A DNA stretch of 64,000 bases. It comes from Salaquimonas pukyongi. GTDB taxonomy: Bacteria; Pseudomonadota; Alphaproteobacteria; Rhizobiales; Rhizobiaceae. The stretch spans positions 1,612,001 to 1,676,000 of the forward strand of contig NZ_CP019044.1 in NCBI RefSeq assembly GCF_001953055.1, written 5' to 3'. The notes below the pieces were generated by a model. That model did not search any database, had not been told where the DNA came from, and worked only from the letters and a program-made list of their open reading frames with translations. Made by a program: the position numbers and the translations under genes. Shown here one piece after another: positions 1 through 64,000 of the stretch (the stretch's first letter is position 1; the number at the start of each line of letters is the position of its first letter).

Positions 1-896
1 GTACAGATGATGACCAGCTTGTTGCGGTCGACCATGGAAAACTCATCCTCGTCGAGGAACGGTTGCAAGCCGTCGAGATAACCCAGATCGTCGGCCACCT
101 CGCTGACCCGCTTGATGGAGCGGCCCATCAACATCACCCGCCGGCCCACGCTTTCGGCAGCCTGGGCAATCGAGCGTATCCGGCCCACATTGGAGGAAAA
201 GGTGGTAACGGCCACCCTGCCCCTTGCCTTCTCGATAACCTTTGCAATCGAGGCTGAAACCTCGGTCTCCGTCGGCGACATGCCCTCGCGCATCGCATTG
301 GTCGAATCGCATATAATGGCGAGCACACCTTCCTTGCCGAGGCGCTGAAAGCTTGCCGCATCCGTGTCGGCGCCAAGGGTCGGATCGGGGTCGATTTTCC
401 AGTCGCCGGTGTGGATCACCTTGCCGAGCGGGCATTTCATGGCCAGCGAAACCGGTTCGGGAATGGAGTGGGTGACGTGAACAGCCTCGATTTCAAAGGG
501 ACCAGCGGTAAAGCGGTCGCCCGCCCGGTAGACCTCGACGGGAATATCCTCATCGATCCTGTCCGATTGCAGCTTGGCTTCCAGCATTCCGGCGGTAAAC
601 GGCGTTGCCCAGATCCGTTTCCGCAGTAGCGGCCACAGCGCAATCAGGGCACCGTAATGGTCCTCATGGGCGTGGGTGATGACAATGGCCTTCAGCGCAT
701 CGCCCAGTTCCTGGGCAAAGGTGATGTCCGGCAGGATGAGGTCGACGCCCGGCAGGTTCGGCCCGGGAAAGGTAACCCCGCAATCGACCATGATCCACTC
801 GCGGTCATCTTCAGGTCCATAGCCGTAAAGCGCGAGATTCATTCCGATCTCGCCAACCCCGCCAAGCGGGACGAATACTAATTCTGCGTTTTCCAT
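1..896 (-). CDS. rnj: Ribonuclease J (3' end cut by window edge)
   Basis: The reading frame opens at an ATG at 896 and runs off the window with no stop, giving the first ~298 residues. RNase J is a metallo-beta-lactamase/beta-CASP nuclease that processes and degrades RNA from the 5' end or internally. The N-terminus reads MENAELVFVPLGGVGEIGMN, typical of the family, and the zinc motif HAHEDH is visible at about residues 75-80. A second family signature, IHTGDWKIDPDP, follows, and then a CDSTNA segment. It lies just downstream of birA on the same strand, the usual place after nuo-birA in Hyphomicrobiales. The C-terminal domains are outside the window. Confidence 0.93.
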   Translation of the reverse strand, partial: MENAELVFVPLGGVGEIGMNLALYGYGPEDDREWIMVDCGVTFPGPNLPGVDLILPDITFAQELGDALKAIVITHAHEDHYGALIALWPLLRKRIWATPFTAGMLEAKLQSDRIDEDIPVEVYRAGDRFTAGPFEIEAVHVTHSIPEPVSLAMKCPLGKVIHTGDWKIDPDPTLGADTDAASFQRLGKEGVLAIICDSTNAMREGMSPTETEVSASIAKVIEKARGRVAVTTFSSNVGRIRSIAQAAESVGRRVMLMGRSIKRVSEVADDLGYLDGLQPFLDEDEFSMVDRNKLVIIC

Positions 897-923
897 GATG
901 TCCTTATGCTACGCGGCCAATTC

Positions 924-1694
924 TCATGCAAAGAATATATCGGCTACCGAAATGCGTTCGCGTTTTCCGCCCGCGCCCCGGAGAATGAGGAAGCCCTCTT
1001 CATCAATCCCTTCGAATATACCGGTGATCTTCGTTTCGCCGCCGGAAGCGGGCATTCTGATTTCGATCGTCTCGCCAACTCCCTGGGCGGCGGCAAGCCA
1101 GTCGGAACGGATTTGCGCCATGCCGTTCCCGCCATCCCATTGCGTCAGACGGTTAGCCATGGCACCGGCAAGATGCTGCAGCAATTCAGATAGCGGGACA
1201 TCCAGGCCTTCATCTCTTAGCGATGTCGCCGGATAAAGGGTCTTTACAGGATGATGCGCCACATTGATGCCGATGCCGGTTATCACATGGCGGCGGCCGC
1301 CCAATACATGGCTTTCCAGCAGCACGCCGGCGGCCTTGCCGCCATTGACCAGCACATCATTGGGCCATTTGAGCGTTACCCGGGCAAGGCCTGCCCCGTT
1401 GATCGCCAAAATGGCATCGCGCACGGCAAGGCTTGCAACCAGCGTCAGCGTGTGCAGCGCATTGGCGGGTGCCGGCTCCTGGAGCAACAGGGAAGCGTAA
1501 AGATTGCCCGCTTCCGACACCCAGCCGCGGCCCCGGCTGCCCTTGCCCTTTAGCTGGCGCTGTGCGGTAACCCAAAGGCGTCCTTCATCGCCCGCCCGGG
1601 CCTGTTCAAGACAGACCAGATTGGTTGATTGCACCGCATCGAATGCCAAATGACGAAAGCCGTCCGGCAGCAGGATGGTGGAATTCTCACTCAC
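924..1694 (-). CDS. birA: Biotin--[acetyl-CoA-carboxylase] ligase
   Basis: A 256-residue enzyme that joins biotin to the biotin carrier protein of acetyl-CoA carboxylase and related carboxylases by way of biotinyl-AMP. The biotin/ATP-binding loop (GKGSRGRGW), the GNLYASLLL strand and the KWPNDVLVNGGKAAGVLLE core are all visible. There is no N-terminal helix-turn-helix, so this is the ligase-only form and not the bifunctional BirA repressor. It starts 47 bases after nuoN and is probably read through from the nuo operon. Confidence 0.95.
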   Translation of the reverse strand: MSENSTILLPDGFRHLAFDAVQSTNLVCLEQARAGDEGRLWVTAQRQLKGKGSRGRGWVSEAGNLYASLLLQEPAPANALHTLTLVASLAVRDAILAINGAGLARVTLKWPNDVLVNGGKAAGVLLESHVLGGRRHVITGIGINVAHHPVKTLYPATSLRDEGLDVPLSELLQHLAGAMANRLTQWDGGNGMAQIRSDWLAAAQGVGETIEIRMPASGGETKITGIFEGIDEEGFLILRGAGGKRERISVADIFFA

Positions 1695-1741
1695 GCGCCG
1701 CGCCCGAAATCTGCTTGCCGGTAACCATCAATCAGGACAGA

Positions 1742-3193
1742 TCAAAAGAAACTGGCGGCAGCCGCCGTGGTCGCATCGAAGACCGGCCCTGCAAAGACGT
1801 AGAAAAGCGCGACGAAGACAAAGCTGACCGCCAGAACCAGTTTCAATTCACTGGCCAGCGGCACGAATTTCTCGGCTATTGCGCCTTCTGCCTCGTCAAA
1901 CCACATCACCTTGATGATGCGGATGTAGTAATAGGCGCCAACGACGCTCGCCAGCACGCCGATGACCGCCAGGGCAATCAGATTGGCTTCGATCGCGGCG
2001 ACAAAAACGAAATACTTGGCAAAAAAGCCTGCCAGCGGTGGAATGCCGGCCAGCGAAAACAGCAATACCGTCAGCACTGTGGCCAAAACCGGGTGACGCG
2101 TGGCAAGTCCCGTAAGGTCGGTGATTTCCTCCACCATGCCTTCCTTGCGGCGCATGCCGATGATGATGGCGAACGTGCCCAGCGTCATCACCATGTAGAT
2201 GAGCATGTACAATATGACGCCGTTGATCCCGGCCTGGGTGCCCGCTGCCAGCCCCACCAGCGCATAGCCCATGTGCCCGATGGACGAATAGGCCATCAGC
2301 CGCTTGATGTTGGTCTGGCCGATTGCCGCAAAGGCACCCAGCACCATGGAGGCAATGGCGACGAAGGAGATGATCTGCTGCCAGTCATGGGCGACGGGTT
2401 CGAATGCCTGCATGGTAACGCGGATCATCAGCGCCATGGCAGCCACTTTAGGGGCGGCGGCAAAAAAGGCGGTGATCGGTGTCGGCGCGCCCTCATAGAC
2501 ATCCGGTGTCCACATGTGGAAGGGAACGGCGGAAATCTTGAAGGCGATGCCGGCCAGGATGAACACCAGGCCGAAAATCAGGCCGAGAGAACGGTCAGCG
2601 CCCGAAATCGCTTCGGCGATGCCTGCAAACGTCGTCTGGCCCGTATAGCCGTAGACCAGCGTGATGCCGTAGAGCAGCATGCCGGACGACAGCGCGCCGA
2701 GGACGAAATATTTCAGCCCTGCTTCCGATGCCTTGGTCGATTCGCGGTTCAGCGCCGCACACACATACAGCGCCAGCGACTGCAGTTCGAGGCCGAGATA
2801 CAGCGTCAGCATGGAGTTGGCGGAGATCATCAGCAGCATGCCCGTCGTCGCCAATACAACGAGGATGGGATATTCGAACCGGTCGAATTTTTCCCGCCGC
2901 ATGAAATTGACCGACATGGCAATCGTTACCGCAGACCCGGTAAGCGCCAATAGCTTCATGAATTTTGCGAAGGGATCAAGAATGAAGGCGCCGTGCATCG
3001 CAACCACGCCCGACGGCGCGCGCCACAGCGAAACGGCCGCCACCACGATCAGCGCCACGGCAAGGCCGGTGACGAGCGTGGTCGCGTTCCGCCCGCCAAA
3101 CACGCCGATCATCAGCAGAACCATGGCGCCGACACCGAGCCACAATTCCGGGCCGATCACAAAAAGACTTGGCAGATCCAGTGCAGTCAACAT
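1742..3193 (-). CDS. nuoN: NADH-quinone oxidoreductase subunit N
   Basis: A 483-residue inner-membrane antiporter-like subunit of complex I, one of the three large proton-pumping subunits. The proton-translocation core is visible as hydrophobic helices with conserved charged positions, including the [11 protein letters not shown] segment (helix 5 Glu), the [19 protein letters not shown] lysine helix and the [15 protein letters not shown] segment. Length fits the family. It is the last nuo gene, 30 bases after nuoM. Confidence 0.97.
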
Positions 3194-3223
3194 CGTTTCA
3201 AACTCCGCTTGCCGCCCGTTGCC

Positions 3224-4735
3224 TCAATGGGCACTTGCGGCAACCTGCCCAGCTGCCTCAATGGCAGCCTGATAGTTGTCGATCAGCGCCTGCACCGATG
3301 CCTCCGTCACATTGAAGACGGGCATGGGGTAGACACCAAAGAAGATGACCAGCGCGATCAGCGGGAACAAAATGACCTTCTCGCGCGGTGTGAGATCCAG
3401 CATTTGTTTCAGGCTTTCCTTGTCCAGCGTGCCAAAGATCACCCGCCGGTAGAGCCACAAGGCATAGGCTGCCGACAGGATGACACCTGTGGCCGCAAAG
3501 AAGGCCAGCCACGTATTGAACTGGAAGGCGCCGAGCAGCACCAGGAATTCGCCGACGAAACCGGACGTGCCCGGCAAGCCGACATTCGCCATGGTAAAGA
3601 CCATGAAGGCGACGGCATATTTCGGCATGCGGTGAACCAGTCCGCCATAGGCGGCGATTTCGCGCGTGTGCATGCGGTCGTAAATGACGCCTACACACAG
3701 GAACAGCGCTCCGGACACCAGCCCGTGTGACAGCATCTGATAGATGCCGCCCTGAATGCCGTAGATATTGGCGGTGAAAATCCCCAGCGTCACATAGCCC
3801 ATATGGGCTACAGAGGAATAGGCGATCAGCTTCTTGATGTCTTCCTGCATCAGCGCAACCAGCGAGGTGTAGATAATCGCAACAACCGAGAGGGTGAAGA
3901 TGATCGGCGCCAGTTCCATGCTGGCGATGGGGAACATTGGTAGCGAAAAGCGCAGGAAGCCGTAACCACCCATCTTCAGCAGGATGGCCGCCAGCACGAC
4001 AGACCCGGCGGTCGGCGCCTCAACATGCGCATCCGGCAGCCAGGTATGCACCGGCCACATCGGCATTTTCACGGCAAAGGAGGCAAAGAAGGCAAGCCAC
4101 AGCCAGGTCTGCATGCCCGCCGGGAAGGAATGGGAAAGCAGCGCCGGAATATCGGACGTGCCGGCATTCCAGTACATCGCCATCATCGCCAGCAGCATCA
4201 GCACCGAGCCGAGCAGCGTATACAGAAAGAACTTGAAGCTCGCATAGACACGGCGCTTGCCGCCCCACACGCCGATGATCAGATACATCGGGATCAGTCC
4301 TGCCTCGAAGAAGATGTAGAACAGCACCAGATCAAGCGCGCAGAACACGCCGATCATGAAGGTTTCCAGCACCAGGAAGGCTATCATGTATTCCTTCACC
4401 CGGTGCTGTACGCTCTCCCAGCTTGCCAGGATGCAGAACGGCATGAGGAAGGTCGTCAGGATGACGAACAGTATGGAAATGCCGTCAACGCCCATGTGGT
4501 AGTTCATGAAGCCGCCGATCCACTCGACCTTTTCCACCATCTGGAAGTCGGCCGAGGAATTGTCGAAGCCGTACCAGATCAACAGCGAAATCAGGAAGGT
4601 GAAAACGGTGGTGAAAAACGCCGTATTGCGGATATTGCGGCGTGCGATGTCGCTGTCGGCGGGGATGATCGCAATGATCAGCGCGCCAACCAGCGGCAGG
4701 AAAGTTACAATGGAGAGGATTTTCCAGTCGATCAT
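3224..4735 (-). CDS. nuoM: NADH-quinone oxidoreductase subunit M
   Basis: A 503-residue antiporter-like proton-pumping subunit of complex I with about 14 membrane helices. Visible signatures are [18 protein letters not shown] (helix 5 Glu), the [20 protein letters not shown] broken helix with its lysine, and the [16 protein letters not shown] motif. Its start lies two bases after the stop of nuoL, so translation is probably coupled. Length is normal. Confidence 0.97.
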
Positions 4736-4737
4736 GA

Positions 4738-6741
4738 TCAGCCAGCGCCCCCGAACATCGCCCAGGTAATGAGCGCCGCAACGCCGATCAGCATCGCGAA
4801 GGCATAATGATAAAGATAACCGCTTTGCAGCTTGACCACGCGGTTGGTGACGTCATTGACCCGGGCAGCAATCCCGTCCGGCCCGAACCCGTCGATAAAC
4901 CAGCCATCGCCTTTCTTCCACAGGAAACGGCCAAGCCACTTGGCCGGACGCACGAACAGGAAGTCGTAAATCTCGTCGAAATACCACTTGTTGAGCAGGA
5001 AGGCGTAGAGACCGGGATGCTGGCGGGCCAGTTCCTTCGGCATGCCGGGGTTGCGGATATACATCCACCAGGCACCGAAAAAGCCCAGCGCCATGGCAGC
5101 AAAGGGCGACCATTTCACCCATAGCGGCACATGATGGAACTCATCCAGAATGTGGTTGTTCGGCCCGGCAAACAGGGCTTCCCTCCAGAAGGCGTTGTAC
5201 CAGGTTTCATGATGTCCGCCGGTCTCGTGACCCAGGAAGACATCGTGGAAGATAAGGCCGGCAAGCAGCGCTCCGGCCGCCAGAACGTAAAGCGGGATCA
5301 GCATGACATTGGGCGATTCATGCACATGGCTCATTACATCGGCAGAAGCCCGCGGCTTGCCGAAGAAGGTCATGAAGATCAGCCGCCAGGAATAGAAGCT
5401 GGTAAACAGGGCCGCAATCACCAGCAGGCCGAAGGCAAATCCGGCGGCCGCATTCTCACCCACGAAGACACTCTCGATAATGGCATCCTTGGAGAAGAAA
5501 CCTGCCGTGCCGATGATCGTGCCGGGAATTCCCAGGCCGGTCAGCGCCACCGTGCCGACAATCATCATCCAGAAGGTTTTCGGAATGTGGCCGCGCAGGC
5601 CGCCCATGCGGCGCATGTCCTGTTCATCGGAAACCGCATGAATGACCGAGCCGGCACCAAGGAACAGCAGCGCCTTGAAGAACGCGTGGGTGAACAGGTG
5701 GAAAATGCCGGCGCCATAAGCCCCAACGCCAAGCGCGGCAAACATGTAGCCGAGCTGCGAACAGGTCGAATAGGCGATAACGCGCTTGATGTCGTTCTGC
5801 ACCAGACCGACGGTGGCGGCAAAAAAGGCGGTAACCGCGCCAAACACCGTCACGATCAAAAGCGCGGTGTGGGACAATTCGAACACCGGCGACATGCGCG
5901 CCACCAGAAAAACACCTGCCGTCACCATGGTGGCCGCGTGAATGAGCGCGGAGACCGGGGTCGGGCCCTCCATGGCGTCCGGCAGCCAGGTATGCAGCAA
6001 AAACTGCGCCGACTTGCCCATCGCGCCCATGAACAGCAGGACGCAGATGACCGTCAAAAAGCCCTGATTGGTCAGCGTGTAGTTGAGGAAGGTATAGGCG
6101 CCCTCGCCTCCGGTTTCCTCCAGATTGAGCGCGGCAGCATTGGCGAAAATGGTCGAGAACTCGATCGAGCCGAAATACACAAAGATGCCGAAAATGCCCA
6201 GCGCAAAGCCGAAATCGCCGACCCGGTTGACGACAAACGCCTTGATCGCTGCCGCATTGGCGGACGGCTTGTGGTACCAGAAACCGATCAGAAGGTATGA
6301 GGCAAGCCCGACACCCTCCCAGCCGAAGAACATCTGCAGCAGGTTGTCGGAGGTAACCAGCATCAGCATGGCGAAGGTAAACAGCGACAGATAGGCAAAA
6401 AAGCGCGGCCGGTGCGGGTCGTGGTGCATGTAGCCGATGGAATACATGTGAACCAGGGCCGACACCGTGTTGACCACGACCAGCATGACCACGGTCAGCG
6501 TGTCGATGCGCAAGGTCCAGTTGGCTGAAAAGGCGCCGGTGTTGACCCAGCTCATCACCTCGATGATCTGCGTTTCACCGCCACCGACACCAACGGTGAA
6601 AAAGGCGATCCAGGACAGAACCGCGGCGATCATCAAAAAGCCGGTGGTCACATATTCACAGCCCTTGACCCCCAGTGTCTTGGGAAAAAGTCCGGCAAGC
6701 AGAAAGCCCAGAAGCGGCAGAAAGACGATTGTCTGGTACAT
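4738..6741 (-). CDS. nuoL: NADH-quinone oxidoreductase subunit L
   Basis: A 667-residue subunit, the most distal antiporter-like subunit of the complex I membrane arm. The core motifs [38 protein letters not shown] and [16 protein letters not shown] are present. The long C-terminus is consistent with the lateral amphipathic helix (HL) and final anchoring helix that brace subunits M and N. It follows nuoK by 10 bases. Confidence 0.97.
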
Positions 6742-6751
6742 GGCGCGTTCC

Positions 6752-7060
6752 TCAGCCCTTCATCATGTTGACGTCTTCAACCGCAATCGAGCCGCGGTTT
6801 CTGAAGAAGATCATCAGGATGGCGAGCCCGATCGCCGCCTCGGCAGCAGCCACCGTCAGGACAAACAGGGCAAAGACCTGCCCCATCAGATCGCCCAGAT
6901 GCTGGGAGAACGCCACGAAATTCAGGTTGACCGACAAGAGGATCAACTCGATCGACATCAAGATGATGATGACGTTCTTCCGGTTGAGGAAGATGCCCAG
7001 CATGCCGATCGTGAACAAGATCGCGCTGACCGCCAGAAAGTGGGAGATTCCGATTTCCAT
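6752..7060 (-). CDS. nuoK: NADH-quinone oxidoreductase subunit K
   Basis: A 102-residue, three-helix membrane subunit of complex I that forms part of the proton path near the quinone arm. The membrane Glu motifs are visible in [19 protein letters not shown] and in the [12 protein letters not shown] segment. Length matches the family exactly (~100 residues). A 55-base gap separates it from nuoJ. Confidence 0.97.
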
Positions 7061-7115
7061 GCCCGTTTTCAGCCCTGTCTACCTTTGTTAGGGTTCCCGT
7101 GCCCTTGCCGTCCGG

Positions 7116-7727
7116 CTAGATGCCCTTGCCGGATTCAACTTTCTTGATTTCGATTGCTGTTTCCTTGCTGCGGGCAACCTGTTTTGAAATGTCCTGGCGC
7201 CGCACATCCGGGCGATGGTGCAGCGTCAGCACGATGGCACCGATCATCGCAACCAGCAGGATCAGCCCCGCCACCTGGAAGAAGAAGAAGTACTTTGTGT
7301 ACAGAATGTTGCCCAGCGCCTGAATGTTGGAGGTCACCGACATGTCCGGCGTCGGTTCGCCCAGCGCCCCGTCGACGGTTCCAGGTGCCACTACCCACGC
7401 GCCCACCACCATCAACAGCTCCACCAGCACAATCGCACCGACCAGACCGCCAATCGGCAGATATTGCAGAAACCCTTCGCGCAATTCGACGAAGTCGACG
7501 TCCAGCATCATGACGACGAACAGGAACAGCACAGCCACCGCGCCCACATAAACAACGATCAGCAAGAGGGCGAGGAATTCCGCCCCCGTCAGCATGAACA
7601 GGCCGGCCGAATTGACAAAGGCCAGAATGAGGAACAGCACCGCGTGCACGGGATTGCGCGCGGAAATCACCATAAACGCCGAGGCGACGGTAATCGTGGC
7701 GAAGAGGTAGAAGAAAATCGCCGTCAT
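7116..7727 (-). CDS. nuoJ: NADH-quinone oxidoreductase subunit J
   Basis: A 203-residue, five-helix membrane subunit of complex I. Signatures are the NPVHAVLFLILAFVNSAGLF helix and the FLALLLIVVYVGAVAVLFLF helix, which carries the pi-bulge region known to change between states of the enzyme. The polar C-terminal tail (about 30 residues, Lys/Arg/Glu-rich) is presumably cytoplasmic. It sits in normal operon order between nuoI and nuoK. Confidence 0.96.
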   Translation of the reverse strand: MTAIFFYLFATITVASAFMVISARNPVHAVLFLILAFVNSAGLFMLTGAEFLALLLIVVYVGAVAVLFLFVVMMLDVDFVELREGFLQYLPIGGLVGAIVLVELLMVVGAWVVAPGTVDGALGEPTPDMSVTSNIQALGNILYTKYFFFFQVAGLILLVAMIGAIVLTLHHRPDVRRQDISKQVARSKETAIEIKKVESGKGI

Positions 7728-7790
7728 GGTCTTCGTTCCATATTCCTTTGGCGCCGCTTTCCGGCCATTTCCCGGCCAGTCGGCAACCGG

Positions 7791-8279
7791 TCAACGATAA
7801 GGGGCATCGAGCTTGATGTTGCGGGCCAGTTCCCGTTCCCAGCGCGCGCCGTTTTCCAGCAGTCTGTCCTTGTCGTAATAAAGTTCCTCGCGCGTTTCCG
7901 TCGCGAATTCGAAATTCGGCCCTTCGACGATTGCATCGACCGGGCAGGCTTCCTGGCAAAAGCCGCAATAAATGCACTTCACCATGTCGATGTCGTAGCG
8001 CACCGTGCGGCGGGTGCCGTCATTGCGACGGGGGCCCGCCTCGATTGTGATCGCCTGGGCCGGGCAGATCGCTTCGCACAGCTTGCAGGCAATGCAGCGC
8101 TCTTCCCCGTTGGGATAGCGGCGCAGCGCATGCTCGCCGCGAAAGCGCGGGGAAACCGGCCCTTTCTCGAAGGGATAATTGATGGTGGATTTCTTGCCGA
8201 AAAGGTAGCGCATGCCCATGGCAAGCGCCGAAACGAATTCCAGCAGCAACAGCGATTTGGCAGCTTGCGCAATCATCAT
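7791..8279 (-). CDS. nuoI: NADH-quinone oxidoreductase subunit I (2x 4Fe-4S)
   Basis: An iron-sulfur subunit of the peripheral arm carrying clusters N6a and N6b. Both ferredoxin motifs are clear: [12 protein letters not shown] and [13 protein letters not shown] choose the ATG at 8279 (162 residues), which overlaps the nuoH stop as ATGA and has a GGG six bases upstream. Another in-frame ATG at 8285 would leave no room for a ribosome site. The C-terminus ends in the usual NIKLDAPYR. Confidence 0.96.
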
Positions 8280-9319
8280 GCCCATCCCGTATATTGCAGT
8301 ACGGCAGCGACAATCGCCACCATGGCAAGCGACAGCGGCAGAAAAACTTTCCAGCCCAGCCGCATCAACTGGTCATAGCGGTAGCGCGGCACCACGGCGC
8401 GCACCATCGCCATCATGAAGAAGACGAAAAAGGCTTTCAGCGTGAACCACACGATGCCCGGCACCCAGTTGAGCACGGCAACGTCGAGCGGCGGCAGCCA
8501 ACCGCCCAGAAACAGGATGGTAACGAGGCAGCTCATCAGGATGATGGCTACGAACTCACCCAGGAAGAACAGCAGGAACAGGGTCGAGGAATATTCGACC
8601 ATGTGACCGGCAACCAGCTCCGATTCAGCTTCCGGCAGGTCGAAAGGCGGCCGGTTGGTTTCGGCAATCGCCGAGATGAAAAAGATGATGAAAGCGGGGA
8701 AAAGCGGCAACCAGTACCAGTCAAGGAAGGATCCCGGCAGGCCCAGCATGGTGCCCAACCCGTCCGCCTGGCTGTTGACGATGCCGGTGAGGTTCAACGT
8801 GCCCGCACACAGCAACACGGTGATGATGATGAACCCCATGGAAACTTCATAGGACACCATCTGCGCGGCAGAACGCAGCGAGGCGAGAAAGGCATATTTC
8901 GAATTCGAGGCCCAGCCGCCCATGATGATGCCGTAAACCTCGAGCGAGGAAACGGCGAAGATGAACAAAATGCCGAGATTGACATCGGCCACGACCCAGC
9001 CATCGGCGACCGGCAATACGGCAAAAGCGGTCATGGCGAGCACAGCCGAGATAATCGGCGCAATGACGAAGACCGATTTCGATGCCGTTGCCGGGATGAT
9101 CGGTTCCTTGATCACGAATTTCAGCAGATCGGCGAAGGATTGCAGCAATCCCCACGGGCCGACCACGTTAGGTCCGCGGCGCATCTGCACGGCAGCAAAA
9201 ATCTTGCGGTCGGCATACAGGATATAGGCCGTGATCAGCAGCAGGCAGACCAGCATCAGCACACTCTGGAAAACGATCCAGAAGCCCGGAATGACGTAGG
9301 TGTTGATAAACGCTTCCAT
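8276..9319 (-). CDS. nuoH: NADH-quinone oxidoreductase subunit H
   Basis: A 347-residue membrane subunit that holds the quinone-binding chamber at the junction of the two arms of complex I. Diagnostic segments are [20 protein letters not shown] and [20 protein letters not shown], the acidic loop that links quinone chemistry to proton pumping. About eight hydrophobic helices. It starts 15 bases after nuoG and its stop overlaps the start of nuoI. Confidence 0.97.
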
Positions 9320-9334
9320 GCCGTTTCCTGCCGC

Positions 9335-11398
9335 CTATTCCGCTGCCTGCCGCAGTTCGCCTGCAGCCAATTGTGAACATTGCGCCATGACCCTGGAAGC
9401 CCGCGCGATCGGGTTGGTCATGTAAAAGTCGTGCACCGGGCTTTCAAAACCGGCTTTCAGCACTTTTCCGGCGCCGCCCTTGGCGAGTGCCTTTACATCA
9501 CCGATGTCACCCGGCGCAACCGTTCCAGCCTGCGCCATGTGGGGAAATTCCCTGTAAAGTGCGCTTCTGAGCTGTTCGAAGCTGTCAAAGGGCAGCACTT
9601 TGCCGCATTTGGCTGAAAGCGCACGGAAAATCGCCCATTCCTCCTTGGCATCACCCGGAGCAAAGTTTGCCCGGTTGCCATGCTGAACCCGGCCCTCGGT
9701 GTTGACCCAGATGCCCGGTTTCTCGCTATAAGCAGCGGCCGGAAGAATGATGTCGGCGCGATGCGCGCCGGCATCCCCGTGTGAGCCAACATAAATGACG
9801 GTGCCCTTCACCTTTGCCATGTCGAGTTCGTCAGCGCCCATCAGGAAGAGAACGTCCATGCCGCCCATCATGGCAGCCGTGTCCTTGCCACTGCGGCCGG
9901 GAACAAAGCCGAGGTCAAGCCCGCCGACACGCCCTGCGGCAGTATGCAGAATGTTGAACCCGTTCCAGTCGCTGCGCAGCGCGCCCATGCTTTCAGCAGC
10001 CGATGCCACCATTTTGAGCACAGCCGCACTGTCGGACCGGTTGAGCGCGCCCTGCCCGATGATGAACATCGGGTTCTTCTTCTTGATTTTGCCGTAGCTG
10101 GCAAACTGCTTGAGGCTCTCCGGCCCCTCGCCAAGATGGGTGTATTCGTAGGTCATATCCGCTGCTTCGCCAACCAGGCCGACCAGCAAGTCCCCCTGCC
10201 GCCAGCGTTTGCGGATGCGCGAATTGAGCACCGCCGCCTCCTTGCGCGGATTGGTACCGACCAGCATGATCGCATCGGCCTGCTCAATGCCCTCAATGCC
10301 TGAATTGAAAAGATAGGAGGCCCTGCCCTTCGCCGGATCGAGCACACTGCCCGGCTCGCGGCAATCCATGTTGGCCGAGCCGATGCCGGTCATGAATTTC
10401 TTCAGCGCAAAGATGTCCTCGACACTGGCAAGATCACCGGCAATGGCGCCAACCTTGTGGGGACGCGTGGCATTGACCGCCTTTGCGACCGCATCGAGCG
10501 CCTCGCCCCAGCTTGCCGGCTGCAGTTTACCCGCCTTGCGCACATAGGGCTGATCGAGCCTTTGCGACTTCAGCCCGTCGAAGATGAAGCGCGTCTTGTC
10601 GGAAATCCATTCCTCGTTCACCGCATCGTTCTGTATGGGAAGAATGCGCATGACTTCCTTTGAACGCGTGTCGACGCGGATGTTGGAGCCAACCGCATCC
10701 ATCACATCGACGGTTTCCGTCTTGGTCAGTTCCCAGGGCCGTGCCGTGTCCTGATAGGGCCGCGAGGTCAGCGCACCGACCGGACACAGGTCGATCACAT
10801 TGCCCTGCATTTCGCTGGACATCGCCTGCTCAAGATAGGTGGTGATTTCCGCATCCTCGCCGCGCCCGATCAGCCCAAGTTCGGAAATGCCGGCAACCTC
10901 CGTGGTGTAGCGTACACAGCGCGTGCAATGGATGCAGCGTGTCATCTTTGTGCGCACCAGCGGGCCGATATACTTGTCTTCCACCGCACGCTTGTTTTCC
11001 CCATAGCGGTTCTTGTCGATGCCATAGGCCATCGCCTGGTCCTGCAGGTCGCATTCCCCGCCCTGATCACAGATCGGGCAGTCCAGCGGATGGTTGATCA
11101 AAAGGAATTCCATCACGCCCTGGCGAGCTTTCTTGACCATTGGCGACTTGGTGGAGACAACCGGCGGCTCGCCGTTCGGGCCGGGACGCAGATCGCGCAC
11201 GCCAAGCGCGCAGGAAGCCTGGGGCTTGGGCGGTCCGCCCTTCACCTCGACCAGGCACATGCGGCAATTGCCGGCAATCGACAGCCGTTCGTGGAAACAA
11301 AACCGCGGAACCTCGGCGCCCGCCTCCTCACACGCCTGCAGCAGCGTGTAGCTGTCGGGAACTTCCACTTCCTTTTCGTCGATGATCAGCTTAGCCAT
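9335..11398 (-). CDS. nuoG: NADH-quinone oxidoreductase subunit G
   Basis: A 687-residue peripheral-arm subunit. The N-terminus has a 2Fe-2S ferredoxin fold (RFCFHERLSIAGNCRMCLVE), then the DCPICDQGGECDLQD segment and the CIHCTRCVRYTTEV cluster region, followed by a molybdopterin-oxidoreductase-like domain that has lost its cofactor role. It is of the shorter alphaproteobacterial/mitochondrial type. It lies directly downstream of a DUF3291 gene, which separates it from nuoF. Confidence 0.97.
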   Translation of the reverse strand: MAKLIIDEKEVEVPDSYTLLQACEEAGAEVPRFCFHERLSIAGNCRMCLVEVKGGPPKPQASCALGVRDLRPGPNGEPPVVSTKSPMVKKARQGVMEFLLINHPLDCPICDQGGECDLQDQAMAYGIDKNRYGENKRAVEDKYIGPLVRTKMTRCIHCTRCVRYTTEVAGISELGLIGRGEDAEITTYLEQAMSSEMQGNVIDLCPVGALTSRPYQDTARPWELTKTETVDVMDAVGSNIRVDTRSKEVMRILPIQNDAVNEEWISDKTRFIFDGLKSQRLDQPYVRKAGKLQPASWGEALDAVAKAVNATRPHKVGAIAGDLASVEDIFALKKFMTGIGSANMDCREPGSVLDPAKGRASYLFNSGIEGIEQADAIMLVGTNPRKEAAVLNSRIRKRWRQGDLLVGLVGEAADMTYEYTHLGEGPESLKQFASYGKIKKKNPMFIIGQGALNRSDSAAVLKMVASAAESMGALRSDWNGFNILHTAAGRVGGLDLGFVPGRSGKDTAAMMGGMDVLFLMGADELDMAKVKGTVIYVGSHGDAGAHRADIILPAAAYSEKPGIWVNTEGRVQHGNRANFAPGDAKEEWAIFRALSAKCGKVLPFDSFEQLRSALYREFPHMAQAGTVAPGDIGDVKALAKGGAGKVLKAGFESPVHDFYMTNPIARASRVMAQCSQLAAGELRQAAE

Positions 11399-11422
11399 CG
11401 TAAAGCCCTTGATCCTTCAAAT

Positions 11423-11938
11423 TCACGCGCAGCGCTGCTGCTGCCAGAGTTTTTCATGCGAACGGTCTTTCTTGGCCAAATCTTGCCCATCCCTTCGGAC
11501 TGCGTGCGATTTGACGTACGACCAGCCGAAGGCAAAGTCGCTGTCGCCGTGTTGGTCGAGATGATCCAGCCGTTCCTTCGCCTCTTCAAGCGTCGGCCTG
11601 TGGCCCTCTTCCACATGCCACATCACGAAGTGGTGGCTGTCCATGATCTCGAACCATTTGTGTTTTTGCTGATAAATCCGCTTGTGGACGGTGTTCCACA
11701 CGAAATGTTCCAGTCTGGTTGCATCTTGCCAGACCGACAGCGTGATCAGCACCAGCGGCCCGCCAACCGGCGTGCGCCCGCGCTCATCGCGATTTTCGTC
11801 CTTCAGGCGCCAGATGAAACCGTCGCTGCGTTCAGCCAGCGCGTTGATCCGCTCGATATTGTCGATGAACTCCCGCGCCACCGGATCGGTGTCGGGGTTG
11901 ATCTTCCACTTCGAAATATTGAGCTCGGCAAGGTGCAT
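11423..11938 (-). CDS. DUF3291 domain protein inserted between nuoF and nuoG
   Basis: A 171-residue soluble protein beginning MHLAELNISKWKINPD at the ATG at 11938, two bases after the nuoF stop, so it is probably translated by coupling. The fold looks like a DUF3291/ferredoxin-like (ABM-type) protein: a segment LVLITLSVWQDATRLEHFVW, several Trp/His-rich strands, and FVMWHVEEGHRPTLEEAKERL. No catalytic motif is recognisable. An upstream in-frame extension to 12217 lies wholly inside nuoF in another frame and is rejected. The molecular role is unknown; its position suggests expression with complex I, but nothing in the sequence shows it is a subunit. Confidence 0.85.
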   Translation of the reverse strand: MHLAELNISKWKINPDTDPVAREFIDNIERINALAERSDGFIWRLKDENRDERGRTPVGGPLVLITLSVWQDATRLEHFVWNTVHKRIYQQKHKWFEIMDSHHFVMWHVEEGHRPTLEEAKERLDHLDQHGDSDFAFGWSYVKSHAVRRDGQDLAKKDRSHEKLWQQQRCA

Positions 11939-11940
11939 CT

Positions 11941-13257
<1,317 letters not shown>

Positions 13258-13260
13258 AAT

Positions 13261-13515
13261 CTATTCCGCCGGCTCGTCTGTCAGATCAAGACGCCGCTCC
13301 TTGCGGGTCAATCTTGTATCGAGCTTGCCAAGGCTCACATATATATTGGCTATGTCGGTATGTGCGGCACCAACCTCATTTGAAAGGCCGCGTAACTGTT
13401 CGGACAGTGAGTGTAAACGGCCATCCATGCCGCCCAGCCGGTCTTCCACGTTCCCATGCCGACTGTGAATCTGCTTCAAGACTGCCAGCAGCAATCCATT
13501 GGTTACCTCGGCCAT
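13261..13515 (-). CDS. Small coiled-coil protein between nuoE and nuoF
   Basis: An 84-residue protein starting MAEVTNGLLLAVLKQIHSRH at the ATG at 13515, four bases after the nuoE stop, and ending three bases before the nuoF start. It is almost entirely predicted helix with heptad-like leucines, charged, with no signal peptide and no cysteine. It ends in a basic-acidic tail (RLTRKERRLDLTDE). Small proteins of this general pattern are common in Hyphomicrobiales, but I do not recognise a function. The tight packing indicates real translation within the nuo operon. Confidence 0.8.
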   Translation of the reverse strand: MAEVTNGLLLAVLKQIHSRHGNVEDRLGGMDGRLHSLSEQLRGLSNEVGAAHTDIANIYVSLGKLDTRLTRKERRLDLTDEPAE

Positions 13516-13519
13516 CGTC

Positions 13520-14533
13520 CTACCTCGGTTCCTTGCCGAACACACGGACATATTCGTCCCGTCCGCCCCTGGCGAGCGCCTTGGCCTGCTTCACCCACTC
13601 GTCCCGCTCGATGCGGCCCTTGAAGGATAGTTCGTCATCAACAATGGCAATGTCCTTCTTCGTCCATTTTGCAATCTGGGCAAAATGCCAGAAGCCGAGC
13701 TTGTTGAGCGTCTTTTCCAGTTTCGGCCCGACCCCGGCGATCATCTTCAGATCGTCTGCCTTGCCCTGCGGCTTTTTCAAGCGAATCGGACCGGCAACCG
13801 CTTTTGCCGGCGACTTGACGGTTGCGCTGGCTTTTCTACTGGCCGTCTTCGGCTTGGCTGCATTGGTGGGCTTTGCCGCTCTTGGAGTTGCTGCAGCGGC
13901 TGCCTTGGAGCCCTTGACCCGCAGTTCCTTCTGCAGCGAGGTCAGGCCGCCTTCTGGCGCCGAATAGATACGGTCAACCTGCGGACCGGGCGTTACCCGC
14001 TCGCCCCTGCCGGCCTCGAATTCGTCAATGATCTCGGCAAGCCGTTCGGGAGTCAGATCCTCATAGGTATCCTTGAAGATCATCACCATCGGCGCATTCA
14101 CACAGGCGCCCTGGCACTCGACCTCTTCCCAGGAGAGCGTTCCAGCCTCGTTGGTGTGGAACTGTTCTGGATGGATTTTGTCCCGGCACACAGCCATCAG
14201 GTCTTCCGAGCCGCGCAGCATGCACGGCGTGGTGCCGCAAACCTGCACATGGGCCCTGGTGCCAACCGGCGCCAGCATGAACTGGGTATAGAAGGTCGCC
14301 ACTTCCAGCACGCGGATATAGGGCATTTCCAGCATTTCTGCGACATGCTCGATCGCCCGCTTGGTCACCCAGCCTTCCTGTTCCTGCGCAATCATGAGCA
14401 GGGGAATGACGGCGGAAGCCTGGCGGCCCTTGGGATATTTCTTGATCCATTGCTTGACCAGGGCGCCATTGGCTCTGGTGAAGGCGAAATCCTTCGGCTG
14501 GACGTTTTCTTCTGCAAGACGGCGGACGGACAT
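13520..14533 (-). CDS. nuoE: NADH-quinone oxidoreductase subunit E with C-terminal HhH extension
   Basis: A 337-residue subunit. Residues 1-180 are the normal thioredoxin-like 2Fe-2S subunit (cluster N1a) with ligands Cys99, Cys104, Cys140 and Cys144 (CGTTPC and CQGAC). Residues ~208-255 are a low-complexity Ala/Lys/Pro linker. Residues ~259-325 form a helix-hairpin-helix-like domain (DDLKMIAGVGPKLEKTLNKLG) of the type also found fused to other alphaproteobacterial proteins. Classical NuoE is about 160-220 residues. The start overlaps the nuoD stop as TAATG. Confidence 0.96.
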   Translation of the reverse strand: MSVRRLAEENVQPKDFAFTRANGALVKQWIKKYPKGRQASAVIPLLMIAQEQEGWVTKRAIEHVAEMLEMPYIRVLEVATFYTQFMLAPVGTRAHVQVCGTTPCMLRGSEDLMAVCRDKIHPEQFHTNEAGTLSWEEVECQGACVNAPMVMIFKDTYEDLTPERLAEIIDEFEAGRGERVTPGPQVDRIYSAPEGGLTSLQKELRVKGSKAAAAATPRAAKPTNAAKPKTASRKASATVKSPAKAVAGPIRLKKPQGKADDLKMIAGVGPKLEKTLNKLGFWHFAQIAKWTKKDIAIVDDELSFKGRIERDEWVKQAKALARGGRDEYVRVFGKEPR

Positions 14534-15723
14534 TAGCGATCAACTTCCCCAAATACGATGTCGAGCGAACCCAGAACGGCCGAAACATCTGCCAGCAAAT
14601 GCCCCTTGCCCATGTAGTCGAGCGCCGCAAGATGGGCAAAACCGGGTGCACGCAGCTTGCAGCGATAGGGCTTGTTGGAACCATCGGATACCAGATAGAC
14701 GCCGAACTCGCCCTTGGGCGCCTCAACGGCAGCGTAAACCTCGCCAGCGGGCACGTGATAGCCCTCGGTATAAAGCTTGAAGTGATGGATCAGCGCTTCC
14801 ATGGAGCGCTTCATCTCGCCGCGTTCTGGCGGCACGATCTTGTTGTCGGTATGCGAGACCGGCCCCTTGCCTTCGGGCGCGTTGAGCTTGGCAATGCACT
14901 GTTTCATGATGTGGACAGCCTGCCGCATCTCTTCCATGCGGATGAGGTAACGGTCATAGCAGTCGCCATTCTTGCCGACGGGAATGTCGAATTCCATTTC
15001 CTCATAGCACTCATAGGGCTGCGACTTGCGCAAATCCCAGGCTGCGCCCGAGCCGCGCACCATGACCCCGGAAAAACCGTAGGCCCACGCATCCTCCAGT
15101 GAAATGATCCCGATATCGGCATTGCGCTGCTTGAAAATGCGGTTGTCGGTCAGAAGCTTGTCGATATCCTCAAGCGCCTTGGGAAATTCATCGCACCACT
15201 GTTCGATATCATCGATAAGCTGTTGCGGCAGGTCCTGGTGAACACCGCCGGGGCGAACGTAAGCTGCATGCATGCGCGCCCCGCAGGCCCGCTCATAAAA
15301 CACCATCAGTTTTTCGCGTTCTTCAAACCCCCAAAGCGGCGGCGTCAGAGCGCCAATATCGAGTGCCTGGGTGGTCACGTTGAGCAGATGCGACAGAATG
15401 CGGCCGATCTCCGAATACAGCACCCGGATCAACTGCCCCCGGCGCGGAACCTCTATGCCCATCAGGCGCTCGACCGCCAGCGCAAAGGCATGCTCCTGGT
15501 TCATCGGCGCGACATAATCGAGCCGGTCGAAATACGGCACCGCCTGCAGATAGGTCTTGTGCTCGATCAGTTTTTCCGTACCCCGGTGCAGCAGGCCGAT
15601 ATGCGGGTCGACGCGCTCGACAACCTCGCCGTCAAGCTCAAGCACAAGGCGCAAAACACCATGTGCCGCAGGGTGTTGCGGCCCGAAGTTAATGTTGAAG
15701 TTTCGGACGGTATGTTCGTTCAT
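14533..15723 (-). CDS. nuoD: NADH-quinone oxidoreductase subunit D
   Basis: A 396-residue 49-kDa-type subunit that lines the quinone site near cluster N2. The start is the ATG at 15723 ([20 protein letters not shown]), which overlaps the nuoC stop by ATGA; a longer in-frame version lies inside nuoC. The quinone-site segment [17 protein letters not shown] and the RGTEKLIE motif are visible. The C-terminus ends [12 protein letters not shown], as in the family. Confidence 0.98.
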
Positions 15724-16349
15724 GATTTTTTCTCCGCCCCAACATCCTCGTTCGGTAACGGATAATCCGGCCCCAGCCACGGGCTTTCGAAATCGAACTC
15801 GCGAAATTCCTGACGCAGGTTGACCGGCTCGTAGACAACCCGCTTTACCTCATCGTCATAGCGCACTTCCACATAACCGGTGAGCGGGAAATCCTTGCGC
15901 AGCGGATGGCCCTCAAAACCGTAATCGGTCAGCAGGCGGCGCAGATCGGGATGGCCGGTAAACAGGATGCCGTACATGTCCCAGGCTTCGCGCTCATACC
16001 AGTTGGCGCCGGGAAAGATTTCGGTGATCGAGGGGACCGGCGTTTCTTCGTCGGTGGCAACCTTTACCCGCAGTCTGGCATTCAGCCGTGGTGACAGCAG
16101 ATGATAAACCACCTCGAAACGCTTTGCCCGCTCGGGATAATCAACACCGCAAATATCGATAATGTTCCAGAACATCGTCTGGCTGTCGTCGCGCAAAAAG
16201 CGCATCAGCTCGACAATCTGTTCGCGCTCGGCGACAAGCGTCAGTTCGCCATGGGCATAGTCCATGGACTTGACGGCACCATCGCCACCGGCCTCGATGG
16301 TCTCGGCCAATTCGCTCAGGGTTTCATCGTCGATTTTCGGCAATGCCAT
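15720..16349 (-). CDS. nuoC: NADH-quinone oxidoreductase subunit C
   Basis: A 209-residue 30-kDa-type subunit of the peripheral arm, separate from NuoD as in most alphaproteobacteria (fused in E. coli). The family signature ERE-x-WDMYGI is present ([15 protein letters not shown]), followed by [20 protein letters not shown]. It starts 12 bases after nuoB. Confidence 0.97.
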
Positions 16350-16361
16350 CTGCCTGCCCTT

Positions 16362-16937
16362 CTAGCGTTCAATGGTTCCGGTGCGCCGGATCTTCTTCTG
16401 CAGCAACATCACGCCGTAAAGCAGTGCTTCAGCGGTTGGCGGGCAGCCGGGCACATAGATGTCGACCGGCACCACGCGGTCACAGCCGCGCACCACGGAA
16501 TAGGAATAATGGTAGTAGCCGCCGCCATTGGCACATGATCCCATGGAGATCACGTAGCGCGGCTCCGGCATCTGGTCGTAGACCTTGCGCAGGGCCGGCG
16601 CCATCTTGTTGGTAAGCGTGCCGGCAACGATCATCACGTCGGATTGCCGGGGGGACGCACGCGGGGCGAAGCCGAACCGCTCGGCATCGTAACGCGGCAT
16701 GGCCATCTGCATCATCTCGACAGCACAGCAGGCCAGCCCGAAGGTCATCCACATCAGCGAGCCTGTCCGGGCCCAGGTAATCAGTTCGTCCGTCGATGTG
16801 ACGAGAAAGCCCTTGTCCGCCAGCTCGTTGTTGACCTCGCCGAAAAACGGATCGTTTGCCCCTGCCGGCTTTCCGGTCGCAGGATCGATGATCCCCTTTG
16901 CTTGGGGCGCAATGAGCGTCGTGGAACCGTCACGCAT
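16362..16937 (-). CDS. nuoB: NADH-quinone oxidoreductase subunit B
   Basis: A 191-residue subunit that carries cluster N2, the last electron carrier before quinone. The ligands are visible: the paired cysteines of [11 protein letters not shown], the Cys of [10 protein letters not shown] and the Cys of [15 protein letters not shown] run of six C at about 16649-16654 is intact and in frame here, a useful contrast with the five-base runs in tpiA and tgt. Confidence 0.98.
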
Positions 16938-16984
16938 GGCTTAACCTGTAAGAACCGTTTCGTTGCAAAAGGCGCAAACCGTAA

Positions 16985-17350
16985 TCAATCCCATTCCAGC
17001 GCACCCTTTTTCCATTCATAGATAAACCCGATGGTCAAAACCCCCAAAAAGATCATCATCGACCAGAAGCCGAACCAGCCCAGATCGCCAAAGCTCGCCG
17101 CCCAGGGAAACAGGAAGGCGACTTCAAGATCGAAAATGATAAACAGGATCGCCACCAGATAATAGCGCACATCAAACTTCATGCGCGCGTCGTCAAAGGC
17201 GTTAAATCCGCATTCATAGGCAGAGAGCTTTTCTGAATCCGGTGCCTGGTAGGCGACGAAGAAGGGGGCGATGGCAAGCGCCAGGCCGATCACCAGCGCG
17301 ATGCCGAAAAAGATGATCACGGGAAGATAGGAAACAAGTAATTCCTGCAT
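16985..17350 (-). CDS. nuoA: NADH-quinone oxidoreductase subunit A
   Basis: A 121-residue, three-helix membrane subunit and first gene of the nuo operon. The conserved loop [44 protein letters not shown] region is present (first part [15 protein letters not shown]). It lines the quinone cavity with NuoH. Upstream 17351-17482 must hold the operon promoter or receive transcription from upstream. Confidence 0.97.
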
Positions 17351-17390
17351 GTCTGGGCCTGCGCTTTGACAAATATACCGGTCGCGCGTG

Positions 17391-17418
17391 GGTTAGCCCA
17401 GTGACAAGAGCAAAGCAA
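17391..17418 (-). promoter_or_regulatory. Candidate nuo operon promoter
   Basis: On the minus strand, TTGCTT (17418-17413) and CTAACC (17396-17391) are separated by 16 bases and sit about 40 bases before the nuoA start. The -10 box is weak, so this is only a candidate. No other convincing pair lies between the preceding gene and nuoA. Confidence 0.3.
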
Positions 17419-17420
17419 GG

Positions 17421-17444
17421 GATAACGCGGCAATTCCCGTTATC
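17421..17444. terminator. Hairpin between SH3-like gene and nuoA
   Basis: GATAACG at 17421-17427 pairs with CGTTATC at 17438-17444, with two further G-C pairs inside. It lies between the end of the upstream minus-strand gene and nuoA. There is no T-run, so it could be a weak terminator or a protein site. Confidence 0.3.
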
Positions 17445-17482
17445 AATTGGCAGCAATTTCCGGCCATGGCTTCCCGGTCCGG

Positions 17483-18397
17483 TTATTGCTGGGGGCGCGG
17501 AAACTGGGTAAAGCCCGATCCGGCGGAAATGCCGCCACACTGCACGAAAAGAAAACCCGCGGTGGAGGCAACGCCGCCCGCTTTCAGGCTTTCGCATTCA
17601 CCCGCCTCAAGCAATTCCAGCCCTTTCTGGCGGATTTCCACCACATCGGCCATGGAAAGCGTGGGCCCGGCCTTGGACGGCAGGCTGGAAAGCCGCTTGT
17701 CTTTCAATTTGGCGGTCAGACGCTTTGGCGTTGCGGGCTTCGCCTCGGCCTTGGCAGTGACTTCGGCAGGTTTCTTTACAACTTCAGCTTCAGTTTGAGT
17801 TTTTGCCTTTGCATTGTCTGCAGCAGCTTTCCTGCCGGCCGACTCCGCTTTTACGCCGTTATCCGATGCAGTCTTTGTTTTCGGGGCAGCCTCCCCGCTG
17901 GCCTTTGCCGTTTTTGCTGATTCTTCTGCCTTGCGTTTTTCCTCGGCCAGCTTTTTGCGGCGGCGCTCGGCAGCTTTCTTTTTCGCAGCCTCCCGTTTCA
18001 GCCGTTCCTCCTCGGCCTTTTTCTCTGCCTCCACCTTCTTGGCAACCGACGGTGCCAGCGCAAGCCGGTCAACGGGAATCCACAATGCGACCGGGTTTCC
18101 ACCCTGTGTCAGCCCGGTCAGGCCATATTTGGTTCTTGCCGTGGCAGCATCCATATAGCCGGTGATCCTGGCAAAGCCGCCATTAATCTCGAACACGGCA
18201 ACACCCGAACCAGCCCTAGGCGCACCGCGGCTCGCCTGGGGACAGCTGGATTTTGGACAAAGATAGGCGGGCCCGGACTTCATCGCCCTGGCAATCGATT
18301 GAGCTGAAACCTCCCCGGAAACGCCAAATTGCACCACAGCCAGCACAGTGGCGAAAACCCGGAAGGAACCACGATTTGGTGAAGGTCTTTTGCGCAT
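17483..18397 (-). CDS. Secreted SH3-like protein with Lys/Ala-rich coiled coil
   Basis: A 304-residue protein of unknown specific role. Residues 1-33 look like a signal peptide (VFATVLAVVQFGVSGEVSAQ). Residues ~35-110 resemble a bacterial SH3-like domain (a short Cys-containing loop LCPKSSCPQ, then GVAVFEINGGFARITGY and WIPVDRLA). Residues ~115-245 are a highly charged Lys/Ala/Glu coiled-coil or disordered stretch. The tail has two cysteines. It is probably periplasmic and cell-wall or envelope associated, but this is inference from composition. Confidence 0.75.
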   Translation of the reverse strand: MRKRPSPNRGSFRVFATVLAVVQFGVSGEVSAQSIARAMKSGPAYLCPKSSCPQASRGAPRAGSGVAVFEINGGFARITGYMDAATARTKYGLTGLTQGGNPVALWIPVDRLALAPSVAKKVEAEKKAEEERLKREAAKKKAAERRRKKLAEEKRKAEESAKTAKASGEAAPKTKTASDNGVKAESAGRKAAADNAKAKTQTEAEVVKKPAEVTAKAEAKPATPKRLTAKLKDKRLSSLPSKAGPTLSMADVVEIRQKGLELLEAGECESLKAGGVASTAGFLFVQCGGISAGSGFTQFPRPQQ

Positions 18398-18647
18398 GCC
18401 AATCCCCCAAGCATCCAGTTTGCCAACGGCAAAATTCCTGCTCCCTTATGGACTGCAGAACCAAACCGCAGCAACCGCATCGTCCATAAACCTGACGGAT
18501 GATGTCAGAACCCTGACAAAAACCACACCTCACGGCAGCATACGAACAGCAACCAACTCTTTGCCCGGACATAGCGGGTGGAATGGCGATCTTGCTGATG
18601 CTGTCCGGATTGCCGGCCTGCCGCGCCGTAGCCTGAAAAGCGAAGGC

Positions 18648-18723
18648 TGGTGGGCGCTGACGGGATCGAACCGCCGACCTACTCGGTGTAAACGAGTTGC
18701 TCTCCCAGCTGAGCTAAGCGCCC
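18648..18723 (-). tRNA. tRNA-Val (anticodon TAC)
   Basis: Read on the minus strand, the 76 bases form a full cloverleaf: GGGCGCT acceptor stem, D-arm TAGCTCAGCTGGGAGAGCA, anticodon arm with loop TTTACAC (anticodon TAC), T-arm GGTTCGATCC, and an encoded CCA at 18650-18648. Confidence 0.97.
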
Positions 18724-18813
18724 TTCCTGCAGCTCATGCACATAGAGCCACATCTTCCTGCTTTGCGCCATTTCGCGACAAGATCCGCAATTAAAACCGG
18801 ACCCAAAACGAAA

Positions 18814-18890
18814 TGGCGCGAGTGACGGGACTCGAACCCGCGACCTCCGGCGTGACAGGCCGGCACTCTAACCAACTGAGCTACACCCGC
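18814..18890 (-). tRNA. tRNA-Asp (anticodon GTC)
   Basis: Read on the minus strand, the 77 bases give a GCGGGTG acceptor stem, D-arm TAGCTCAGTTGGTTAGAGT, anticodon loop CTGTCAC (anticodon GTC), T-arm GGTTCGAGTCC, and an encoded CCA at 18816-18814. It precedes tRNA-Val by 90 bases on the same strand and the two may share a transcript. Confidence 0.97.
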
Positions 18891-19090
18891 AAGAATTCGC
18901 GAGGCAGGTAACCCTGCCCCGAGGGTGAGCGTGGCTTACGGTTTTCACCTTTCGAAGTCAAGCGCAGAAAACCGGTGATCGGCAATTTTACCCATGCCGG
19001 AAATCTCCCGCGCAAAACAGCCATGCCGGCGGTGGAGCAGACGGTCGAAAACCACTGCGCAATCGGCCAAAAAACCGTGCCTCGAAGTGT

Positions 19091-20185
19091 TTATTCGGCG
19101 GGAGCGGGAACCGTCTTTTCGGCGGTGCGGCCTTCGGCCCTGCGAAGAATCAGGTCGGTCGCGGCACAAAAGGACATCATCGCTGCCAGTCCAAGCAGCG
19201 AACTGACCGCCAGCACCGAACCGCCGGTAAAGCCGGCACCGACCGTGCAGCCAACGGCGAGGATGCCGCCAAACCCCATCAGCGCACCACCGGCAAGATA
19301 GCGGACAAAATGCGGCGTACCGGTTTCTCCAAACCTGCGAAACTTGAAGCTGCGAAAGACAAGCGAAGCGGCAAAGGCCCCCAGCAGCAGCCCGGCAATC
19401 ATGCCGGTATCCAGCGACAGGTATTCCTGTGCGCCGCCGCTTGCCAGATAATTGACCGCATTGGCCGAGGGCCGGGAAAAGGAAAGGCTTTCAATCTCGA
19501 TCGGGTCGAAGACCTGGGAAGAAAGCTGATAGGTTGCATACCAGCCACCGGTGATCAGCGCGCCGATCAGGGCGCCGCCTGCTGCCTTCCAGGCAGATAC
19601 GCGGCTGCGCAGGGCAGTGATTGCGGCAGCAGCCAGAACCGCGCCGCCAATCGCCAGGCCGGCATTGCTGTTTTCCAGAAGCTGCGCCACGTCATTGCCG
19701 CCCAGCAGGCCGGTATTGGCCAGGCCGCCAAGCCCATCGCGAAGGGGAACGAGGAAACCCTGATAGGTTGCCAGGGCCACCAGGGCGATGACGCCCGCCG
19801 TTGCCAGTGCCCGCAGGTTGCCGCTGGCGCCCAGCACCATCAGCCGGCTGGTGCAGCCGCGCGCCAGCGCCATGCCAATGCCGAACAGCGCTCCGCCTAT
19901 TGCAGCACCTGAAAGGCTTTGCGGAGTGCGGAAGAAGCGGCTTTCTCCCGCCGCAATCCATCCGTTGTAGATTGACAGCTGGGTCAGGAAGATCGCGACC
20001 CCGAGCGCAAGCAACCATACCGGCAGCGCAGTTGCAGCCTTGCGGTCGATAATCTCCAGAATGGCCGAACGGGTACAAAACCCGCTTCGCTCAGCCAGAA
20101 ACCCGAAGGCGAGGGCAAGAACAAATCCGGCCAGCGCAACGGTTGCCGGTTCGCCGATGGCATCAATAAAAGGAACGAAATCCAT
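19091..20185 (-). CDS. YeeE/YedE family (TsuA-like) sulfur-compound transporter
   Basis: A 364-residue inner-membrane protein with about nine to ten helices in two pseudo-repeats. The three cysteine motifs that carry thiosulfate through TsuA-type channels are present: RSGFCTRSA, ARGCTSRLMVLGASGN and VGCTVGAGFTGG. I take the ATG at 20185 (MDFVPFIDAIG). An ATG further upstream would add a hydrophilic 21-residue stretch not typical of the family. No TusA/YeeD partner gene is adjacent. The substrate (thiosulfate or another sulfur species) is inferred from the family. Confidence 0.88.
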   Translation of the reverse strand: MDFVPFIDAIGEPATVALAGFVLALAFGFLAERSGFCTRSAILEIIDRKAATALPVWLLALGVAIFLTQLSIYNGWIAAGESRFFRTPQSLSGAAIGGALFGIGMALARGCTSRLMVLGASGNLRALATAGVIALVALATYQGFLVPLRDGLGGLANTGLLGGNDVAQLLENSNAGLAIGGAVLAAAAITALRSRVSAWKAAGGALIGALITGGWYATYQLSSQVFDPIEIESLSFSRPSANAVNYLASGGAQEYLSLDTGMIAGLLLGAFAASLVFRSFKFRRFGETGTPHFVRYLAGGALMGFGGILAVGCTVGAGFTGGSVLAVSSLLGLAAMMSFCAATDLILRRAEGRTAEKTVPAPAE

Positions 20186-20438
20186 TACAGCACCTGTGGG
20201 ATTTTCTTTGCCAGCGCCTGCAGCTTCATGCCTGCCGCGCATCGGCATATTTCATCATTGTCATGATACCTGCCGCCCGCCACCGGGCCGAAGATCGGCT
20301 TTCCACCTGCAGGCGCCGATGGGGAAAAGTTTTCTCTGCCAGCAGGCTTCAACGAAAACCGGTTGCTGCCCATGGTGAAATTGGCTGGGACGGGCGGCAA
20401 ATGCCTCAAATGCGCCGCCTGGCCGCCGCACCGCGTTG

Positions 20439-20466
20439 TTGAACTTGCTGCCACTTTGCTTATATT
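20439..20466 (+). promoter_or_regulatory. Promoter-like TTGAAC-N16-TATATT
   Basis: TTGAAC at 20439-20444 and TATATT at 20461-20466 are 16 bases apart, close to the sigma-70 consensus. No recognised gene follows for about 490 bases (folE), but the palindrome at 20474-20492 begins eight bases after the -10 box, at or near the expected transcription start. Confidence 0.4.
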
Positions 20467-20473
20467 AGGCGCG

Positions 20474-20492
20474 CCGGAAGCGCTGCTTCCGG
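20474..20492. repeat. Perfect inverted repeat CCGGAAGC-3-GCTTCCGG
   Basis: An eight-base perfect stem with a three-base loop, just downstream of a promoter-like pair. It could be an operator, a hairpin at the 5' end of a small transcript, or chance in GC-rich DNA. There is no T-run after it. Confidence 0.5.
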
Positions 20493-20956
20493 AAGTCTGG
20501 TCACCGTGCCGGAAGCATGTTGCGCCGCAAGGCCTGCATGTGGAAAGCCCCGGAACCCGGCCAAAGCCGAAAATGGCTCCCTGTACCGGCATGTCAAATG
20601 CCGGAAAACGGGAACTGTCCATCGCTCCCGGCTGCGTCTGGTCCGATACCGGTCAATGTAGCCAGGTCATGGACTGACAAACAGGATCGAAATGGCGTTG
20701 GAACCGCAAGGATATGCAAGGAAAAGGCGGCAGGATGGGCTGGTGGCCCATTCAAGGCCTTTGACGCGGCAGACCGCAGCGGTTTCATCGTCCGGAGGAT
20801 ATGATCGATTTTCCCCGCTACTTCGTTGCAATCCTTTGAAAACCGGACGGTTTCCAACAGGCTTGCGCCTCGTATCGGGAAAAATCGCTTCATACCATAT
20901 CGGCCCTGTTTATCAGTCCATGACCTAAGAGGATCGATCCTTTGCGGGAGACAAGC

Positions 20957-21592
20957 ATGGACGCCATCATCAAGGATTTAAAGTCGCGCGGCCGCCGCAA
21001 GGTGCTGCCGAAGGAACACCGACCTTCCCAGGCTGAAGCCGAGGAAGCCGTTCGCACCCTGCTCAAATGGATGGGAGAGGACATCGAACGTGAAGGACTT
21101 GTCGATACGCCCAAGCGGGTTGCCAAGGCCTATGGCGAGTTGTTTTCCGGTTACGAGCAGAAATCCGCTGACGTGCTGGGCCGCACCTTTGAAGAGGTCG
21201 GCGGCTATGACGACATGGTGCTGGTCAAGGACATCGACTTCCACTCCCATTGCGAACACCACATGGTGCCGATCATCGGCAGGGCCCATGTCGCCTATCT
21301 GCCGGACGGCAAGGTCCTGGGGCTTTCGAAGATCGCCCGCACGGTCGATATTTTCGCCCGCCGCCTGCAAACCCAGGAAAACATGACCGCCGAGATTGCC
21401 TATGCCATCGACGAGGCGCTTGGGCCGCGCGGTGTTGCCGTGATGATCGAGGCAGAGCACATGTGCATGGCAATGCGCGGCATCAGGAAAATGGGTTCGA
21501 CCACCACGACGACCTGTTTTACCGGTGCTTTCCGCAACGATCCCGCCGAGCAGGTCAATTTCATGACGCTGTTGCGGATGAACCGCGAGTAA
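20957..21592 (+). CDS. folE: GTP cyclohydrolase I (type I)
   Basis: A 211-residue zinc enzyme that converts GTP to 7,8-dihydroneopterin triphosphate, the first step of tetrahydrofolate synthesis and the source of the queuosine precursor. The zinc and active-site motifs [11 protein letters not shown] and HMCMAMRGI are present. The ATG at 20957 has GGGAG six bases upstream; an upstream TTG is less likely. It could supply queuosine synthesis, to which queA and tgt in this window belong. Confidence 0.97.
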
Positions 21593-21637
21593 GGCATTAC
21601 CCGGCGGTGCAGATTTGATCCCGCCGGAAACACCACC

Positions 21638-22087
21638 ATGACCGATTTCCCGCCGCCCGCAAAAGGTGCCGAACAGGAGGAAGGAGAAACCTTCCGCCCG
21701 AAATTCGATTCGGCAGGGCTGGTGACGGCAATTGCCTGCGATGGCGAAAGCGGCGAGGTTTTGATGCTCGCCCACATGAATGCCGAAGCCCTGCAAAAGA
21801 CGCTGGAAACCGGAAAGGCGCATTATTTCAGCCGCTCGCGCCAGGTGATCTGGCTCAAGGGTGAAACCTCCGGCAATGTACAGATGGTCGAGAGCCTCGC
21901 TACCGATTGCGACCAGGATGCGGTGCTGTTGAAGGTCCGCCAGCAAGGCACGGCGGCGGCGTGCCACACCGGCAGGATAAGCTGCTTTTACCGCACCGTG
22001 CGGCAGGACGGCAAAGGCGGCTATGCCCTCACCCTGGATGAACGTGAAAAACGCTTTGATTCGGACAAAGTATACGGCAAGGAATAG
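21638..22087 (+). CDS. hisI: Phosphoribosyl-AMP cyclohydrolase
   Basis: A 149-residue single-domain HisI, third step of histidine synthesis (opens the adenine ring of PR-AMP). The motifs MNAEALQKTLETGKAHYFSR and the Asp/Cys metal ligands ATDCDQDAVLL and AACHTGRISCFYR are visible. It is not fused to HisE, as usual in alphaproteobacteria, and follows folE by 45 bases. Confidence 0.96.
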   Translation: MTDFPPPAKGAEQEEGETFRPKFDSAGLVTAIACDGESGEVLMLAHMNAEALQKTLETGKAHYFSRSRQVIWLKGETSGNVQMVESLATDCDQDAVLLKVRQQGTAAACHTGRISCFYRTVRQDGKGGYALTLDEREKRFDSDKVYGKE

Positions 22088-22093
22088 ACCTGC

Positions 22094-22636
22094 CTACTCC
22101 GCCCATAATTCCGGCCGCATCCAGAATTCCGGCAAAAGCAGGCGGCCCTCTTCGGCAACATCCCCATCGCCAAGCGGCAGGGTCTGCCAGGCATCCGACC
22201 AGTTTTGCGGCAATTCGTATGGCGGCTTAACCCCTGCTCCCGGCCGGAACCCGAACCTGCTGTAATAGGACGGATCACCCAGTACGAATACCTGCTTGAC
22301 CTTCGCCGCTTGCAGCCGCTTCAATCCTTCTGCGATCATTGCGCTGCCAATTCCGCAGCGCTGATGGTTGGGATCAACGCCGACAGGTCCAAGCAGCGCG
22401 ATTTTCCGGCCGGTTCCCTCAATACTGCCAAGCGTGAACAAACAATGCCCTGCCCCGGCACCTTCCCTTTCTGCAACAAGCGACAATATCTCCGCGCTGC
22501 TGGTCAGCATGGCACGAACAAGGGGAAGCAGGTCCTCTTCGGGAAAGGCTGCCGGATACAGCAATTCAAGCCATGCAAGATCCCCGGGCCTGCTTTCCCG
22601 GATTGCCGGTTTGGATTTGACTTCGCTGTTCGCCAT
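22094..22636 (-). CDS. GNAT family N-acetyltransferase
   Basis: A 180-residue acetyltransferase with the acetyl-CoA loop VDPNHQRCGIGSAMIAEGL and a YYSRFGF segment typical of YhbS-like members. The substrate is unknown. The ATG at 22636 overlaps the stop of the upstream DUF2332 gene as TGATG, so the two are likely co-translated. It converges on hisI with six bases between stops. Confidence 0.9.
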   Translation of the reverse strand: MANSEVKSKPAIRESRPGDLAWLELLYPAAFPEEDLLPLVRAMLTSSAEILSLVAEREGAGAGHCLFTLGSIEGTGRKIALLGPVGVDPNHQRCGIGSAMIAEGLKRLQAAKVKQVFVLGDPSYYSRFGFRPGAGVKPPYELPQNWSDAWQTLPLGDGDVAEEGRLLLPEFWMRPELWAE

Positions 22637-23712
22637 CACGCTTTGGCCTGGCCGGGGTTGCGCCAGTCGATCCAGCTGCCGTGAAAGTCCACGCGGCCCA
22701 GTTCATGAACTTTGCCGTCAGGCCACAGGGTCAGTTGAAGCCTCGCGCCCGGCGCTTCGCTGCCGTCATTTTCCATCGATATGCGTGCCATCGGCGCTGA
22801 AGGGATTGCCCGCGCGCCATGTTCTGCCAACAGGGCTTCTCCCTGTTGTCTGGCCTGTTGGGGAAAATACTGCCAGGCGACCGTGTGTTGAAAGACCGTC
22901 ACGACGCCCTCGGAACGGGTTTCGAGTTTCCGTTCAAGCCAGGCGATGGCATCGCCCTGCTCAATTTCAACGCCGGTGGTGCGCACAAGGCCGATCGCAT
23001 TTCTGATCAGTGCCACCCGTTCCCTCTGGTCCGGCCAGATATAGGCCAACAGCCGCAACGCCTGAGCTTCATCCCTCACATCGATTGGCGCAAGATCACA
23101 GCCGCGGGCAGATTCGATGCTGACATCCGCCTTGACCGGAACATCGCCCTTCCATTGCGGCTTTAGAACCAGCCCCTCCTGCGGCCCGAGCATGAAAGCA
23201 TCTGTCTTCAGTCCATACCGCCCAGCCATGAGATTTAGCCCGGCGCTGGCACCCAGTTCGCAGACAGAAAGAGGAAGCGCAAACCGGGCAGCGATGGCGT
23301 GATAGGCCGCAATGAGCGCCACAGAGCGGCGTACTTCGTTCGTCTGCGGTGCATTGGCCAAAAACGCGATGATTGCAGCGCTGTTGCGCTCCATGGCACC
23401 TGTCAGCAATTGCCACAGCCCGTCATCACAATGCTGCGTGTGATCGAAATGCGGAGGATAGTTTTCCGCCAGAACCGGATCCCTGCCGGAGATGACAAGA
23501 TGGTTCAGCGCGCCGCACAATCTGAGTGCCACGCTGTCGGCCTGAATTTTCGGATCGCCCGGCCAGCCGAGCACATCTGCGCCGACCGGATTGCTTTCTT
23601 CAAGACGTTCGGCAAACAACCGGCACAACCGCGCAGTAAACGGCGAATCGAGCGCCTCACAGGCAATGGCCTGATCTGCAAACACCCTGCGGACCGCCTG
23701 CGGGTTTGCCAA
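22636..23712 (-). CDS. DUF2332 family protein
   Basis: A 358-residue soluble protein of unknown function. The family is recognisable from the CELGASAGLNLMAGRYG segment, which resembles a nucleotide- or SAM-binding loop, and from VFQHTVAWQYFP. The ORF opens with a TTG at 23712, five bases after the enolase stop, with AAAGG about nine bases upstream. A GTG slightly further inside is possible. It sits between eno and a GNAT gene, probably in one transcript with eno. Confidence 0.8.
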   Translation of the reverse strand: MANPQAVRRVFADQAIACEALDSPFTARLCRLFAERLEESNPVGADVLGWPGDPKIQADSVALRLCGALNHLVISGRDPVLAENYPPHFDHTQHCDDGLWQLLTGAMERNSAAIIAFLANAPQTNEVRRSVALIAAYHAIAARFALPLSVCELGASAGLNLMAGRYGLKTDAFMLGPQEGLVLKPQWKGDVPVKADVSIESARGCDLAPIDVRDEAQALRLLAYIWPDQRERVALIRNAIGLVRTTGVEIEQGDAIAWLERKLETRSEGVVTVFQHTVAWQYFPQQARQQGEALLAEHGARAIPSAPMARISMENDGSEAPGARLQLTLWPDGKVHELGRVDFHGSWIDWRNPGQAKA

Positions 23713-23717
23713 CGCGT

Positions 23718-25304
<1,587 letters not shown>

Positions 25305-25706
25305 ATGGTTGATCTGACACTGAACAAGAACATCGCTGACAACAACACCGTTTCGCCGGCCGCCGTGCTTGGCCAGGCATTCCTCCTGCCGGCTGCCATT
25401 TGCGTGGCAGGGGTCGCCCTTTTCTGGTCGCTTCCTGCCGAGGCCCAGTCCTTCCCCTGTGCGGAGGCTGAAAAGCCGGCCGAATTCGCCGTCTGCAACA
25501 ATGAGAACCTGCTCTCTCTGGACGAACGGCTCAGCAAGGTGTTCCAGTCTGCCTATGGGAAGGCCGGGACCGTGCCACAGCGCCAGTCGGTCACCAGGGA
25601 ACACAATGAATGGCTGAAAGTCCGCAACGCCTGCGGCGCGGATTTCACCTGCCTTGACTTGCGTTATCGCGAGCACATCGACCGCATGTCACAACGCGGC
25701 GCATAG
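25305..25706 (+). CDS. Small secreted LprI/DUF1311-like protein
   Basis: A 133-residue protein. Residues ~20-52 form a signal sequence ending PAEAQS. The mature part has the DUF1311/LprI pattern: four cysteines, FPCAEAEKPAEFAVCNN, LLSLDERLSKVFQSAY, a QRQSVTREHNEWLKVRNAC segment and CLDLRYREHI. The family includes lysozyme-inhibitor-like periplasmic proteins, but the function here is unproven. The ATG at 25305 is chosen because AGGTG sits upstream; a GTG at 25287 has no room for a ribosome site. Confidence 0.82.
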   Translation: MVDLTLNKNIADNNTVSPAAVLGQAFLLPAAICVAGVALFWSLPAEAQSFPCAEAEKPAEFAVCNNENLLSLDERLSKVFQSAYGKAGTVPQRQSVTREHNEWLKVRNACGADFTCLDLRYREHIDRMSQRGA

Positions 25707-25716
25707 GCTGCCCGCT

Positions 25717-26553
25717 TCAACCCTTCACAATCTGATCAATCGCCATCAGTTGCTCCAGCAGGCCGCGCATATCGGCCAGCCTGACCATGTTTGGCCCGTC
25801 CGAGGATGTGGTGTTGTCGGGATCGTCATGAGTCTCGATGAAGACGCCGGCAACGCCGGTTGCAACGGCCGCGCGGGCCAAAAACGGCACCATAGTGCGG
25901 TCACCGCCCGATGAGCCGCCCTGCCCGCCGGGGCTCTGCACCGAATGGGTGGCGTCGAAAACGATGGGCGCGCCGGTTTCGCGCGCCATGATCGGCAGTG
26001 CGCGCATGTCGGAAACCAGCGTATTGTAACCGAAGCTTGCCCCGCGTTCGGTGACGATCACATTGGCGTTGCCGCTATCGGTGACTTTCTTCACAACGTT
26101 CTGCATGTCCCAGGGCGCCAGGAATTGCCCTTTCTTGACATTGATCACCGAGCCGGTTTTGGCTGCTGCCACCAGCAGGTCGGTCTGGCGGCACAAAAAG
26201 GCCGGGATCTGCAGCATGTCCACATGCTTTGCCACCACGGCGCACGCTTCTGCCGTGTGAACGTCGGTGATGACCGCAACCCCCAGTTCCCGGCGCAGGT
26301 CATCGAAAATGGGCATGGAGGTTTCCAGCCCCGCCCCGCGCGTTGCGCCAAGGGACGTGCGGTTCGCCTTGTCATAGCTCGACTTGTAGACAAAGCCGAT
26401 GCCAAGTTCATCGGTCAGCGCTTTCAGACTGCCCGCCATGTCGAAGGCATGCTGGCGCGATTCAAGCTGGCAGGGACCGGCAATCAGCGACAAGGGACCG
26501 GTGTTGAAGAATTCGGTTTTGCCTACCGCCACTACGGCATTTGCCCCGCTCAT
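25717..26553 (-). CDS. kdsA: 3-deoxy-8-phosphooctulonate synthase (KDO-8-P synthase)
   Basis: A 278-residue enzyme condensing PEP and arabinose-5-phosphate for the KDO of lipopolysaccharide. Motifs [22 protein letters not shown], the [18 protein letters not shown] region and [14 protein letters not shown] are visible. Its start overlaps the stop of the upstream glyoxalase-like gene by ATGA. It ends ten bases from the convergent LprI-like gene. Confidence 0.97.
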
Positions 26554-27449
26554 TTTGCGGCCTCCTCAAAGGCGATGACGCACCCCTGCCCCGGGGCATG
26601 ATCGACCACCACGCGCTGGGCAATCCGCCGGCAGGCAACCTTGTTCTTCCTGAGCAGCTTTTCGGTCTGTCCGAGGTCCTTGACCGCGACCGAGAAGGCG
26701 CGAAACCGCAGCCCCCGCCCATGGCAGCCGCTTTCAATGCCATACCAGGCGCCAAGCCCCTTCGCCGTGTAGACGGCCACATTGGCATTGGCTGCCTCCA
26801 GTTCGATGCCGAAGGAATGGGCATTGACGTCGCGCTGGTTGAGCACCTCCTGCAGGAAATACTGGAAGTCGCTCGGATTGGGTTCGCCCAGCGCAAGTTC
26901 GCTAATACCGATGGCTCCGTTTTCATGCTCTGCCAGTTTGCCGCGTTTTGCCGGCGGCGCCTTCACGCGCTCACAGGTAAAAACGAAGCTGTCGGGTGAT
27001 CTGAGATCGGCAGCGAAGGCGAGCTTGAAGCTGGCCGTGCTTTTCTTGCCGCTGGCGCTTTCAAAGATGCGCGAGAATGTCAGCTTCCTGCCGCCGGAAA
27101 TGCCCAGCTTTCGAAACAGCTTGTGATCGCCATCGGCATCTTTCGTTGCCAGCACGAAGGCTGAAAACCCTTCATCGCCCCTGCGAAAGCGGAAGGCCTG
27201 GTCGCGCGCGACAAACACATTGCCCTTGAGCGCCTGGGTCTCGCAGATTTCCCGTTTGTAAATCGCAAGCGGCTCCAGATAGGTGCCGTCTTCAAAAAAG
27301 ACACAGGCGTTCTCGGTACCGAAGGGATGTATCGCGTCGGGCGCGACGCTAAAGCCCAGTTGCCCAAGGCGCTGCCGCGCCAGTTCAAGACCGGCAACTG
27401 GCAGGACGAGGTGGTCGACGCTGCGCGCTTTGCGGGGAGAAACTGCCAT
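26550..27449 (-). CDS. Glyoxalase-like (VOC) domain protein
   Basis: A 299-residue protein opening [21 protein letters not shown] at 27449. The first ~180 residues look like a Glyoxalase_3-type vicinal-oxygen-chelate domain ([42 protein letters not shown]); a second, weaker half follows. The specific reaction is unknown. The in-frame extension upstream to 27530 is not supported. It is translationally coupled to kdsA. Confidence 0.85.
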
Positions 27450-27581
27450 AAGTGAAAGTCCGCATGCTGTTGGAGAAACCGCCAGCCGGTTTGCCCGATC
27501 ACGGCACGGTTGGCAAGGGAGTGACACCATGTAGGCTGTGGGTCATCGTGCTGTTGTGGTCAGGACCCTCAGCGATCCAAA

Positions 27582-28973
27582 TCAATTCCCCTGATCTGAA
27601 GCCGTCACATTGGAAACAGAATCTGCCTCCTGATTGGGGATGGTGACGGGCGGGCGAACGGGTATGGCACTTGCTACCCCACCCAGCACCACCTTGCCGG
27701 TAACCGAAAGCGTGGCAGGCTGACCTTCTTTGGCATCCGCCGGCACCCTGCCTTCCGCTGCTTGCGGCTGCAACGGATTTTGCTCCGGCACGGCGACAAT
27801 GGTTCCATCTTCAAGTTCGGCGCGCCCCTGCATGGTAACCTCACCGCTTTCAGCAAGGCCAATGGGCGGTTTTTCAATCAACAGACCGAAAGGATCGGGA
27901 CCCGTGGCATTGCCGAGCGCAAGCGCAACCGGTTCCGGCGCGTTGACCGGGTCGGTGAAATAGAGCGCCTGGCGTTCCTTCAGCGTGGGACGCAGTATCG
28001 GAAAATAGTTTATAGCCAGATCTTCCCGTTCCAATTGGTCCAGCGTTCCATCGCCACGGCCGCAAACCGCATCGCTGATATCGACGGGCGCAACCGGCAC
28101 ATCGCTTGCAGGCCATTCGTAAATGTTGGGCAGGCCGTGAGCGCGTACCCGGCGCGAGGCCGCCGTCAGCAGTTCGGCAGCGCGCACGTTGCGTTCCCTG
28201 GCCGAACGGTGTCCCAGGACAACCGCGACCAGTTCGCGGCCGTTTATTCTGGCGCTGGCAACGATGCTCACGCCGCCAGCGCAGATAAAGCCGGTCTTCA
28301 TGCCCGTCGTTCCGGCAAAGCGCCGCAGCAGCGCGTTGTGGTTTTTCAACCTTCTGTTGCCAACCTTGATGGCGTGAATGTCAAACAGGCCCGATTGCTC
28401 GGCAAACTCCGTCTTCAGGCGGATGGCCAGCAATGCCAGATCGCGCGCGCTGGAATACTGGTTTGGATCGTGCAGACCATGGGCATTGACCCAATTGGAA
28501 TCCACCATGCCGATTTCCCGCGCATAGCCGTTCATCATGCCGGCAAAGGCGGCTTCGCTGCCACCTATCGATTCGCCCAGCGCGGTGGCAACGTCATTGG
28601 CCGATTTTACCATCAGGATCTTTAGCGCCGTCTCCACCGTCAATATGGTTTTCCACGGAAAGCCCATTTTCGACGGCGGTTCATTTGATGCCTTGGCCGA
28701 AATGCGAACCGGCGAGCGCAGCGTGATCGCGCCGCGGCGGATTTCCCGCAGCACGGTATAGGTGGTCATCAGCTTGGTCAGGGAAGCCGGAAACCAGCGG
28801 TCAGTGGCCCGCGATTGCGTCAGTACCGCACCGGTTCGCGCATCGGCGACCAGATGCGGTCCTGCACTTGCCGCAACAACCGCTAAGACGAGCAGCCAAA
28901 ACACAGACAGCGCAGCAACGCTGATTCTGGCAGCCGTTAGGCAATGCAAAGCCATAGGGAAAAACCGGACCAT
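27582..28973 (-). CDS. D-alanyl-D-alanine carboxypeptidase (PBP5/6-like)
   Basis: A 463-residue periplasmic serine peptidase that trims peptidoglycan stem peptides. The catalytic set is complete: SxxK in PASLTKLMTTYT, SxN in KSANDVATALGES, and KTG in GMKTGFICAGG. A hydrophobic N-terminal segment (VAALSVFWLLVLAVVAASAG) acts as signal peptide. The last ~190 residues are longer than in E. coli DacA and do not match a domain I can name. I chose the ATG at 28973; 28955 and 29021 are alternatives. Confidence 0.92.
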   Translation of the reverse strand: MVRFFPMALHCLTAARISVAALSVFWLLVLAVVAASAGPHLVADARTGAVLTQSRATDRWFPASLTKLMTTYTVLREIRRGAITLRSPVRISAKASNEPPSKMGFPWKTILTVETALKILMVKSANDVATALGESIGGSEAAFAGMMNGYAREIGMVDSNWVNAHGLHDPNQYSSARDLALLAIRLKTEFAEQSGLFDIHAIKVGNRRLKNHNALLRRFAGTTGMKTGFICAGGVSIVASARINGRELVAVVLGHRSARERNVRAAELLTAASRRVRAHGLPNIYEWPASDVPVAPVDISDAVCGRGDGTLDQLEREDLAINYFPILRPTLKERQALYFTDPVNAPEPVALALGNATGPDPFGLLIEKPPIGLAESGEVTMQGRAELEDGTIVAVPEQNPLQPQAAEGRVPADAKEGQPATLSVTGKVVLGGVASAIPVRPPVTIPNQEADSVSNVTASDQGN

Positions 28974-29098
28974 GGACACCAACTCAAACCCCGACAAGAT
29001 TGTTCCATGCCCCTGCAGCAAGGGTATCTGCAGAACGATCTTGGTTCAAGTGTGGCGAAAGATATCTGACAGATTGCCGCGACGGCCCTGGCAGCCGT

Positions 29099-30073
29099 TC
29101 AGCAGCGCAGCAGCACATTGCCCGTTGCCGTGCCTGATTCCACGCGCTCATGCGCTCTGGCAGCCTCGGCCAACGGCAGGACCGCATCAATCGCAATGTC
29201 GAGCCCGGCGCCCAGCGCCCTTTCCAGCCGATCCATGGCGGCCTTGCGCTCTTTTGCCAGCAATTCATAGACGACAAAAAAGCTGAGGCGATGGCAGTTG
29301 AACAGCGCCTGGCGGAAGTCAAAGGAAACCTGGCCCATCTCGTTGGAACCGTAGCCGATCAGCACCCCATGGGGTTTTAATACGCCCTGTCCCAGCAGCC
29401 TCGCAGTGGAGGAAAAATCCATGTCGATGATGGCGTCCACCGGCGCACCGCCATTGGCTTCAAGCACGGCTTTCGCAAGTTCATCAACATAGGGATCAAG
29501 CACCCTGTCGCAGCCCGCCTTGTCCGCCAGGTCGCGGCGGCGGGCAGATGCCGTGCCGATGACGGTAAAGCCCGCCTGTTTGGCCATCTGGCAGGCAAGA
29601 TTGCCCACCGCATTGCCCGCACCGGTCACAAGAACCGCTCTTGCATCGGTTTCAGCGCTCAGCAGTTCGGCCGCATGGGCCGCCGTCATGCCGGGAATGC
29701 CCAGGCAGGCCGCCGCTTCCAGCGAAACGCCCTGCGGCAGCTTCACCGCCTGATCTGCCGGCAGGGCGGCATATTCCGCCGCCGTACCGTCAGGGCGCTG
29801 CCAGGCCGCATTCCAGGTCCATACACGTTCGCCAATGCGGGAAACATCAACCCCCTCGCCCACCGCCTCAACCGTGCCGGAACCGTCGGAATGGGGGATT
29901 TGATAGGCGCCAGCCAGCGGCCGCGCTGCGCGCGATTTCACATCGGACGGATTGACCCCGGAAAAGGCGAGCTCCACCAGCACTTCGCCAGCCTCTGGGA
30001 TTGGTTTTGGTTTTTCGCCAATCTCGATGACCTCGCCGGCCGGGCCGTTACGCGTATAGAAAGCAGCTTTCAT
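29099..30073 (-). CDS. NADPH:quinone oxidoreductase (zinc-free MDR family)
   Basis: A 324-residue medium-chain oxidoreductase. The N-terminus MKAAFYTRNGPAGEV and the segment VNPSDVKSRAARPL are typical of quinone oxidoreductases; the NADPH-binding loop is VLVTGAGNAVGNLACQMAK. The zinc-ligand cysteines of alcohol dehydrogenases are missing. The substrate is unknown. It lies ten bases after pyrG on the same strand. Confidence 0.9.
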   Translation of the reverse strand: MKAAFYTRNGPAGEVIEIGEKPKPIPEAGEVLVELAFSGVNPSDVKSRAARPLAGAYQIPHSDGSGTVEAVGEGVDVSRIGERVWTWNAAWQRPDGTAAEYAALPADQAVKLPQGVSLEAAACLGIPGMTAAHAAELLSAETDARAVLVTGAGNAVGNLACQMAKQAGFTVIGTASARRRDLADKAGCDRVLDPYVDELAKAVLEANGGAPVDAIIDMDFSSTARLLGQGVLKPHGVLIGYGSNEMGQVSFDFRQALFNCHRLSFFVVYELLAKERKAAMDRLERALGAGLDIAIDAVLPLAEAARAHERVESGTATGNVLLRC

Positions 30074-30083
30074 CAGCCCCGCC

Positions 30084-31724
<1,641 letters not shown>

Positions 31725-31782
31725 TTAACCCGAGTCTTCAGATTCGCAAAGCGGAAATTCCGCACAACGTCCTTTTTCACAG

Positions 31783-31808
31783 AAAAACGCCCGGCCAATT
31801 GACCGGGC
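31783..31808 (-). terminator. Rho-independent terminator after secG
   Basis: On the minus strand GCCCGG (31808-31803) pairs with CCGGGC (31794-31789) over an eight-base loop, and is followed by five T (31787-31783). It lies 29 bases past the secG stop and separates secG from pyrG. Confidence 0.8.
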
Positions 31809-31836
31809 ATCTTCGAATTTTTCCTGTCAAAAGCCG

Positions 31837-32187
31837 TTACTGGCTTGAGGGCGCTGCCGGTTCGCCGCTTTCAGGCTGTTTTTCCGATTCCGGCGTGATC
31901 GCATCAAGGATCGAACCGCCATCCTGGGTTTCGACCGGGACCTGATCGAGAATATCGGCAGAGCCGCCGCTTACCTTGGCATAGATGCCAAGCCCGACGG
32001 AGGTGGCAAAAAAAGCTGCCGCCAGGATCGAGGTCGTGCGGGTCAGCGCATTGGCAGCACCGCGCGCCGACATGAAGCCGCCACCGCCGCCAATGCCAAG
32101 CGCACCGCCTTCCGAGCGCTGCAACAGCACCACGATAACAAGGGCAACGACCACCATCAGGTGGATGACGATCAGAACGGTTTCCAT
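31837..32187 (-). CDS. secG: Preprotein translocase subunit SecG
   Basis: A 116-residue two-helix membrane protein that assists SecYE in protein export. The family core LLQRSEGGALGIGGGGG and the SARGAANALTRTTSILAAAFF helix are clear. The acidic tail of about 45 residues is variable in the family. I use the ATG at 32187 (METVLIVIHLMVV); the longer frame upstream is not supported. Confidence 0.96.
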   Translation of the reverse strand: METVLIVIHLMVVVALVIVVLLQRSEGGALGIGGGGGFMSARGAANALTRTTSILAAAFFATSVGLGIYAKVSGGSADILDQVPVETQDGGSILDAITPESEKQPESGEPAAPSSQ

Positions 32188-32336
32188 TGGAGTTTCCTCG
32201 GGGGAAGTTTCCTGCAGTCCGCACCCATAAGGTTCGATGCGGCCAATCGGTTTGCGCCTATCTAAAGACAGAAGCGGCAAGTTTCAAGTGCGCCGGCACG
32301 CGGTTGTTCATACCCGCCTGCGGCTGGCAATTGCCG

Positions 32337-33100
32337 TCAGATTTCAAGATAGGCCGCAGCAATGCCAAGCAGGTCTTCGGCTTTAAGGCTTGCCCCGCCC
32401 ACCAGGGCTCCGTCCACATTTGCAACCGCCATCAGTTCCCTTGCATTGCCGGGCTTTACCGAGCCGCCGTAAAGCAGCCGGATGGACTTGCCCGCTTCGT
32501 TGTAACGGCTGACGAGCTCCGAGCGGATAAAGGCATGGGCTTCGGCAACATCTTCAGCTGTGGGTGTCAGCCCGGTGCCGATCGCCCAGACCGGCTCATA
32601 GGCCATCACCAACTCGCCCTGCTCCCAGGCATCAGGCAAGGAGCCGGCAAGCTGTTCCTTCAGCACATCAAGGGTCTTTCCCCCTTGCGCTCGTCTTCCG
32701 TCTCGCCGATGCACACAATGGTCTGTAGCCCCTGGCCAAGCCCCGCCACCGCCTTTTCGCGCACCACGGCGCTGGTTTCCCCATGGTCTGCACGGCGCTC
32801 AGAATGGCCGACAATGACCGCACTGCCGCCTGCATCGGCGATCATCTCGGCGGATATATCGCCGGTATGGGCTCCGCAAGCCTTTGCATGACAGTCCTGT
32901 GCACCGGTTTTAAGCCTGCCGTTGCTTGCCACTTCACCGGCCTGAAACAATAGCGTTGCCGGAACGCAGACCAGCATATCGATCTTCTCCTGAAGATCCG
33001 GCCCGTAACCGGTGTTCATGGCGCTCAATTCGGCAAGGCTCGCGGAGGTACCGTTCATCTTCCAGTTTCCCGCCACAAGCGGCTTGATGCCAGGTGTCAT
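32337..33100 (-). pseudogene. tpiA: Triose-phosphate isomerase, broken by one frameshift
   Basis: Starts at the ATG at 33100 (MTPGIKPLVAGNWKMNG). The first half contains the catalytic Lys (GNWKMNG) and His (VGHSERR). The second half, in another frame, contains the catalytic Glu ([11 protein letters not shown]) and the phosphate loop ([10 protein letters not shown]). The frame is lost at the C-run 32680-32684: five G on the coding strand, where six would join ETEDERKG directly to [11 protein letters not shown] and give a normal 254-residue enzyme. As written, the first frame stops after a nonsense tail. Both halves are fully conserved, so the gene is either freshly broken or miscalled by one base. 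Confidence 0.93.
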
Positions 33101-33370
33101 GAGATCATTCCTTCCGGGTATAAAACCCTGCTGCAACGTTGGAGCACATAAGACTGGCGGCGCGATTACCACAGGCGGCAGCGCCAGATAAAGCCTTCTT
33201 GCAAGCCTTGTGGCAGTTTGTCCGGTGAAGAAGACAGCGTACCGGTAAATCAGTCTATCGCAACAAGCCGGTTGAGCCGCGTCACCGCAGACAGTATAGA
33301 AACCGCAAAACCCATGAAACCGGCGGCAGCGGGTGCAAGAAGCCCGGCCGCATCAAAAACGGATGTTTTC

Positions 33371-35269
33371 ATGCTCAGCATGCTGCGCGAAGCGACTCGT
33401 GGATGGGTCGCCAAAATCCTTCTTGTCCTGCTGGTTGCAAGTTTTGCCGTGTGGGGCGTTTCCGGTTCGATCCTTTCCGGCAACACTGCATCGGTCATTA
33501 CCGTGGGCGATACCCGCGTCACGCCGATTGAGCTGCGCCTTGCCTATGACCGGCAGCTGAACCAGTTGCAGCGCCAGTTTGGCACCCGGCTGACCCGCGA
33601 ACAGGCCGACGCCTTCGGCCTGACCGGCAACGTGATCTCGCAGCTTGTCAGCGGCGCCGTGCTTGATGAAGCCGCGCGCAAGATGAAGCTCGGCATTTCT
33701 TCCGACCGGCTGGCCGGCATTATCGGCGAAGATGAGACGTTTCGCGATGCCACGGGCCGCTTTTCCCGCGATCAGCTGCGCCGGGCGCTGGCCTCCATCG
33801 GCATGAGCGAGGAGGAATATGTCGAAACCCGCAAGGCGGTCGCATTGCGCAACCAGATCATTGAGGCAACCGCCGGCGAAACGCCCCTTCCCGACGCTTA
33901 TTTCGATCTTTTGTCCGCCTACCAGGGCGAAGAGCGCAAATTCGACTATGTGGTGATCAGCGACGGCGACATTGGGCAGATTGCCGATCCCGATGAAGCG
34001 GAGCTCAAGGAATATTACGAAGGCAATCTTGATGCCTACCGGGCACCGGAATTCCGCAAATTGCTGATCGTCAAGCTGGAAGCAGCCGACATCGCCGACG
34101 AAGCTGCCATCAGCGACGAGGAAATTGCCGCCGAATACGAGGCACGCAAGGCCTCTTACAGCGAGCCTGAAAAGCGCACGATCCAGCAGCTGGTTTTCAC
34201 CAGCCGGGAAGAAGCCGAGGCAGCAGCGCAAAAACTGGCGGATGGCGCAAGCTTTGAAAGCCTGCTGGCCGAGCAGGGCAAGACGGCTGGCGATGTCAGT
34301 CTTGGCACGCTTGCCAAGGCCGGCATTCCCGATACCGCCATCGCTGAAGCTGCTTTTGCTGCAGCACTCAACACGCCCACCGAGCCGGTGGACGGCCTTT
34401 TTGGAACGGCGATCCTCAATGTGACAGAGATCATCCCCGGCAGCACGAAACCGCTCACCGAGGTTGCCGGAGAAATTCGCAGAACACTGGCGCTGGCCAG
34501 GGCAGAGGACGAGATATTCGAAACCCATGACCAGTTGGAAGATGAACGCGCTGCCGGTGAAACCCTTCAGAAGGCCGCAGAAATCGTTGGTCTCAAGCCG
34601 CGCGTGATTGATGCGGTCGACCGTACAGCCCGCGACAGGCAGGGCAACATCATCTCCGACATTCCCCAGTCGCAGGAAGTGCTTTCGGAAGCCTTTGAAA
34701 TCGACCCCGGTTTCGAGATCAACGCAATTTCCATTGGCACTGAAGGTTTTGTCTGGGTCGATGTGCTGGAGATCGAGCCCGAGCGCCAGAAGCCCTTTGA
34801 AGAAGTGCGCGAACAGGTTGAGGCCGACTGGCTGGAAGCCGAGAAGGCAAAGGCGGTCGCTGCCCTTGCCGAAACCTTTCGTGAGCGCCTTCAATCCGGC
34901 GGTGAGTTCAATTCCCTGATCGAGGAACTGATCCCCGCGGGGGATGGTGAAGCGAAAAAAGTGGTTCAGCAAACCCAGGCGCTCAACCGTCTGGCAACGG
35001 CGCCCGGCCTGCCCCAACCGGTGATCGCGGCCGGTTTCTCGCAACCTGAGGGCAGCGTTGTCGCACTACAGCGCAATTCGCCGCTCGACTGGGTTGTGCT
35101 GCGGGTCGCGGCCGTCAATGCCGGCAGTTCACCGGTCGATGAGGCAGCCCGCAGCGCAGCCGCCCAGCAGGCGGGCGATGACATCGTCAACCAGTTGATT
35201 TCGCGCCTGCGACAGGATGAAACCATCACCATAAACCAGCCGGTGATCCGTCAGGTGCTGGCACAATGA
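33371..35269 (+). CDS. ppiD: Peptidyl-prolyl isomerase / periplasmic folding chaperone (PpiD-like)
   Basis: A 632-residue membrane-anchored protein. The start [19 protein letters not shown] matches the family, with one transmembrane anchor at residues ~12-34 ([17 protein letters not shown]). A SurA_N-type chaperone domain and a parvulin-like domain (~residues 245-350, [20 protein letters not shown]) follow, then a second helical region. It assists folding of outer-membrane and secreted proteins at the periplasmic face. Frames open further upstream (33218 TTG, 33314 ATG), but their residues do not look like the family. Divergent from tpiA. Confidence 0.9.
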
Positions 35270-35336
35270 CCATGAACCGGGCAGAGACCGGTCGTCCGGC
35301 AGCCTAAAAAGGCAGCACAAACAACGGAACAGGCAA

Positions 35337-36356
35337 TTGAGTGACTTGAAAACCTATATCGCAAAGGCTGCCGACGGCAACGCGCTGACCCGCGAGGAAA
35401 CCCAGCAGGCTTTCTCCATCCTGATGTCGGGCGATGCAACGCCTGCCCAGATCGGCGGCTTCCTGATGGCACTTCGCGTTCGCGGTGAAAGCGAAGCCGA
35501 ATTTGCCGGCGCGGTGGAGGCCATGCGTGCAAAAATGCTGTCGGTCGATGCGCCGGTCGATGCCATCGACATTGTCGGCACCGGCGGCGATGCCAAAGGC
35601 TCCCTCAACATTTCGACCGCGACCGCACTGGTGGTTGCCGGCTGCGGGGTCAAGGTCGCCAAGCATGGCAACCGCGCGCTTTCCTCCAAATCGGGCGCTG
35701 CAGACGTATTGGCGGCATTGGGAGTGAACCTTGAACTGTCGCCCGGCCAGATTTCAGACTGCATTGAAGATGCCAATGTCGGCTTCATGTTTGCGCCAGC
35801 CCACCATTCGGCGATGCGCTTTGTCGGCCCGGCCCGCGCCGAACTTGGCACAAGGACGATCTTCAACCTGCTTGGCCCCATGTGCAATCCGGCCCGCGTC
35901 AAGCGTCAGCTTTTGGGCGTCTTTTCTCCCAAATGGCTGATCACCATTGCCAAGGTGCTGGGCGAACTGGGCTCTGAAAAGGTCTGGGTGGTCTATGGCG
36001 ACGGCTATGACGAGATCACGATTACCGGCAAAACCCAGATGGCGAAATTGGAAAACGGCTCCGTCCTGCCGCAGGAGGTGACGCCGGAAGACTTCGGCTT
36101 CAAGGTTCAGCCCGCCGATGCCATCGCCGGCGGCGATGCCCGGTACAATGCCGGCAAGCTTCAGGGGCTTCTCGACGGCGAACCCTCCGCCTATCGTGAC
36201 ATGGTACTGATGAACGCGGCCGCCGCCCTGGTGGTTGCAGATACCGCATCGGACCTTCGCGAGGGTGTGGAAATTGCCGCTGCCGCCGTCGACGAGGGAA
36301 AGGCCAATGCGGCGCTGGCAAGGCTGGTCGCCGTTTCAAACCAGGGCACGGCGTGA
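35337..36356 (+). CDS. trpD: Anthranilate phosphoribosyltransferase
   Basis: A 339-residue enzyme of tryptophan synthesis that attaches the phosphoribosyl group of PRPP to anthranilate. PRPP and Mg motifs [15 protein letters not shown] and [21 protein letters not shown] are visible. The start codon is TTG (TTG AGT GAC TTG) with GGAA eight bases before it. Its stop overlaps the trpC start as TGATG. Confidence 0.97.
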
Positions 36357-37177
36357 TGGCGGACATCCTGGACAAGATTAAGGCCTACAAGCTCGAGGAA
36401 GTCGCCGCAGCAAAAGCTGCCGTCAGCCTTGAAGGCCTGAAGGAACAGATCGCTGCGGGCGAACCGCCGCGCGGCTTTGTTGATGCCCTGAAGGCAAAGC
36501 TTGACCGTACCGAATATGCGCTGATCGCCGAAATCAAGAAGGCCAGCCCTTCCAAGGGCCTGATCCGCGCAGATTTTGATCCGCCGGCACTGGCTGCAGC
36601 CTACGAGATGGGCGGGGCAGCCTGTCTTTCGGTACTCACCGACCAGCCTTCCTTTCAGGGGAAACCGGAATACCTCACCGCGGCGCGCGCTGCCGTGTCG
36701 CTGCCGGCCCTGCGCAAGGACTTTCTCTACGATCCCTATCAGGTGTTTGAAGCCCGTGCCTGGGGTGCAGACTGCATCCTGATCATCATGGCAAGCGTCG
36801 GGGACGGCCTTGCCCGGGAACTGGAAGAAACGGCCTTCGCACTGGGCATGGACGTCTTGGTTGAAGTGCATGACGAAGCCGAGCTTGAGCGCGCGCTTGC
36901 GCACTTGAAATCCCCGCTGCTCGGCATCAACAACCGCAATCTGAAGACCTTTGAAACCTCCCTGGATACCAGCCGGCGCCTGGCCAAGCTTGTCCCCGAG
37001 GGCAGACTGCTGGTTGGCGAAAGCGGGCTGTTTACCCCTGAAGACCTGGCGCAGATGGCCGAAAGCGGCATTCATACCTTCCTGATTGGCGAGAGCCTGA
37101 TGCGCCAGCAGGACGTGGCGGCTGCGACCCGCAAGCTGCTCAGCGTTCCCCTCGCCGCATCGGGCGGAGCCTGGTAA
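36356..37177 (+). CDS. trpC: Indole-3-glycerol-phosphate synthase
   Basis: A 273-residue TIM-barrel enzyme that closes the indole ring in tryptophan synthesis. Motifs [32 protein letters not shown] and [14 protein letters not shown] are present. It is the monofunctional form, not fused to TrpF. The ATG at 36356 is used; a GTG one codon earlier is possible. Followed two bases later by moaC. Confidence 0.97.
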
Positions 37178-37179
37178 CC

Positions 37180-37668
37180 ATGGCTGACAAGCTGACCCAT
37201 ATCGATTCTTCCGGCACCGCCCGCATGGTGGATGTCGGCGGCAAGGAAGATACCGAGCGCTTTGCATCGGCCTGCGGCACCATCGCCATGAAGGCCGAAA
37301 CCCTCGACATGATATTGTCCGGCCAGGCCAGGAAGGGCGATGTGCTTGCAACCGCGCGCATTGCCGGCATCATGGCGGCCAAGAAAACCAGCGATCTGAT
37401 CCCGCTTTGCCATCCCCTTGCACTGACCCAGGTCACCGTTGACATCGAAGAGGACCGGGAACTGCCCGGTCTTTCGGTAACGGCAACGGCGCGCCTTAAG
37501 GGCAAGACCGGCGTTGAAATGGAAGCGCTGACCGCCTGTTCGGTCGCTCTCCTGACGGTTTACGACATGGCGAAAGCCGTCGACCGCGGCATGATGATCG
37601 GCAATGTCCGCGTTAGCGAAAAATCCGGCGGCAAGTCAGGCCACTGGAAATCCGGTTCCAGCGGATAA
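37180..37668 (+). CDS. moaC: Cyclic pyranopterin monophosphate synthase
   Basis: A 162-residue enzyme that forms cyclic pyranopterin monophosphate, the first stable intermediate of molybdenum cofactor synthesis. Motifs [18 protein letters not shown] and [20 protein letters not shown] are present. It is in the trpD-trpC-moaC-moeA order conserved in Hyphomicrobiales. Confidence 0.97.
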
Positions 37669-37686
37669 ATCAGGCGGTAAGCGGCC

Positions 37687-38940
37687 TTGGCTGACAACAA
37701 CAACATTCTTCATCAAGGTCTGGTGCCCGCGCAAAAGGCGCTGCAACTGGTTCTGGAAGGTGCGGCAGCCAGGGATTTCGAACCCGTGCTGCTGAAAGAA
37801 ACCAATGGCCGTGTGCTGGCAAGGGACCTTGCCGCCAACCGCACCCAGCCGCCCTTCCCGGCTTCCGCCATGGATGGCTATGCCGTGCGCCATACCGACC
37901 TTTCCCCCTCAAAAACCGTGCTGGAAATCATCGGGGAAGCGGCCGCCGGTCACCCCTTTGCCGGTGAACTGACACCCGGCACGGCGGTCCGCATTTTTAC
38001 CGGTGCACCAGTGCCGGACGGCGCCGACACCATCATCATCCAGGAAAACACCACCCGGAACGGCGACCGCGTTGAAGTGTTGCAGCCCGCCGACAAGGGC
38101 AAGTTCGTGCGCCCTGCCGGGCTCGATTTTGCCCAGGGCGATGTGCTCTTGAAGGCCGGCACGGTCATCGATGCCCAAAGCCTGTCGCTGGCAGCCGCCA
38201 TGAACCATGCCGAACTGCCGGTGTGGAAAAAGCCGGTTGTCGCGGTGCTTGCCACCGGCGATGAACTGGTTTTGCCGGGCGAGCAACTGGGCGAAGGGCA
38301 GATTCTTGCCTCCAATACCTTCGGCATTGCCGCCATCGCCCGCCAAGCCGGCGGCAGCGTGATCGATCTTGGCATCGCAAGGGACACGCTCGATGACCTG
38401 ACGGCACGGATCGGCAAAGCGCTTGACAATGGTGCGGACCTGATCGTTACCACCGGCGGCGCCTCGGTTGGCGACCACGATCTGGTCAAGCCCGCCATGG
38501 AGCATTTCGGTTTCACTTTCTCCTTTGTCAAAATCGCCATGCGGCCCGGCAAGCCGGTCATGTTCGGCAAAGCCAGGATTGGCGGCAAGGAACGCCGCTT
38601 TCTGGGCCTGGCCGGCAACCCCGTTTCAAGCCTGGTTTCCGGCCACATCTTCATGCGCCCGCTGATCCGCCTGCTGGGCGGATACGATGCAGCAACGGTG
38701 ATGCCGGTTTCCGGCAAACTGGAAGTTGCAATGGGGCAAAACGACGAGCGCGAGGATTACATCAGGGCAACTGCCCGCCGCAACGCCGATGGCAAACTGC
38801 TGGTCGCGCCCTTTCCCAAGCAGGACTCCTCCATGCTGGCCACGCTTTCAAAGGCCGATTGCCTGATCATCCGGCCGGTTCATGCACCGCCAGCGGCGGT
38901 GGGGGACGGTGTCCCGGTGATCCTGCTGCGCAATGTCTGA
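37687..38940 (+). CDS. moeA: Molybdopterin molybdenumtransferase
   Basis: A 417-residue enzyme that inserts molybdate into adenylated molybdopterin. Signatures are PASAMDGYAVR, TGDELVLPGEQL, the MPT-binding loop TTGGASVGDHDLV and LAGNPVSS. The start is a TTG at 37687 (TTGGCTGACAAC), 18 bases after moaC. In many relatives lexA comes next; here an MscS gene does. Confidence 0.96.
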   Translation: MADNNNILHQGLVPAQKALQLVLEGAAARDFEPVLLKETNGRVLARDLAANRTQPPFPASAMDGYAVRHTDLSPSKTVLEIIGEAAAGHPFAGELTPGTAVRIFTGAPVPDGADTIIIQENTTRNGDRVEVLQPADKGKFVRPAGLDFAQGDVLLKAGTVIDAQSLSLAAAMNHAELPVWKKPVVAVLATGDELVLPGEQLGEGQILASNTFGIAAIARQAGGSVIDLGIARDTLDDLTARIGKALDNGADLIVTTGGASVGDHDLVKPAMEHFGFTFSFVKIAMRPGKPVMFGKARIGGKERRFLGLAGNPVSSLVSGHIFMRPLIRLLGGYDAATVMPVSGKLEVAMGQNDEREDYIRATARRNADGKLLVAPFPKQDSSMLATLSKADCLIIRPVHAPPAAVGDGVPVILLRNV

Positions 38941-39040
38941 ACAGGCGCGTCTTCCTTGCCATGCAAGGCCGGTTTGACAGGCGGCCCAATTCCGCGTTGA
39001 TTGGGTCAGGAATGCCACCGGTCAGTTGCCAGGGAGTTAC

Positions 39041-40390
39041 ATGGAAACCGCACTGCTTGCGATCCAACTGAAGCTGAAATCGCTCTGGTTCTATCTCTAT
39101 ACGCCCTGGACCGTCTATCAGGTCGCCATCGTTGTCGCCTGCTTCCTGCTTGCCCGCAGCGCCGCGCGCCTGATCGAACCCCGAATGGAGGAATGGGCGC
39201 GCACCATCAAGGGCAATCCCGACCTGCTGCGGGTCCTGGCGGCCCTGATGCGGCGGCTTACCTGGGTGTTTTTCATTCCCATGGCCTGGGTCTCGGCCAT
39301 TCTTATCAGGCAATACACCTGGCCTTCGCGGGCCTGGATCGTGGATGTGTCGGTCAAGCTTGCCGCCGCCTGGCTGATCATCGCTGTCCTCTCACGCATC
39401 ATTCGCAGCCGGTTTTTCGCCCGCACAGTGACCATTGTCGGCTGGTCGATTGCCGCCCTGAGCCTGACCAATACCTTCGGCACGGTCATGCTGGCGCTCG
39501 ATTCCTTTGCCTTCAACCTTGGCGAATTCCGCCTTTCGGCGTTTGCCGTCATCAAGGGCATCGTGCTGCTGGTCGGGCTGATCTGGCTGGCCTCGCTGCT
39601 GGGCAATTTCGTCGATGCCCGCATTCAGCGGGTCGAGGATTTGACCCCTTCGCTGCGGGTTCTGACTGGCAAGGTGGTCAAGATCACGCTGATGATTGTC
39701 GCCGTGGCCGCCGCCCTGTCGGCCATTGGCCTTGATCTGACGGCGCTTACCGTCTTTTCAGGAGCCGTGGGCGTGGGCATCGGTTTCGGCCTGCAGAAAG
39801 TCGTCTCCAACTTCATCTCCGGCATCATCATCCTGCTCGACAAGTCGATCAAACCCGGCGACACAATTTCCCTTGGCGAAACCTTCGGCTGGATCCGCGA
39901 ATTGCGCGCCCGGTTTGTCTCCGTCGTTACCCGAGACGGCAAGGAATTCCTCATTCCCAATGAGGATTTCATCACCCAGCAGGTGGTCAACTGGTCGTTT
40001 TCCGATGATCTGGTACGCCTCGATGTGCCCTTCGGCGTATCCTATGACAGCGACCCCCATGAGGTGACCCGCGTAGCACTGTCCTGTCTTGAAGACCTCG
40101 ACCGCGTTTCCAAGCTGAAAAAACCGGTGTGCTGGATGACGGAATTCGGCGATTCCTCGATCAACTTCGTGCTGCGCTTCTGGATTCGCGATCCCCAGAA
40201 CGGGCTGACCAACATCCGCGGAACCGTTTTGCTGTCGCTGTGGGACAAATTGAAGGAAGCGGACATTGCCATCCCCTTCCCTCATCGCGAGGTGATTTTC
40301 AGAACCCCGCTGGAAGTTGCTTCCAGCGGCCAGAAGAATGCCCCACGCCCACAGCCCCGCCGCAAGTCAGCGGCAAAAGGCGATACCTGA
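39041..40390 (+). CDS. Mechanosensitive ion channel (MscS family)
   Basis: A 449-residue inner-membrane channel that opens under membrane tension and relieves osmotic shock. About five to six N-terminal helices precede the MscS pore helix and beta domain: LTVFSGAVGVGIGFGLQKVV then ILLDKSIKPGDTISLGETFG. The C-terminal tail is Lys/Arg/Pro-rich. AGGGAG four bases before the ATG at 39041 supports that start over one 15 bases upstream. Confidence 0.94.
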   Translation: METALLAIQLKLKSLWFYLYTPWTVYQVAIVVACFLLARSAARLIEPRMEEWARTIKGNPDLLRVLAALMRRLTWVFFIPMAWVSAILIRQYTWPSRAWIVDVSVKLAAAWLIIAVLSRIIRSRFFARTVTIVGWSIAALSLTNTFGTVMLALDSFAFNLGEFRLSAFAVIKGIVLLVGLIWLASLLGNFVDARIQRVEDLTPSLRVLTGKVVKITLMIVAVAAALSAIGLDLTALTVFSGAVGVGIGFGLQKVVSNFISGIIILLDKSIKPGDTISLGETFGWIRELRARFVSVVTRDGKEFLIPNEDFITQQVVNWSFSDDLVRLDVPFGVSYDSDPHEVTRVALSCLEDLDRVSKLKKPVCWMTEFGDSSINFVLRFWIRDPQNGLTNIRGTVLLSLWDKLKEADIAIPFPHREVIFRTPLEVASSGQKNAPRPQPRRKSAAKGDT

Positions 40391-40400
40391 TAGCAGGGGT

Positions 40401-41093
40401 TTATTCGGCGGGCGAAAGCGTGCCGGGCTGCGCCACCGCATCGACACTGCGGCTTGCCGGGCTGGAAAGCGCATTGTCCAGCGCATAGGCGCGCAAGGTG
40501 ACCGGTTCGCGAATGCCCCGGTCGATGTCATCCACCTGCCAGATTGCCGAAAGCATGGCATTGTGGACCTTTTTCGAGTTGTCCATCGTCGTGTGAATCT
40601 GGCCAAAGACGTGATTATTGGTCACCACCGCCTTCTGCCCCCTGGTGACGGGCAACAACCCGTAAACGGGAAACAGCGAATAGAAATTTTCCGCCCACAT
40701 CACACCCTCCGGCACCGTGCCGACGGGGCCTGGAATGTCGATCAGGCCGAGATAGGAAACCTTGACCCCTTCCTTGCGTAACTGGGCTGCCGTGGTAATC
40801 GCCGCCAGCGCACCCATGGAATGGCCCAGCAGCGCCACAGACCGCGGCTTGCGCTTGCGGATATCGGCAAGTGCTCCCACCGCATTCTGCCAGCGATAGA
40901 CATCGGCATGAATGCCGCTTTCGCGGATCTTGTCGCGCAGATCGTCCATCCCCTGGCTGAAAGTCAGCCGGTCCGCCACGAAGGAGAAATCGCCCGCACC
41001 GCGAAACAGATAGACCTCCACTGCCTGTGCCGGCACAAAGGCCGACATCAGCGCAGAGGCGGCAAACAGGATACGCAATACTGGCTTGATCAT
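40401..41093 (-). CDS. Secreted alpha/beta-hydrolase-like protein
   Basis: A 230-residue protein with signal peptide (ILFAASALMSAFVPAQA, cut after residue ~24). The body has an alpha/beta-hydrolase-like nucleophile elbow ALLGHSMGALAAI, and a later NHVFGQIHT segment could supply a His. The probable acid residue cannot be named by eye. It may act on lipids or peptides in the periplasm. It converges with the MscS gene (10 bases between stops). Confidence 0.78.
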   Translation of the reverse strand: MIKPVLRILFAASALMSAFVPAQAVEVYLFRGAGDFSFVADRLTFSQGMDDLRDKIRESGIHADVYRWQNAVGALADIRKRKPRSVALLGHSMGALAAITTAAQLRKEGVKVSYLGLIDIPGPVGTVPEGVMWAENFYSLFPVYGLLPVTRGQKAVVTNNHVFGQIHTTMDNSKKVHNAMLSAIWQVDDIDRGIREPVTLRAYALDNALSSPASRSVDAVAQPGTLSPAE

Positions 41094-41254
41094 TTCCCCA
41101 CTCCGGATTTTTGTGCTGCCGACCTAGCCAGCCGAAACTGTCTAAAATCGGGCAGAAATAAATCATGCCCTGTTAGGGTTAAGTGCAGCCAAACAAAGGT
41201 GGTTAGCAGCCGGTTAACGCCAGCGGCCCGGCCGCGCGTTGCTCAGGTGTTGAG

Positions 41255-41434
41255 TCAGAGGGCAGACAGCCTGCGCAAATCCGCCAGCGTTGAAACGCCC
41301 AGCTGCATCATGTTGTTGGCAAGGTCGGTGGCAAGAATATGGCTGACATGGTCAGCGCCTGCTTCGCCATGGGCGGCAACACCGTAAAGATAGGGCCGGC
41401 CGGCAAGAACGAAATCGGCGCCATCGCCTATGAC
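41255..41434 (-). pseudogene. C-terminal remnant of FMN alpha-hydroxyacid oxidase (LldD/glycolate-oxidase type)
   Basis: Minus-strand translation from about 41428 reads GDGADFVLAGRPYLYGVAAHGEAGADHV and continues to a stop at 41257-41255. This matches the last ~57 residues of FMN-dependent L-lactate dehydrogenase/hydroxyacid oxidases (GADFV-x-x-GRP-x-LYG, HGEAG, a final ADLR). There is no start codon and no trace of the other ~320 residues: the adjacent MDR gene ends immediately upstream. The bulk of the gene has been deleted. Confidence 0.8.
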
Positions 41435-42474
41435 CTGCCCGGCACCAGCAATACCTTGCCGGTATTTTCACCGGCAAGAAGTCCTGGCAGTTCCTTCAGG
41501 GCGTCCCCAAGCGCCACCCGGGCAGAAACCTGCGTTTGCCAGGCACCGCTGGCAAAGCGCCGTTGAACGGCGCGGGTCGTCTTCATCTTGGTCAACAGCG
41601 AGGTACTGCCAAGCCAGGTGACAAGCCAGAAGCCTTCAATCTGTTTGCGCATGAAGATGAACTGGCCGGGCTCCCTGACGGTGGTCGGTTCATCGGTCAA
41701 CCGGCCATAGATCACCCAGCGCGCATCGCGGCCCATCGCATCGAATATTTCCGCCGAAACAGGCCCCGTCACCGCGTCGAGAAACAGGACCGGCTTTTCT
41801 GCCTTGCACAATGCTGCAAATTCCCGGGCAAAAGCCTTCGTTTCGCTGTTGAGTACATGGGCAGCGCCCAGTTCCTTCAAAGGGCCGATCTGGCTGTCTC
41901 GGCGCACCACGCCGATGGCGCTATAACCCTCATCGCGGGCAAGGCCAGCCATCAGCTTGCACAACTGGCTGGCCGCCGCCGACATGACGAACGCCTTTGA
42001 CCCCGACCGCTTGACCATGTCGAACATCGCATAGGCCGTCAGCGGGTTGACGATCATTGCCGCACCATCCTCGTCGCGCACATCCTTGCGCAAGGCAATG
42101 CAAGTCGCCGCATCGGCCAGTACGTAAGGTGCCCAACTGCCCGAGCTTCGCGCCACGAACGCGACCCGCTTGCCCTTCATCATGGCGGCCATAAACCCGC
42201 CGCCGGAAGCAACCACATCGCCGACGGCTTCAAATCCCGCCGGCTGGCCCTTGATGCGCGGCTGGCCATAGCTGCCCTGAATGAACATCACATCGGACGG
42301 ATTGACCGACGAACAGCGCATCTTCACCAGCACCTGTCCTTTGCGCGGACGGGGCACATCGACTTCTTTATAGGCAAGAAACGGCGCAAGGCTTTTCGGC
42401 GAATAGCTTGCCGGCTTGTCCGAAAACCCGTCCTGCTTGAGCACCAGTGCCTTCATCCGTTCAGGCAGCGTCAT
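41428..42474 (-). CDS. MDR/zinc-type alcohol dehydrogenase-like oxidoreductase
   Basis: A 348-residue medium-chain oxidoreductase of the quinone-oxidoreductase/enoyl-reductase group (VNPSDVMFIQGSYG, AGFEAVGDVVASGGG, MSAAASQLCKLMAGLA). The usual glycine-rich NADPH loop is not the classical GxGxxG. The ATG at 42474 has GGGGAG six bases upstream; an ATG two codons before leaves no spacing. It may act on an acyl-CoA-like or other unsaturated substrate, given the neighbouring acyl-CoA dehydrogenase, but this is inference. Confidence 0.85.
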   Translation of the reverse strand: MTLPERMKALVLKQDGFSDKPASYSPKSLAPFLAYKEVDVPRPRKGQVLVKMRCSSVNPSDVMFIQGSYGQPRIKGQPAGFEAVGDVVASGGGFMAAMMKGKRVAFVARSSGSWAPYVLADAATCIALRKDVRDEDGAAMIVNPLTAYAMFDMVKRSGSKAFVMSAAASQLCKLMAGLARDEGYSAIGVVRRDSQIGPLKELGAAHVLNSETKAFAREFAALCKAEKPVLFLDAVTGPVSAEIFDAMGRDARWVIYGRLTDEPTTVREPGQFIFMRKQIEGFWLVTWLGSTSLLTKMKTTRAVQRRFASGAWQTQVSARVALGDALKELPGLLAGENTGKVLLVPGRS

Positions 42475-42512
42475 TGCCATCTCCCCTGACCATCCTTTTT
42501 GTGGCGTCCTTC

Positions 42513-43742
42513 TTAGAACTTTTCCTGGCTGTATTTCTTCAGTTCCGTACGCGCCACCTGCCGCCGGTGCACCGCGTCCGGCCCGTCGGCAAGCCGCAGC
42601 GTGCGCACATGCTTCCAGGAATGAGCGAGCGTCGTATCCTGGGAAATTCCCTGTGCCCCATGGACCTGCACCGCCTCATCGATGACTTTCAGCGCCATCA
42701 GCGGCGCCACCACCTTGATCTGTGATATCCATGGCGCAGCAGCGCGCGCATCGCCCTGATCCATCATCCAAGCCGCCTTCAGGCACAGCAATCTGGCCTG
42801 TTCGATTTCCATGCGGCAATTGGCGATGATGTCGTAATTGGCGCCCAGATGGGCAATCGGCTTGCCGAAAGCCTCGCGCTGAAGCGAGCGCCGGCACATC
42901 AGTTCAAGCGCATTTTCGGCCTGCCCGATCGCCCGCATGCAGTGATGGATGCGCCCCGGCCCAAGCCGGCCCTGGGCGATTTCAAATCCGCGCCCCTCGC
43001 CCAGCAACAGGTTTTCAGCCGGGACCCGCACATCCTTGAAGCGGATATGCAGATGGCCGTGCGGCGCATCGTCCATGCCGTAGACTGCCATAGGCCGCAG
43101 CTTTTCAATGCCCTTGGAAGCCGCATCGACCAGTATCATCGAGTGCTGCTGATGGCGGGAGCGGCCCTCACTGGGCGTGTGCACCATGACGATGTAAACC
43201 GCGCAGCGCGGATCGCCTGCCCCCGATGACCACCATTTTTCGCCGTTAAGCACATACGCATCGCCATCCCTGATGCAGGACATGGCAATGTTGGTGGCGT
43301 CCGACGAGGCAACGTCAGGCTCCGTCATCAGATAGGCTGAGCGGATTTCGCCTTCGAGCAGTGGCGCGAGCCATTTTTCCTTGTGATCGGGGCTGCCATA
43401 GCGCTCGAGCACTTCCATATTGCCGGTATCGGGCGCATTGCAGTTGAAAACCTCGGCGGCTAGATGGGATTTCCCCATTTCCTCGGCAAGATAGGCATAT
43501 TCCACCGTTGTCAGCCCGTAGCCCCTTTGCGAATCGGTAAGCCAGAAGTTCCAAAGCCCGCGCTTTTTCGCCGTTGCCTTCAAGCCTTCCAGAATCTCTT
43601 TCTGGCGCTCCGTGTAGGCCCAGCGGTCACCCTTTTCCACCTCGGCCAGAAACTCCGCGTCCAGCGGCCTGATCTCGTCGGCGATCATGCCCGCCACCTG
43701 TTCATGGATCGGTTTCAGCCGTTCCGTCATTCCAAGGTCCAT
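42513..43742 (-). CDS. Acyl-CoA dehydrogenase (ACAD10/11- and LvaC-like)
   Basis: A 409-residue flavoprotein. FAD and substrate segments are visible: AYLMTEPDVASSDATNI, YVLNGEKWWSSGAGD, GRLGPGRIHHCMRAIG and the C-terminal QVHGAQGISQDTTLA. By eye the base that is Glu in MCAD falls on the Asp of RLADGPDAVHRR, as in the ACAD10/11-type subgroup that acts on 4-hydroxyacyl-CoA derivatives. The ATG at 43742 has GGAGG six bases upstream; a longer frame to 43787 is rejected. Divergent from an SDR gene. Confidence 0.92.
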   Translation of the reverse strand: MDLGMTERLKPIHEQVAGMIADEIRPLDAEFLAEVEKGDRWAYTERQKEILEGLKATAKKRGLWNFWLTDSQRGYGLTTVEYAYLAEEMGKSHLAAEVFNCNAPDTGNMEVLERYGSPDHKEKWLAPLLEGEIRSAYLMTEPDVASSDATNIAMSCIRDGDAYVLNGEKWWSSGAGDPRCAVYIVMVHTPSEGRSRHQQHSMILVDAASKGIEKLRPMAVYGMDDAPHGHLHIRFKDVRVPAENLLLGEGRGFEIAQGRLGPGRIHHCMRAIGQAENALELMCRRSLQREAFGKPIAHLGANYDIIANCRMEIEQARLLCLKAAWMMDQGDARAAAPWISQIKVVAPLMALKVIDEAVQVHGAQGISQDTTLAHSWKHVRTLRLADGPDAVHRRQVARTELKKYSQEKF

Positions 43743-43801
43743 CAAAACCCTCCTGCAGACAGCCTGCACCTGCAAAGCTGTAAACAACCTCTATTGTCCC
43801 C

Positions 43802-43818
43802 TTTACGTAACAGGTAAA
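43802..43818. promoter_or_regulatory. Candidate operator TTTAC-N7-GTAAA
   Basis: TTTACGTAACAGGTAAA lies in the 144-base gap between the divergent acyl-CoA dehydrogenase and SDR genes, with an embedded TTACGTAA palindrome. It could bind a regulator of the two genes. No regulator gene is adjacent. Confidence 0.35.
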
Positions 43819-43886
43819 ATCGGTCCCTACTAGCGCCATCCCGGCCCGGCCGGAAACCCCGGCGGGTTCGATGCAAAGGAAATCCG

Positions 43887-44726
43887 ATGACCATCTGTGA
43901 AAGGCTGTTTTCGCTCGACGGAAAAGTGGCTCTGGTAACCGGCGGCGCCAGCGGCATAGGCCGCATGATCGCAACCGCGCTGGTGGAGGCTGGCGCCAAA
44001 GTCATGATCGCATCCCGCAAAACCGAAGAATGCGAAAAAGTGGCTGAGGCGCTCAACGCCCTGGCAAAGGAAACAGGCTGCGGCGGGTCGGCGGAAGGCT
44101 TCGGCGGCGATGTGGCAACCCGGGATGGCGTGCTTGCCCTTGTGCAAGAAGTCAAGCACCGCACGGATACCCTCCACATCCTGTTCAACAATGCCGGCAC
44201 CACCTGGGGCGAACCCGTTGACACCTTTCCCTATGAAGCGTGGAGCCGGGTATTCGACGTCAACGTCACCGGCCTGTTCAACCTGACGCGCGAACTGCTG
44301 CCGCTGCTGGAAAAATCTGCATCCGCACAAGACCCTGCCCGCGTCGTGAACATCGGTTCGGTCATGGGTTCGTCCCCCTATGGCGATGGCGCCTATTCCT
44401 ATGCCGCCTCCAAGGCAGCCGTGCATCATCTCACCCGCATTCTCGGCAAGGAACTTGCTCACCGCCACATCACTTTCAACGCCTTCGCACCAGGCCCTTT
44501 TCCCTCGAAGATGACCGCCTTTGCCACGGGTTCGCGGGAAAAGGCGGAAGTTACCGGAAAGTCGGTGCCGCTTGGACGCATCGGCAGGCCCGATGACATC
44601 GCTGCCGCGACCCTCTATCTGTGCGGTCCCGGAGGGAGTTACGTAACGGGCGCTATTCTTCCCATCGATGGCGGCGTTCATGTCACAACGGGTCCGGACC
44701 TGTTTGAAGAAGCAGCCAGCATGTAG
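43887..44726 (+). CDS. Short-chain dehydrogenase/reductase (SDR)
   Basis: A 279-residue NAD(P)-dependent SDR. The cofactor loop TGGASGIG, the NNAG motif, catalytic Ser (NIGSVMGSS) and YxxxK (YSYAASKAAV) are all present. The sequence resembles classical SDRs related to 3-oxoacyl-ACP reductase. It begins a plus-strand pair with the next SDR and faces the acyl-CoA dehydrogenase. Confidence 0.93.
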   Translation: MTICERLFSLDGKVALVTGGASGIGRMIATALVEAGAKVMIASRKTEECEKVAEALNALAKETGCGGSAEGFGGDVATRDGVLALVQEVKHRTDTLHILFNNAGTTWGEPVDTFPYEAWSRVFDVNVTGLFNLTRELLPLLEKSASAQDPARVVNIGSVMGSSPYGDGAYSYAASKAAVHHLTRILGKELAHRHITFNAFAPGPFPSKMTAFATGSREKAEVTGKSVPLGRIGRPDDIAAATLYLCGPGGSYVTGAILPIDGGVHVTTGPDLFEEAASM

Positions 44727-44750
44727 GTTGGACCATCGGCAGAAAACGCC

Positions 44751-44780
44751 TTGCTCGCGCCGAAAATATGCACGCTATAA
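44751..44780 (+). promoter_or_regulatory. Candidate promoter for the second SDR gene
   Basis: TTGCTC (44751-44756) and CTATAA (44775-44780) are 18 bases apart and lie 37 bases before the next ATG, which has AAGAGG ten bases upstream. The second SDR gene may thus have its own start of transcription. Confidence 0.42.
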
Positions 44781-44816
44781 GCAAATAATTTCAAATCTTT
44801 AAGAGGTTTTCTTCAC

Positions 44817-45728
44817 ATGACAATTGAGTTTAATGGCCAAGTCGCCATCGTGACCGGCGCCGGCAACGGCCTTGGCAAGAGCCATGCCATGGAACTTGCC
44901 CGCCGTGGCGCCAAGGTCGTGGTCAACGATTTCGGCGGTGCCCGCGACGGTTCCGGCGGTTCATTGACACCGGCAGAAGAAGTGGTGGCTCAAATCGAGG
45001 CTGCGGGCGGTAAAGCCATTGCCAACGGCGCCAATGTCGCCAGCATCGAGGATACCGGCCAGATGGTGGCTGATGCCGTCGCCAAATGGGGCCGGGTTGA
45101 TGTGCTGATCAACAATGCCGGCATCCTGCGCGACCGCAGCTTCGGCAAGATGTCGGACAGCGAATGGGACGCCGTCGTTGCGGTTCACATGACCGGCTCG
45201 GCAAACTGCGCCCGCTCGGTCTGGAACCAGATGAAGGAACAGGGCTATGGCCGTATCCTGATGACAACGTCGACCTCCGGCATCTACGGAAATTTCGGCC
45301 AGGCCAATTACGGCGCTGCAAAAATGGGCGTCATCGGCCTGATGAACACGCTGTGCATTGAAGGCATGAAAAGCGACATCCGCATCAATTGCCTGGCACC
45401 GACCGCCGCAACCCGCATGACCGAAGACATCATGAGCGAGGAAATGCTGGCCGCCCTCGATCCCAGGCATGTCACCCCTGCGGCGATTTACATGGTCAGC
45501 CGCAAGGCGCCCAACAGAACCGTGATGTTCGCCGGTGGCGGGACGTTTTCAAAGCTTGAAATCCGCGAGAGCAAGGGAGTTTTTCTGGCCGAAGATGATC
45601 GCAATGCCGATGGCGTTGCAGAAAACTTCAGCCGTATCGCCGACATGGCCGAGCCGGACCACTTTTCCCACGGCAATGAGCACATCGCCAAGGTGCTGAC
45701 CAATGCCAGCAAGGCAGTCAGTTCCTAG
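44817..45728 (+). CDS. SDR of the 3-hydroxyacyl-CoA dehydrogenase (MFE-2-like) type
   Basis: A 303-residue SDR. The cofactor loop VTGAGNGLGKSHAMELARRGA and the acidic insertion VVNDFGGARDGSG are hallmarks of the (3R)-hydroxyacyl-CoA dehydrogenase domain of multifunctional enzyme 2. NNAGILRDRSFGKM, the TTSTSGIYGNFGQANYGAAK active site and a long tail complete the fold. It would oxidise 3-hydroxyacyl-CoA to 3-oxoacyl-CoA. Its last 11 bases overlap the convergent PAP2 gene. Confidence 0.93.
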   Translation: MTIEFNGQVAIVTGAGNGLGKSHAMELARRGAKVVVNDFGGARDGSGGSLTPAEEVVAQIEAAGGKAIANGANVASIEDTGQMVADAVAKWGRVDVLINNAGILRDRSFGKMSDSEWDAVVAVHMTGSANCARSVWNQMKEQGYGRILMTTSTSGIYGNFGQANYGAAKMGVIGLMNTLCIEGMKSDIRINCLAPTAATRMTEDIMSEEMLAALDPRHVTPAAIYMVSRKAPNRTVMFAGGGTFSKLEIRESKGVFLAEDDRNADGVAENFSRIADMAEPDHFSHGNEHIAKVLTNASKAVSS

Positions 45729-46467
45729 TGGCAGAACCCCTGCCGCCGTCCGCAAGCACGATGTAGCGGTAGAGGATGGCCGCAATGGCGATCATGAAAA
45801 TCCCGGCAAACACCGTGTCGGAGGGAAAGTGCCCGCCCTGCCCGACCCGCATATAGGATGCAAAAAACCAGGCCGGAAGCAGCAATGCGGCAAACAGCTT
45901 GCGCCATTTCGGCAAGATGAACATCAGCGACGCCACCACCATCACCATGGAGGAGACCTCGCCGCTGACGAAGGAGCAATTGTCCACACATTCCCCGCCA
46001 CTTTCGAACAGCGGCTTGAAATCGAATTCGCCGCCAAATTCGCTCACCGTGCGCGGTCTGGGCCGGCCCACATGATCCTTCAGGATGATGTTGGTTACCA
46101 GCAGCGGACCGATCAGCGAGGTAAGCAGCAGATAAAGCCACTGCACCGGCAAGAGTCTCCAGAACCGTTCGCGGTGGTAGAGCGCGCCGATGATCCCGGC
46201 GGTGACCAGCGCATAAAACAGGCCATAGCCGGTCATGGTGATACGCCGCAGGGTTGACCACAGATCACTGCCGCGCAAATCAAATCTGCCATCGTTGTAA
46301 AGTGCCTGCGTCAGCACAATGTCGAGCTGCGGCCGGCCCAAAAACGCCAGCGCCGCCAACAGGCCGGCAACAGAGACTGCCAGCAAGACAAACCAGGCGA
46401 ACCGCCGCTCTGCGGCTAGCCGGCCTGCGTCAAACCCATGCCGCCAGATGGATTGCACGCCGCTCAT
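45718..46467 (-). CDS. PAP2-family membrane phosphatase (LpxE-like candidate)
   Basis: A 249-residue protein with about six membrane helices. The three PAP2 motifs are present: KDHVGRPRPRT, CSFVSGEVSS (a SGE form in place of SGH) and RVGQGGHFPSDTVFAG. Family members remove phosphate from lipid A, phosphatidylglycerophosphate or undecaprenyl diphosphate. Given the glycosyltransferases next door, lipid A or polyprenyl phosphate is a reasonable substrate guess. Its start overlaps the stop of the GT-C gene by ATGA. Confidence 0.88.
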   Translation of the reverse strand: MSGVQSIWRHGFDAGRLAAERRFAWFVLLAVSVAGLLAALAFLGRPQLDIVLTQALYNDGRFDLRGSDLWSTLRRITMTGYGLFYALVTAGIIGALYHRERFWRLLPVQWLYLLLTSLIGPLLVTNIILKDHVGRPRPRTVSEFGGEFDFKPLFESGGECVDNCSFVSGEVSSMVMVVASLMFILPKWRKLFAALLLPAWFFASYMRVGQGGHFPSDTVFAGIFMIAIAAILYRYIVLADGGRGSATRN

Positions 46468-47954
46468 GGCCGGTAACCTTTCAGAACAAAAATGCGCCGC
46501 TGTTTGTCACTGCCCGCATATTCCGGAATTTCACCTGCCAACCGCACAGTCGTGAACCGGCTGGCAACAGCTTCCGGCACGCCCGGACTGCTGGTTGGAA
46601 AGATGAAATCCTCGCCCTGCAAATCCGGCCGGTCCTGAAGCGCCCGCGTCAGCTCGAAATGATCGCCCGGGCCATTCCCTTCCCGCCAGGCATAAACGGT
46701 GAGCGGTTCTTCGCGCAGGTAATAAATCAGCGTTGCCGAGCGTTTGCGGCTGCCGGAAAGAACGTTTGCAATGCCTTCGGCGCGCGCCACCTCGCCAACA
46801 CCGGCAGCCAGCTCCGGCCCGCCCCACATGCGGCTGAAGGGGTTCTGTTTTTCTGACAGCGGCAATTGCCCGGGCCCGGCAAATCCCACCAGAACCGCAA
46901 TGGCAGCAAAAACCGCCCAATGGATACCGTTTGACAGGCGCATCCACAATTGCGGCATACGGCGTATGAACAACTCGCTGACCAGCAGCAGGGCGGCGGG
47001 AAAGGCGGTTGCCGCCCAATTGGCAAACGCCTTGCTCATGATTGCCTGAAACGAGATCAGCACCAGGACCGGCAGCGAAAAGGCAATCAACAGCTTCTGT
47101 TCGCTGCTTGCCCCCTCGCGCCACAGCCGGATGAGCGCGATCAGGTAGACGGCAAAAACGATTGGGCCGGCAACCGCAAATTGCGAACCGATAAACTCAC
47201 CAAGCCCGGCCAGGTTGGGAAAATGCCCGCCCCAACCAATGTTGTCGCCGGTATGGGTGACGGTGGTGAACTGGTTTTGCGATTGCCAGACGACGTTGGG
47301 AATCAAAAACGCCAACCCCGCCGCAAAGGCGGTCCAAAGCTTCCAGTCCTTCAGCAAACCGCGCCCCTCCTTCGACAACATGCCGAAGAGCACAAAACAC
47401 AGCGCAAAATAGGCCATGGCGTATTTCGCATTAAGCCCCAGCCCAAACGCTATCGCCAGAACAAACAGCCATTTGGCGTGCCGATCCTGCCGGTAGCAGA
47501 TGAGCGCCCAAAGCGCCGCCGACCAGCAGAGCAGCAGCGGCACATCGGTCGAAACCAGCGTGGCGGAAAGCGAAACCGCAGGCAGCAGCAGCCATCCGAT
47601 ACCTGCAACCAGCGCGATGCGCGCATTGAACAAGGCCGCGCCACACAAAAACACGAAAAACCCGGTCAGGGTGTGCAGAACGGGCGATGCCAGCCGCACG
47701 CAGAATTCGCTGTCACCGCACACACCGGTGAAAGCGGCGATGACAAAGGCAAGCAGCGGTGGTTTGGAAAAATAACCGAAGGCCGGTTCCTTCGCCCAAA
47801 CCCAGTATTGCGCTTCGTCGAAAAACAGCGGCGCACTGTTGAACCACAGCGAAACAAGGCGCACCAGCAGGATCAGCGCCGCGACAAGCCAGAAGCGCCT
47901 TGCCATGACGGATGCGCTGCCAGCGTGTTGTCCTTCAGCGTGGATGGTGTTCAT
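46464..47954 (-). CDS. GT-C glycosyltransferase (GT39/ArnT-RgtD-like)
   Basis: A 496-residue membrane protein with about a dozen helices. The first loop has the GT39/83 hallmark FFDEAQYWVWAKEPAFGYFSKPP (short acidic motif DEAQYW). It would transfer a sugar from a polyprenyl-phosphate donor to a lipid or polysaccharide in the periplasm, as ArnT does for aminoarabinose or the rhizobial RgtA-D enzymes do for galacturonic acid. It is divergent from a GT2 gene that could make the donor and is coupled to PAP2. Confidence 0.9.
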   Translation of the reverse strand: MNTIHAEGQHAGSASVMARRFWLVAALILLVRLVSLWFNSAPLFFDEAQYWVWAKEPAFGYFSKPPLLAFVIAAFTGVCGDSEFCVRLASPVLHTLTGFFVFLCGAALFNARIALVAGIGWLLLPAVSLSATLVSTDVPLLLCWSAALWALICYRQDRHAKWLFVLAIAFGLGLNAKYAMAYFALCFVLFGMLSKEGRGLLKDWKLWTAFAAGLAFLIPNVVWQSQNQFTTVTHTGDNIGWGGHFPNLAGLGEFIGSQFAVAGPIVFAVYLIALIRLWREGASSEQKLLIAFSLPVLVLISFQAIMSKAFANWAATAFPAALLLVSELFIRRMPQLWMRLSNGIHWAVFAAIAVLVGFAGPGQLPLSEKQNPFSRMWGGPELAAGVGEVARAEGIANVLSGSRKRSATLIYYLREEPLTVYAWREGNGPGDHFELTRALQDRPDLQGEDFIFPTSSPGVPEAVASRFTTVRLAGEIPEYAGSDKQRRIFVLKGYRP

Positions 47955-48092
47955 TCGGACCTTCTTGCCCGGCAGTTCGGCGATCGTTTCGCGTCCCTTG
48001 CGAATTCGTGGCGTCTATGGGATGGAAGCGCCAAACTGTCAACAAGACCAGCCCGCACCCTTCGTTCAATCCGTAATTGTTTTGGTACCTTT

Positions 48093-48845
48093 ATGGCCAG
48101 CGCCCGAAAAACCGTTTCCGTCGTCATTCCGGTCTACAATGAGGAAGGCAATATCGGCCGCCTCGTTGAGGAGACCCATGGCGCCGTGGCGCCTGCAAGT
48201 CTTGGCGAAATCATCGTTGTCGATGACTGTTCGTCCGACAAGGGACCGCAAGAGGTGCTTGCCATTGCCCGAAAGCGCAAGAAAGTCCGCCTGATACGCC
48301 ATCTTGAAAACGCCGGCCAGAGCGCAGCGCTCAGAACCGGCATTCTGGCTGCCAACCATGCCCTGATCGCAACGCTCGATGGGGATGGCCAGAACGATCC
48401 CGCCGATCTGCCTGCAATGATCAGCGCCATTGCGCCCGCCGGCAAGGAGGATGGCCCGGCCCTCATCGGTGGCATCCGCGTCAACCGCAAGGACACCGGC
48501 TCCAAACGCTGGGCCTCACGCGCCGCCAACAAGATTCGCGACTGGGTCTTGCGCGATGATTGCCCGGATACCGGCTGCGGCATCAAGGTTTTCTGGCGTG
48601 AGGCGTTTTTGAAACTGCCGTTCTTCACCTCGGTCCACCGCTATTTGCCAGCCCTGTTCCAGACCTATGGTTACAAGACGGACTATGTTCCCGTGAACTC
48701 CCGGGAGCGGCTTGCCGGCATATCGAAATACAACAATTTCAACCGTGCGCTGATCGGTTTTTATGATCTGTTCGGGGTGTCCTGGCTGCGGCGGCGCACC
48801 AAACACCCGCCAGTGCGGGAAGAAAAGGTAGGTGAGGAAAAATAA
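48093..48845 (+). CDS. Polyprenyl-phosphate glycosyltransferase (GT2, DPM1/RgtE-like)
   Basis: A 250-residue cytoplasmic-face GT2 enzyme without membrane helices. Motifs SVVIPVYNEEGNIGRL, IIVVDDCSSDKG, ATLDGDGQNDPADLP and SRERLAGISKYNN are visible. It would load a sugar from a nucleotide donor onto polyprenyl phosphate. The ATG at 48093 starts MASARKTVSVVIP; the long open frame before it is antisense to the neighbour and is rejected. It pairs functionally with the divergent GT-C gene. Confidence 0.92.
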   Translation: MASARKTVSVVIPVYNEEGNIGRLVEETHGAVAPASLGEIIVVDDCSSDKGPQEVLAIARKRKKVRLIRHLENAGQSAALRTGILAANHALIATLDGDGQNDPADLPAMISAIAPAGKEDGPALIGGIRVNRKDTGSKRWASRAANKIRDWVLRDDCPDTGCGIKVFWREAFLKLPFFTSVHRYLPALFQTYGYKTDYVPVNSRERLAGISKYNNFNRALIGFYDLFGVSWLRRRTKHPPVREEKVGEEK

Positions 48846-48851
48846 CCGGCC

Positions 48852-49583
48852 TCAACCGGCCCCGGTTTTTTTCCCGCTCTTGCGCTCCGCCCGGATCTGG
48901 CGCCGGTATCGGCCGTAAATCCAAAGGCCGGCAATCATCAATACGGCAAACAGGCCGATGCCCAGCGCAACCTGCCAGCCGGCTCCCACGTCGACGCCGC
49001 TGCCCATCAGCGCAAAAACCGCCATTTGCGGGATATAGCCGGCGATGGATGCCATCACGAACGCAAAAAGCGGTACGCCGGTAACGCCGGCCGCCAGATT
49101 GGTCAAGAGATTGGAGCCGACCGGCAACAGTCGAATGATGAGGGTTGTCGTTACCGGGTGCTGGCGCCAGTATTCAAAGGCAATGTCCACCCGCCCCCTG
49201 ATCACCTGTCGCGCCTTCGTCTCCAATACCCGGGCAATGAGCGCTGCCAGCGCACAGCCAAGCCCGGCCGCAAGGGTCGAGACGGCAAGCCCGGTCCAAA
49301 GCCCGAAGAAATACGCACCGAAAAACGCCACCGCCTGACGCGGACCGCCAATGGCGGTAAACAGCATGCCGGCGGAAAGATAGGCAAGCTTGCCCTGATA
49401 CCACCGGGCATTGGCCTGGTCGTTGAAATCGACCCACTGGGCAAGCCCCTCGAAGTCGATTGACTTGGCCAGATAGCCTACTGCCAGAATAACGCCAAGC
49501 GCCAGCCCGGCCTTGGCAAGGCGGGCGATGCCGATCTGCCGGAAGGCTCTTAGGGCGGGTTCGACGAAATTTGCGGCGGACAT
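48852..49583 (-). CDS. VTT/TVP38-family membrane protein
   Basis: A 243-residue membrane protein of the SNARE-associated/DedA-like VTT family. The core GGPRQAVAFFGAYFFGLWTG and LLPVGSNLLTNLAAGVTGVP segments are diagnostic. The family includes likely lipid flippases for undecaprenyl phosphate and phospholipids. Beside polyprenyl-phosphate glycosyltransferases, this is suggestive but unproven. It converges with the GT2 gene (six bases apart). Confidence 0.87.
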   Translation of the reverse strand: MSAANFVEPALRAFRQIGIARLAKAGLALGVILAVGYLAKSIDFEGLAQWVDFNDQANARWYQGKLAYLSAGMLFTAIGGPRQAVAFFGAYFFGLWTGLAVSTLAAGLGCALAALIARVLETKARQVIRGRVDIAFEYWRQHPVTTTLIIRLLPVGSNLLTNLAAGVTGVPLFAFVMASIAGYIPQMAVFALMGSGVDVGAGWQVALGIGLFAVLMIAGLWIYGRYRRQIRAERKSGKKTGAG

Positions 49584-49663
49584 TCAGCTACGCGTTAAAC
49601 CAGATCACGGACTCATAAACAGGATCGAAATGCTTGGCATGAGGGGTTTTGTCACCTTTTTTG

Positions 49664-49680
49664 GGCGGTTTCAAACCGCC
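49664..49680. repeat. Short perfect hairpin GGCGGTTT-C-AAACCGCC
   Basis: An eight-base inverted repeat in the 169-base gap between the divergent VTT and kinase genes. T-run placement (before the hairpin on the plus strand) does not make it a terminator in either direction. It may be an operator. Confidence 0.4.
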
Positions 49681-49752
49681 AGCCGATGCTGCTTGACGCA
49701 AGGCGGGCCGGGCGTCAAGTTTGAACCGTGATGGAAGGGAGAACGAGACGGA

Positions 49753-50808
49753 ATGGATGATGCGGTAAACCAGCTCGACAGCGCAGCGCTTTCCCCCTGG
49801 CTTGAAAGCCATGTCGACGGCTTTCATGACCTGATGGAGATCCGCAAGTTCACGGGCGGTCAATCCAATCCGACCTATCTGATCATCGCCCAGAGCGGCA
49901 AATATGTTCTGAGGGCCAAACCACCCGGAGAACTGTTGAAGTCCGCCCATCAGGTGGATCGCGAATACCGTGTCATGAAGGCGCTGGGTGCAACCGCCGT
50001 GCCCGTGCCGCGCATGTTTGCGCTGAGCAGTGAGGACAGCCCCATCGGGCGGATGTTCTTCGTGATGGAATATCTGGACGGACACATTTTCTGGGACCCG
50101 GCTTTGCCGGAAATCCATGAGTTTCACGGCGAAAAAGCACCGGAGCGGCGGGCACTGATCTACGACCGCATGAATGCGGCCATGGCCAAACTCCATGATG
50201 TGGATGTCGAAGCGGCTGGTCTTGGCGATTTCGGCAAGCCGGGCAACTATTTCGAGCGGCAACTGGCACGATGGACCCAGCAATATGCCGCCAGCGAGGT
50301 CGACCGCAACGAGGAACTTCACCATCTCATCGACTGGCTCGGCGCCAACATGCCCGAGGATGACGGCAGGATATCGCTGGTTCACGGCGATTTCCGCATC
50401 GACAACATGGTCTTCAGCCATGATGCCCATGAAATTCTCGGCATTCTCGACTGGGAACTGTCGACCCTTGGCCACCCCCTGGCCGACCTTGCCTATCAGT
50501 GCATGCAATGGCGCCTGCCCCATCAGGGCGGCTTTCGCGGCCTGGGCGGGCTTGACCGCGCCGCCCTCGGCCTTCCGTCTGAAGAAGACTATGTTGCTGC
50601 CTATTGCCGCCGCCGAAACATCGAAAGACCCGGCAACTGGCCGTTTTACGTCGCCTTCTGCTTTTTCCGCATCGCCGCCATCCTGCAAGGGGTCTACAAG
50701 CGCTCGCTCGACGGCAATGCCTCCAACCCGCAAAAGGCGCGCGAATATGGCAAGGCGGTTCCCGTATTGGGAAAAATGGCCGTGGAGATGATAAACAAGG
50801 GCAGTTAG
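49753..50808 (+). CDS. APH/ACAD10-N-like phosphotransferase
   Basis: A 351-residue kinase-fold protein. The glycine-rich loop KFTGGQSNPTYLI, the Lys of YVLRAKPP, the catalytic loop SLVHGDFRIDNMVF and the metal-binding ILDWELSTLGHPLADLAY are all intact. The family matches the kinase domain of ACAD10/11 and bacterial LvaA, which phosphorylate 4-hydroxyacyl-CoA. An antibiotic-resistance role is unlikely. It fits with the acyl-CoA dehydrogenase at 42513 and the SDRs. Confidence 0.92.
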   Translation: MDDAVNQLDSAALSPWLESHVDGFHDLMEIRKFTGGQSNPTYLIIAQSGKYVLRAKPPGELLKSAHQVDREYRVMKALGATAVPVPRMFALSSEDSPIGRMFFVMEYLDGHIFWDPALPEIHEFHGEKAPERRALIYDRMNAAMAKLHDVDVEAAGLGDFGKPGNYFERQLARWTQQYAASEVDRNEELHHLIDWLGANMPEDDGRISLVHGDFRIDNMVFSHDAHEILGILDWELSTLGHPLADLAYQCMQWRLPHQGGFRGLGGLDRAALGLPSEEDYVAAYCRRRNIERPGNWPFYVAFCFFRIAAILQGVYKRSLDGNASNPQKAREYGKAVPVLGKMAVEMINKGS

Positions 50809-50813
50809 AGCCT

Positions 50814-51713
50814 TCAGTTTTCGGATACTGCCCGGGAAAGCAAAAACTCGCGAAAGGCTTCAATGCGCGGATCGCGCCGGTCCCGCAGTGGGGAAAGCAG
50901 GTAATAACCGGCACCACACGTCATGACATGATCATGGGCGAAAGCCAGGCTGCCGCTTGCAAGCTCTTCCGCCACAAGTTGATGGGGAAGGATGCCGACA
51001 CCCCTGCCCGCGCGAACAGCTTCCACAATCATCTCGAACTGCGGCAGGACCAGTTCACGGCCCGGTCTGATTTCTTCGGTCGAGTGGCCCGCATCGCGCA
51101 GCCAAAGCTCCCAGGAAAGCGGCCGGGTTGCGTTGCGCAACAGCGGCGCGCCAGCCATCAGGGCTTTGAACGATCCATGGCGACCGGCAAGTTGCGGCGT
51201 GCAAACCGGACCGATTTTTTCCTGCATGAGAAAATCCGCCTGCATACCCGGCCAGGGCGGATCGCCCTGAACGATCAGGATATCTGCCTTGGCATCCTCC
51301 ATTGCTGTATTGTCGAGAAAAGTGCGCGTTGCAAGATCGATGCCCGGGAAGGCATCGGTGAAGGCAAACAGATGCGGTGACAGCCAGCGCGCACAAAGCG
51401 TGGGATAGGTTGCGACCGTCAGCGAGCCAGCCAAATCGCGCCAGGACTGAAGCTTCAATGTTGCAATTTCAAGTGCCTCCAGAAGCGGGGAAACCGCTTC
51501 CAGATACGCTTCGCCTGCCGGGGAAAGGCGAACCCGCTGGCGCTCCCGCACGAAAAGCTGCTGGCCGCTTTGTTCCTCCAACACCCGAATCTGCCGCGAA
51601 ATGGCACCCTGCGTCAGATTGAGTTCGCGGGCAGCCCGGGTGAAACTGCCGCAACGCGCTGCTGCCTCAAAGGCAATCAGCGAAGCTGAAGTGGGTATCG
51701 TACGGCGACTCAT
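50814..51713 (-). CDS. LysR-family transcriptional regulator (GcvA-like)
   Basis: A 299-residue regulator. The N-terminal winged helix-turn-helix is SLIAFEAAARCGSFTRAARE then LNLTQGAISRQIRVLEEQSG; the rest is the periplasmic-binding-like effector domain. It is divergent from the oxygenase gene at 51875 with a dyad between them, and probably regulates it and itself. It converges with the kinase gene by five bases. The effector is unknown. Confidence 0.93.
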   Translation of the reverse strand: MSRRTIPTSASLIAFEAAARCGSFTRAARELNLTQGAISRQIRVLEEQSGQQLFVRERQRVRLSPAGEAYLEAVSPLLEALEIATLKLQSWRDLAGSLTVATYPTLCARWLSPHLFAFTDAFPGIDLATRTFLDNTAMEDAKADILIVQGDPPWPGMQADFLMQEKIGPVCTPQLAGRHGSFKALMAGAPLLRNATRPLSWELWLRDAGHSTEEIRPGRELVLPQFEMIVEAVRAGRGVGILPHQLVAEELASGSLAFAHDHVMTCGAGYYLLSPLRDRRDPRIEAFREFLLSRAVSEN

Positions 51714-51762
51714 GATTTTTCCTGCTCAATTCGCCTGATTCATCCAGGGATTACACTGTTTT

Positions 51763-51799
51763 TGGGAAAGTTGATTATCTTTTATCATCAACTTGCCAA
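51763..51799. promoter_or_regulatory. Strong dyad with T-N11-A LysR box
   Basis: AAGTTGAT (51768-51775) and ATCAACTT (51787-51794) are exact reverse complements separated by 11 bases, so the inner pair is T-N11-A. Near-matching flanks TTGGG and GCCAA extend it. A second palindrome, AACCATGGTT, follows at 51801-51810. It lies between the LysR gene and the divergent oxygenase gene, the expected place for a LysR operator. Confidence 0.75.
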
Positions 51800-51874
51800 A
51801 AACCATGGTTTGTCAAGCGAGTCGCCGGGGGGTAACTTTCTTGATACCGATGGCGAAGCTGCATGGAGGACATC

Positions 51875-52549
51875 ATGTGCGAAACCACCCAAACCCTTGG
51901 CGATCAGCGCAACATGCGGCAATGGCTGGCCGAAGGCGTTGATTCCTCCACCGTTCACCATTTCGTTCCCGGTCCGGGAATTAAAAAGCTCGACCTGAAA
52001 TTCGACATCGGCGCCCTTCGCGAAGCGCTTGAGACCTGCCTTCAGCGCGTTGAAAGCCAGGGTGATTGGGCCGAACAGGGTTTTGGCGCGTTTTCCCTTA
52101 CCCGCCGCCCCGGCGTTGAAACCGAAACCGCCAACGACCTTTCCGGCCGCTATTGGCTGAGAACGGCTGAAACCTATGAGGAAGAACCCCGCGAGGAACC
52201 GGTCGACGAATTCGCCTTTACCCAGTTCGTGCCGGAGTTTGCCGGAACCTATTTCGAGCACGTTCACAGCGAACTGGCAAAACGTTTCCCCATCGGCCGC
52301 ATGCGGGTGCTTTCAAAAGGGCTTTACAACTGCAATTCCTGGCACCGCGACCCCGAACCGCGCCTGCACATCCCCATTCTCACCAATCCCGGCTCGCTGT
52401 TTATCGTCAACCACCACGTGACCCATCTGCCCGCCGACGGTTCGGTCTATTTTACCGACACAAGGGGGTATCACACCGCCTTGAACGGCGGGGAGACACG
52501 GCGGGTGCACATTGTCGCCGCCCTGCCCCAGGAAAGTTCTCCGCAATAA
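51875..52549 (+). CDS. Aspartyl/asparaginyl-hydroxylase-like 2OG-Fe(II) oxygenase
   Basis: A 224-residue protein. The C-terminal half has a jelly-roll pattern with a His-x-Asp (CNSWHRDPEPRLHIPI), FIVNHHVTHLPADGS and a distal YHTALNGGETRRVHIV that could supply His and Arg for iron and 2-oxoglutarate. It would hydroxylate a small molecule or peptide; the substrate is unknown. The ATG at 51875 is chosen because GGAGGA lies four bases upstream; an ATG four codons before has none. Probably under the divergent LysR regulator. Confidence 0.8.
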   Translation: MCETTQTLGDQRNMRQWLAEGVDSSTVHHFVPGPGIKKLDLKFDIGALREALETCLQRVESQGDWAEQGFGAFSLTRRPGVETETANDLSGRYWLRTAETYEEEPREEPVDEFAFTQFVPEFAGTYFEHVHSELAKRFPIGRMRVLSKGLYNCNSWHRDPEPRLHIPILTNPGSLFIVNHHVTHLPADGSVYFTDTRGYHTALNGGETRRVHIVAALPQESSPQ

Positions 52550-52615
52550 AAATGCAGCAAGGTGAAACTTTTTGCTCCGTGCCTGCGTATCCAGTACGGG
52601 AAGCCGGAGGACACC

Positions 52616-53092
52616 ATGCAGAACAAACCGCCAAATCCGCCCTTTTTCGAGGATTTCAAGGCTGTCATTGTGGCGCTCGTCATCTTTGCGGCGGCGGGCC
52701 TCATCGGCATAAAGGCATTTGCACAGGACATGCCGGTGCCGGCCGCTGAAAGCAGCGCCACACAGGCGGTGATCGCAGACCAGCTTCAGGCCTTTCGCAG
52801 CAAGGACCATGCCCGCGCCTATTCCCATGCTGCCCCCAACATCAAGGGATATTTCGACACGGTCGACAAGTTCGCCGCCATGGTCTCCCGCGGCTATGGC
52901 GCAATCTACTCCTCCCGAAACCACGTCTTCGGGCGCAACACCATCATCAACAAAGAAATCTATCAGGAAGTGATCATCACCGACCGGCACGGCAACCAGT
53001 GGCAGGCCGTCTATACCTTAAAACAGCAGGAGGATGGCTCCTGGAAGATCACCGGCGTGAAGATGAACCCCTACAAGGGGGCGGCGGTTTAG
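52616..53092 (+). CDS. DUF4864 family protein, membrane-anchored/exported
   Basis: A 158-residue protein. An N-terminal hydrophobic segment (AVIVALVIFAAAGLIGIKAFA) acts as signal or anchor. The rest matches DUF4864 (QAVIADQLQAFRSKDHARAY, YFDTVDKFAAMVSRGYGAIY, KITGVKMNPY), an NTF2-like fold. The ATG at 52616 has GGAGG five bases upstream. Function unknown; the fold often binds small ligands. It is in the same direction as the oxygenase gene, 66 bases after it. Confidence 0.83.
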   Translation: MQNKPPNPPFFEDFKAVIVALVIFAAAGLIGIKAFAQDMPVPAAESSATQAVIADQLQAFRSKDHARAYSHAAPNIKGYFDTVDKFAAMVSRGYGAIYSSRNHVFGRNTIINKEIYQEVIITDRHGNQWQAVYTLKQQEDGSWKITGVKMNPYKGAAV

Positions 53093-53097
53093 AGCGT

Positions 53098-53129
53098 GTC
53101 CGGTTTAAATGGAATCGTTTAAGCCGGAC
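53098..53129. repeat. Palindromic repeat GTCCGGTTTAAA...TTTAAGCCGGAC
   Basis: A 12-base stem with one G-T pair and an eight-base loop (TGGAATCG), starting five bases after the DUF4864 stop. It resembles interspersed palindromes common downstream of genes in Hyphomicrobiales, and probably folds at the 3' end of the transcript. Confidence 0.65.
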
Positions 53130-53150
53130 AGGCTCCAGGGGAACTGGTTT

Positions 53151-53247
53151 CGTCATCCTCGGGCTTGTCCCGAGGATTTGCGTTGTCCCTGTCTGAGTGG
53201 GTTTACCAATAGGCCATCAGATCCTTGGCACACGGCCAGGGATGACG
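53151..53247. repeat. Small MITE-like element with terminal inverted repeats
   Basis: CGTCATCC at 53151-53158 and GGATGACG at 53240-53247 are inverted repeats enclosing about 80 bases, including a nine-base perfect stem ATCCTCGGG-CTTGT-CCCGAGGAT (53155-53177). Elements starting with CGTCATCCTCGGGCTTG are abundant in many alphaproteobacterial genomes. No open frame is inside. Confidence 0.6.
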
Positions 53248-53257
53248 GTGGGAAATA

Positions 53258-54386
53258 TCATACGGTCTCAATATCCCCCCTTGCCCAGCCTTCCTTGGTC
53301 TTGCCCTTGAAATTTTCAAAATCACCTGCCTCGATGGCGCTGCGCATGCCTGCCATCAACAACTGGTAATAGGCAAGATTGTTCCAGGTCAGCAGCATGC
53401 CCCCAGCGCCTCGCCGCATTTGACGAGATGGTGCAGATAGGCGCGCGAATAATCCCGCGCCGCAGGGCAATCGCTTGTCTCATCCAGCGGACGGGGGTCT
53501 TCTGCGTGCCGGGCATTTCTCAGATTGATCTTGCCATGGCGGGTATAGGCAAGACCGTGGCGGCCGGCCCTGGTCGGCATCACGCAGTCGAACATGTCGA
53601 CGCCACGCGCAACGCTTTCAATGAGGTCATCGGGCGTTCCCACCCCCATCAGATAGCGCGGTCTGTCTTCGGGCATTGCCGGACAGGTCGTTTCAAGCAT
53701 GCGCAGCATCACGTCCTGGGGTTCGCCCACAGCCAGCCCGCCAATGGCATACCCCTTTAAATTCATCGCCTTGAGGGCATTTGCCGACTCAACGCGCAAA
53801 GCAGGATCATCGCCCCCTGAACAATACCGAACATCGCCTTGCCGGGCTGCTCACCAAAGGCTGCCGCCGAGCGTTCAGCCCATCTTAGCGAAAGCTCCAT
53901 GGCCCGTTTCATCTCGTCGCGCGAAGCGGGAAGCGCGATGCACTCGTCAAGCTGCATCTGGATATCAGACCCCAGCAACCCCTGAATTTCGATGGAGCGC
54001 TCGGGTGATAGAAAGAACTTCCGCCCGTCAATATGGGAGGTGAAGGTAACGCCGTCCTCCGTCAGCTTTCTGAGCGAAGCAAGCGACATGACCTGAAAGC
54101 CGCCCGAATCGGTCAGGATCGGCCCTTCCCAGCGGGCGAATTCATGCAGGCCGCCAAGCTTTGCCACCCGCTCGGCGCCCGGCCGTAACATCAGGTGATA
54201 GGTATTGCCCAAAATGATGTCGGCACCCAGGTCCCGAACCTGATCCATATACATCGCCTTGACCGTGCCGGCCGTGCCCACAGGCATGAAGGCGGGCGTG
54301 CGCACCGTGCCGCGCGGCATCGATATCTCGCCGCGCCGCGCCGTTTTGTCCGTGGCAATGAGGGTGAAGGTGAATTCGGCAGTCAT
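53258..54386 (-). pseudogene. tgt: Queuine tRNA-ribosyltransferase, broken by two frameshifts
   Basis: Tgt swaps guanine 34 of certain tRNAs for preQ1 or queuine. Three frames together give a full-length enzyme: first frame to GIVQG (Asp of SGGFQVMSL present), second [25 protein letters not shown] to YLHHLVKCGEALG, third MLLTWNNLAYYQLL to the end. The first frameshift is at the C-run 53813-53817 (five G on the coding strand; six restore IVQGGDDP). The second is at 53400-53404 (five G; six restore ALGGMLLTW). Restored length is about 376 residues, normal for the family. The start overlaps the queA stop by ATGA. Confidence 0.93.
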
Positions 54387-55456
54387 GGCGCGCGGTATAA
54401 CAGCGAGGCATCGCCATAGGAATAGAAGCGGTAGCCGTTTGATATTGCATGGGCATAGGCTGCCTGCATCCTCTCAAGCCCGCAGAAAGCAGAAACCAGC
54501 ATCATCAGCGTTGAGCGCGGCAGGTGGAAATTCGTCATCAGCAAATCGGTGAAGCGGAAACGATAGCCCGGCGTGATGAAAATGTCCGTCGCCCCCTCCC
54601 AGCCATGCAGCCTGCCGGCTTCATCTGCAGCGCTTTCAAGCAAACGCAGCGAGGTCGTTCCCACGCTGACGATCCGCCCGCCCGCAGCCTTTACCGCATT
54701 GAGTGCTTCAGCGGTTTTTTCGCAGACATGGCCGCGCTCGAAATGCATCTTGTGGGCTGCAGTATCGTCCGCCTTGACCGGCAGAAACGTGCCTGCCCCC
54801 ACATGCAGGGTGACGAAATGGCGCGCGATGCCTTTTGCGTCGAGCCGCTCGAAGAGTTCAGGCGTGAAATGAAGGCCCGCCGTGGGCGCTGCCACCGCCC
54901 CTTCCTCGCGGGCATAGATGGTCTGGTAGTCTTTCCGGTCGCGGGCATCTTCGGCGCGCTTTAGCGCAATGTAAGGCGGCAGGGGAACATGGCCTGCGCC
55001 ATGCAGTGCCTCATCAAGCGCCGCGCCGGTGAGGTCGAAGGCAAGTTCGACCTCCCCATCAGCGCCCTTTTGCGTAACCGTCGCATCCAGCGCGCCCATC
55101 AGGCAGGCCGTATTGTCGTGACCAAAGCGCACCCGGTCGCCGGGCTTCAGCTTTTTGGCACCGCGCACAAAGGCTTTCCAGCGATTGCCGGACACGCGCA
55201 GGTGCAGCGTCGCACTGATCTGCGCGGTCGCCCCATCTCGGTTGCGAATGCCCTCAAGCTGGGCGGGAATGACCTTGGTATCGTTGAACACCAGCGCGTC
55301 GCCGGGCTCCAGCAGGTCCGGCAGATCGCGGGCGAGATGATCTGAAAGACCTTCTTCAGGGTGCACACGCAGCAGCTTTGCACGATCGCGCGGGCTGACC
55401 GGCCGCAGAGCGATCCGGTCTTCCGGCAGGTCGAAATCGAACAGGTCAACGCGCAT
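54383..55456 (-). CDS. queA: S-adenosylmethionine:tRNA ribosyltransferase-isomerase
   Basis: A 357-residue enzyme that moves the ribosyl part of SAM to preQ1 in tRNA to form epoxyqueuosine. The motifs [56 protein letters not shown] and [17 protein letters not shown] are complete. It is coupled to tgt, as in most bacteria. Intact, in contrast to its partner gene. Confidence 0.97.
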
Positions 55457-55470
55457 CAGGGATACTCAAG

Positions 55471-55496
55471 AAAAAGGGCGGCTTGAACGCCGCCCC
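55471..55496 (-). terminator. Rho-independent terminator after ppiB-like gene
   Basis: GGGCGGC at 55476-55482 pairs with GCCGCCC at 55489-55495 over a six-base loop, with five A on the plus strand (TTTTT on the minus) at 55471-55475. It ends minus-strand transcription from the cyclophilin before queA. Confidence 0.82.
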
Positions 55497-55520
55497 TGAT
55501 ACAGCAAATTGTGCTGAAAA

Positions 55521-55991
55521 TTACAACGCACTCGCCACCTTCATGGAAACGATGGAATCGGGATCTTTCACCGGTTCGCCGCGCTTGATCTGGTCGACAT
55601 TTTCCATGCCCTCGATGACCTGGCCCCAGACCGTGTATTGGCGGTTGAGAAAGGGCGCGTCCTCAAAGCAGATGAAAAACTGCGAGTTGGCGCTGTCCGG
55701 GTTCTGGGCGCGCGCCATGGAACAGGTGCCGCGCACATGGGGTTCCTCGTTGAACTCGGCTTTAAGGTCCGGCTTGGACGAACCGCCCGTGCCAATGCCG
55801 TGGGGGCAGCCGACCTGTGCCATGAACCCGTCAATCACCCGGTGAAAGACAATGCCGTCATAAAAGCCCTCGCCAGCCAGTTCCTTGATCCGCGCCACAT
55901 GATTGGGCGCAAGATCGGGCCGCAGCTTGATAACAACCGGCCCTTTGGTGGTTTCCATGACGAGTGTGTTTTCCGGATCTTCGTAAGCCAT
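55521..55991 (-). CDS. ppiB: Cytoplasmic cyclophilin-type peptidyl-prolyl isomerase
   Basis: A 156-residue cyclophilin that speeds proline isomerisation during protein folding. Active-site segments FHRVIDGFMAQVG, GTCSMARAQNPDSANSQFFI and FLNRQYTVWGQV are present. There is no signal peptide. It lies directly after a second, exported cyclophilin. Confidence 0.96.
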   Translation of the reverse strand: MAYEDPENTLVMETTKGPVVIKLRPDLAPNHVARIKELAGEGFYDGIVFHRVIDGFMAQVGCPHGIGTGGSSKPDLKAEFNEEPHVRGTCSMARAQNPDSANSQFFICFEDAPFLNRQYTVWGQVIEGMENVDQIKRGEPVKDPDSIVSMKVASAL

Positions 55992-56045
55992 GCCGGCCCC
56001 CTTTTCTTGACTGTTCCGCGTTTGATGCTTCGCGATTGACTGGCG

Positions 56046-56687
56046 TCAGCCGGCCTGTTCGGCAAGCGTCATTTTGATGATCTTGTCGGGCTCCGATACC
56101 ATACCGTTCTGGCCGGTACCACGCTTGATCTTGTCCACATGCTCCATGCCGCCGACCACTTCTCCGATCACCGTATACTGGCCGTTGAGGAAGTCGCCAT
56201 CGGCAAACATGATGAAGAATTGCGAATTGGCGGAATTGGGATCGGCAGCCCGTGCCATGCCCACTGTACCGCGCTTGAAGGGTTCACCGGTAAACTCCGC
56301 CTCGATATCCGGCAGGTCCGAACCGCCGGTCCCCGTTCCGGTCGGATCCCCGGTCTGGGCCATGAAACCGTCGATCACCCGGTGAAAGACGATGCCGTCA
56401 TAAAAGCCCTTTCCAACCAGCGTCTTGATCTGCGCGACGTGTTTGGGCGCAAGATCGGGCCGGAGCCGGATCGTAACCCTGCCATCCTTCAAATCGAGAT
56501 AGACCATATCTTCTTCCGCCTGCTCACTTGCAGCATTTGGCGCGTTCTGTCCGGTGGCAGGTTCAGACGTCGCCGGCGCCTCGGTTTTCGGCGTTTCACT
56601 CTGCGGCGCTTCGGGCGCTCCGTTGTTACAGGCGGCAAGGGCAAGCGCCAGCAAGGGCGCAGCAAGAAGCTTCAGCATTTTGGTCAT
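56046..56687 (-). CDS. Lipoprotein cyclophilin (exported peptidyl-prolyl isomerase)
   Basis: A 213-residue protein with a lipoprotein signal LLALALAACNN (lipobox Cys ~20), an Ala/Pro/Glu-rich linker to about residue 60 and a full cyclophilin domain (FHRVIDGFMAQTG, VGMARAADPNSANSQFFIMF). GAGGAA four bases before the ATG at 56687 sets the start. It would help folding in the periplasm. Paired with the cytoplasmic cyclophilin, probably by gene duplication. Confidence 0.94.
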   Translation of the reverse strand: MTKMLKLLAAPLLALALAACNNGAPEAPQSETPKTEAPATSEPATGQNAPNAASEQAEEDMVYLDLKDGRVTIRLRPDLAPKHVAQIKTLVGKGFYDGIVFHRVIDGFMAQTGDPTGTGTGGSDLPDIEAEFTGEPFKRGTVGMARAADPNSANSQFFIMFADGDFLNGQYTVIGEVVGGMEHVDKIKRGTGQNGMVSEPDKIIKMTLAEQAG

Positions 56688-56736
56688 CGAGTTCCTCGGG
56701 AGTACAAATGGGAGAAGTGTGTGGCCGGACGGCCGG

Positions 56737-57240
56737 TCAGGAGAGTTTTTGTTTGAGCGCCTTGTCGACCACCGCCGGCACAAAACCGGAAACATCGCCG
56801 CCCATGGAGGCGATCTGGCGCACAAGTGTGCCGGTAATATGGCCAAGCCCTGCCGATGCCGGTACGAAAACGGTCTGGACGTCCGGTGCCATGGCGCTGT
56901 TCATGCCCGCCATCTGCATTTCATAGTTGAAGTCGGTGGAATCGCGCAGGCCGCGCACCATCACCGTGGCACCGTTTTCCCGCGCGGCATTGACCACCAG
57001 CCCGGAAAACGAAATCACCGAAACCCGCCCGCTCACATCCACGCGTTCGCTGACGGACTGTTCGATCAGCTTTGCCCGCTCTTCAAAGGAGAACACCGGC
57101 TTCTTGCTCGCCTGCACACCGATTGCCACCACGACACGGTCTGCAAGCGCCAGCGCCTGCCGGATTACGTCCACATGGCCGTTGGTCAGCGGATCAAAGC
57201 TGCCCGCATAAAGTGCAATACGGATTTCTGCGTCACTCAT
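56737..57240 (-). CDS. coaD: Phosphopantetheine adenylyltransferase
   Basis: A 167-residue enzyme of coenzyme A synthesis. The nucleotidyltransferase motif [16 protein letters not shown], the [20 protein letters not shown] region and the ISSS-like C-terminal loop (here [19 protein letters not shown]) are visible. It belongs to the gyrA-coaD-ppi-queA-tgt block. Confidence 0.97.
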
Positions 57241-57493
57241 GGGGCTCTTTTGTCACCCCTTAGCGCCAATCGCAACCGCAATTTCGCGGCGCGGGCTGCC
57301 CGCAGGATGTGACGGACCACACATCGCCGCCCCGCCGTTTCAACCAGTATCGGGGATGCTGCCAGCCTCAGTTCCGGCCGCGCCATGACCGATGAATGCA
57401 CGATGAATGGAACTTTCCGCCGCCATTCACGTTGTAAGTGCAAGAAATGGCACTGAACTGAAGCAAAAGATGCATCAAATGCAGGAGATTTCC

Positions 57494-57628
57494 ATGGTTT
57501 TGCTCATCACCGCCTTTTTCATGATCACCATCCTGTCCATCGCCGCCATCATGCGCCTTGAAAGCGAGAAACAGGCAGGCCGCGAGCGCCGCCTGAAGCG
57601 CCTCGACGACTATCGCTGGGTCGAATAA
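57494..57628 (+). CDS. 44-residue single-helix membrane protein
   Basis: Starts MVLLITAFFMITILSIAAIM at 57494 and has AGGAGA six bases upstream. One membrane helix (residues 2-20) is followed by a highly charged tail (ESEKQAGRERRLKRLDDYRW). It is too short for most gene finders. Function unknown. The strong ribosome site and clean topology support it being real; longer upstream reading is rejected. Confidence 0.65.
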   Translation: MVLLITAFFMITILSIAAIMRLESEKQAGRERRLKRLDDYRWVE

Positions 57629-57775
57629 GCCCGCTTACGGCATGTAGCCCCCATTTGCCGTTTCGGCCTGTTTTTCTACAGGCTTGCCCCACTTTTTCGC
57701 AAGCTTGCGAGTGTCCCTTATTCCCATTGCCCCCTAAATGTGGTTCATCCATCGGGTTTTTGCCGGGAGCCCGAA

Positions 57776-58840
57776 TTGATCTCCAAACTCGCCCACTGGT
57801 TTTACACCTGGAAACATCCGGTCACCACTCCGGCGGTGGAAAATCTTCAGTCCGCCTCCAAACGTGCCGCTGACGCCCTTGGCGGGAGCAAAACCGCCTT
57901 TCCCCACGTGCTTTACCCAACCAGCCGCGACATTCGTGTCAAGCCCCAAGGCACGTTGTCGCCGCTGATCCGCCTGGCAGGGCTTGTTCATGGCCGCCCG
58001 GTACACATTGCCCTCTGGCAGAACCAGGCAACAGGGGTATTGGGACCACTTGCCCGCAGCCGCAAATCAGCCCGCAAACCCCGGGTGCTGAAGGAAAACG
58101 CCATCCTCTTCTGGCAGTCCGGCAACAAGGCGCCAGGCAAGACAACCGGCGAGGCCCATGTACTCAAGATCAGCCTTGCCCACCGTTCCCATGCGCGGGA
58201 AATCCGCATGCTGAAAACCCTGTCCGCATTTAACGGTCTTGTCCCGAAGATCGAGGCCGCAGACCCAAACCTGCGCTGGATTGTGCTGGAGAAGATCGAG
58301 GCAGTACGCGAGCTCAGCGCGCCCGAACAGGCCGAATGCTATGTGGAGCAGATAGCGCCCGGCTATTTCGACTTCTGGGGATGCAGGACCAGGCCCGTCA
58401 GCCGCTATCTTGGCAGCCGCTGTCTTGGCACCATGGCAACGCCCGATGCGCTGGAAGCGGAAGCACGGCGCCTTGGCATCGAGCTGCCCGCGGGCTGGCA
58501 GAACGGATCGATGGACTGGTCGATTACCCATGGCGGCGGCATATGCGAGGAAATCCTGATAAGAACCGACGGGCGGCCCTGTCTTCTTGACTGGGAAAAG
58601 GCAACGCTGGCCCCCATTGGCGAAGACCTGCTGCAGGTCTTCGAGCACTGCCCGCAGATGACCTTGCGATTCTTCGACGGCATTTCAGTAGCCGGGGCAC
58701 TGCCGGCCAAAGCCCAGCTTGCCATCGTTTTGTGCATGCGCAGTCTCGCAAAGCAAAAGCGAGCCAGAATCAATCCGAAAAGCGTTCGCTCCGACCGCAT
58801 CTGCGCAGCCCATCTGGTTGCAGCAGAAAATACCCGCTGA
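57776..58840 (+). CDS. Kinase-fold protein with degenerate catalytic loop
   Basis: A 354-residue protein. A TTG at 57776 with GGGAG six bases upstream is the best start; a GTG at 57740 is an alternative. Residues ~120-200 look like the N-lobe of an APH/choline-kinase fold (AHVLKISLAHRSHAREIRML with a Lys and a helix-C Glu, then IEAADPNLRWIVLEKI hinge). The catalytic loop is ITHGGGICEEILI: the Asp of HGD and the Asn are replaced, but the metal-site CLLDWEKA is intact. No close family is recognisable. Confidence 0.72.
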   Translation: MISKLAHWFYTWKHPVTTPAVENLQSASKRAADALGGSKTAFPHVLYPTSRDIRVKPQGTLSPLIRLAGLVHGRPVHIALWQNQATGVLGPLARSRKSARKPRVLKENAILFWQSGNKAPGKTTGEAHVLKISLAHRSHAREIRMLKTLSAFNGLVPKIEAADPNLRWIVLEKIEAVRELSAPEQAECYVEQIAPGYFDFWGCRTRPVSRYLGSRCLGTMATPDALEAEARRLGIELPAGWQNGSMDWSITHGGGICEEILIRTDGRPCLLDWEKATLAPIGEDLLQVFEHCPQMTLRFFDGISVAGALPAKAQLAIVLCMRSLAKQKRARINPKSVRSDRICAAHLVAAENTR

Positions 58841-58847
58841 GCGGATA

Positions 58848-59471
58848 TCAGGCCGGTGAGCGCTTGAGAAAGGCCATCCAGATACCGCCGGCAACCAGCA
58901 ATCCGCCGCTGAGCTTTTCAACCAGCCGCACACGGGTGCGTGTCAGCGCGGAGCCGGCTTTTCCAGCAAGCAGCGCATACAGGCTGTCGAAGATGGTGGC
59001 CACTGCCATGAAGGTGAGCCCATAAACTACCGATTGCCAGAACGGGCTTCCTGCTGCGGGATTGACGAATTGCGGCAAAAAGGCACCGAAAAACAGCAAT
59101 GCCTTGGGGTTTGACCAGATTACCAGAACGCCCTGCCAGAAATAACCGATGCGCGGCGGCTTTACCGTGCCGGGATCGGCCAGCCTTCCATCGGACCTTA
59201 GCAGCGAAATGCCAAGCCAGATGAGATAGGCCGCACCCGCCAGCTTGATCCAGAAGAACCATTCCGCCATCATCCGCACCACCGATTCAAGGCCGAGCGC
59301 CACGATCAGCACCATCGGCAGCAGGCCGACCTGGGTGCCCAGCACGTTGAGCAGCCCCGCCCTTGCCCCGCCTCTCAGCGAATTGGCGATGATCACCGTT
59401 ACCGTGGGACCGGGAACGATAACGATCACGAAACAGGCGAATGCGAAAACAAGCAGGGTCGGCAGGGTCAT
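58848..59471 (-). CDS. LysE/RhtB-family exporter
   Basis: A 207-residue, six-helix membrane protein that exports amino acids or related small solutes. The LysE signature VIVPGPTVTVIIANSLRGG is at the N-terminus, and IWSNPKALLFFGAFLPQFV follows. The transported compound cannot be told. It converges with the kinase-like gene (seven bases between stops). Confidence 0.92.
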   Translation of the reverse strand: MTLPTLLVFAFACFVIVIVPGPTVTVIIANSLRGGARAGLLNVLGTQVGLLPMVLIVALGLESVVRMMAEWFFWIKLAGAAYLIWLGISLLRSDGRLADPGTVKPPRIGYFWQGVLVIWSNPKALLFFGAFLPQFVNPAAGSPFWQSVVYGLTFMAVATIFDSLYALLAGKAGSALTRTRVRLVEKLSGGLLVAGGIWMAFLKRSPA

Positions 59472-59620
59472 GGCAACAGCCTTTCACGATGGATGGCAGC
59501 AACCTGCGGGGACGGCAGTAACCTGCGGGCTTGCAGCAGCAGGCCACACCTGCTTAGAAGGTTCACTGTAGAACCAGAACGCTACACAGCAAGCCTTCAC
59601 CCGACAAGACGAAAAACGCG

Positions 59621-60232
59621 ATGAACCTGTTCGAAAATCCGGTTTTCCTTACCCTGTTGGTGGCGGGCGTATTCGCCATTGGCGGCCTGTTTGCACGGCG
59701 GGCATTGAGCATGCGGCTTTTCTTGCTTGGTGCCGGCATCGCCGCTGCCCTTGCCGCCTGGTTTTCACAGAGCATGGCCCTTGCGGCCATCGCCGGTGCC
59801 GCCATCGCGGTAAATCTTTTCCGGATCTACGAAATTCACAACACCTCGCGCCGCATCCGCCACATCCGCCACTATGGATACAACGTTTCCGATCTGCGCA
59901 AATACATGCGCCCGGCATCCTTCAGCGCCGGGCAGACCATTTTCGAAAAAGGCGACCCCGCAGACCGGCTTTACCTGGTCGATGAAGGCACGGTGGCGAT
60001 CGACAATGGCGCGAAAGTCGAAAAGGACGGCCTCTTGGGCGAAGTCGGCCTGTTTACCCGCTCCGCCAGCCGCTCCATGGGCGCAAGGGCACTGGGCGAT
60101 GTGAAGCTGCGCATGCTGGGGGCAGAGGAAGTTAGCAGGCTTTGCCTCGACGACCCGGAATTTGCCTATGCACTGGCCCAGATCATGGCAACGCGGATGA
60201 GCGAGAATCTGCAGCAATTGGACAAAGACTGA
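59621..60232 (+). CDS. Membrane protein with cyclic-nucleotide-binding domain (Popeye-like)
   Basis: A 203-residue protein. Residues 1-75 hold three membrane helices; residues ~95-200 are a cNMP-binding-like domain with FSAGQTIFEKGDPADRLYLVDEGTVAI and LLGEVGLFTRSASRSMGA (a phosphate cassette with GE and a serine/arginine region). The arrangement recalls Popeye-domain proteins. The ligand and target are unknown. Its ATG at 59621 is divergent from the LysE gene. Confidence 0.87.
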   Translation: MNLFENPVFLTLLVAGVFAIGGLFARRALSMRLFLLGAGIAAALAAWFSQSMALAAIAGAAIAVNLFRIYEIHNTSRRIRHIRHYGYNVSDLRKYMRPASFSAGQTIFEKGDPADRLYLVDEGTVAIDNGAKVEKDGLLGEVGLFTRSASRSMGARALGDVKLRMLGAEEVSRLCLDDPEFAYALAQIMATRMSENLQQLDKD

Positions 60233-60259
60233 ACGCCGGTTCGATCACCGTCCGCCAGA

Positions 60260-63118
<2,859 letters not shown>

Positions 63119-63462
63119 AGACTGGAACCCCGTTAAAATGCAGTACGATCTTCTATCAGATAGGCGCTCGAAAGCCAAGTTTAGCCTTGATTTTCGGGGT
63201 TATTTTTTATTTATTTTTCAACACCTTATCTAAATCTAGCGCCTCACCTGGCAGCAAGGGCCGGATTTGGCGCTGCTTTGCGGTTTTTGCGCAGAATCGC
63301 ACAGCCTTTCGACAGCGTTAAACAGGTTTCCAGGCCTTGAAAACACCCCGCCGTGAAATGCCTGTAACCCGTTTCCATAGGCCTTCCCGGCTGATATACC
63401 CGGTTGGCATTCCGGCAGCTATTTGCGCTATCGGTTTCGCCCTGGCGGAAGTTGGAGGGGAA
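63119..63462. other. Divergent intergenic region gyrA / marC-like gene
   Basis: About 340 bases. The part next to gyrA (63195-63240) is strikingly AT-rich on the plus strand, with ATTTTTTATTTATTTTTCAA, unlike its neighbours. It is a likely promoter and bending region for gyrA, but no clean -35/-10 pair can be placed. No gene is seen on either strand. Confidence 0.55.
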
Positions 63463-64000
63463 ATGCTCGATTTCGACATCATTTTGAATGCCTTCGTGAC
63501 GCTGGCCGTTACCATCGACCCGCCGGGCCTGGCGCCGATCTTTCTGGCCCTGACGTCGGGCATGAACCGCACCCAGCGTTATTCCGTTGCCCTGCGCAGC
63601 GTGGCGATTGCCTTCGGTGTGCTGGTAGCCTTTGCGCTGGCCGGCATTGTAGTGCTCGACACGATGGGCATTACCATCCACGCCTTTCGCGTGGCCGGCG
63701 GATTGCTGCTGTTCTACATCGCCATCGAAATGGTCTTTGAAAAGCGCCAGGAGCGCCATGAAAAGTCTTCCCAAACCGCCATCACCAAGGACCAGATTGC
63801 CAACATCGCCGCCTTCCCGCTTGCCATTCCGCTGATTGCCGGGCCTGGCGCCATTTCCGCGACCATTCTGCTGGCAACCGATCTGGGGCATGAATGGCAA
63901 CCGACCATGCTGCTGCTTGGCGTCATTGTCCTGGTGCTGCTGCTGGTCCTGCTTGCCTTCGTGGCAGCAGAATTCCTCGACAAATATCTCGGTGCGACCG
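63463..64000 (+). CDS. MarC-family membrane protein (3' end cut by window edge)
   Basis: Starts at the ATG at 63463 (MLDFDIILNAFVTLAVTIDP) with GGAGGGG three bases before it and runs off the window with at least 179 residues. The MarC signature is clear: TIDPPGLAPIFLALT, then the FPLAIPLIAGPGAISATILL helix. The family has six membrane helices; its substrate is not known, and the historical drug-resistance role is not supported. Divergent from gyrA. Confidence 0.9.
   Translation, partial: MLDFDIILNAFVTLAVTIDPPGLAPIFLALTSGMNRTQRYSVALRSVAIAFGVLVAFALAGIVVLDTMGITIHAFRVAGGLLLFYIAIEMVFEKRQERHEKSSQTAITKDQIANIAAFPLAIPLIAGPGAISATILLATDLGHEWQPTMLLLGVIVLVLLLVLLAFVAAEFLDKYLGAT

Follow-up and report, generated by a model that had tools for sequence, protein, structure and literature searches.

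Loss of the catalytic aspartate has precedent among kinase-like proteins, in SelO and in the spore-coat kinases, whereas none was found for the HGGGICEE loop described here, and a literature search of titles and the starts of abstracts returned no published description of it. In SelO, as reported in part of one source (PMC3281104), the HRD motif is usually HGV, also QGN or HGS, and the human protein retains Asn339 and Asp348, with Asp338 beside the asparagine; a passage of another source (PMC8097203) has ATP bound flipped and describes the DFG aspartate as the base. The HGGGICEE protein resembles SelO in the replacement of the catalytic aspartate, in the presence of an acidic residue at +6 (D338 in the human protein) and in the retention of the metal aspartate (PMC3281104, in part), and its E258, E259 and D272 lie at places matching Asp338, Asn339 and Asp348 of SelO. 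However, SelO keeps the metal asparagine (Asn339; same part of PMC3281104) where the HGGGICEE protein has E259, and it belongs to a different family, for which the HGGGICEE protein has no Pfam match at E up to 10. Among published systems, SelO offers the closest parallel for the chemistry of a functional site that lacks the catalytic aspartate.

Members of the APH/CAK family (aminoglycoside and choline kinases) are numerous, and passages of PMC2860764 describe their catalytic aspartate as nearly invariant. The same passages cover the bacterial spore kinases (BSK pseudokinases, among them YutH), which likewise have a CAK fold with the catalytic aspartate lost and which, in the spore coat, are thought to be non-enzymatic; these are Gram-positive spore-coat proteins with varied inactivating changes, and a single fixed loop is not described in those passages. 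The HGGGICEE protein keeps H252-G253, D272-W273-E274, P280 and D284 of the APH/CAK family, but has Gly and Glu where the family has the catalytic Asp and the metal Asn. The bacterial Ser/Thr pseudokinases (ActPs2, GLW, DLHK and others), in the part of PMC12599244 that describes them, likewise combine a kinase-like fold with an altered catalytic motif, but are relatives of the Ser/Thr protein kinases, to which the HGGGICEE protein has no Pfam match. Loss of both the aspartate and the asparagine together with one fixed loop amounts to a natural experiment on whether the fold permits a second chemistry or the pocket has turned sensor. As the protein is small, with no obvious membrane segment and with four relatives, the question is directly testable; its wider relevance is restricted by a distribution that, as far as known, covers part of one genus.

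A CAK-fold homologue with a replaced catalytic loop

Within the window (the whole 64,000-nucleotide stretch of DNA that was analysed), the open reading frame given in the initial annotation is present, from a TTG at 57776 to a stop codon ending at 58840 (Table 1). The aligned start in two further sequences (L002 and L003) is likewise TTG, preceded by GGGGAGC. A promoter and terminator scan gave nothing above chance, and the protein has no obvious membrane segment, the highest 19-residue hydropathy mean being 1.68.

Table 1. Coordinates of the gene and of its principal sequence features in the window
Feature	Position	Strand	Remarks
HGGGICEE pseudokinase-like protein gene	57776..58840	+	TTG start, 354 aa; from ORF and sequence; orthologues in four other genomes of the genus
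GGGAG, probable ribosome-binding site	57765..57769	+	6 nt before TTG; read from sequence
K106-E107-N108, probable nucleotide-loop motif K-x-N	58091..58099	+	K106 and N108 invariant in family and five sisters; putative role
V129-L130-K131, probable beta-3 lysine	58160..58168	+	invariant in family
R141-E142-I143-R144-M145-L146, probable helix-C glutamate	58196..58213	+	invariant in family; putative role
THGGGICEE (251-259), replaced catalytic loop	58526..58552	+	invariant in five genomes; aligns with HGD....N of sisters
LLDWEKA (270-276), metal site D272-W273-E274 and family-only K275	58583..58603	+	D272, W273 and E274 common to five sisters
P280-x3-D284, C-lobe structural motif of the fold	58613..58627	+	P280 and D284 common to five sisters

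No family name had been evident at first inspection, but APH/CAK can be named. The Pfam APH profile (PF01636) matched the protein alone over residues 200-291 with E 8.2e-5 and 22.9 bits against a cut-off of 23.2, and reached 24.4 bits, above the cut-off, in the genome search, in which neighbours were included in the frame; at a loose limit of E 10, APH matched four of the five family members. Profile-profile comparison (hhalign) of the family gave a probability of 97.9 against the five canonical sisters described below (E 6.4e-13, 173 columns) and of 94.7 against five ordinary APH proteins (E 5.7e-8), compared with 0.03 for the LysE control, and sequence-profile kinship to the APH/CAK superfamily was found over the C-lobe. 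AlphaFold2 predictions of the full protein with L006, and of the kinase part with L006 and an APH paralogue from the same window, had pLDDT values of 33.7 and 35.9 respectively, and with values under 37 the fold assignment rests on the sequence profiles. At the level of sequence, homology to the CAK (APH/choline-kinase-like) fold is established, and the combination of kinase-like kinship with a lost catalytic motif predicts a CAK-type pseudokinase, in agreement with the initial annotation of a pseudokinase-like protein. That annotation had proposed comparison with the SelO, HipA and APH folds, of which APH is the one supported, by profile, since Pfam reported no SelO, HipA or protein-kinase family at E up to 10, and APH only. 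No relatives of the protein were found in NCBIfam, none of the PADLOC anti-phage defence families matched at E up to 10, and among solved structures the best sequence match (E 0.15) was unrelated, with none found by profile.

The catalytic loop reads THGGGICEE where the sister proteins have HGD....N, confirming the HGGG in place of HGD that had first drawn attention to the gene. G254 lies opposite the aspartate and E259 opposite the asparagine in the alignment with all five canonical sisters, and both replacements, Asp to Gly and Asn to Glu, are present in all five family proteins, as had been proposed; the DWE metal site was also correctly recognised, being invariant in the family and common to the sisters. 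Among the features of active kinases tested in the family, the HxD aspartate and the asparagine at +7 are thus absent and the DxE/D metal site is present. THGGGICEE and LLDWEKA are identical across the five family proteins, in an alignment in which 77 of 299 ungapped columns are invariant and the lowest identity is 37%; THGGGICEE forms the longest stretch without variation in the family, with 15 of 20000 shuffles reaching that length. There are synonymous codon differences within the loop among the family genes, and for the closest family pair dN is 0.19 versus a dS of 1.17. Since the loop has remained fixed despite 37% identity and synonymous changes, it is due neither to chance nor to base-calling error. 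Sequence comparison thus shows that the catalytic Asp and the metal Asn have been lost, that the loop replacing them is strictly conserved and that selection acts upon it.

Residues near the site that are confined to the HGGG family are G254 (D in the sisters), G255 (L/M), I256 (S/A), C257 (P/V/K), E259 (N) and K275 (G/A/R/L/N), while E258 is not unique to the family, Glu being found there in one sister. The fixed changes of charge relative to the sisters are an Asp lost at +2, a Glu at +7 and a Lys after DWE. Common to all ten proteins (family and sisters) are K106, N108, P157, H252, G253, D272, W273, E274, P280 and D284. The N-lobe Lys and Glu that had been described as recognisable hold within the family, where K131 and E142 are invariant, but less surely against the sisters: K131 lies opposite a sister Lys in one alignment and is shifted in another MAFFT run, and as these alignments disagree the N-lobe register is uncertain.

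Canonical relatives and distribution

The nearest relatives found are the K-x-N sisters (L008, L009, L010, L013 and L049, from the same order and class), which likewise have K106, N108, H252 and D272-W273-E274 but differ in having HGD....N in all five and no Lys after DWE. With the family profile, matches at E 0.01 came from 6 of 297 genomes from the order and 5 of 289 from the class (the window's own genome counted in each). A wider profile including canonical relatives had matches at E 1e-5 in 4 of 199 genomes from the taxonomic family and 12 of 249 from the order, counts that include the carriers and the rows from which the model was built. Both Asp and Asn were kept in all 14 canonical relatives read (L008-L014, L049, L050, L055, L056, L057, L059 and L061), a set that leaves aside the relatives L015, L016, L054, L058, L060 and L062. 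Both residues were also kept in all six other proteins of the window's own genome above the APH cut-off, a weaker match below the cut-off (L024) having been set aside. The window itself also encodes, at 49756-50805 on the forward strand, a canonical member of the APH family (E 2.2e-50) that has both HGD....N and DWE.

A tree built from 15 proteins placed the five HGGG rows together on one side of a branch (97/96) and grouped them with the five K-x-N sisters (96/96), apart from the ordinary APHs, a grouping that partly reflects how the sisters were found. Many of the end branches are long, so the exact position of the HGGG family in the tree is unsure. The closest canonical sister, L008 (L064, 5775-9973), adjoins an acyltransferase (Pfam) and two methyltransferase-like genes, with matches below cut-offs. 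These neighbours hint at glycan work for that sister only, and K-x-N phosphotransferases such as L008 may act on surface glycans.

Among 61 genomes covered by a protein search (the window's own and relatives), five contain the HGGGICEE protein, the window's own included, with identities to the window protein of 73% (G005), 57% (G001), 47% (G004) and 40% (G006), all within the same genus; L006, from a MAG labelled Nitratireductor sp. HKST-UBA69, gave the same match as G005, and the two were counted once. A profile search recovered the same five carriers among the seven genomes of the genus, the window's included, with no match in G002 or G003, the latter only 77% complete. The back-translated HGGGICEE occurred in 1 of 398 phylum genomes, the window's own, the four other carriers being outside that sample. 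With its five carriers in one genus, and L006 labelled Nitratireductor sp., an alphaproteobacterium, the protein does not appear to be a spore-coat protein of a spore-forming Gram-positive. On plasmids there were no relatives of the window protein beyond a single weak match in Streptomyces (E 0.2); of two sister proteins used as queries, one had no plasmid match and the other had three weak matches in Leisingera. No relatives were found in viral contigs. The catalytic loop was probably replaced once, in an ancestor of part of one alphaproteobacterial genus. The copy in L003 (from G001) has an in-frame TAA near the gene start, at approximately 1590, with the rest of the frame open, representing either a draft-genome error or a recent loss.

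Possible functions of the altered pocket

The best explanation, held tentatively and with somewhat less than even confidence, is that the protein is a CAK-fold pseudokinase with a selected, replaced loop and a metal-nucleotide in its cleft, the pocket of which probably still catalyses a SelO-like group transfer. Judging from the retained motifs, the metal-nucleotide would be held from the N-lobe by K106/N108, K131 and E142, and D272 and E259 would serve as metal ligands, E259 replacing the Asn. Phosphoryl transfer of the ordinary kind, carried out by the HGD aspartate, would have been lost. The pocket would probably remain catalytic, K275 supplying a new positive charge and either D272 or E258/E259 acting as the base, and would transfer a group much as SelO does. 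The retention of D272, E274, K106 and N108 favours a catalytic pocket, and the persistence of the loop at 37% identity is more than loss of function alone would maintain; a centre both rewired and preserved thus probably points to nucleotide binding and to a function other than ordinary phosphorylation. A site that is still catalytic is preferred, albeit with uncertainty: SelO retains the Asn that this family has replaced, the spore-coat relatives are regarded as non-enzymatic and the N-lobe alignment is unsure, all of which count against it, and pure ligand binding would also fit the conservation of the pocket. More generally, the protein probably has either non-canonical chemistry or the role of a ligand-binding regulator, on the basis of probable metal-nucleotide binding. 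It could potentially represent a new class of active CAK-fold pseudokinase, with a Gly-rich loop, chemistry moved to E258/E259 and K275, and a transfer (e.g. of AMP) new to the APH family, although this bolder proposal is considered unlikely.

A realistic alternative, if a somewhat doubtful one, is that the protein has the CAK fold but no catalytic activity, its loop forming the binding site for a metabolite such as a nucleotide or nucleotide-sugar, and that it serves as a sensor, scaffold or regulator. The replacement of both the catalytic Asp and the metal Asn would suit such a role, as would the lack of a biosynthetic-pathway operon, and the nearest precedent within the fold family is provided by the spore-coat CAK pseudokinases, for which non-enzymatic roles have been proposed. 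However, the nine-residue loop is conserved beyond the needs of a scaffold, and D272 and E274 have been kept.

That the protein is instead an ordinary phosphotransferase, in which E258 or E259 substitutes for the Asp in moving the gamma-phosphate to a small molecule, appears improbable: the metal site and K-x-N motif are retained, and the sister group looks fully canonical, with one member beside acyl-/methyltransferase-like genes, but the Asp is present in 14 of 14 canonical relatives and in the six other APH-type proteins of the same genome, and E258 and E259 sit 4-5 positions further along the loop. It is very improbable that the gene is a decaying kinase with an active site lost by drift, as might be read from the TAA in one of five copies (L003) and the two non-matching genomes of seven, given an invariant loop, a low dN/dS, an uninterrupted frame in the other four genomes that carry the gene and the incompleteness of G003, one of the two non-matching genomes. 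HGGG is the oxyanion-hole motif of hormone-sensitive-lipase-like hydrolases, but beyond those four letters a hydrolase of this type is scarcely credible and was rejected in the main, the GxSxG nucleophile motif being absent from all five proteins, Pfam giving APH only for the window protein, and HGGG aligning with the HGD of the relatives, followed by their DWE and P-x3-D.

Genomic context

In four genomes (G000, G001, G004 and G005) the gene has coaD on its left and LysE-cNMP-gyrA on its right, the LysE and cNMP-binding neighbours being Pfam assignments; the names coaD, gyrA, queA and tgt are given by recognition. The right flank is the same in G006, with other genes on the left. In G002 a single contig carries coaD, LysE and gyrA, separated by other genes and without a copy of the HGGGICEE gene; read by eye, the stretch between coaD and LysE (L041, 9626-11172) contains a LuxR-like regulator and three small ORFs that look secreted. 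In G003, whose coaD contig is short, the corresponding place holds an ORF that by eye resembles a membrane protein, and four genomes of other genera have no copy at the locus. The survey of genomic context suggested in the initial annotation therefore yielded a shared neighbourhood, but neither an operon partner nor a biosynthetic-pathway operon was found in the neighbourhoods of the genus and other-genus genomes, so the context suggests no pathway.

Upstream of the HGGGICEE gene, at 57494-57628 on the forward strand, there is an ORF of 44 aa, hydrophobic then basic, which is possibly a small membrane protein. L030 and L032 have this ORF in the corresponding position (80% over 44 aa) and L031 has part of it (55% over 33 aa); it was not found in L033. 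Elsewhere in the window, at approximately 53260-54390 on the reverse strand, a tgt-like gene lies in three pieces in different frames, with breaks near 53820 and 53402. The gene is a single open frame in four relatives, and the breaks represent either a frameshift or long-read indel errors in the assembly.
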